Origin: Planctomycetia bacterium
Lineage (GTDB): Bacteria > Planctomycetota > UBA1135 > GCA-002686595
NCBI GenBank assembly: GCA_005799545.1
Contig: SYGM01000053.1
Coordinates: forward strand, 1 to 32,337
Length of the DNA stretch: 32,337 nucleotides
Direction: 5' to 3'
Below, piece after piece: positions 1-32,337 of this stretch. The stretch's first letter is position 1, and each line of letters starts with the position of its first letter. The notes below the pieces were generated by a model. The model did not search any database. It saw only the letters and a list, made by a program, of their open reading frames with translations, and was not told where the DNA came from. Made by a program: the position numbers and the translations under genes.

Positions 1-102
1 AGGCCCGGTTTGCGAGTAGGCCCGGTTTGCGAGTAGGCCCGGTTTGCGAGTAGGCCCGGTTTGCGAGTAGGCCCGGTTTGCGAGCAGGCCCGGTTTGCGA
101 GC
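1..102. repeat. Six tandem copies of a 17-bp repeat
   Basis: Six direct head-to-tail copies of the unit AGGCCCGGTTTGCGAGT occupy 1-17, 18-34, 35-51, 52-68, 69-85 and 86-102. The last two copies differ only in their final base (T to C), and a partial seventh (AGGCCGG) begins at 103. The array runs off the left window edge, so the true copy number is unknown. The unit is not a multiple of three and sits downstream of a minus-strand gene, so it is non-coding. There are no spacers, which excludes a CRISPR array. Confidence 0.95.
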
Positions 103-124
103 AGGCCGGCTCACAGCCAACGGA

Positions 125-161
125 CAGATGCGGCCGGCGGTGAACGCCGCGGCCGCATCTG
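125..161 (-). terminator. Strong hairpin downstream of the 165-1322 gene
   Basis: A perfect 12-bp inverted repeat pairs 125-136 (CAGATGCGGCCG) with 150-161 (CGGCCGCATCTG). An inner CGG/CCG pair further closes the loop. It begins 3 nt after the stop codon of the minus-strand gene, so it is well placed to end that transcript. No U-tract follows on the minus strand, so it may be an mRNA-stabilising 3' end rather than a classical intrinsic terminator. Confidence 0.6.
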
Positions 162-164
162 CAC

Positions 165-1322
165 TCACCAGACCGGCGTGCCCGGGACCCCGGCCTGCAG
201 CGCGAGGATCGAGAACGCCGTTCCGGCCACCTGCATCGACTTCATGTTCGGGAAGTCGATGCTCGAGCCGTCTTCCCACTGCACCTTGATGACGTGCGCC
301 CGCAGCTTCTGGTGCCAGCTCTCGCGCTCGGCCTCGGGCAGCAGGTTGATCAGCTGTCCGCAGTAGGCGTGCCCGAAGAAGTAGAAGTAGGCCGCAACCT
401 GGTAGTACGCCTCGTGCGGAACCGGTTTCATGCGCGCCACATCGAGGAACTTGTGCTGCTCGAAGAAGGCGCGCAGCGCGGAGCGGATGCGCTCCGGGTT
501 GAGCTTGGGATCGCCGGAGCGCGCGAGCGCCAGCGAGCAGACCTGCATGCGACTGAGGCTGCCCTTGACGTCGTTGATCACTTCGCCCGACATGCGCGGG
601 ACGACGGAGTGATCGTAGGTGTACGCACCGCTCGGCAGGTAGCACAGCTGCATGTAGCGCTGGGCGCGCGCGATCACGGCCGAATCGATCTTCCAGCCCA
701 GTTCGCGAGCCCTGACCAGGCCGATCACGGCCGCGCCGGTGGTGAACGACGTGGACCAGGTGGGCCGGCGGGAAACCACCGGTCCCTCGTAGTAGCCCCA
801 GCCGCCGGCGGGCTCCTGATGCTTCTCCAGCAGGGCATAGAACTGCATGCCCCGGGCGGCGATGCGCTCCTGCCAGTCCTTGGCGGCATAGCGCGGGTCG
901 GCGGCGGCCACCGTCATCGCGTGCAGGCCGTAGACCGCCGGCCAGGAAGCATCGACATCCCAGTCGTTGCCGCGCTTGGGAACGCGCGTGGTCGTCAGCC
1001 AGGTGAGCAGCCGTTCGAGCTCGGCGTCGCGCTCCTTGGTCGAACCGAGCGAACTCAGCGCGCAGAAGGCGAGGCTGTTGGCCGCCAGGTGGAAGCAATA
1101 GTAGGTCTCCACGGCAAAGCCCGTGAACTGCACCGAGTCGATCACGCCCGATCCGAAGCTGCCGTCCGCGTTCTGATTGCGGCTGAACCAGCCGGCGGAC
1201 TTCAGGATCGAGCTGCGGGCCTCATCGACCCCCAGGACGGGGGTCTGGGGAGCATTGGCCGGGGCCGGCCGCGCTGCGCCGGGTTCCTGGACAAGCAACA
1301 GGAGGGCGAAGAGGAGCTGCAT
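165..1322 (-). CDS. Secreted prenyltransferase/squalene-oxidase-repeat-like (alpha/alpha-toroid) protein
   Basis: A 385-aa protein with a short hydrophobic N-terminus (residues 1-11) that looks like a signal peptide, so it is probably exported. Residues 50-57 (QNADGSFG) and 173-180 (GGWGYYEG) match the repeated Q/G/W/F turns of the squalene-hopene cyclase and prenyltransferase toroid fold. Several further helical segments fit the same fold. I do not see the DxDD acid motif of true squalene-hopene cyclases, and the protein is much shorter than those enzymes. Cyclase activity is therefore unlikely, and it is better called a toroid-fold protein of unknown role. It is divergent from the thioredoxin/HEAT gene at 1385, which is also secreted. 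Its start codon lies 5 nt after an A-run preceded by T (TAAAAA at -12 to -7), with no visible Shine-Dalgarno. Confidence 0.8.
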   Translation of the reverse strand: MQLLFALLLLVQEPGAARPAPANAPQTPVLGVDEARSSILKSAGWFSRNQNADGSFGSGVIDSVQFTGFAVETYYCFHLAANSLAFCALSSLGSTKERDAELERLLTWLTTTRVPKRGNDWDVDASWPAVYGLHAMTVAAADPRYAAKDWQERIAARGMQFYALLEKHQEPAGGWGYYEGPVVSRRPTWSTSFTTGAAVIGLVRARELGWKIDSAVIARAQRYMQLCYLPSGAYTYDHSVVPRMSGEVINDVKGSLSRMQVCSLALARSGDPKLNPERIRSALRAFFEQHKFLDVARMKPVPHEAYYQVAAYFYFFGHAYCGQLINLLPEAERESWHQKLRAHVIKVQWEDGSSIDFPNMKSMQVAGTAFSILALQAGVPGTPVW

Positions 1323-1384
1323 GCGGTTTTTTTACCCGATTGGGCGGGAGCAGTGTTCGATAAGCGGGTTTCTGCAGGCCTGCC

Positions 1385-2815
1385 ATGATCCTAGCCCTCC
1401 TGATGTCGCTGTTGTCGGCCGCACCGGCTGCCCAGATCCCCTGGACCCCCTCGCTGGAGAAGGCTCTGGAGCAGTCCAAGGCCGAGAGCAAGGTGCTGTT
1501 CCTCGCCATCAACATGGACGGGGAGGCAGCCAACGAGCGCGTGGCGAAGAGGGTCTATGCCGACAAGGCGGTCATCGAGCAGGCCGCGCGCACGCTCAAT
1601 GTGATCGCCTCCGCCAGCGAGCATGCGGGCACGGGCAAGCCCTGCACGCGCTTCGACGGCGTCACCTGCATGGACCACCGCCGTTCCGACACGGTGGCGC
1701 GTCAGCAGTTCCTCAAGGCGGACTCGCAGGGCTTCGTGGTGGCCCCGCAGCACGTGTTCCTCGGCCCGGATGGCAAGGTGATCCTCTCCGTTCCGTACGA
1801 GATCGTCGCCAGCGAGCTGGTCTGGTGCTTCGCGACGGCACAGGCCAAGGCCTTCCCTGACGCCAAGTACCCGATGCCCGAAGGTGCGCGCATGCCCCGG
1901 CGCGTGATCATGGGCGGTGTCTACGATCCGGGCAGCAGCGAAGCGGGTGCGGCTCCGCCGACCAAGGCCGAAGTTCAGGAGATCATCAAGGAGCTGCGCA
2001 AGGGTGTCAGCGCACAGGATCGCATGGCTAAGCTGCTGCGCCTGATCCTCTCGGATGACCCCGATGCGGTGGAGTACATCGAGCAGGAGCTCAAGTCGAG
2101 CGGCGCCGCCCAGGGCGGTGGCCGCGGCGGCGGAGGTGGCGGCGGTCGCGGCGGTGGAGGTGCCGGCGGAGGAGGAGGAGGCCGCGGCGGTGGCGATGGC
2201 GCCGAGCGCCATGCCCGCATCCTGCAGGCAATCGGCGCCTTCGGACCGCTGGTGTACACACCCCTGACGCAGCCGTTCCTGACCAACAGTGATCCCAATC
2301 TGCGCAGCGCGGCCGCCGTGGCACTCGAGCAGCTCGGCAGCCCCGAGGCGCTCAAGGATCTGCAGGCTGCGCTGACCGAGGAAAAGGACCCGGACGTCAA
2401 GAAGCGTCTGGTGCGCGCGCTGGGCAGCTGCGGGGCCAGCGAAGGTCGCATCCAGACGCTGCTCCAGCGTCAGCTGAAGTCCGAGAAGAACCCCTCCAAC
2501 CGCGCCGCGGTGATCGTGGCGCTGGGCTACACGCAGGAAAATCCGTCCAACGACAGCTTCCTCGAGGGCCTGCTGGCGGGCACCGCCCCGCTGGACGCGC
2601 AGGCCGCCGCAGCAGGTGCGGCGCTGTCTCGCAACGAACGCTGGAAGCCGGTGCTCGAGAAGCTCATTGCGAGCACGCAGGATGCCACGCAGAAGGCCGC
2701 GTTCGAAAAGGCGCTCGAGATCGTGCAGAGCGGCAAGCTCGCGGCGCTGGCACCGGTGATCGAGAAGCTGACCGGGGACGACCTGCCGCGCGAGCGTATT
2801 TTCGGGGTGAAATAG
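1385..2815 (+). CDS. Secreted thioredoxin-fold/HEAT-repeat protein with polyglycine linker
   Basis: A 476-aa protein. Residues 1-16 form a signal peptide. Residues 17-160 resemble a thioredoxin-fold domain of the DUF255/thioredoxin-like type: a helix, a strand at KVLFLAINMDGE, and VAPQHVFLGPDGK at about 119-131 in the cis-proline region. The CxxC redox motif is absent; the equivalent position reads INMDGEAAN, so it is probably not an oxidoreductase. Residues 244-270 are almost only Gly with Arg and one Ala. Residues 275-476 form HEAT-like helical pairs (for example DPNLRSAAAVALEQLGS and DPDVKKRLVRALGS). Such exported HEAT scaffolds are common in planctomycetes. It may act as a periplasmic protein-protein scaffold, but the partner is unknown. 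The gene diverges from the toroid-protein gene, 62 bp apart. Confidence 0.82.
   Translation: MILALLMSLLSAAPAAQIPWTPSLEKALEQSKAESKVLFLAINMDGEAANERVAKRVYADKAVIEQAARTLNVIASASEHAGTGKPCTRFDGVTCMDHRRSDTVARQQFLKADSQGFVVAPQHVFLGPDGKVILSVPYEIVASELVWCFATAQAKAFPDAKYPMPEGARMPRRVIMGGVYDPGSSEAGAAPPTKAEVQEIIKELRKGVSAQDRMAKLLRLILSDDPDAVEYIEQELKSSGAAQGGGRGGGGGGGRGGGGAGGGGGGRGGGDGAERHARILQAIGAFGPLVYTPLTQPFLTNSDPNLRSAAAVALEQLGSPEALKDLQAALTEEKDPDVKKRLVRALGSCGASEGRIQTLLQRQLKSEKNPSNRAAVIVALGYTQENPSNDSFLEGLLAGTAPLDAQAAAAGAALSRNERWKPVLEKLIASTQDATQKAAFEKALEIVQSGKLAALAPVIEKLTGDDLPRERIFGVK
2114..2194 (+). repeat. Low-complexity GGN codon tract (polyglycine linker)
   Basis: An in-frame run of GGC, GGT and GGA codons broken by a few CGC/CGG codons and one GCC encodes residues 244-270 of the thioredoxin/HEAT protein. 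It separates the two folded domains. The mixed third positions make it a scrambled rather than a pure triplet repeat, but it is still a likely site of length variation between strains. Confidence 0.9.
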
Positions 2816-3095
2816 TCACGCTCCGCACGCACGGTTTTCCGCACGGTTTTCCACACGCAGGCGCAAACTCAGCGCCGGCTCCCCGCAAACTCACCGCAAT
2901 GCCGGTGCCCGCACAGGAACTGGGCGGCCCGCGCGCACGAAGCTCGCGAACCGCCCGCTTGATGTCGTGGCAGCCTCAGACCGACTCGCACGCCCCCTCA
3001 TCGATTGATGAGGAAACAGGCGCAGCGAGGAGACCTGCGGCACCTCGACCTGCTTGTGTAACGATTCGCACAGCCAGTGGGAAGACCTCGCAGCA
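2816..3095. other. Intergenic region of 280 bp without a supported gene
   Basis: This lies between two converging genes. It holds two perfect tandem copies of GCACGGTTTTCC (2829-2840 and 2841-2852), two copies of GCAAACTCA nearby, and the small hairpin at 2996-3013. The reading frames that cross it on either strand have no recognisable protein signature, so I call no gene. Confidence 0.6.
2996..3013 (-). terminator. Small perfect hairpin downstream of the TPR gene
   Basis: A 7-bp stem, CCTCATC (2996-3002) with GATGAGG (3007-3013), closes a GATT loop. It lies about 83 nt past the stop of the minus-strand gene at 3096-3848. No U-tract follows on either strand, so this is only a weak terminator candidate. 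Confidence 0.3.
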
Positions 3096-3848
3096 TCATT
3101 CTTGTCGTCGTCTGCGTTGTGCGATGAGTCCGGGCAGCAGCTCCAACGCTCGCATCGTAGCCAGCGCAGTGCGCACGCGCTCGCCGGTGCGCGTCTCTTC
3201 CAGTGCCAGTTCCGCACAGGCGCGGCGACATTCCTCGATCACACCGGCGGCGGCTTCGAGATCCGACTCCTCGAGCCATGTCAGCGCCATGCGATCGTAG
3301 GCACGGATGCGCACCAGCGGATCCTCCGCCATGAGCGCCAGTCTTCGCCAAGCCCGGCGCGCATCGCTCATGCGTCCGCGCGATTGCTCGATGGCCCCGC
3401 ACCAATGGGCAGCTTCCTCGCGCAGGGCGGAGCGGGCCAGCGGATCGAGCTCGATCTGGGACAGCAGCTGCAGGGCCGACTCCAACCGACCCGCTCGACG
3501 GTCCAGATGAGCCAACTCGAGGCGTGCGCGGTCGCGAAACGTGATCCCCGGCGGCTGATCGGCGGCGATCAGCCACTCTCTGCGGGCGGCCTCCGCATCA
3601 CCGGCGGCACGCAGCAGCTCGCCGGCGCGAAAGCTCGCTTCCGCGCAGACCTCGCGAGCGAACGGGTACTGTCGGCGCACGCTGCGAAAGGCCTCCAGTG
3701 CCTGTTCCCGCAGCCCAGGCTGCTGTGCGGCGGGAGCCGTCCGCCATTCACCGCGCAAGGCCATGGCGCGTGCCAGCGCCGCCTGTGCGGGATCCTCTGG
3801 ACCGCGGCCCTGCCAGCACAGCAGCAGGATGGGCAACCACCACATCAT
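3096..3848 (-). CDS. Exported TPR-like protein coupled to the sigma factor
   Basis: A 250-aa protein. Residues 1-13 (MMWWLPILLLCWQ) form a short hydrophobic signal; a cysteine at 11 makes a lipoprotein possible, although the lipobox is poor. The rest is alanine- and arginine-rich helical hairpins with a TPR-like pattern, for example ALEAFRSVRRQYP, ASFRAGELLRAAGDAEAARREW and ARLELAHLDRRAGRLESALQ. Its ATG overlaps the stop of the upstream sigma-factor gene by 4 nt (ATGA, 3845-3848), so the two are translationally coupled. The position usually held by an anti-sigma factor is here held by an exported TPR protein. It could be a target or a modulator of the sigma factor; I see no anti-sigma zinc motif. 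Confidence 0.7.
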   Translation of the reverse strand: MMWWLPILLLCWQGRGPEDPAQAALARAMALRGEWRTAPAAQQPGLREQALEAFRSVRRQYPFAREVCAEASFRAGELLRAAGDAEAARREWLIAADQPPGITFRDRARLELAHLDRRAGRLESALQLLSQIELDPLARSALREEAAHWCGAIEQSRGRMSDARRAWRRLALMAEDPLVRIRAYDRMALTWLEESDLEAAAGVIEECRRACAELALEETRTGERVRTALATMRALELLPGLIAQRRRRQE

Positions 3849-4435
3849 GTGTTGTCCTCCACGAAGGTCTCGCGGTCCGCGGACTCGAGCAGACGCGGAA
3901 GCTGCTCGTGCAGCCGCTTCAGAACCCGTTTGCGGGCACGGAACATGTGGTCCTTGCCGCGTGCACAGGCGCGCGGCTCCGCTTCGCAGACGCTGGCGAG
4001 CCCGTAGCGCTCCGAGAGCAGGTGCTGGTCGGATCCGCGCAGCTGATACAGAGCCTCGTGCAATTGCTCGAAGAGCTCGTCGCGCAGCACCGGCCGTCCG
4101 CAGATGGTGATGCTCTCGGCCAGCGAGCGCGTGCCCGGTTCGTATTCGCGGCTGGGCAATAGCTCCAGCACCCCGTCGCTGCCCGCCACCGGCGGCTGGC
4201 GGCTCTGCGTCCGCAGCCGTTCGCTCAGGACGCTGCGCGCGATCTGACGCAGCCAGCCGCGCAGATTGCGCGGATCCCGCAGCCGCCTGCGGAAGCGCGC
4301 CGCGCGCAGCAGCGTCTCCTGCAGCAGGTCATCCACCTCATCCGACCGGCGGCTGCGCCGCTCCAGTTCCTTGCGCAGGGCCGGGATGAAGTGCTCCAGC
4401 CCGTCCCAGCAGTATTGCGACTCGTGCGCATCCAT
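3845..4435 (-). CDS. RNA polymerase sigma factor, ECF-like (sigma-70 family)
   Basis: A 196-aa protein. Residues about 12-78 fit sigma region 2: DEVDDLLQETLLRAARF followed by NLRGWLRQIARSVLSERLR, the core-binding and -10 recognition helices. Residues about 125-185 occupy the region 4 position but are diverged, with an atypical EAEPRACARGKDHMF stretch in place of a standard helix-turn-helix. I chose the ATG at 4435 over the upstream in-frame ATG at 4519 because AAGGAG lies 7 nt before it, and because the extra 28 residues are low-complexity and Arg/Ala-rich. The gene shares ATGA with the downstream TPR gene. A candidate ECF promoter lies about 105 nt upstream, consistent with autoregulation. 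Its regulon and inducing signal cannot be inferred. Confidence 0.85.
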   Translation of the reverse strand: MDAHESQYCWDGLEHFIPALRKELERRSRRSDEVDDLLQETLLRAARFRRRLRDPRNLRGWLRQIARSVLSERLRTQSRQPPVAGSDGVLELLPSREYEPGTRSLAESITICGRPVLRDELFEQLHEALYQLRGSDQHLLSERYGLASVCEAEPRACARGKDHMFRARKRVLKRLHEQLPRLLESADRETFVEDNT

Positions 4436-4538
4436 GGCGCGACTCCTTGTTCCGGCACCATCGCCGGCCATGAGGAGACGGGCTCTGCGCGCACCCGCCG
4501 AGCGCAGCGCGCTGCCCACAGCTTCGCGGGCCGCACTG

Positions 4539-4564
4539 CGTCGAATTCGAAATGGGGAAGTTCC
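4539..4564 (-). promoter_or_regulatory. Candidate ECF sigma promoter upstream of the sigma gene
   Basis: On the minus strand GGAAC (4564-4560) is followed by 16 nt and then CGACG (4543-4539). GGAAC with a 16-17 nt spacer and a CGT/CGA-type -10 is the usual ECF promoter form. It starts just after the stop of the DJ-1 gene (4568) and points at the sigma gene, leaving a leader of about 100 nt. This is a pattern match only. Confidence 0.35.
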
Positions 4565-4567
4565 GAA

Positions 4568-5173
4568 TCAGCTCGGGATCCGGCGCTCGCCGCTGCCCGC
4601 TTTCGGCGCAACGAGCATCACGCTGGCGAGCTCCCCCGCCCGGGCTTCGCCGCACAGCTGGGCCACTAGATCCAGCGCGAAGTCGAGCGCGGTGCCCACG
4701 CCCATGCTGGTTGTGATCCCCTCCGAACGCACCACGGCCTGCCCGGGGAGGCATTGGCCGTGGCGGATCTCCTGACGAACGGCGGGGTAGCTGGTCCATT
4801 GCCGGCCTTCGAGCAGCCCGGCAGCGTCCAGCACCAGCGGAGCGGCGCAGATCGCGGCCACGAGGCGCCGCTGCGACACCGACTTGCGCAGCAGCTCCAG
4901 CAGCGGCTCGTGCGCGGCGAGGTGCCGGGTGCCGGGCATTCCACCGGGGCAGACGATGCCGTCGAAGACCCCGCCCGCCACGGCGGACAGCTCAACATCC
5001 GTCTCAATCCCCACTCCGTGGGAACCGCGCACAATGCCCGGCTGGAGCCCGGCCACAACGACCTCGCAGCCGGCGCGCCGCAGCACATCGATGATCGTCA
5101 CGGCTTCGATCTCCTCGAAGCCGGGGGCCAGCGGCACGAGAACCCTCATGGTCCGGTGGGGTGCGTTGCTCAT
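4568..5173 (-). CDS. DJ-1/PfpI family protein (YajL/DJ-1-like)
   Basis: A 201-aa protein of the family's usual length (180-200 aa). The nucleophile elbow AAICAAP places the catalytic cysteine at 109. GFEEIEA at 18-24 gives the conserved acid next to it (Glu23, equivalent to Glu18 of human DJ-1). CPGGMPGTRHL at 75-85 is the glycine-rich loop. Family members act in oxidative and carbonyl stress, with glyoxalase or deglycase activity debated. It has no signal peptide, so it is cytoplasmic. A start at 5173 is kept because a TANNNT box (TAGACT, 5188-5183) lies 10 nt upstream; an alternative ATG at 5149 is possible. It is divergent from the DUF523 gene. Confidence 0.9.
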   Translation of the reverse strand: MSNAPHRTMRVLVPLAPGFEEIEAVTIIDVLRRAGCEVVVAGLQPGIVRGSHGVGIETDVELSAVAGGVFDGIVCPGGMPGTRHLAAHEPLLELLRKSVSQRRLVAAICAAPLVLDAAGLLEGRQWTSYPAVRQEIRHGQCLPGQAVVRSEGITTSMGVGTALDFALDLVAQLCGEARAGELASVMLVAPKAGSGERRIPS

Positions 5174-5182
5174 GGGAGCGTG

Positions 5183-5196
5183 AGTCTAGCTATGCT
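5183..5196. promoter_or_regulatory. Back-to-back -10-like boxes between DJ-1 and DUF523 genes
   Basis: TAGACT on the minus strand (5188-5183) ends 10 nt before the ATG at 5173. TATGCT on the plus strand (5191-5196) ends 10 nt before the ATG at 5206. The boxes are separated by 2 bp in a 32-bp divergent gap. Neither gene has room for a normal leader, so both mRNAs would be nearly leaderless. There is no recognisable -35 for either. Confidence 0.4.
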
Positions 5197-5205
5197 CAGG
5201 TGCTC

Positions 5206-5679
5206 ATGAGTGCTCCGCAGTCCGTACCGGTGCTCGTCAGCGCCTGCCTGATCGGGCGCTACTGCCGGTATGACGGCCGCACCAACCGCGACCGCGTGCT
5301 GGAGCAGGACCTGGCCGCCAGAGGCGAGCAGGCCGTGCCCTACTGCCCCGAGGAAGAGGGCGGGCTCGCGACGCCGCGCGCCCCGGCCTGGATTGAAAGC
5401 GAGAGCGCCGCTGCGGTGCTCGACGGCCGCGACCGCGTGATCACCGACGGCGGACGCGATGTCACCGCCGAGTTCATCGCCGGCGCTCAAGGCGCTCTCG
5501 CGCTCTGCCGGGCGCACGGCATCCAGCGCGCGTATCTGAAGGCGCGCTCGCCCTCCTGCGGCACCTGCCAGACGCACGTCGGCGGGGCGCTGGTGCAGGG
5601 CCCCGGCGTGACGGCGGCGCACCTGCGGCGCGCAGGGATCGAGACGATCGACGTCGAAGGCAAGCGGGAGCAGCCATGA
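5206..5679 (+). CDS. DUF523 domain protein (YbbK-like)
   Basis: A 157-aa protein with the DUF523 hallmarks: VSACLIGRYCRYDGRTNRD at the N-terminus, a P-E-E-E-GGLATPR segment, DVTAEFIAGAQ, and KARSPSCG with its conserved cysteine. DUF523 proteins are small cytoplasmic proteins of unknown biochemical role, sometimes fused to DUF1722. The start at 5206 agrees with the family N-terminus; an upstream ATG at 5161 would add 15 unrelated residues and overlap the divergent gene. Its stop overlaps the histidine-kinase ATG by 4 nt, so it appears to be the first gene of a three-gene operon with a two-component system. Confidence 0.88.
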   Translation: MSAPQSVPVLVSACLIGRYCRYDGRTNRDRVLEQDLAARGEQAVPYCPEEEGGLATPRAPAWIESESAAAVLDGRDRVITDGGRDVTAEFIAGAQGALALCRAHGIQRAYLKARSPSCGTCQTHVGGALVQGPGVTAAHLRRAGIETIDVEGKREQP

Positions 5680-6917
5680 ACCCGCTGCCGGCCTGGGCCA
5701 CGCGCAGCCACCTGAAGCTGACGCTGTACTTTCTGCTGCTGACGGGCGCAGCGCTGGCCGGATCGTGGTGGGCTTCCGAACGGATGCAGACGGATCCGGA
5801 GCGGATGCAGCGCTGGTGGCTCTTGAGCGTGCTGGCGCTGGGACTCCTCGGTTGGCTGGGTGTGCTGTTTCAGCGGCTGCGCACGCTTCCGGCGCGGCGC
5901 GAGGAGCTGCGCCAGTGGGCCGCGCAGGTGCGCAGCGACGCTCAGCGCTATCAGGAGCTGTTCGAGAGCTCTTCCGATCTTCTGCTGCTGTATGAAGCTG
6001 GCACGCTGCGCCGCATCGATGCCAATGCGCGTGCGCGTGCCGTGCTCGAAGGGCGGCTGCCGCTGGAGAGCGAGCCCTGGCCGCGGCTTCTCAGGGAGCG
6101 GCCGCAGGAGCTGCAGGAGCTCGAAGTGCGCGCTGCGGACGGCAGCTTGCGCCGCATGGAGGTGCGCATCTCCGGCAGTCAGTTCCTGCTGATCAGCCTG
6201 CGCGATCGGACCCGCGAGCGCGAAATGGAGCGCGAGCTCGCGATTCGCGAGCGGCTCTCGTCCATCGGCCTTTTGACGGCGGGTGTGGCGCACGAGATCA
6301 ACAATCCGCTCGAGGGCATCGCCAACTATCTCAAGCTGCTCGAGAACCCGCAGCTCTCCGCGGAGGCGCGTGCGCGCCACCTCGGGCAGGTCCAGCACGG
6401 CCTGGGCCGCATCCGCGACCTCGTGCGGGAGCTGCTGCGCTTCGCGCGTCCGCAGCGCGGCGATGCCAGCATCGATCTCGCGGAGGTCATCCAGGCCGCG
6501 CGCAAGCTCGTGGCGCTCTCCGAGCCCCTGCGCAAGGTCGAATTCCGCTTCGAGGGCTTCGAGCGACCCTGCATCGTCACGGCTGATGCCGGGCGGCTGG
6601 AGCAGGTGTTCGTCAATCTGTTCCTCAATGCCGGTCACGCCATGCAGGGTGCCGGTTCCATCCGGGTGCGCATCCTCCGTGAGAGTGGTGGGCGTGCGGT
6701 CAGTGTGCGCGTGGAGGATTCCGGACCGGGCATCGCACCGGAACACCTCCAGAAGCTCTTCGACCCGTTCTTCACGACCGGGGAAGGCAGCGGACTGGGC
6801 CTGTCGGTGTCCTGGGGCATCGTGCGCGCGCACGGTGGCATGCTGCGCGCCGAGAACCTGCCCGGCGGCGGAGCCTGTTTCGTGCTCGACTTGCCGCTCA
6901 GCTCCGGCACAGGATGA
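5676..6917 (+). CDS. Membrane sensor histidine kinase (NtrB-like)
   Basis: A 413-aa protein. Transmembrane helices lie at about 14-32 and 48-66 with a short loop between. A PAS-like segment spans about 90-175 (RYQELFESSSDLLLLYEAG, then DGSLRRMEVRISG). The dimerisation and phosphoacceptor helix contains AGVAHEINNPLEG with His206. The ATP-binding HATPase_c domain has the N box (NLFLNAGHAM, Asn318), G1 (DSGPGI, 348-353), F box (FDPFF) and G2 (GSGLGL, 371-376). All catalytic elements look intact. The short loop between helices argues for sensing in the membrane or cytoplasm rather than through a large periplasmic domain. Translation is coupled to DUF523 by ATGA, and the regulator gene follows after 4 nt, so the two are almost certainly cognate. 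Confidence 0.95.
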   Translation: MNPLPAWATRSHLKLTLYFLLLTGAALAGSWWASERMQTDPERMQRWWLLSVLALGLLGWLGVLFQRLRTLPARREELRQWAAQVRSDAQRYQELFESSSDLLLLYEAGTLRRIDANARARAVLEGRLPLESEPWPRLLRERPQELQELEVRAADGSLRRMEVRISGSQFLLISLRDRTREREMERELAIRERLSSIGLLTAGVAHEINNPLEGIANYLKLLENPQLSAEARARHLGQVQHGLGRIRDLVRELLRFARPQRGDASIDLAEVIQAARKLVALSEPLRKVEFRFEGFERPCIVTADAGRLEQVFVNLFLNAGHAMQGAGSIRVRILRESGGRAVSVRVEDSGPGIAPEHLQKLFDPFFTTGEGSGLGLSVSWGIVRAHGGMLRAENLPGGGACFVLDLPLSSGTG

Positions 6918-6921
6918 GGCC

Positions 6922-8259
6922 ATGAGCGCAGCTGCCCGCATCCTGATCGTCGACGACGAGGAATTCGTGCGTGAATCGCTGGCCGAGCTGCTGCGCGCGC
7001 ACGGCCATGAAGTTGCGACCGCGCGCAACGGCAACGAAGCGGTGCAGTGGCTCGAGTCCCACCGCTGCGATGTGATCCTCAGCGATCTGCGCATGCCGCG
7101 CGCGGATGGCATGTCGCTGCTCGCGCAGGCGCGCCGCCACGATGCGCGCATTCCGATCGTGCTGATCACCGGCGCCGGCACCGTGCAGGATGCCGTGCAG
7201 GCCATGCGTCAGGGTGCCTTCGACTTCGTGCTGAAGCCGGTGGAACCGGACGCGCTGCTGCGGCTGATGAATCGCGCCGTCGAGCACTCGCGTCTGCAGG
7301 GAGAGCTCGCCGGCCTGCGCACCTCGATGGCGACATGGCGGCGGCGCGAAGCCCTGATCGGCAGCTCCGCGCGCATGCAGCGCCTGCGCCAGGAGATCGA
7401 GCGCTGCACGAGGGCGCGCAGTGTCCTGATCGCCGGACCGTCCGGCAGCGGCAAGGAGCTGATTGCGCGCGAGTGGCACCTGCACGGCCCGCGCGCCAAG
7501 GAGGCGCTAGTGGGCTTCGATCCGCTGCGCGATGTGCTCGCCGAGCGCGCTCTGCAGGCCGAGGGCGGCACGCTGATGCTGCTCAATGTCGGCGAAAGCG
7601 GGCCGGCCCTGCAGCTGGAGCTCGCCCGTCTGATCGAACAGGGCGAGGTGCGCAGCGCCGCCGGAGGCACGCGCGTGCTCCATCTGGGCATCGCAGCGCT
7701 GTTGAAGCAGGAACCCGGCTGCGCGGACGCGCTGGCGGCACTGCGACCGGAATTGCGGGCGGCGCTGGGCGGGGCGCGCATCGACGCTCCCGCTCTGCGC
7801 GAGCACCTGGAGGATCTGCCGGAACTGTGCGCGCACCTCTTGCTGCACGCATCAGGTCCTGACCAGCGCACGACGCAGCTTTCGGAAGAGGCGCTCGCGG
7901 AGCTGCGCGAACACGAGTGGTCTGGCAACGTCGATGAGCTGCGCAATGTGCTCGAACGCGCCTCGCTGGCGGCTTCTCCGGATGCCCCCATGGCGGGTCT
8001 GCAGGCGGAAAACCTGCGCGAACAGCTGCGCCCGCTGGCGAGCAGACCCGCAGAGTCATCCGGGGGCGAGCTCACGCGGCTCCTGGAGTTCAACCTGCGA
8101 CGGAATGTCGACGCGCGCGAGCGAGAGCTGGTGATCGGCGCGCTCGCGCGCGCCAAGGGCATCAAGAAGGAAGCCTGCGAGCTGCTCGGGATCGATCCGC
8201 GCAACCTCGGCTACTACGTGCGCAAGCACAGGATCCGCGACGCGGAGTGGTCGCGCTGA
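6922..8259 (+). CDS. NtrC-family response regulator with degenerate AAA+ domain
   Basis: A 445-aa protein. The receiver domain (1-120) is complete: DD at 11-12, phospho-acceptor Asp55 in SDLRMPR, Thr/Gly at 83-84 and Lys105. Residues 144-350 are a sigma54-activator AAA+ domain by position. Walker A is kept (GPSGSGK, 172-178). The GAFTGA loop region is deleted, Walker B reads GTLMLLNVGES instead of GTLFLDEIG, and the FREDLYYRL sensor segment is missing. The later HEWSGNVDELRNVLER segment is kept. A Fis-type helix-turn-helix (KKEACELLGIDPRNLGYYV) lies at 416-433. It probably binds DNA and receives phosphate but is unlikely to remodel sigma54 polymerase. GGATGAGG precedes the ATG at 6922; the longer in-frame extension upstream is the shadow of the kinase gene. 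Confidence 0.92.
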   Translation: MSAAARILIVDDEEFVRESLAELLRAHGHEVATARNGNEAVQWLESHRCDVILSDLRMPRADGMSLLAQARRHDARIPIVLITGAGTVQDAVQAMRQGAFDFVLKPVEPDALLRLMNRAVEHSRLQGELAGLRTSMATWRRREALIGSSARMQRLRQEIERCTRARSVLIAGPSGSGKELIAREWHLHGPRAKEALVGFDPLRDVLAERALQAEGGTLMLLNVGESGPALQLELARLIEQGEVRSAAGGTRVLHLGIAALLKQEPGCADALAALRPELRAALGGARIDAPALREHLEDLPELCAHLLLHASGPDQRTTQLSEEALAELREHEWSGNVDELRNVLERASLAASPDAPMAGLQAENLREQLRPLASRPAESSGGELTRLLEFNLRRNVDARERELVIGALARAKGIKKEACELLGIDPRNLGYYVRKHRIRDAEWSR

Positions 8260-8300
8260 GTTTCGCCCGGCGTTCGCGGCCTTCAGCCAGCCGCCCAGGA

Positions 8301-9065
8301 TCAGGCGCGGGGACGCGCGATCACCAGCACGTGGAAACCGAGCAATGACAGGCCCGGCGTCGCGCACAGCACCCGATCCAGCCCCAGGAAGAAGCGCGTG
8401 ATCCAGACATTGCCCGGGATGTGCTTGAGCACGCCGAGGTGGTCGGGGAAACCGGCGAACACGTAGGCGAACACGCCGTACTTCTTGACCTTGATGACTT
8501 CGAGGCCGCCCTGCTCGCACAGGCGGACGATGCCCTTGCGGGTGAAGCCCTCGTCGCCCTCGTCGAAATGCGTACTTTTCCTGTAGAGCACCGCGCGGGC
8601 AAACCGGATCAGCGGGTTGTCGTTGCAGGGCTCGCTCATGATCAGGACGCCATTCGACCCGAGCACCTCCCGGCAGTTGGCGAGAAAGCGCACGTGGTCG
8701 CGCACGTGGTGCAGCGAGCCCTTGCAGAACACCACATCAAAGGCCCCGGGCTGGAAGGGCAGGCGCTCGGCATCCCCCGTCACCAGCCGCGCCCCGGGAA
8801 TGTACTGCTCCGAGACCCGCAGCATGTCATGGCTGATGTCCAGGCCCACCGCACCGGGGTGCTTGGCATCCAGTTCCGCGAGGAAGAAACCCGTCCCGCA
8901 GCCCAGATCGAGCACCCGTCCGGCCCCCGAAGGCACATGCGAGATCATCTCGGCATGCCAATCCTGCTGGAACAGCCGGGAGAAGGGCAGGCTGTAGCGG
9001 TAGGCGTAGCGCGGGGCCAGGGCCCGGTGCAGATCGATCTGCGCTTGCGCGTTGGATGTGGACAT
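8301..9065 (-). CDS. Class I SAM-dependent methyltransferase
   Basis: A 254-aa protein. Motif I VLDLGCGTGFF (51-61) and the acidic GLDIS after the second strand (Asp76) bind S-adenosylmethionine. TGDAERLPFQPGAFDVVFC (about 96-114) fits the Methyltransf_11 family (UbiE-like and related). LHHV at 118-121 is the usual post-motif. The C-terminal part (residues 190-254) is hydrophobic and aromatic and may bind a lipid or polyprenyl substrate. The substrate cannot be named. The gene converges on the regulator gene (41 bp between stops) and diverges from an SGNH hydrolase 35 bp away. A minus-strand TAGACT box at 9089-9084 lies 19 nt before the start. Confidence 0.88.
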   Translation of the reverse strand: MSTSNAQAQIDLHRALAPRYAYRYSLPFSRLFQQDWHAEMISHVPSGAGRVLDLGCGTGFFLAELDAKHPGAVGLDISHDMLRVSEQYIPGARLVTGDAERLPFQPGAFDVVFCKGSLHHVRDHVRFLANCREVLGSNGVLIMSEPCNDNPLIRFARAVLYRKSTHFDEGDEGFTRKGIVRLCEQGGLEVIKVKKYGVFAYVFAGFPDHLGVLKHIPGNVWITRFFLGLDRVLCATPGLSLLGFHVLVIARPRA

Positions 9066-9083
9066 GCGCGGTTGGTTTTGGGA

Positions 9084-9094
9084 AGTCTAACGCT
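9084..9094. promoter_or_regulatory. Overlapping -10-like boxes between methyltransferase and SGNH genes
   Basis: Minus-strand TAGACT (9089-9084) overlaps plus-strand TAACGCT (9088-9094) by 2 bp. The minus box is the same hexamer as the one upstream of the DJ-1 gene. The plus box ends 7 nt before the ATG at 9101. The plus-strand match to TANNNT is imperfect, because the T comes one base late. No -35 element is evident. Confidence 0.3.
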
Positions 9095-9100
9095 TCCAGC

Positions 9101-9880
9101 ATGGAAGCTGCCCCCCCCACCATCGGTTCCCCGTCCCCGGCGCTGAAGCTCTTCGCGGCCGCCGGGCTTGCGCTGGCGCTGGCCGTGGTGCTGGCATGGC
9201 ACGACTGGCTGCCCGGCGGCTACCGGCTGCGCTCCCAGTTCGAATCAGATACCGCCCGCTCACTGCGCGCGACCGAGCTGCACGCATTCCAGCGCCTGGA
9301 AGAATTTGCCGAGTCCAATCCGGCCGCGCCGCGCGGAGCCACGCTGTTCCTCGGCTCCTCGACGATCGAGCGCTTTCCTCTGGAGGAGTGCTTCCCGGGT
9401 AAGCCCTGCCTGGATCGCGGCATCAACAACGCGGACCTCCGGCTTCTGCACGCGGTGCTGGCGGAAGTGCTGCCGCGCCAGAAGCTGCGCGCAGCCGTGA
9501 TTTATGCAGGCAGTCCGGATCTGCACGCCGGCAGGCCCGTCGAGGAGATCCTGCTCGGGATGCGGCAGCTGGTGCAGCGCCTGCGTCTTTCCGAGGGCAT
9601 CAACCTGCCGATCGCCCTGATCGGCGTGATGCCGGCGCGTGAAACCACGCCGGAGCGCGCCGGAGAGCTGCGCGCGCTGGACCGCGGTCTGATGGAGCTG
9701 ACGCGCGATCTGAACCTCTCCTATGTGCCTACGCTGCGACCCCCGCTGGTCGACTCCGAACTGCGGCTCAACGCCGCGATCTCGATCGATGATCGCCACC
9801 TATCGCCGGCGGGCTACTCGATTCTGGCGCGCTGGCTGATCGAGGAAGGCGGCGAGGCCGGCCGGGGACTGGCGCCGTGA
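9101..9880 (+). CDS. Membrane-anchored SGNH/GDSL-type hydrolase
   Basis: A 259-aa protein. One N-terminal hydrophobic helix (about 15-33) anchors or exports it. Block I LFLGSSTIERF carries the nucleophile Ser86. RGINNA (106-111) supplies the block II glycine. Block V DDRHLSP gives the Asp230/His233 pair. Block III, normally GxND, reads AGSPD, so the oxyanion-hole Asn is lost. The SGNH family contains esterases and acetyltransferases acting on polysaccharides; here it lies next to a flippase gene and a second SGNH gene, suggesting modification of an exported glycan. The start at 9101 is preferred over the in-frame ATG at 9056 because the latter overlaps the divergent gene. Confidence 0.75.
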   Translation: MEAAPPTIGSPSPALKLFAAAGLALALAVVLAWHDWLPGGYRLRSQFESDTARSLRATELHAFQRLEEFAESNPAAPRGATLFLGSSTIERFPLEECFPGKPCLDRGINNADLRLLHAVLAEVLPRQKLRAAVIYAGSPDLHAGRPVEEILLGMRQLVQRLRLSEGINLPIALIGVMPARETTPERAGELRALDRGLMELTRDLNLSYVPTLRPPLVDSELRLNAAISIDDRHLSPAGYSILARWLIEEGGEAGRGLAP

Positions 9881-9896
9881 TGGAAACGCTGCACTC

Positions 9897-11408
9897 ATGC
9901 TGAGAAGCGTCGTCGGCACCTGGGGGCTCAATGTGCTGCAGATGGCGGCGCTGCTGGTGCTCTCGCCGTGGGTGCTGGCGCGACTGGGGCCGGATCCCAA
10001 CGGATTGTGGACCGCGCTGATCTCGATCACGGGGATCCTGAGCCTGTTCATCCTCGGCGTGCCGATGGCCTCCGTGCGCGCCATCGCCGAAGGCGTCGCG
10101 CGCAAGGATGCCGCCGCGGTGCAGCGTGCGGTTTCAACCTGCATGGCGATCTGCGCGGCGCTGGGGCTGCTGGCGCTGGCGGTGGCGGGAATCGCCTACC
10201 TCTACTTCGACGCACGCGTGCTGGGCGGCACTGCGGGTGCGGGACTCGATCCGCAGACGCTCGACAGCGCGCGGATGGCATTCGGAATCCTCGCGTTGCA
10301 GGTCGCGTGCGGGTTCGTGATGCGCCTGCCGTATGGAATTCTCGAAGCGCACGGCGATTTCCTGGCCCGCAACGGAGTGCAGGCCTTCGAACTGGCGCTG
10401 CGCTTCGCCACGACGATGGCGCTGCTCAGCTGGCGCGCGGAACTCTCGGTGCTGGCGCTGGTGCAGGTGATCTGCATGTTGGCCGAGTTCGCGGTGGCGC
10501 TGATCGTGCTGCGCCGCCGGCATCCAGACATCCGCTTCTCCCTGTGCGGCTATGACCGCACTGCGGCGCGCAGCATCCTCTCCTTCAGCATCTTCGCCAT
10601 GCTGTTGAATGTCGGGGCGCTGCTGGCGTTCCGCCTGGATGGACTGGTCATCAGCTCCTTTCTTCCGGCAAGAGCAGCAACAGAGTTCGATCTTGGCAAC
10701 AAGTTCTTTGACCCGCTGATGCAGCTGGTCATCTCGGTCGGTGCGGTCGTGATGCCGATGGCCACGCGCCTGAAGACGGGCGGCGACACGGTAACGCTGC
10801 GCGCGATCTTCCTGCGCTGGTCCAGGCTCTCGCTCTCGCTGGTGCTGCTCGTGGGCGGATACCTGATGGTGCTGGGCCCGGAGTTTCTCGCGACCTGGGT
10901 CGGCGAGGAGTACCGCGAGCCCTCCGGCGGCGTGCTGCGCGTGCTGATGGCTTCGTTCTTCTTCTATCTGCCGGTGCGCGGCGTTGCGCTGCCGATCCTG
11001 ATGGGCATGGGCAAGCCCAAAGCCCCGGCGCTGTGCCTGCTGGCGATGGGCCTCGCGAACCTCGGCCTGAGCCTCGCGCTGGTGACTCCGCAGGGCATCT
11101 TCGGGGTGGCGCTGGGCACGGCGATCCCGAATCTCGCCTTCGCCGTGTTCGTGCTGGTGCTCGCCTGCCGCGAGCTCGAGGTGAGCGTGCTGGATTGGGT
11201 CCGTGAGTCGGCGCTGCGCCCGCTCGTCGGGGCCGCCATCCCGGTGTCGGCGCTGGCTCTGGTCGCGTGGCAATGGAACACAGGCGGCTGGCCGATGCTG
11301 ATCGGACTGGGCATCGGCTATGTGCTGCTCTTCGCGCTGGTGTGGTTCGCTTGGGTTCTGCGTGGTGATCCGGATCTCGATCTGTCACGGCGCTGGAAGC
11401 GGGGCTAG
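9897..11408 (+). CDS. MOP-superfamily flippase (Wzx/polysaccharide biosynthesis type)
   Basis: A 503-aa integral membrane protein with about 12-14 hydrophobic helices spread over its whole length and short basic loops, the length and pattern of the PST/Wzx branch of the multidrug/oligosaccharidyl-lipid/polysaccharide exporters. The N-terminal stretch GTWGLNVLQMAALLVLSPWVLARLGP has the usual opening of these flippases, with a conserved Gly and aromatic residues before LWTALISITGI. It would move a lipid-linked glycan across the inner membrane. It sits 16 bp after one SGNH gene and 3 bp before another, most likely in one operon. No glycosyltransferase or Wzy-like gene is adjacent, so its glycan is unknown. 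Confidence 0.85.
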   Translation: MLRSVVGTWGLNVLQMAALLVLSPWVLARLGPDPNGLWTALISITGILSLFILGVPMASVRAIAEGVARKDAAAVQRAVSTCMAICAALGLLALAVAGIAYLYFDARVLGGTAGAGLDPQTLDSARMAFGILALQVACGFVMRLPYGILEAHGDFLARNGVQAFELALRFATTMALLSWRAELSVLALVQVICMLAEFAVALIVLRRRHPDIRFSLCGYDRTAARSILSFSIFAMLLNVGALLAFRLDGLVISSFLPARAATEFDLGNKFFDPLMQLVISVGAVVMPMATRLKTGGDTVTLRAIFLRWSRLSLSLVLLVGGYLMVLGPEFLATWVGEEYREPSGGVLRVLMASFFFYLPVRGVALPILMGMGKPKAPALCLLAMGLANLGLSLALVTPQGIFGVALGTAIPNLAFAVFVLVLACRELEVSVLDWVRESALRPLVGAAIPVSALALVAWQWNTGGWPMLIGLGIGYVLLFALVWFAWVLRGDPDLDLSRRWKRG

Positions 11409-11411
11409 AGC

Positions 11412-12557
11412 ATGTCCCCGCAAGCCTGGCTGTTTCTCGTGATCGCACTGCCGCTGCTGTTTGCCGCGGCGGAACTGATCGCGCGCAGCTGGATCCGCTC
11501 CCGGGCGCGCTATTTCTGCTGGCCGCCGCATACGCGCTTCCGGATGCCGCTCGATCGCACCGTCTTCGCCAGCGGCGATGCCGAGGTGCGCTTCGACGTC
11601 AATCGTCTCGGTGAGCGCGGCGACGCACCGCCGCATTCCTTTGACGGCGTGTACCGCGTTCTGGTCGCGGGCGGCTCGGCAGCGGAGTGTTACTACCTCG
11701 ATCAGGACAGCAGCTGGCCGGGCCGGTTGCAGCAGCTGCTTTCCCGACCTGAGGCCTGTCAGCGGCTCGACGTCCGCGCAGCGCACGTCGGCAACATCGC
11801 GCGCTCGCTCGTGCCCTGCCGCGCGATCCGCTACCAGCTGGAAAAGCTCCTGCCGCAGCTGCCCCACAGCGATGCCGCGCTGCTGATGGTCGGCGCGAGC
11901 GATCTGGTGACCTGGCTCGAGCAGCACACGCCCGCACAGATCGATCCGGGCGGCTACGCGCTCGATTCGATCTTCGGACTGCATCCCGAGCGCAGCTTCG
12001 GCTGGAAGCCGGGCCAGCTGGCACTGCGACGCGCGGCTGCCAGCGCGCAGCGCGCCCTGCTGCGGCCCGTCGAGCGACGCGAGACCTCGGGCAAGCGACT
12101 GGCGGCGAACCGCGCCATGCGCGCCGGTGCCAAACAGATCCTTGAGGACATCGCGGATCCGGCACCGATGCTGCAGCGCTACGAAGCCGATCTGCGCGAG
12201 GTCCTGCGCGCGCTCAAGCGCCATTCGAAGCGCGTGGTGGTCGTGCAGCAGATCTGGCTCGAAAAATCCCTGACGCCGGAGGAAGCGCGTCAGCTGTGGA
12301 TGTTCGCCGCGGGCCGGCCCTACAAGGAACAGGTCGACGCCTACTACGCGCACGAGGTGATCTGGCCGTTGATGCGGGCCATCTACGAAATCGGTGGCCG
12401 AGTCGCCCGAGAGGAAGGCGTCGAGGCACTTGATCTGCAGAATCGGGTGCCGAGCGATCTGGAGCACTACTACGACGACATGCACCACACGCCGAAGGGT
12501 TGTGCACTCGTGGCGCGCCTCATCGCGGACCATCTCACGGGCGAAAGCCCCGCCTGA
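11412..12557 (+). CDS. Second membrane-anchored SGNH/GDSL-type hydrolase
   Basis: A 381-aa protein with an N-terminal helix at about 5-22, then an exported domain. Block I is LVAGGSAAE with Ser89; block II is HVGN (Gly127, Asn128); block III is MVGASDL in place of GxND; block V is DDMHHTP with Asp355 and His358. The layout resembles the SGNH proteins of exopolysaccharide loci, such as AlgX/AlgJ-like O-acetylation proteins, but I see no membrane-bound O-acetyltransferase gene here. It begins 3 bp after the flippase stop, which indicates co-transcription. Like the SGNH protein at 9101 it lacks the block III Asn, so the two may share an altered active site. Confidence 0.75.
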   Translation: MSPQAWLFLVIALPLLFAAAELIARSWIRSRARYFCWPPHTRFRMPLDRTVFASGDAEVRFDVNRLGERGDAPPHSFDGVYRVLVAGGSAAECYYLDQDSSWPGRLQQLLSRPEACQRLDVRAAHVGNIARSLVPCRAIRYQLEKLLPQLPHSDAALLMVGASDLVTWLEQHTPAQIDPGGYALDSIFGLHPERSFGWKPGQLALRRAAASAQRALLRPVERRETSGKRLAANRAMRAGAKQILEDIADPAPMLQRYEADLREVLRALKRHSKRVVVVQQIWLEKSLTPEEARQLWMFAAGRPYKEQVDAYYAHEVIWPLMRAIYEIGGRVAREEGVEALDLQNRVPSDLEHYYDDMHHTPKGCALVARLIADHLTGESPA

Positions 12558-12572
12558 AGCGCCTGCGGCTGC

Positions 12573-12578
12573 TAAGCT
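12573..12578 (+). promoter_or_regulatory. -10-like TAAGCT upstream of the PVC cytochrome gene
   Basis: TAAGCT ends 10 nt before the ATG at 12588, in the 30-bp gap after the SGNH gene. It has the same spacing as several other start-proximal boxes in this window, and it lacks a clear -35. There is no Shine-Dalgarno sequence between box and start. Confidence 0.35.
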
Positions 12579-12587
12579 CGGTGGATC

Positions 12588-15500
12588 ATGACCGAGTTGC
12601 TCCTGCTGTGTGCCGCGTTGTTGCAGACGGACGCGGATCTGTCACCTGAGTCCGAACGGGCGAGCTTCCGCCTCCCGGCCGGCTATCGCATCGAGTGCGT
12701 GATCAGCGAGCCGCAAGCGCGCAAGATCGTCGACATCGCCTTCGATCAATCCGGCGCAATGTGGGCCGTCACGGCAAGCGAATATCCGGTGGACGGCAAC
12801 GAAGACTCGCGCGCAGCCGAGCTTTACAGGAACGGCGGCCGGGATCAGGTGCTCGTGGTCGAGCGCCCCTGGGAGGGCACCTACAGGACTCCCCGCGTGT
12901 TCGCGGATGGCCTCGCGATGCCCATGACGGTGCTGCCGCTTCCGGAAGGCGTTCTGATCCAGCACGGCAGCGAGATCCTGCGCCTGCGCGATACCGACGC
13001 AGACGGCAAGTCTGATGCCCGCGACGTGCTGCTGAGCGGCTTCGGAATCGAGGATTCGCACCTGCTGCCGCATCGTTTCCTGCGTGCGCCGGACGGCTGG
13101 ATCTACATGGCGCAGGGCGCATTCAACAACTCGAACGTGCGCGACGGCAGCGGCGGCACGACGCGCTTCGATCAGTGCAAGATCGGTCGCTTCACGCGCG
13201 ACGGCATGCACTTCGAAACGCTGGGCGTCGGCCTAAACAACATCTGGGGCATGGTGTTTGACGAGCACGGCGAATTCCTGATTCAGGAAGCCAACGACAT
13301 GGGCTTCGGGGTCACGCCCTTCGTGTTCGGCGCCAGCTATCCTGGCATCGGCGACCATCGTTTCCGACCGCATGCGCCAGTCCAACCCACGTCGACCGAA
13401 TTGCGCTTCGGCGGCACGGGTCTTTCCGGACTTGCACACACCAGCAGCCTCGAGAGTTTCCCCGCGCCCTATGACGGCGCGGTCTTCGTCGCCAATCCGA
13501 TCGAACGCCGCGTGCAGGCCGTCAAGCCTTCCGGACGCGGGATCGAAACGAGCTTCGAGATGCTGCCGGTGTTCGTGCAGACCGAGGATCCGCGCTTCCG
13601 CCCCATCGCTGTGCACTTCGGACCCGATGACAGCCTCTACATCGTCGATTGGTACAATCCGATCATCTCGCACAACGAAGTGCCGCGCACGCATCCCGAC
13701 CGCGACCGCGTGCGCACGCGCGTCTGGCGCGTGCGTCACGAGAGCCAGGGCGCGGCGCAGGTGCCGGATCTCCGCATGGCCGCTGACGCCGCGCTGCTGA
13801 AGCACTTGGACTCGCCGATCGAGTTCACCGCGCGCGGCTCCTGGCGCGAGCTTGTGGATCGCGGCGCACGCGGGCTCGCCGCGCAACTGCGCGAGCAGGC
13901 GCTCGATCGCCGACGGAGCAGCGGTGCGCGACTGCTCGCCCTCTGGACGCTCGAGGGAACGGGTCAGTGCGATGCGGAACTCACCCGCAGGCTTCTGGAG
14001 GAGCCTGAGCCGGCCCTCCGGCGCAGTGCGATTCGCGCGCTGGCCGCATCACGAGCCGATGCCAGCACGCTGCTGGCGCTTCAGCCAAGTCCCCTGCTCG
14101 ACACCGACACCGAGACGCGCTGCGAGTGGCTGCGGGCGCTGGCGCGCACGGGCGAGTGCAACGCGGAGTATCTGGCCGCCGTGCTGCGGCATGTGCCTGC
14201 CCCCGATGAGCGCGAGACCGTGACCGCCGAGCAGGGAGGCACGCGCACGCTGCGCGGAGCTTCTCTGGCGGCAATGCGCACGCGCATGTGGATGCGCATT
14301 GCGCTGGAAAACCGGCGCGAAGCGCTGGAACGCTGGCTCGACACGGATCCTGGAATCGACTGCGAGGCGCGCGCTCTGGCCGGACTGGTGCTCGGGGGAA
14401 CGGATGGCGCTTCTCGACTCGCCTCGGCACTTGCTGAATCAAACCGCGAGCCGCACGCCGAGGAGCTGGCCTTGCTCGCGCGCTGCAGTTCCGCGCCGGG
14501 CGCGCTGGACTGCCTCGTGAAGCAGCTGGAATCCGCGGAGCGCGCCGCCACGACGTTGAATGCGCTGCTGACCGCCTATCCGGGTGATTTCTCGCCGGAG
14601 ATGAAGGCGCGCATCGTCAGTGCCGCGCGCCGCATCGAGGATCAGGGGCTGCGGATCCGTCTGGCCTCCACGCTGGAGCTGCGCGAGCTGATTCCGGATC
14701 TGGCGGCGACGGCCGGCTCTGCGGGCGCCGAGCGCACTCTACGGCGGGATGCGCTGCGCGCGCTGACGCGCCTGCGGCACGAGGATCCGGAGCTGTACGC
14801 TGGCCTGGCCGATGCCAGCCTGCCGGGCGATGAGCTGCAGAGCGAAGCCGTGCTGGCGCTGTGCGCCGGCCGGAGCACAGCCACGCTCCGGAGCGCGCTG
14901 GAGCGGATCGGCGACTGGTCGCCAGCGCTGGCGCGACGCGCGATCGGCCAGCTGACGCTTTCCAAGGAGGGCTGTGAGGCCATCCTGGAGGCCGCGCAGG
15001 CACGGCGACTGCCGATGCGCGTGCTGGATGAGCGCGCGCTGCAGTCCATGGAAGAATTCCTCGCGAATCCTGCGGCGTTGCAGGCGCTGCGCGAGCAGCG
15101 CGGCATGCTCGGACGCGAGTTGCTGGTGCTGGATGGCGGAGCGTTGGACGCGGCGGACACCGACCTGACGCTGGCACCGCCGTTCACGATCGAGGCCTGG
15201 GTGCAGTGCGGCGAGGGTGTCGACAACCGCGAAGGGATCCTCTGCGTGCCCGGCAAGTTCGACTTCAACTTCGCGGGCGGCAAGCCGCGGCTGTATCTCG
15301 GGCCTGAGCGGGGCGATGTGCTGATTGCACGCTCGACTCTGGAGCCAGGGCGCTGGACACACCTCGCGCTCTCGGCCGATGAGAGCGGCCATCTGCGCCT
15401 CTACATCGACGGCATACTGCACGAGAGCGCGACGGCGCACATGGGTTCCTTCGAGGGCCTCGATGTGGGCCGCACGACGCCCGGCCATCCGCGGCTCAAC

Positions 15501-16154
15501 CTGTGCGAGGTGCGGGTCTGGAAGCGCGCCCGCACGCCCGAGGAGATCGCGCTGGACCATGTGCGCATGCTCGACGGCGATCGGCCGACCGGCCTGCTGC
15601 TGCGACTGCCCGGCGATGCGGCGCGCATGGACGGCAAGGCGCGCATCGAGCGGCGCGCGGATGCTCCGCCGCTCTTGGATGCGGCCGCTTACGCCGCCCG
15701 TCACGCGCGTTTTTCCAAGTACCGCGAGCTCGGCCTGCGCAGCGAAGCCGGCATGGGCGCGGCGATCTTCGCCACGCTCTGCCAGCAATGCCACATGAAG
15801 AACGGCGTCGGCGCGAGCGTCGGACCGCCGCTCGATGGCATCCACAACCGGGGCATCGACGGCATTCTCGCCGCCGTGCTGGAACCCAGCGCCGCCGTGG
15901 AGTCGGGTTATCGCGTGCTGCGTGTCGAGCTGCTCGATGAAACCGCCGTGGAGGGACTGCTGGTCAAGTCCGACGATCAGGCGGTGACGGTTCGCCCGGC
16001 CAGCGCGGCCGGCGCGCTCGATGCGGTCACGATTCCGCGCAGCGAGATCCGGCGACTGCGCTGGTCGAAGCTGTCGGTCATGCCCGAGGGCCTGCTCGAG
16101 TCGCTTTCCGAGGAGGACGCAGCCAGCCTGCTGGCGTACCTGCTCGCCGGCTGA
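12588..16154 (+). CDS. PVC-type membrane-bound dehydrogenase/HEAT/LamG/cytochrome c protein
   Basis: A 1188-aa exported protein. After a short signal (about 1-13), residues 25-385 match the PVC 'membrane-bound dehydrogenase' propeller: FRLPAGYRIECVISEP, DIAFDQSGAMWAV, APDGWIYMAQG and LYIVDWYNPII. Residues about 390-830 are HEAT-like helices. Residues about 844-994 form a LamG/concanavalin-like jelly roll (FTIEAWVQ, GRWTHLALSADESGHLRLYIDG, EVRVWKRARTPEEI). The C-terminus holds a cytochrome c domain: CQQCH with Cys1065, Cys1068 and His1069, then VGPPLDGIHNRG and a likely distal ligand Met1165. Such proteins are a Planctomycetes/Verrucomicrobia hallmark and are thought to oxidise sugars or other substrates in the periplasm. 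LamG suggests carbohydrate contact. The actual substrate is unknown. Confidence 0.93.
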   Translation: MTELLLLCAALLQTDADLSPESERASFRLPAGYRIECVISEPQARKIVDIAFDQSGAMWAVTASEYPVDGNEDSRAAELYRNGGRDQVLVVERPWEGTYRTPRVFADGLAMPMTVLPLPEGVLIQHGSEILRLRDTDADGKSDARDVLLSGFGIEDSHLLPHRFLRAPDGWIYMAQGAFNNSNVRDGSGGTTRFDQCKIGRFTRDGMHFETLGVGLNNIWGMVFDEHGEFLIQEANDMGFGVTPFVFGASYPGIGDHRFRPHAPVQPTSTELRFGGTGLSGLAHTSSLESFPAPYDGAVFVANPIERRVQAVKPSGRGIETSFEMLPVFVQTEDPRFRPIAVHFGPDDSLYIVDWYNPIISHNEVPRTHPDRDRVRTRVWRVRHESQGAAQVPDLRMAADAALLKHLDSPIEFTARGSWRELVDRGARGLAAQLREQALDRRRSSGARLLALWTLEGTGQCDAELTRRLLEEPEPALRRSAIRALAASRADASTLLALQPSPLLDTDTETRCEWLRALARTGECNAEYLAAVLRHVPAPDERETVTAEQGGTRTLRGASLAAMRTRMWMRIALENRREALERWLDTDPGIDCEARALAGLVLGGTDGASRLASALAESNREPHAEELALLARCSSAPGALDCLVKQLESAERAATTLNALLTAYPGDFSPEMKARIVSAARRIEDQGLRIRLASTLELRELIPDLAATAGSAGAERTLRRDALRALTRLRHEDPELYAGLADASLPGDELQSEAVLALCAGRSTATLRSALERIGDWSPALARRAIGQLTLSKEGCEAILEAAQARRLPMRVLDERALQSMEEFLANPAALQALREQRGMLGRELLVLDGGALDAADTDLTLAPPFTIEAWVQCGEGVDNREGILCVPGKFDFNFAGGKPRLYLGPERGDVLIARSTLEPGRWTHLALSADESGHLRLYIDGILHESATAHMGSFEGLDVGRTTPGHPRLNLCEVRVWKRARTPEEIALDHVRMLDGDRPTGLLLRLPGDAARMDGKARIERRADAPPLLDAAAYAARHARFSKYRELGLRSEAGMGAAIFATLCQQCHMKNGVGASVGPPLDGIHNRGIDGILAAVLEPSAAVESGYRVLRVELLDETAVEGLLVKSDDQAVTVRPASAAGALDAVTIPRSEIRRLRWSKLSVMPEGLLESLSEEDAASLLAYLLAG

Positions 16155-16160
16155 TGGCGA

Positions 16161-17174
16161 TCAGCGACGCAGGCGCGCCATCCACAGGTGGCCGAGCACT
16201 CCGATCGCCACCACGTTGACGAGCTGCACGATGTGCAGACCGGCGCCGGTCGCCAGGGCGAGGTCCTTGTCGACGCCGAACAGGCTGAAGCCGATCACCC
16301 AGCCGGCTTCCAGCGTACCGATGCTGGCGAAGGCGCTGATCGGTATCAGGCTGGTGAGGATCGCCAGTGCGGCGCCGAAGACCGCCTGCAGCGGACCGAT
16401 CGAATCGGGCAGGCCCAGACTGCGCCCGAGGATCCCGCAGAAGGCGAAGATGCACAGCCAGGCCAGCACGGAGAGTCCGGCACAGCGCCAGAACACGCTC
16501 GGTCCGCGCACGGCGTCGAGCGCCTGACTTGCGGACTGCAATCGGCCGATCAGGGCGGCACCGAGCTTTGTGCGCGCTCCGCCGACCCGCTGTGCACACC
16601 AGCGCAGCAGATTGGTGAAAAGGCTGCCGCGCAGCGTCAGCAGCAGCAGCACGAAGCCCCCGGCGAGCGCCGCGAGGCCCACCGGATACAACCAGCCCGG
16701 CATGCCCTCCTGCAGTGCCAGCGCGAGGCAGGCGCAGCCCATCGCGATGCCCAGCGCGGCGAGATCGAACAACCGCGAAAGAAACAGGATCGCCAGCGAG
16801 TTCTCCGCGCGCAGACCGAACACGCGGTTGGAGTAGACGACGTACATCAGCTCGCCCAGCTTCGCGGGCATGATGATCGATGCCATCGTCTGCGCCATGC
16901 CCACCGAGAGCTGCGAGGAAAAGCCGGGGCGCTGCTGAGGACTGAGCAGCAGCTGGAACCGCAGTGCGCGCACGGCGTACAGGGCCGCATGGCAACCCAG
17001 GGCGGCGAGGTACGCGAGCGGCGAGAGCCTGCCCAGCGCGTCGGTGACTTCAGACCAGCGCAGTCCGCCCCATTGAAAGAGCGCGAAGATCAGCGCTGCG
17101 GCGACGAGCAGCGAGAGCAGGGTTCGCAGCACCATGCTCGCGGCGCGCCCCCCGGTGCGGGGCTGTTCACTCAT
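16161..17174 (-). CDS. LPG-synthase-TM/UPF0104 (YbhN-like) membrane protein
   Basis: A 337-aa protein with about 8 transmembrane helices. The conserved core includes YAVRALRFQLLL, an SIIMPAKLGELMYVVYS segment (the family's PaR.GE-like motif) and FLSRLFDLAALG, then SLIPISAFASIGTLEAGW near the C-terminus. This is the lysylphosphatidylglycerol-synthase transmembrane or UPF0104 family, whose members include flippase-like proteins and are often found with GT2 polyprenol-phosphate glycosyltransferases. No LPG-synthase catalytic domain is fused. Its start overlaps the stop of the HEAT-VWA gene by 8 nt, so translation is coupled. It converges on the PVC cytochrome gene with only 6 bp between stops. 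Confidence 0.85.
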   Translation of the reverse strand: MSEQPRTGGRAASMVLRTLLSLLVAAALIFALFQWGGLRWSEVTDALGRLSPLAYLAALGCHAALYAVRALRFQLLLSPQQRPGFSSQLSVGMAQTMASIIMPAKLGELMYVVYSNRVFGLRAENSLAILFLSRLFDLAALGIAMGCACLALALQEGMPGWLYPVGLAALAGGFVLLLLTLRGSLFTNLLRWCAQRVGGARTKLGAALIGRLQSASQALDAVRGPSVFWRCAGLSVLAWLCIFAFCGILGRSLGLPDSIGPLQAVFGAALAILTSLIPISAFASIGTLEAGWVIGFSLFGVDKDLALATGAGLHIVQLVNVVAIGVLGHLWMARLRR

Positions 17175-19395
17175 ACTTGAGGTGCGTGCCCTTGCTGTCC
17201 TGCGCCAGCCACTCGAGGATCTGGAACTGTCCGCCGACCGCGATGGTGTTGATCACGATGCCGCGGTTCTGGTTCCAGGCCGCGACATGTTCCCGGATCA
17301 TCCCGGGATCCGTGACCTCGCCCATCGAAGGCTCGCCATCCGACATGACGAAGATCGTGTCCACGTCCGGATCCTCAAAGGCCAGCTTGAGCGATCCGTA
17401 GAGATTGGTTCCTCCGCCGGCACCGAGCCGCTCGATGTAGAGCTGCGCTTCGTCGCGGTTCTTCTGATTGGCCGCGGCGAGGCTGCCGTCGATCCACTTC
17501 TCGGCGCCGCTGGAGAAGGTGATGATGTTGAAGAACGCGGCGGCATCGAGGCTGCCGACGCAGCGCGCTAGTTCGCCCTTCGCCACCTCCATGCGCGATT
17601 GCCCGGCCTTGCCCTGATATTCGGTCAGCAGACCCTCGTTCATCGATCCAGAGACGTCGACGATGAACATCACGCGATGGCTGACGATGCGGATGCCGAA
17701 GAAGTCACTCTTGACATAGGTGCTCTGCTTGAGGCGGTATTCCTCCTCGCCGGTGCGCACCTTGGCAAGCTGCTCATCATCGAGGATCTGGAAGCGATCG
17801 CGCGAGTTCTTCCACCAGGCGGTCCAGCCGTCCGCATTGTCCTGAAACGACTGCCCCGTCAGGCGCCACAGGGTGTTGGCGAACTCGTTGCGCAGACGAC
17901 CGTCCTCCTTGCCCATGCGAGCGACGATGACGTCGATCGCGTCCTTGCTGCGCATGCCCTCGAGCGCCTGCAGCGCCGCCATGCGGATCGACCAGCTGGG
18001 ATCCTCCAGCGCGGCGACGATCGGCTTGAGGAAGCTCTTGTCCTTGGACTCCCCCAGTGAAGTGACCGCGAGATGGCGCAGCTCGGGATCATCGCTCTGG
18101 ATCAGCGCCAGCAGCTCGGTAATCCAGGTCTGATCCCCGATGCGCAGACTCGCCTGCGCGGCCAGCGAAGCGCGCATGACATCGCGGTTCTTGCCCTTGC
18201 CGATCAGTTTCTGGAGCGCGGGCACGGCTTCCTTGTGCTTGCGCTCGGCCAGCGCCTCTGCGGCCATCACGGCGACATTCGGATCCTTGTCCTGCAGCAG
18301 CTTGATCAGCGCCTTGTCCACTCGCTCATCCTGCAGACGCTGACAGGCCCAGATCGTGAACAGCTTCTCCGGCGACTTGCCCTTGCCGAGCTCAGCGATC
18401 AGCTGCTTGTTGACCGATTCCTCGCGCATTTCCACGAGGATCTCCGCCAGACCGCGCCGCAGCTCCAGCGGCGCCTCGAAGGTGGTTGCGCGCTTGATGA
18501 AGTCCGGCGCGACTTTGGCACCCTGCAGGCGCGCGACGATGCGTGCCGCCGTCAACCGCACTTCAGGATGCTCGGTGACCGCTTCGTAGTAAGCGATCGC
18601 CATGCCCTCGGCGCGCCTGTCGCCGCTGGAATCCAGACCATCCAGCGCGCGCATGCGGATGCGGTAGAAGCCGTCGCGCGCGCCTTCGATCAGCTCCTCC
18701 GCCGACAGGGACGGGGCGATCTGCTCGAAGGCCGTCAGGCGCATGTTGTTGAGGATCACGCCCGGTTTGCCCGCGTTCTCATCCGCGGCGTCTTGCTCCT
18801 CGCCCTTGTCGCCCTTCTTGGCGGGATCACGCTTCTTGGGGGCGTCCTTGCGCTTCTGTTCCTCGGGCTTGGCGCTCGGCTTGTAGAGCTCGCGGTACCA
18901 GGCGTTGTCGGACTTGTCGGCAAGACGGATGTGCTTTTCCAGCGCGCGCTCGCGCGTGGCATCGTCCGCGCGCGACACGACGATCATGCGCAGAAAGTCC
19001 TTGCCGTGCCCAGCGCAGTCGCCGAGTGCGTCCACCGCCGCCACGCGCAGCTCGCGCTCCTGAGATTGTGTGGCCACATCGGTGAGCTGCTGCAGCGCGA
19101 TCTGCTCGGCCTCCGCGATCCCGTCGTAGCGTACGAGTCGCCGCAGGATTTCCCGGCGCGTCCAGATCGTCGACATGGACTTGTAGCACTCGATCAGGCC
19201 TTCGCAGGAGGCGCGCGTCTTCACCTCGGCGAGCTCGTCGATGTACTTGGACTCGATGCTGTCGCCCGTCCCCTTGATCTTCGTGACCAGCGCCCCGACA
19301 TCCACCGCGCCCTGAGCCTGCAGCCGGTCCGACAGGCCCAGCGCGAGAAACAGGCAGCCCAGAAGCCAGAAACGGGAAAATGCGGTCGCTTGCAT
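17167..19395 (-). CDS. Secreted HEAT-repeat/VWA-domain protein
   Basis: A 742-aa protein with a signal peptide (1-28, cleavage plausible after LQAQG). Residues about 30-540 are HEAT-like repeats, interrupted by a Lys/Glu/Asp-rich linker at about 182-215. Residues about 573-742 form a von Willebrand A domain: FIVDVSGSMNE with Asp580, Ser582 and Ser584 of the MIDAS site, then GGGTNLYGS and VMSDGEPS completing it. The MIDAS looks intact, so it should bind a divalent metal and a ligand. HEAT plus VWA suggests an exported scaffold or adhesion protein. Its ATG is exactly 7 nt past a promoter with a perfect -35, so the mRNA may be leaderless. It is co-transcribed with the membrane gene downstream. 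Confidence 0.88.
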   Translation of the reverse strand: MQATAFSRFWLLGCLFLALGLSDRLQAQGAVDVGALVTKIKGTGDSIESKYIDELAEVKTRASCEGLIECYKSMSTIWTRREILRRLVRYDGIAEAEQIALQQLTDVATQSQERELRVAAVDALGDCAGHGKDFLRMIVVSRADDATRERALEKHIRLADKSDNAWYRELYKPSAKPEEQKRKDAPKKRDPAKKGDKGEEQDAADENAGKPGVILNNMRLTAFEQIAPSLSAEELIEGARDGFYRIRMRALDGLDSSGDRRAEGMAIAYYEAVTEHPEVRLTAARIVARLQGAKVAPDFIKRATTFEAPLELRRGLAEILVEMREESVNKQLIAELGKGKSPEKLFTIWACQRLQDERVDKALIKLLQDKDPNVAVMAAEALAERKHKEAVPALQKLIGKGKNRDVMRASLAAQASLRIGDQTWITELLALIQSDDPELRHLAVTSLGESKDKSFLKPIVAALEDPSWSIRMAALQALEGMRSKDAIDVIVARMGKEDGRLRNEFANTLWRLTGQSFQDNADGWTAWWKNSRDRFQILDDEQLAKVRTGEEEYRLKQSTYVKSDFFGIRIVSHRVMFIVDVSGSMNEGLLTEYQGKAGQSRMEVAKGELARCVGSLDAAAFFNIITFSSGAEKWIDGSLAAANQKNRDEAQLYIERLGAGGGTNLYGSLKLAFEDPDVDTIFVMSDGEPSMGEVTDPGMIREHVAAWNQNRGIVINTIAVGGQFQILEWLAQDSKGTHLKYE

Positions 19396-19401
19396 GGCCC
19401 G

Positions 19402-19430
19402 ATCTCAAGCACTGGCGACTGCAGTGTCAA
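19402..19430 (-). promoter_or_regulatory. Sigma70-type promoter of the HEAT-VWA gene
   Basis: On the minus strand a perfect TTGACA (19430-19425) is followed by 17 nt and TGAGAT (19407-19402). The hexamer covers -12 to -7 relative to the A of the ATG at 19395, so transcription would begin at or beside the start codon. The -10 matches TATAAT at only three positions. Confidence 0.5.
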
Positions 19431-19504
19431 CTTTTGCGGCCGAAACGCCGATGACTGGCGACCCGGAAGGCTTTTCTCACAGCCCACCCCGGAGCATCGG
19501 AGCC

Positions 19505-19930
19505 ATGCAACCCGTGATCGAAATCGGCAACAGCACCCTCAGCGGCGACAAGGCGCGCGGCCTTCTGCGCCGTCTGCGCGACATCAACTGGACCAGCGGT
19601 CCGGTGGCGCTGACGCGTCAGCACACCGTTCGCATCGCAGGCTGCACCTCCCTCGACTCTCCCGTAGAGCAAGGCGTGCGTTACCGCGCCCAGAATGCCA
19701 GCGGCAGTCCCTGCCTGCTGGAGATCCGCTGGACGGGCGAAGCGCTGGAGATCCTGGCCTTCGAGCTCAACCCGTCTCAGCCGGTGCGCCGTCTCAGCAT
19801 CGGCATGGTCTGTGACCGCAAGGGCCGGATCTGCGCCCGCGAGATCGCCGCGCGGGTCTCGCTGGAAAGCGGTAGCACGCGCGAGCTCGAACACTTCCTG
19901 CGCCGCGTCGTGCGCTCGATCTGGCGCTAG
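19505..19930 (+). CDS. Small protein of unknown function
   Basis: A 141-aa protein with no signal peptide or membrane helix. I do not recognise a family. It has an N-terminal Arg/Leu-rich helix (KARGLLRRLRDINW), a central beta-rich part (TVRIAGCTSL, LLEIRWTGEALEILAFEL) and a C-terminal basic helix (RELEHFLRRVVRSIWR). I take the ATG at 19505, preceded by GGAG 2 nt upstream; an ATG at 19394 would add 37 residues and overlap the start of the divergent HEAT-VWA gene. It converges on the GT2 gene with 3 bp between stops. Its codon use resembles its neighbours, so it is probably real. Confidence 0.6.
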   Translation: MQPVIEIGNSTLSGDKARGLLRRLRDINWTSGPVALTRQHTVRIAGCTSLDSPVEQGVRYRAQNASGSPCLLEIRWTGEALEILAFELNPSQPVRRLSIGMVCDRKGRICAREIAARVSLESGSTRELEHFLRRVVRSIWR

Positions 19931-19933
19931 GCC

Positions 19934-20917
19934 CTACAACCGGGAACGCTTGTCGATCAGATCCGCCAGCACACCCACCGCGAGGATGTGCAGGAACGCG
20001 AGGAACAGCAGCACCGTCTTGTCGGAGAGGTTCGAGGGCTGCACGACGAAGATGTCGTAGTACAGCGAACCGGCAAGGCCCAACCCGATCAGCACGCCGA
20101 TCGGCACGAAGACCTTGAGCGGGTTGAAATACATCACCGTCCGCAGGATCAGGCCGGTGAAACCCAGCGTGTCGCGGATCGGACGGATCTTCGAGCGCCC
20201 TTCACGCTTCTTGTAGTCGATCGGCACCCAATCGACGCGGTGATCGTTCGTGAGCGAGGCCAGCGTGATCGTCGTGGTGAACGAGAAGCCCCTGGGGAGG
20301 ATCGGGCGGTAGCGCAGCACCAGCTCCTTGCGCATCGCCCGCAGCCCGGAGTTGAGATCCGGAATGCGCGTGCCTGACAGGAACTCTGCCAGACGGCGCA
20401 GCATCCACTTGGCGGGACGCCGTACGAGCGGGATCTGCACATCGGCACCCGTGCGCGAACCCACCGCCATCTCGGCGCCGTCGTCGATGCAGGCCAGCAG
20501 CTCGCCGATCCGGTTTTCCGGATAGGTCCCGTCCGCATCGGTGATCACCACCACCGCATGACTCGCGAGGCCGAAGCCGGTCTTGAGCGCGGCTCCGTAG
20601 CCGCGATTCTCGCGGTGACGCGTGACGCGCAGCCTGGGATAGCGCGCACGCAGGCCCTCGAGCACTGAGGCCGTGCCATCGACCGATCCGTCATCCACCA
20701 CGAGGACCTCCACGGGCACGCCGAGCTCCAGCGCCGACAAGCGACTGACGACGCCCTCGATGCCGCGCTCTTCGTTGTACGCAGGCACCACGATCGTGAC
20801 GCCCTTGGATGTGAGACCCTGTGAATTCAGGCTCTGTGGATTGCGCGTTTCGATGGCAGGCTCCGGGGGGGGTGATGCTGTCCGGCGGAGGATAGCGCAG
20901 CCCAAGCGCAAGTTCAT
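19934..20917 (-). CDS. GT2 polyprenol-phosphate-sugar synthase-like glycosyltransferase
   Basis: A 327-aa protein. Residues about 40-260 form a GT-A fold of family 2: VTIVVPAYNEERG, EVLVVDDGSVDGT (nucleotide-binding Asp), NRGYGAALKTG and the DxD-like DADGTYP. SGLRAMRKE and YKKREGRSKIRPIRD are the acceptor-side motifs of DPM1-like and GtrB-like enzymes. Two C-terminal transmembrane helices follow (about 262-282 and 300-320). Such enzymes transfer mannose or glucose from a nucleotide sugar to polyprenol phosphate on the cytoplasmic face. The ATG at 20917 overlaps the MutY stop as ATGA, and I prefer it to an in-frame ATG at 21034 inside mutY. It may serve the TMTC-like enzyme at 26866 and the UPF0104 protein at 16161. 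Confidence 0.88.
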   Translation of the reverse strand: MNLRLGCAILRRTASPPPEPAIETRNPQSLNSQGLTSKGVTIVVPAYNEERGIEGVVSRLSALELGVPVEVLVVDDGSVDGTASVLEGLRARYPRLRVTRHRENRGYGAALKTGFGLASHAVVVITDADGTYPENRIGELLACIDDGAEMAVGSRTGADVQIPLVRRPAKWMLRRLAEFLSGTRIPDLNSGLRAMRKELVLRYRPILPRGFSFTTTITLASLTNDHRVDWVPIDYKKREGRSKIRPIRDTLGFTGLILRTVMYFNPLKVFVPIGVLIGLGLAGSLYYDIFVVQPSNLSDKTVLLFLAFLHILAVGVLADLIDKRSRL

Positions 20918-22047
20918 GCCTTCTTCGAGGCCCGGTCCTGCTCGCGTTGCGCACGTTCCATGGACCGCACGAACTTGCGTGCCATTCCCGTGAGCCCCAG
21001 CGAGGGTGCCTCGGCCAGCGTGCGCCACTGCCAATCCTCGCCTTTCGGTATGCGATCGAGTTCCCCCGCGACGAGCGTGGCGCGAATGCGGTGGCAGGTG
21101 ATGCTGTGCCGAACGCGGATCGGCTCGCCCCCGGCTTTGCCGTCATGCTCGCGACAGCGCAGGCGCTGTTCACACAGCCGGGCATCCCACTGATCCGGGT
21201 AGAGCCGCGTCGGCATTCCGGCGGGCACGCACTCGCGCGTCGGCAGTTCCCACAGCCCCGCCATCCGACCCCCTTCAGGACGCCGGCAGAACAGCAAACG
21301 CCCGCCTGCGCGCGCGCACAGGACCTCCAGCTCCACCGCGAACGGCTCGGGTCGCTGACGCGGCAGCGGCAGCTCCTTCGCGCGACCGCTGTGCAGCGCC
21401 TCGCACACCGCTGCCAGCGGACACAGCTCGCAGCGCGGCTCGCGCGGCGTGCAGATCAGCGCGCCCAGCTCCATCAGGGCTTCGTTCCACGCTCCCGCTC
21501 CCTGCTCGGGGCACAGAGCGCGCGCCAGCTCCCACGCGCGGCGCCGGAGCTCGGCCGAAGCCTGTGCGGCCTCGATCCGGAACAGACGCGCAAACACGCG
21601 CTCCACGTTGCCGTCCACCAGCGGCTCAGGCGCGTCGAAGGCCAGACTGGCGATCGCGCCGGCCGTGTAGGGTCCGATGCCCGGCAATGCTTCGAGCTCG
21701 GCACGCGTGGCGGGAAAGCGACCGCCATGGCGCTCGACGACCGCGCAGGCACCGGCGTGCAGCAGGCGCGCTCGGCGGTAGTACCCAAGCCCGCTCCACA
21801 GCTGCAGCACCTCCGCCTCGGAAGCCTTCGCAAGGCTGTGCACATCGGGAAAGCGCGTCACGAAGCGGCCGTAGTAGTCGATCACGGTGGCGACGCGTGT
21901 CTGCTGCAGCATCGCCTCGCTGATCCAGACCCGATACGGATCGCGCGGCCCGGTGCTGCGCCACGGCAGGTCTCGTCCGGCCTGCGCAAACCAGCGCACG
22001 AGCGGCGGTACGTACTTGCGGCGGTCGGGAGCGGATGAGCGCGGCAT
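20914..22047 (-). CDS. mutY: A/G-specific adenine glycosylase MutY
   Basis: A 377-aa protein, close to the family norm. The catalytic residues are visible: Glu44 in ISEAMLQQT and Asp145 in PLVDGNVER, with the helix-hairpin-helix LPGIGPYTAGAI at 121-132. The [4Fe-4S] cluster ligands have exact C-X6-C-X2-C-X5-C spacing (Cys199, 206, 209, 215). Residues about 236-375 fit the NUDIX-like domain that recognises 8-oxoguanine (LLFCRRPEGGRMAGLWELPT). It removes adenine mispaired with 8-oxoG. The start at 22047 matches the family N-terminus; the in-frame ATG at 22125 would overlap the divergent gene. The downstream GT2 gene is coupled by ATGA, an unrelated partner. Confidence 0.96.
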   Translation of the reverse strand: MPRSSAPDRRKYVPPLVRWFAQAGRDLPWRSTGPRDPYRVWISEAMLQQTRVATVIDYYGRFVTRFPDVHSLAKASEAEVLQLWSGLGYYRRARLLHAGACAVVERHGGRFPATRAELEALPGIGPYTAGAIASLAFDAPEPLVDGNVERVFARLFRIEAAQASAELRRRAWELARALCPEQGAGAWNEALMELGALICTPREPRCELCPLAAVCEALHSGRAKELPLPRQRPEPFAVELEVLCARAGGRLLFCRRPEGGRMAGLWELPTRECVPAGMPTRLYPDQWDARLCEQRLRCREHDGKAGGEPIRVRHSITCHRIRATLVAGELDRIPKGEDWQWRTLAEAPSLGLTGMARKFVRSMERAQREQDRASKKA

Positions 22048-22110
22048 GGTGAGGGCGCGCAGATCATGGCATCTCTTCGTCGATGCGTGGAAGCGCGAGG
22101 ATCGGAGAGC

Positions 22111-22116
22111 TAGCCT
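22111..22116 (+). promoter_or_regulatory. -10-like TAGCCT upstream of the large membrane protein
   Basis: TAGCCT ends 8 nt before the ATG at 22124, within the 76-bp divergent gap after mutY. The placement implies a transcript that starts at or within 1-2 nt of the ATG. There is no Shine-Dalgarno and no clear -35. Confidence 0.35.
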
Positions 22117-22123
22117 TGCTGGC

Positions 22124-24634
22124 ATGCATGCCGTGCTGTTCGGAGTGGTCGCAGGTGCCCTGCTTTCCTGCCTGCGTGCGCCGCTGGGTCTCAGTCTGAT
22201 CGAGATTCCCGCAGCCGAACCGCGCCACGCTCTGGGTTACCGGGCGCTGGCGCTGGCGGTGCTCGCCGCGGGTCTGCACATGCGGGGCGGCGCGCCGCTG
22301 CGCTCGACGCACTTTTTCGCGGCGGCACTGGGCCTCGCGGTGCACGGCTATCTCCTGCCCGGTCCGGGCAGTCATGCGGGATTGCTCGCCTGCGCGATCA
22401 GCGGCTTGGCGCTGTTGTGCTGGCTGGGCAGCCGGGAGCGACGCGCCCATGAGGACCGCGCGGCGAACGGCGGCGAGCACAGGCGCACGCCGCACATGCA
22501 GCTCTTCGGTTGGCTGCTCGGCGGCTCCGGGTTGGCGCTGGGGCTGGAACTGCTCGCGCGGCAACTGCGGCTGCACGGCCAGCAACTCAGCGACAACGAC
22601 ACGAGTTTTGCGCTCGTGCTGGTGCTGCTGCTGGGCGTGGGCGGCAGCGCCTTCGCCTGGCTGGGTGAGCGCCCGCAACAGGGTCCGCCGTCCGACCTTC
22701 CTTCGGGCCAAGGATCGAATCAGGCATCCGGTCTGCGCGCCGGCGTGCCGATGCTTGCGCTCGCCGCAGGTGCGCTGGCGCTGTACGGTTCGCTTTCGAT
22801 GCAGCTGCGCACGGCATCCACCCTGCCCCTGCGCGAATACCTGAGCAGCTTCGGACTGGATCTCTCGCAACACGGCACGTTGCCCTACGACGCCTTGCTG
22901 GCGGCCTCCGTGTTCGTGCTGCCCGCCTTTGCGCTGGGCACCGGCCTACGGCTCCTGTCCTGCGGCCGTGCGCAGGCTGCGTTCGTGCTGGGCGGCAGCC
23001 TCGGACTGCTGCTGACGCTCAAGGTCGGCGATTTCTCCGCTGCGGGAACCGACACGCAGACCTTCGCGATGCAGTGGATGCCTCTGGCAGCCGGCCTGAC
23101 GGGCGCGGGTGCTCTGGTCGCGCTGCTGAGCCTTCCCGCGAGCAGTTCGGCGAGCCGGTGGCTGCAGATTGCCTTCGCGCTGGCCTGCATGTTGCCGATC
23201 GCCCTGGTGGAGATCACGCCGCGCACGGTGCTGGCGCCCTGGTCGCGCACGCCGATCGCTCCCTACCAGCTGCGCGAAACGCCGGCCGGCCTGATGACGG
23301 TCGAAGGTCCCTTGCTGCCCGATTCAATCACGGGCAACACCAAGCAACTGACGCTGGAGCGGCGCGTGCTCGTGCCCGGGCTCGAGTTCATTCCCGACGA
23401 GCTCTCCATGCTTGATGCCAGCATCGCGCTGCTGACTCCGGAGCAGCAGACGCAGCGTGAAAAGCGCGCGCTGCTGATCGGCCAGCTGACGCCACTGCGT
23501 GCGCGAAGGCTCAATGATGCAGGCTTTGCAGCGATCGATCGCAGCGCGAGCTGGTGGCCGGCCATGGGAGCGCTCGAGCAGGAGTACTTCGGCGAGCAGG
23601 CCCGTCCCGCGGGCTCGATCCTCGCGCCGGACGACGCATTGCAGGCCATCGAGGCCGGACAGTACACGCTGGTGATCGTGCCGCCGGTGCGCGGCATCGC
23701 TCCGCAGCTGAGCGTGCCAACTCTGCCGGCGCAGACCACGCTCGTGGTCTGGCTCGACAGCGCCACGCCGCTGCGCGGAGGCAGCGAGCATGGGCTCCTG
23801 CATTGGGCTCCCTCGAAGATCGATCAACCGCTGCTGGCGCGCATCTTCGGACCGCACGCGCAGCAGGCTTGCGTGTTTCCTGCGGGCCTGACCTCAGGCT
23901 CGCCCGGCTTGAGCCGGCTGATGCAGCGTGAATGGGAGCGCGGCGCCGAAGCGCGTGCCGACAATTTCCAGCGCATGCGCGCAGGGCAGGACAGTGCGCT
24001 GACGCGCGGACTGGAGCAGCTCTACGCGGCCCAGCAACGCTCCTCACCCTTTGAGAACACGGCGGAGAGCTTCGAACTGCCGGGCCCCGCACTGGAACAA
24101 CTGCGTCAGGCCGCGCTGGAAGGCACCCCGTCACCCAGTCTGCGAGTGCTCTGGGAAGAGCTGGGCCTGGTGATCGCAGGCAAGCGCTGGATCCCGCAGC
24201 TGTACGAAGCACTGGAACCGCTCGCACAGCGCCACGCACCTTGGCCGGGACTGGAGCTGCAGCTGGCCATCGCCGATGCCGAAAGCCTCGAGTTCGAGAG
24301 CGCGGCAGCCAGGCTGCGGCCCCTGCGCGCGAGCTTTGAGCGCAACCCGGAGTACTGGCGCGAGCTGGGCAAGATCCAGGAGCAGCTGGGCGAGGCCGCG
24401 GATTCGATCTCCAGCTTCCGTCAGGCGCTGACCTTGCGCCCGGGAGACCACGATCTGGAGCGCCGGCTGGCCCTCCAGCTGGTCCGGGCCGGGGATCCGG
24501 AGGGTCCGCGGCTGGTTCAGGAGCTCCTGCAGGAACACCCCGATGACGAGGAGCTGAAACTATTTTCCGGCCCCGGGCCCTATCCCCCGCCCAAGCGGGG
24601 CTACTCCCCCCAGGGACGACGTCACGATCACTGA
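22124..24634 (+). CDS. Multi-pass membrane protein with degenerate spermidine-synthase-like domain and TPR tail
   Basis: An 836-aa protein. Residues 1 to about 360 carry roughly 9-11 hydrophobic helices. The segment from about 365 to 600 has the outline of the spermidine-synthase-like domain of MFS/SpeE fusions: ETPAGLMTVEG, a basic strand-rich part, then RALLIGQLTPLRARRL where a glycine-rich SAM site (GxGxG) should be, and QYTLVIVPPVRG where DLIILD is expected. The catalytic Asp and the glycine loop are missing, so I infer a dead or repurposed domain. Residues about 700-815 are TPR-like (EYWRELGKIQEQLGEAADSISSFRQAL). The tail is Pro-rich. The start at 22124 lies beside a -10-like box. The SpeE assignment is tentative; the membrane and TPR parts are clear. 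Confidence 0.7.
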   Translation: MHAVLFGVVAGALLSCLRAPLGLSLIEIPAAEPRHALGYRALALAVLAAGLHMRGGAPLRSTHFFAAALGLAVHGYLLPGPGSHAGLLACAISGLALLCWLGSRERRAHEDRAANGGEHRRTPHMQLFGWLLGGSGLALGLELLARQLRLHGQQLSDNDTSFALVLVLLLGVGGSAFAWLGERPQQGPPSDLPSGQGSNQASGLRAGVPMLALAAGALALYGSLSMQLRTASTLPLREYLSSFGLDLSQHGTLPYDALLAASVFVLPAFALGTGLRLLSCGRAQAAFVLGGSLGLLLTLKVGDFSAAGTDTQTFAMQWMPLAAGLTGAGALVALLSLPASSSASRWLQIAFALACMLPIALVEITPRTVLAPWSRTPIAPYQLRETPAGLMTVEGPLLPDSITGNTKQLTLERRVLVPGLEFIPDELSMLDASIALLTPEQQTQREKRALLIGQLTPLRARRLNDAGFAAIDRSASWWPAMGALEQEYFGEQARPAGSILAPDDALQAIEAGQYTLVIVPPVRGIAPQLSVPTLPAQTTLVVWLDSATPLRGGSEHGLLHWAPSKIDQPLLARIFGPHAQQACVFPAGLTSGSPGLSRLMQREWERGAEARADNFQRMRAGQDSALTRGLEQLYAAQQRSSPFENTAESFELPGPALEQLRQAALEGTPSPSLRVLWEELGLVIAGKRWIPQLYEALEPLAQRHAPWPGLELQLAIADAESLEFESAAARLRPLRASFERNPEYWRELGKIQEQLGEAADSISSFRQALTLRPGDHDLERRLALQLVRAGDPEGPRLVQELLQEHPDDEELKLFSGPGPYPPPKRGYSPQGRRHDH

Positions 24635-24654
24635 TTCCGTGAGGCAGGGAATCA
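24632..24654 (+). terminator. Short hairpin at the end of the membrane-protein gene
   Basis: TGATTCC (24632-24638), which includes the stop codon, pairs with GGAATCA (24648-24654) across a 9-nt loop. The stem is only 7 bp with no U-tract, so termination here is uncertain. Confidence 0.35.
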
Positions 24655-24814
24655 AGGCCGGGAATGGACTCCCCCCGGCATCCAAAGTCTGGGTTACGCT
24701 GTAGTAAGCAGGGGAACTTTGTTTCGGCCCCCTTTCGTCCTAACCGCTGGGCGAGGGCGCGCCATCATGAGACCCGGACCTCCCCTTTCAACACCGTTAA
24801 GGAATCCTCTCAGC
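24655..24814 (+). promoter_or_regulatory. Leader region of the secreted metalloprotease operon
   Basis: Non-coding. A -10-like TACGCT (24695-24700) and TAGTAA (24702-24707) lie more than 100 nt before the ATG at 24815, so this operon would have a long 5' leader, unlike most genes in the window. A possible short pairing AGGGG (24710-24714) with CCCCT (24729-24733) lies in it. AAGGA at 24799-24803 is a candidate ribosome-binding site with rather long spacing. No riboswitch class is recognised. Confidence 0.35.
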
Positions 24815-25372
24815 ATGAAGCTCTCTCGAACGGCCACCCTCGGTGCTGTCGCCCTGCTCTGCGGCGCAGCGACGCTGGGCGTGGCCCAAATCATCCGCCT
24901 CGACCTGCCCGGCATGGTCGGCATGGCCGACAACGCTGTCCAAGGCACGATCACGGCCCGCGAGGTGATCCGCATCGACCACCCGACGGACGGTCCTGAG
25001 CTGTACTTCACGGCGCTGACCGTGCAGGGTCGCTCGCTGATCACTAACCAGCCGACGACCGTCGATGTCTGGTTTGGCGGCGGCTTCATCAACGAGACTG
25101 AGGGTGTCCACAACTCCGAGGCCCCCTCCGCCGATGACCAGAAGATCGGCAACGAGGTCGTGGTCTTCTACCGCTGGGAGCCCAACATGGGCGGCGATCA
25201 CGCGGGCAATGGCCTGATCTGCTGGCATGGCGGCCTGTTCCGCACCTTCCAGACGCGCACGGGCAAGACCATCGTGCAGGGCCGTGGCGAGGGCTACGCG
25301 ATCGACACGAACATCGAGCTCGGCGATCTGGAAACCCAGATCCAGAAGCTGGCCAAGGCCAAGCAGAAGTGA
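24815..25372 (+). CDS. Small secreted protein paired with the metalloprotease
   Basis: A 185-aa protein with a clear signal peptide (KLSRTATLGAVALLCGAATLGVAQ, about 1-24). The mature part is beta-rich: NAVQGTITAREVIR, LYFTALTVQGRSL, TTVDVWFGGGFI, then DDQKIGNEVVVFYRW and GLFRTFQT. This order resembles small secreted proteins of the 'AVxGxV...G..v.lFL' type that I associate with matrixin genes in several phyla, but I cannot name a family. It lies 10 bp upstream of the zinc protease in one operon. It could be an inhibitor, chaperone or trans-acting prodomain, since the protease has only a very short N-terminal region. I take the ATG at 24815 because it opens the signal peptide. Confidence 0.72.
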   Translation: MKLSRTATLGAVALLCGAATLGVAQIIRLDLPGMVGMADNAVQGTITAREVIRIDHPTDGPELYFTALTVQGRSLITNQPTTVDVWFGGGFINETEGVHNSEAPSADDQKIGNEVVVFYRWEPNMGGDHAGNGLICWHGGLFRTFQTRTGKTIVQGRGEGYAIDTNIELGDLETQIQKLAKAKQK

Positions 25373-25382
25373 GGTCATGACC

Positions 25383-26765
25383 ATGAAGATCACCTCCATC
25401 CTGCTCTCCGGTGCCGCGCTGTCGGGCGCCGCCCTGCTGATGTGGCCCTCCTCGTCGGAAGGCTTCGCGCTCACCGGCGATTCGCTGTTCACCAACCAGC
25501 GCGATTTCCGCATCTTCAACAACTTCACCGATGCCATCGCCAACGACAACCAGGCCCCGGATCCCAACTTCCCGGGCGCTCAGGGCGTCGTTCTCTCGAT
25601 CTGGAAGGCCTGCGCCGAGTGGGGCAGCCGCACGCACGGTTCCACGGGCGGCGGCGACCCGAGCCAGACCACCATCGGCAACTCCAACGCCAACTTCGAC
25701 GCGGTTTACGCGGGCCAAGCCAACGGCATCGGCGGCACCAATGACAACATCTTCTCGGAGCTGACCGGTTCCTCCGGCGGCGTGCTCGCCTACTGCGAGC
25801 TGCCGACCAGCGACGGCTGGCGCATCCGCTTCTACGAAACCTGGGGCTGGGCCGACGGCCCGGGCACGGGCATCGGCAGCGGCAACATCGACATTCAGGG
25901 CGTGGCCTGCCACGAGTACGGGCACGCGCTGGGTCTCGACCACTCCAGCAGCGGAACGGCAACCATGTTCGCCTCCGCTTCGGGCAACGCCGTCCCCGGC
26001 CGCTCCTGCGAAGCGGATGACTTCGCGGGTCTGGTCGCCATTTACGGAACGGCGTCTGCCACCAAGCCGATCATCAGCGCCATCGCCCAATCGAGCGGCC
26101 AGCTGACCATCACTGGCTCCAACTTCGCCGCAACGGGCAACCAGGTCTGGTTCGCCCAGACCGGTCAGACCAACCCGGCCGGAAACCCGGTGGTGATCGT
26201 CAGCAACCTGACGAGCAACGGCACGCAGATTGTCTGCGCGATTCCCGCCAGCGCCCGAGACGGAGATGTGTTCGTCAAGGTCAACGCGGCCTCGAGCGCC
26301 TTCAACACGCTCTCCAACGGCTGGCCGGTGGATCTCAACGCCGCTCCGCCGTGCAATCCGCCCTCAAACGGCTGCTTCCTGAACCCCAACTCCTACGACC
26401 CGGTCAACGGCGCCCAAATGTCGTACTCCGGTTCGACTTCGGTGGCAGCCAACAACCTTCAGCTGCTGTGCTTCAACATTCCGCCGAACAAGCTGACGAT
26501 CTTCTACTACGGTCGCTCGGCCAACGCACTGGCGACCTTCGGCAACGGCGTGCGCTGCATTGATGCTCCGTTGTACCGCCTGCCCTCGACCACCTCGAAC
26601 TCGTTCGGGGACGCGGGCGTCGTGTTCAACCTCGGCAACCTGCCTCCCGGCGGCTCGATGACCGTGGGCCAGCACATGGCTGCATCGGCCTACTACCGCG
26701 ACCCGGCAGCGGGCGGCGCGAACTTCAACACGGCTGACGTGCTGGAGTTCGACTGGTGCCCGTGA
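25383..26765 (+). CDS. Secreted matrixin-type zinc metalloprotease with IPT/TIG domain
   Basis: A 460-aa protein. The signal peptide spans about 1-29. The catalytic domain (about 30-222) has CHEYGHALGLDHS, which is HExxHxxGxxH with His177, Glu178, His181 and His187, and a Met-turn at Met195; this is the M10 matrixin signature. No cysteine-switch prodomain is visible. Residues about 228-302 form an IPT/TIG immunoglobulin-like domain (KPIISAIAQSSGQLTITGSNF). Residues about 322-460 form a C-terminal domain ending in SAYYRDPAAGG...FDWCP, a type I associate with planctomycete exported proteins and possibly surface sorting. The ATG at 25383 is chosen because GAGG lies 8 nt upstream; an ATG at 25377 is too close to it. 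Asn, Ser, Thr and C-ending codons dominate, as in highly expressed exported proteins. Confidence 0.92.
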   Translation: MKITSILLSGAALSGAALLMWPSSSEGFALTGDSLFTNQRDFRIFNNFTDAIANDNQAPDPNFPGAQGVVLSIWKACAEWGSRTHGSTGGGDPSQTTIGNSNANFDAVYAGQANGIGGTNDNIFSELTGSSGGVLAYCELPTSDGWRIRFYETWGWADGPGTGIGSGNIDIQGVACHEYGHALGLDHSSSGTATMFASASGNAVPGRSCEADDFAGLVAIYGTASATKPIISAIAQSSGQLTITGSNFAATGNQVWFAQTGQTNPAGNPVVIVSNLTSNGTQIVCAIPASARDGDVFVKVNAASSAFNTLSNGWPVDLNAAPPCNPPSNGCFLNPNSYDPVNGAQMSYSGSTSVAANNLQLLCFNIPPNKLTIFYYGRSANALATFGNGVRCIDAPLYRLPSTTSNSFGDAGVVFNLGNLPPGGSMTVGQHMAASAYYRDPAAGGANFNTADVLEFDWCP

Positions 26766-26804
26766 TGCGGGCCTGAACGCCAGTCAGTGCTCGAAAATGA
26801 GCGA

Positions 26805-26832
26805 CGAGGGCCGCGGGCAACCGCGGCCCTCG
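26805..26832. terminator. Strong intrinsic-terminator-like hairpin after the metalloprotease
   Basis: A perfect 12-bp GC-rich stem (26805-26816 with 26821-26832) is closed by a GCAA loop of GNRA type. It lies 39 nt past the protease stop and before the TMTC-like gene. A short T run (TTT at 26835-26837) follows on the plus strand. It is the best terminator in the window. Confidence 0.75.
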
Positions 26833-26850
26833 CGTTTGCAGAAGACCTGC

Positions 26851-26856
26851 TATCCT
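26851..26856 (+). promoter_or_regulatory. -10-like TATCCT upstream of the TMTC-like gene
   Basis: TATCCT ends 10 nt before the ATG at 26866 and begins 18 nt after the terminator hairpin, so the gene can have its own promoter. There is no -35 match, because that position lies within the hairpin. No ribosome-binding site is present in the 9 nt before the ATG. Confidence 0.4.
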
Positions 26857-26865
26857 CTGCCGCGC

Positions 26866-29421
26866 ATGAGCGAATCCTCCCGCCCCGCGACGATCGGCCT
26901 GGCAGCTGTCCTGCTGGCCGTCCTCGGCGTGTGGGTGCCGGCACTGTTCGGGGGCTTCGTTTACGACGACCATCTCCTGATCCTCGCCAACCCCAGCGTC
27001 AGCGGCTGGGACCGCATCGGTGATGCCCTCGGCAGCGGCATGTGGGGCTTCCTCGATGCCGACGAAGCAGCTCACCTGGGCTACTGGCGGCCGCTGGCTA
27101 GCCTGCTGCTGCTCGCGATCAACGTCAGCACGCACACCAGCCCCTTTGCCTTCCACTGTGCCAATCTCGCGCTGCATCTGGCTGCCTGCGTGCTCGTTTT
27201 CCGGTTGGCGCAGCGCCTGGGAATGGGCACGGCCCCGGCGCTGCTCGTGACGCTGCTGTTCGGCGTGCACCCGGTGCATGTCGAGAGCGTGGCCTGGATC
27301 AGCGCAATCAACGACCCGCTGTTTGCGATCTTCGCGCTGCTGACCCTGCTGGCGTGGATCGACTGGCGCAGCGCCGGATCCGCGGACAAGCCGTGGAAAG
27401 CCGGACTCTGGTTTTTTCTGGCGCTGCTCTCCAAGGAGCTGGCCATCGCGCTCGTTCCCCTCGTGCTGCTGCTCGATGCTGCGCGCGGTGAGCTGCGCAG
27501 ACAAGCGGCTGCCGGACTGACGCCGCTCGCGGCCGCTCTGGCACTCTGGTTCCTTGCGCGCGTGTTCGTATTCGAAAGCGTCGACGGCGGACTCCTGCGA
27601 CAGAGCTCTGATTACGGCGTGGGTGCGCTGCGTCTGGCGATGCTGCGCGTCGAGCTGCTGGGCGGATACACGCGCCTTGCGCTGTGGCCGCTGGATCTGC
27701 GCGTGTTCCACCCCTTCGAGCCCGGCATGGCGCCCTCGGATCCGCGCTTTCTGACCGCACTGCTGCTTGGCGCGGGTCTGATCGGAGCGGGCGTCTGGGC
27801 CTGGCGACGCGAGCAGCGCCTGCTGGCCTTTGCGCTGCTGTTCCTGCCCGTGGCGACGCTGCCGGCACTGACGCGCGTCGAGTCGCTGGGTGTCTCTCCG
27901 CTGCAGGAGCGCTACATCTATCTCGGCGTGCTTGGCCCGCTGCTGGCGGCGGGTTTCTTGGCCCGCGGCATGGGCTGGCAGATCGCTCTGCTCGGGGTGG
28001 CCGCACTGCTGGCTGCGCGTTCGATCGAGCGCACGCAGGTCTGGTCGAGCGAGCGCGCCTTCTTTGAGAGCGCCGTTGCCGAAAGTCCGCGCTCCCCCAA
28101 TGCCCGCTGGGGTCTTGGACGCGTGCATCTCGAGGAATATCGCCGCAACTCCAGCCCGGATGAACTGCGGGCGGCACTCGACCATTTCCTGATCGGCCTC
28201 GATCTGCTGCTGGCGGCCCAGCGCGGAGACGGGACGATCTTCGCCTCGCGCAACGACCACGTTCAGACCAACCTCGGCTTCGCCTGGTGCCTGCTGTACG
28301 AAGCGGAGGCTACCGGCGAGCTCGGCGACAGCGGACCGCGGGTGGCCTTCGAGGAGATCGCCAAGCGCTATCCGACCAACGATCAGGCGCAGACCGGACT
28401 GGGGGCGAGCGCGCTGCTGGTCGGCGACATCGAGGGCGCGATCGCCGCTTTCGAGCGCGCCATCGCCCTCAATCCCCGCAACGCCGAAGCGCAGCACAAC
28501 CTCGGAATCGCGCGACTCTCGCGCGGCGAGCTCGACAGCGCGCGTGCGGCGTTCAAACAGGCGCTCGAGCTGCGCCCGCTGCATCTCGATGACCTGGTCT
28601 GGCTCGCGCGCATCGAATTGCAGCAAGCCCGGCGCCCCGCGTTCGAGCAGCTGCTGGAACAGATGAGGCAGCGTCATCCGCGCAGCGGCGCGCCGTGGAT
28701 GCTCGCGGCCACCGAAAAGGCGCAGGCGCAGCAGTTCGAGGCCGCGCTGGCCCTGATCGACCAGTCGCTGGAGGTGGAGCCCGACTCCGGAGCGGCGCTG
28801 GCGCTCAAGGGCAAGCTGCACGCCGCGCGCAAGGAGCTGGCCCAGGCCGTGTTCGCATGGCAGCGCGCCGCCGAGCGCAGTCCCGGCGATTTCGAAGTGC
28901 ACTACAACCTCGCGGCGGCGCTGCTGGAACGCGGACAGTCCGCCGAAGCGCTCCCCTATCTGCTGCGCGCCTACGGTCTGCGTCCGCAGGGTCCCGCCGG
29001 CGAGGCGCTGCGCACGGCGCTGACGCAGTTCCCGGCCGTGAGCGCAAAGACCTGGTGCGAGCTGGCTTCCATCGATCTCGCACGCGGTGACGAACCGGCT
29101 GCGGGGCAATGGATTGAGAAGGCGCTCGCCGTCGAGCCGCAGGATGGTCGTGCGCTGACGCTGGCAGGCACCATCCAGCTGTCCAAGGGTGATGCGCGTG
29201 CGGCCGAGGCGAGCTGGAAGCTCGCCATGCAGCGCCTGCCCGACGATCTGGAATGCAGGCTCAATCTGGCGCGTCTCTATCAGGCGCAGTCACGCAAATC
29301 CGAGGCCATCGCAACACTGGAAGGCGTGCTGGCGATCACGGCACGGCTGGGCGATGCGCGTCTGGAGTCAACGCTCGGTCGCCGGACGTCGCTGGAACTG
29401 CTGGAAGAGCTGCGGCGCTAG
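26866..29421 (+). CDS. TMTC-like GT-C glycosyltransferase with C-terminal TPR array
   Basis: An 851-aa protein. Residues 1 to about 390 form a GT-C membrane domain: the first exported loop has FVYDDHLLI with the Asp34-Asp35 pair expected in such enzymes, then GYWRPLASLL, HPVHVESVAWISAINDPL at about 135, SKELAIALVPLVLLLD and PLQERYIYL. This order follows the eukaryotic TMTC O-mannosyltransferases and bacterial homologues. Residues about 395-851 are TPRs (for example AIAAFERAIALNPRNAEAQHNLGIARLSRGELDSARAAF). GT-C enzymes use polyprenol-phosphate sugars and act on the outer face, so it may glycosylate exported proteins held by its TPRs. The start at 26866 follows a -10-like box; a longer start at 26797 would span the terminator hairpin. 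Confidence 0.85.
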   Translation: MSESSRPATIGLAAVLLAVLGVWVPALFGGFVYDDHLLILANPSVSGWDRIGDALGSGMWGFLDADEAAHLGYWRPLASLLLLAINVSTHTSPFAFHCANLALHLAACVLVFRLAQRLGMGTAPALLVTLLFGVHPVHVESVAWISAINDPLFAIFALLTLLAWIDWRSAGSADKPWKAGLWFFLALLSKELAIALVPLVLLLDAARGELRRQAAAGLTPLAAALALWFLARVFVFESVDGGLLRQSSDYGVGALRLAMLRVELLGGYTRLALWPLDLRVFHPFEPGMAPSDPRFLTALLLGAGLIGAGVWAWRREQRLLAFALLFLPVATLPALTRVESLGVSPLQERYIYLGVLGPLLAAGFLARGMGWQIALLGVAALLAARSIERTQVWSSERAFFESAVAESPRSPNARWGLGRVHLEEYRRNSSPDELRAALDHFLIGLDLLLAAQRGDGTIFASRNDHVQTNLGFAWCLLYEAEATGELGDSGPRVAFEEIAKRYPTNDQAQTGLGASALLVGDIEGAIAAFERAIALNPRNAEAQHNLGIARLSRGELDSARAAFKQALELRPLHLDDLVWLARIELQQARRPAFEQLLEQMRQRHPRSGAPWMLAATEKAQAQQFEAALALIDQSLEVEPDSGAALALKGKLHAARKELAQAVFAWQRAAERSPGDFEVHYNLAAALLERGQSAEALPYLLRAYGLRPQGPAGEALRTALTQFPAVSAKTWCELASIDLARGDEPAAGQWIEKALAVEPQDGRALTLAGTIQLSKGDARAAEASWKLAMQRLPDDLECRLNLARLYQAQSRKSEAIATLEGVLAITARLGDARLESTLGRRTSLELLEELRR

Positions 29422-29429
29422 CGCCAAGC

Positions 29430-30284
29430 TCAGTGCGCGTGGCACATCGTCACGGCCTCGGTGGAGAACACCGGACCCTCGACGCAGGCCTTGGCATTGG
29501 TCCAGGATCCCATCGGGCCCTCCGGCCTCGTCGGCACGGGACATCCGTTGCAGATGCCGACGCCGCAACCCATCATCGTTTCCAGCGAGAGCCAGCACTC
29601 CAGCTGGTTCCTGCGTGCGTGCGCCTCCACGGCCTCGAGCATGCGCTCGGGTCCGCAGGCGAGGATCCGCACCTTCTGCGGCACAGCACCCGTGCGCTGC
29701 AGATTCTCAAGCAATTGCAGCACATGGCCCTTGTGGCCGTGCGAGCCGTCCATCGTGCAGGTGTGAACCGGCGTGCCGAGCGCCTCAAACAGCTCCAGGT
29801 CGTACAGCATGCCCTTGTGGGCCGCGCCATACAGATAGATCAGCTGCGAGGGAGAGCAGGCCTTGGCACCATCCATGCCGCGCAGCGCCTGCTCAATGCC
29901 CATGTAGAAGGGCGCCGAGCCGATGCCACCGGCCAGCATCACCCAAGGTGCGCCCGAGCCATCGAGCGTCGGCCAACCATTGCCCAGCGGGCCCACGATG
30001 CGCAGGGCGGTGCCCGGCGTCGACTGCGCCAGTGCCTTGGTGCCCTGCCCCATCACCTTGATCAGGAACTCCAGCTCGGAGCCGTTCTGACGGTAGAGCG
30101 AGAAGGGCCGCGGAATGGCGGGCGAGAGCCGGTCGTCGCGGCGCAGCATGAAGAAGCGCGCGGCGCGCAGCGGCGGCTGCTCAATCTCAGTACGGACGGT
30201 CAGGACCACGCCGTCGGAACCGCTGGGTCGGACGGAGATGAGTTCACCGCGCATCGAGCGCGCATCGGACGGGGGCGCAGGCAT
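29430..30284 (-). CDS. pyrK: Dihydroorotate dehydrogenase electron-transfer subunit (PyrK-like)
   Basis: A 284-aa protein of the ferredoxin-reductase family. RPFSL (59-63) is the FAD-binding RxFS motif; GGIGSAP (119-125) and the later ILACGPERML bind nucleotide. The C-terminal [2Fe-2S] site has Cys240, Cys245, Cys248 and Cys267 in the C-X4-C-X2-C-Xn-C arrangement (MGCGVGICNGC...KACVEGPVF), which is typical of PyrK. It passes electrons from PyrD to NAD+ in pyrimidine synthesis. No pyrD lies in the window, so the partner must be elsewhere; a related sulfhydrogenase-gamma-type role is less likely. It converges on the TMTC-like gene with 8 bp between stops and diverges from the HIT gene. Confidence 0.88.
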   Translation of the reverse strand: MPAPPSDARSMRGELISVRPSGSDGVVLTVRTEIEQPPLRAARFFMLRRDDRLSPAIPRPFSLYRQNGSELEFLIKVMGQGTKALAQSTPGTALRIVGPLGNGWPTLDGSGAPWVMLAGGIGSAPFYMGIEQALRGMDGAKACSPSQLIYLYGAAHKGMLYDLELFEALGTPVHTCTMDGSHGHKGHVLQLLENLQRTGAVPQKVRILACGPERMLEAVEAHARRNQLECWLSLETMMGCGVGICNGCPVPTRPEGPMGSWTNAKACVEGPVFSTEAVTMCHAH

Positions 30285-30294
30285 GGGATGCCGG

Positions 30295-30301
30295 TAGGAT
30301 A
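30295..30301. promoter_or_regulatory. Overlapping divergent -10-like boxes between pyrK and HIT genes
   Basis: Plus-strand TAGGAT (30295-30300) ends 11 nt before the ATG at 30311. Minus-strand TATCCT (30301-30296) ends 12 nt before the ATG at 30284. The two hexamers overlap by 5 bp in a gap of only 26 bp, so both genes seem to share one melting site and to have leaders of only a few nucleotides. Confidence 0.4.
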
Positions 30302-30310
30302 GCGGCCGTG

Positions 30311-30709
30311 ATGAAGACCTTCGAGGACATCCTGCGCGGAGAAACCCGCGTGGCCCGCGTATTCGAGGACGAGCATTTGCTCGCCTTTCTCGCGCCCAAG
30401 CCGCAGCGTCCAGGCCATGTGATCCTGTGCACGAAGACCGTGCATCCCTACCTGTTCGGCATGCCGCCCGAGGAGCATGCGGCGTTGTGGGAGCGTGCGC
30501 GCCTGCTGGCGCAGCAGATGGCGGCCAACCTGCCCTGCGAGCGGGTCTGCGTGGCCGTGGTGGGCTGGGAAGTTCGCCATGTGCACATCCACCTCGTGCC
30601 CACGGATGCGGGGGGTCAGTTTCCTCCCCTGGGCGGCCTCGCAGCCAGCCCAGAGGAATTGGAATGGATCGCCTATCGGATCCGCACCGGGCGCAGCCCC
30701 GCGTGCTGA
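30311..30709 (+). CDS. HIT family nucleotide-binding protein
   Basis: A 132-aa protein of the usual HIT length (110-150 aa). The histidine triad HVHIHLVP gives His90, His92 and His94 as the catalytic and binding residues. The N-terminal FEDEHLLAFLAPKPQRPGHVILCTK fits the family's first strands and PxxxGHxLV signature. HIT proteins of this type hydrolyse AMP-lysine-like or dinucleotide substrates. An alternative GTG start at 30308 would add one residue. It lies divergent from pyrK, in a 26-bp gap that holds overlapping -10-like boxes. Confidence 0.9.
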   Translation: MKTFEDILRGETRVARVFEDEHLLAFLAPKPQRPGHVILCTKTVHPYLFGMPPEEHAALWERARLLAQQMAANLPCERVCVAVVGWEVRHVHIHLVPTDAGGQFPPLGGLAASPEELEWIAYRIRTGRSPAC

Positions 30710-30726
30710 GGACCCGGTCGGCGTGA

Positions 30727-31146
30727 TCAGGCGAGCTTGTCGAACTTCTTGGTCTCGCCGACGGCCTGAGTCAGGCTCTCGGTCCCCTGAGGGTTGAGCA
30801 CAGCGGACACATCGTTCGAGAACTGGTGCAGTGCGTAGAGCACCTGGCGCTTGGGGCCGTTCTGGAAGTCCGCGTTGCCGATGCGGTTCATCAGCGCTTC
30901 GAACTTCTCCGCGGCATTGCGCAGGTTGTGAATCTGACGCTCGTTGAGTTCGCCCTTCTCGATCGCGTTTGCGACGCGAGCCTCGACCTTGCTGGTCATG
31001 TTGGCCAGGCGCTGCGCCAGAGGGGCGGGCGTTTCGGGCTGCTTTTCAGCCTGCGTTTCGGCCTTGACAGCAGGATCCTTGCGGGAGGGGGTGGGGACGG
31101 CGGCGGTCTGCGCGGCCGTGGACGCGGGGATGCGGGAGATGCTCAT
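30727..31146 (-). CDS. Unknown small helical protein with disordered N-terminus
   Basis: A 139-aa protein with no signal peptide, membrane helix or cysteine. Residues 1-45 are Pro/Ala/Thr/Lys-rich and look disordered (AVPTPSRKDPAVKAETQ). Residues 46-139 are amphipathic helices (LAQRLANMTSKVEARVANAIEKG, RQIHNLRNAAEKFEALMNRIG, QVLYALHQFSNDVSAVL). I do not recognise a family. I take the ATG at 31146, with GAGG just 2 nt upstream; longer minus-strand reading to 31452 runs through the ABC-F gene and is not real. It converges on the HIT gene with 17 bp between stops and diverges from the ABC-F gene. Confidence 0.65.
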   Translation of the reverse strand: MSISRIPASTAAQTAAVPTPSRKDPAVKAETQAEKQPETPAPLAQRLANMTSKVEARVANAIEKGELNERQIHNLRNAAEKFEALMNRIGNADFQNGPKRQVLYALHQFSNDVSAVLNPQGTESLTQAVGETKKFDKLA

Positions 31147-31208
31147 GTCCTCGCCTATCGGAAGCCCGCGGGGAATCTTGAGGCTCCGCTGATCACAAAA
31201 CGCGAGTG

Positions 31209-31223
31209 CGGAAAACCTTTCCG
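31209..31223. other. Hairpin in the divergent gap before the ABC-F gene
   Basis: CGGAAA (31209-31214) pairs with TTTCCG (31218-31223) over a 3-nt loop; outer GTG/CAC bases can extend it with one bulge. It lies 5' of the TATCCT box at 31236, so it may be an operator-like site rather than a terminator. Confidence 0.25.
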
Positions 31224-31235
31224 ACACGAGCGCAG

Positions 31236-31241
31236 TATCCT
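31236..31241 (+). promoter_or_regulatory. -10-like TATCCT upstream of the ABC-F gene
   Basis: TATCCT ends 13 nt before the ATG at 31254. It is the same hexamer as the box before the TMTC-like gene and the minus-strand box before pyrK. No Shine-Dalgarno lies between box and start, and no clear -35 is seen. Confidence 0.35.
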
Positions 31242-31253
31242 GTTTCGCCCCGC

Positions 31254-32337
<1,084 letters not shown>

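Follow-up and report, generated by a model that had tools for sequence, protein, structure and literature searches.

The gene at positions 6922..8259 (+ strand) of the window, i.e. the whole stretch of 32,337 nucleotides of planctomycete DNA that was analyzed, encodes an NtrC-type response regulator of 445 amino acids with an eroded AAA+ domain, as judged from the open reading frame, Pfam and alignment. Motif losses, orthology, graded decay, an acceleration restricted to one domain and the predicted fold were computed here. The explanation that we favor, with a probability of roughly 0.72, is a sigma54-independent, phosphorylation-controlled DNA-binding protein with a pseudo-AAA+ scaffold, which would have arisen from a probable sigma54-dependent ancestor.

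The reading frame of the regulator is intact over all 445 residues and starts 5 bp past the stop codon of the gene for the partner sensor histidine kinase (5676..6917, +). The HisKA (VAHEINNP) and HATPase_c domains of this intact kinase exceed the Pfam cut-offs, a weak PAS_8 match falls under the cut-off, and the catalytic residues of receiver and kinase are all kept. This confirmed an earlier note on this DNA, which had described an intact gene paired with a fully equipped kinase. A gene for a DUF523/2-thiouracil desulfurase protein (5206..5679, +) overlaps the kinase start by 4 bp and is probably the first gene of the operon; it is not conserved beside orthologues of the regulator.

For a comparison of motifs, the regulator was aligned to 30 orthologues and 10 paralogues; the names sensor I, arginine fingers and sensor II are used in their established sense for the NtrC/PspF AAA+ family. 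Pfam revealed a receiver (1.7e-31), an AAA+ lid, a Fis-type helix-turn-helix (HTH) and a broken Sigma54_activat match that covers only positions 1-56 of 168. Pfam, alignment, fold and tree together identify a protein composed of receiver, AAA+, lid and Fis HTH, which belongs to the NtrC family by descent and is homologous end to end. The receiver domain (residues 4-124; 6931..7293, +) contains the phosphoacceptor D55 (7084-7086, +) and K105, and the Walker A motif GPSGSGKE (172-179; 7435..7458, +) contains K178. The HTH (386-438; 8077..8235, +) with the orthologue signature LGIDPRNLGYYVRKH is the most conserved domain. Receiver, Walker A and HTH had also been listed as kept in the earlier note, and its observations on the GAFTGA loop and on Walker B were correct as well. 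At loop L1 about 22 residues including the whole GAFTGA are absent together with the flanking helix: residues 200-209 (7519..7548, +), the site of the deleted helix 3/L1 loop, occupy the place of about 32 GAFTGA-containing residues in the orthologues. The Walker B position reads TLMLLNVG (217-224; 7570..7593, +), with D exchanged for L221 and E for N222. In the sensor I strand (256-262; 7687..7707, +) T is replaced by L261 and N by K262. The arginine/sensor segment, previously described as missing, aligns without a gap but is altered: besides K262, the arginine-finger stretch (275-281; 7744..7764, +) retains R275 and has A281 instead of the second Arg. The GNVDELRN segment is present as claimed, but in this sensor II stretch (WSGNVDEL, 333-340; 7918..7941, +) the Arg typical of this position (42 of 43 proteins in the alignment) is changed to D338 and the preceding P to S334.

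Of the features of a sigma54 activator the regulator retains the Walker A lysine; the GAFTGA loop, the Walker B D/E and the full set of sensor I Asn, both arginine fingers and sensor II are gone. The absence of the loop is shared with the GAFTGA-less NtrC-like regulators of sigma70 promoters. The 21 sound-loop orthologues carry the lost residues without exception, and the paralogues almost without exception, so that this pattern of motif loss is far from chance.

Orthologues were defined by whole-protein searches of the family and the order, an HTH-profile search and a scan of public genomes. The scores dropped from 550 to 433 bits in the whole-protein search of the family and from 70.5 to 44.7 bits in the HTH-profile search, in which the window HTH reached 110 bits; the public genome scan detected orthologues in Planctomycetota and Acidobacteria MAGs. 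The group is characterized by the HTH signature LGIDxRNLxYY, and the orthologous kinase adjoins the regulator in nearly all loci checked. The window regulator belongs to this group according to its HTH score above the gap and the adjacent orthologous kinase. No close relative of the window gene was found in the collections searched; the nearest single-protein matches are G018 (48%) and G005 (44%).

Intact GAF/GSF[T/S]GA and DE motifs are present in 21 of the 31 full-length orthologues sharing the signature. The loop is damaged in the other 10, in graded states and in at least three lineages, and the window regulator is the extreme case. At loop position 4, Ser counts as functional, but Pro as defective (PMC3162934). 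The damaged loop reads GAFPGA in G031, GAFAAA in G083 and G082, GVIPGV in DHS20C15 (L109) and GSFPGA in two Acidobacteria (L106, L108), in which the second arginine finger is changed to Leu. G084 combines a loop deletion with retained ATPase motifs. In G018 and G005 the loop is deleted; their catalytic Glu is replaced by D and L, respectively, and their sensor I Asn by A and T. Separate damage was observed at locus L096, where the loop reads GSFTSA. The earlier note had envisaged a new subclass in which all orthologues lack the motifs. Since 21 orthologues keep them, this is no such subclass; the lineage is instead eroding progressively, with a milder form of the erosion in the nearest relatives.

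In the whole-protein tree the branch of the window regulator has a length of 1.35, compared to a median of 0.33. A tree of kinase, receiver and HTH, excluding the AAA+ columns, placed the window protein in a clade of eight (support 96/96) together with G018, G005, the sound G026 and genus g32; in this tree the sound G026 groups with genus g32. A single loop loss within the clade was not rejected on this tree (AU p 0.09), and the whole-protein tree weakly favors one loss (79/54). The seven damaged members may trace back to one or to two losses of the loop.

Branch lengths of the individual domains were computed on one fixed topology. For the window lineage they amount to 2.08 for AAA+, 1.11 for the lid, 0.81 for the receiver, 0.78 for the kinase and 0.27 for the HTH, the last being one of the shorter values for a lineage this distant. 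In sound lineages (e.g. G026, G104, G065, G007 and G023b) AAA+ usually evolves more slowly than all other domains or comes close to the slowest, with 0.28 in G026 versus 0.87 for the receiver and 0.69 for the kinase, and 0.09 in G065 versus 0.32 and 0.23; slight deviations from this pattern occur on a few short branches (e.g. G067). The identity between the window protein and G018 is 34% in AAA+, 56% in the receiver and 69% in the HTH. With regard to dN/dS, the synonymous sites of this pair are near saturation. Within genus g32 the dN/dS of AAA+ is 0.29-0.38 in three more distant pairs and 0.11 in the closest pair, compared to 0.08-0.20 in four pairs with sound loops; constraint on the AAA+ domain of this genus is relaxed, with dN/dS still below 1. 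The codon-position GC pattern is normal across the AAA+ part of the window gene, which has lost constraint in one domain and does not show decay of the whole gene.

An AlphaFold2 model was calculated from a 31-row alignment, which contains sound relatives and may pull the model towards their fold. The mean pLDDT is 88.5, most blocks of the AAA+ core exceed 90, and all five core strands of AAA+ occur in order. The best PDB fold matches are Brucella NtrX with ATP or ADP, followed by NtrC1, LuxO, VpsR and FleQ. In this model the AAA+ fold seems to be kept despite the lost chemistry.

Brucella abortus NtrX (PDB 5m7n, 5m7o, 5m7p), with structures solved with ATP and ADP, is the best match of the window regulator both by sequence (1.5e-44) and by fold (2.6e-32). 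It has the same arrangement of a receiver, an AAA+ domain without GAFTGA loop, a lid and a Fis HTH, but in the sequence alignment it retains LDEVA at Walker B and EDLFHRL in the arginine stretch, and both of these motifs are lost in the window regulator. The window protein does not belong to the NtrX family as defined by NCBIfam NF051870 (221.8 bits versus a curated cut-off of 600). Like the window protein, the NtrC proteins of R. capsulatus and Caulobacter belong to two-component systems, are of the NtrC type and carry a deletion around GAFTGA; they are linked to sigma70 promoters and need phosphorylation (PMC10274813). In defined medium Caulobacter NtrC depends on K178 and on the Walker B residue D235, which means that its ATPase is important (PMC10274813); the window regulator differs in having no Walker B acids. 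VpsR of Vibrio cholerae, also among the fold matches, is NtrC-like, lacks GAFTGA as the window regulator does, acts at sigma70 promoters and is reportedly independent of ATP (PMC10274813); according to the title of PDB 7v2b it binds c-di-GMP. Phosphorylation is reportedly not required for VpsR (PMC10274813), whereas the window pair comprises a full kinase and receiver. TyrR, DhaR and HupR have a defective GAFTGA and depend on sigma70 (PMC3162934). None of these three was found in the LGIDxRNLxYY orthologous group. TyrR and DhaR are not known to be response regulators with the architecture of the window regulator. In the best reading the window protein resembles Brucella NtrX or R. capsulatus NtrC and is further eroded.

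In a first alternative, ATP binding without hydrolysis controls the regulator: Walker A would load ATP and set the oligomer state or permit activation. The earlier note had also suggested that ATP binding alone sets the oligomer state. This mechanism has a precedent in R. capsulatus NtrC, for which control by ATP binding without hydrolysis was reported (PMC10274813), and it is in line with the retention of all Walker A residues and of the first arginine finger and with the confidently modelled P-loop region. However, the protein no longer has the two Walker B acids, the sensor I and sensor II residues and one of the arginine fingers, and AAA+ as a whole is its fastest-evolving part. We consider control by ATP binding rather unlikely.

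A second alternative is that the system has lost its purpose and that the regulator is decaying with AAA+ first, so that the erosion of this domain could mark the onset of complete decay. The very long AAA+ branch and the graded erosion among relatives would fit to this scenario. The gene neighborhood can be read in the same way: a gene for an ASPIC/UnbV protein with FG-GAP repeats (CRTAC1-like) is a direct neighbor of the regulator gene, in most cases on its downstream side, at several loci of deep-branching orthologues (L072:2728-4452 (-), L060, L076, L159, L096, L111, L100 and L078), which suggests that a kinase-regulator-ASPIC operon is the ancestral arrangement, and no such gene is located beside the window regulator gene. 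On the other hand, the regulator contains neither stop codon nor frameshift, the codon-position GC pattern of the AAA+ part is normal, receiver and kinase evolve at normal rates with all catalytic residues kept, and the HTH branch is short (0.27). An open frame with constraint lost mainly in AAA+ does not correspond to a pseudogene, as the earlier note had also argued, and we regard incipient decay of the whole gene as quite improbable.

According to a third alternative the regulator occupies sigma54 enhancer sites, cannot activate there and blocks an intact activator. The HTH is nearly unchanged relative to sigma54-competent relatives, and both sigma54 and intact activators are still encoded in the genome. 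The source genome, an incomplete draft of 203 contigs that is about 77% complete, contains two intact-looking rpoN genes and other regulators with GAFTGA, GSFTGA or GSYTGA loops; therefore sigma54 control as such persists in this organism. Most genomes of the same planctomycete family contain two genes matching the sigma54 DNA-binding domain. In contrast to what competition would demand, the HTH profile detected no second protein with the same HTH type in the source genome, given its completeness of about 77%, and no intact copy coexisting with a damaged-loop copy in the relatives. A role as competitor has a low probability.

An assembly or sequencing error, which the draft state of the genome would allow and which the earlier note had named as a refuting option, can practically be dismissed, because a single frame runs through the alignment of the entire AAA+ stretch and because G018 and G005, the nearest orthologues, also lack the loop, the catalytic Glu and the sensor I Asn.

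Promoter, inverted-repeat and neighborhood scans revealed no target promoter, regulon or binding site. A sigma54 promoter scan of the loci showed no strong site at the window operon. The sole perfect -24/-12 match (TGGCACGCGAGTTGCA) was found at L110:714-729 (+), about 130 bp behind a fragmentary orthologue (OFTM9), with no equivalent in 200 shuffles of the L110 locus. A sigma70-type scan of the window yielded no promoter, using the E. coli consensus, which says little for a high-GC planctomycete. Inverted repeats as possible HTH sites were limited to an imperfect one in the short divergent gap between DUF523 and DJ-1. As a pointer to the target the neighborhood gave only the kinase, the one gene common to the loci of the window regulator and its orthologues. 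Elsewhere in the window, a probable ECF-like sigma factor with sigma-70 region 2 (3848-4450, -) lies near a TPR-like protein (3099-3848, -), and a polysaccharide flippase-like protein is flanked by two GDSL/SGNH-type proteins (9056-12557, +), possibly an envelope polysaccharide cluster.

Taken together, the strong acceleration of AAA+ alone, with receiver, kinase and HTH under constraint, agrees with the sigma54-independent regulator suggested in the earlier note. For this preferred reading, family knowledge and the precedents in PMC10274813 and PMC3162934 point to phosphorylation, DNA binding and a sigma70-type target; the scaffold role is a proposal. The kinase-regulator pair would have been vertically kept in Planctomycetota and Acidobacteria from an ancestor that was probably a sigma54-dependent activator. 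In the window lineage the sigma54-contacting loop would have been lost first, followed by the catalytic and sensing residues of AAA+. Most likely the partner kinase still passes a phosphoryl group to D55 and the conserved Fis-type HTH still contacts DNA. The regulator may then directly activate or repress promoters of the sigma70-type RNA polymerase without ATP hydrolysis, and AAA+ would remain as a folded scaffold that joins the receiver to the HTH and may hold dimers together.

Sigma54-independent NtrC-like regulators without GAFTGA are already known, mostly as single proteins in the papers cited here. What is new is that the erosion is graded and repeated inside a single orthologous group of kinase-regulator pairs from Planctomycetota and Acidobacteria, and that it reaches an extreme in the window protein; a search of the open-licence literature on GAFTGA and planctomycetes yielded no description of such erosion. 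One group spans sound loops (GAFTGA, GAFSGA), point-damaged loops (GAFPGA, GAFAAA, GSFPGA, GVIPGV) and deleted loops, the latter combined either with an intact ATPase or with loss of the catalytic Glu; at the far end stands an AAA+ domain almost devoid of motifs. Kinase, receiver and HTH are kept. The series can be used to ask in which sequence a regulator gives up sigma54 dependence and ATPase function, and what purpose its AAA+ domain still has afterwards. Annotating such genes as 'sigma54-dependent regulator' is probably incorrect. We tentatively propose that one kinase-regulator pair was repeatedly released from sigma54 in these two phyla, with the window protein as an end point in which a catalytically dead AAA+ domain would join receiver and HTH and act as scaffold or as sensor of ATP occupancy. 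If true, this would provide a natural stepwise series from a sigma54 activator to a sigma70-type regulator with a nearly unchanged DNA-reading domain.
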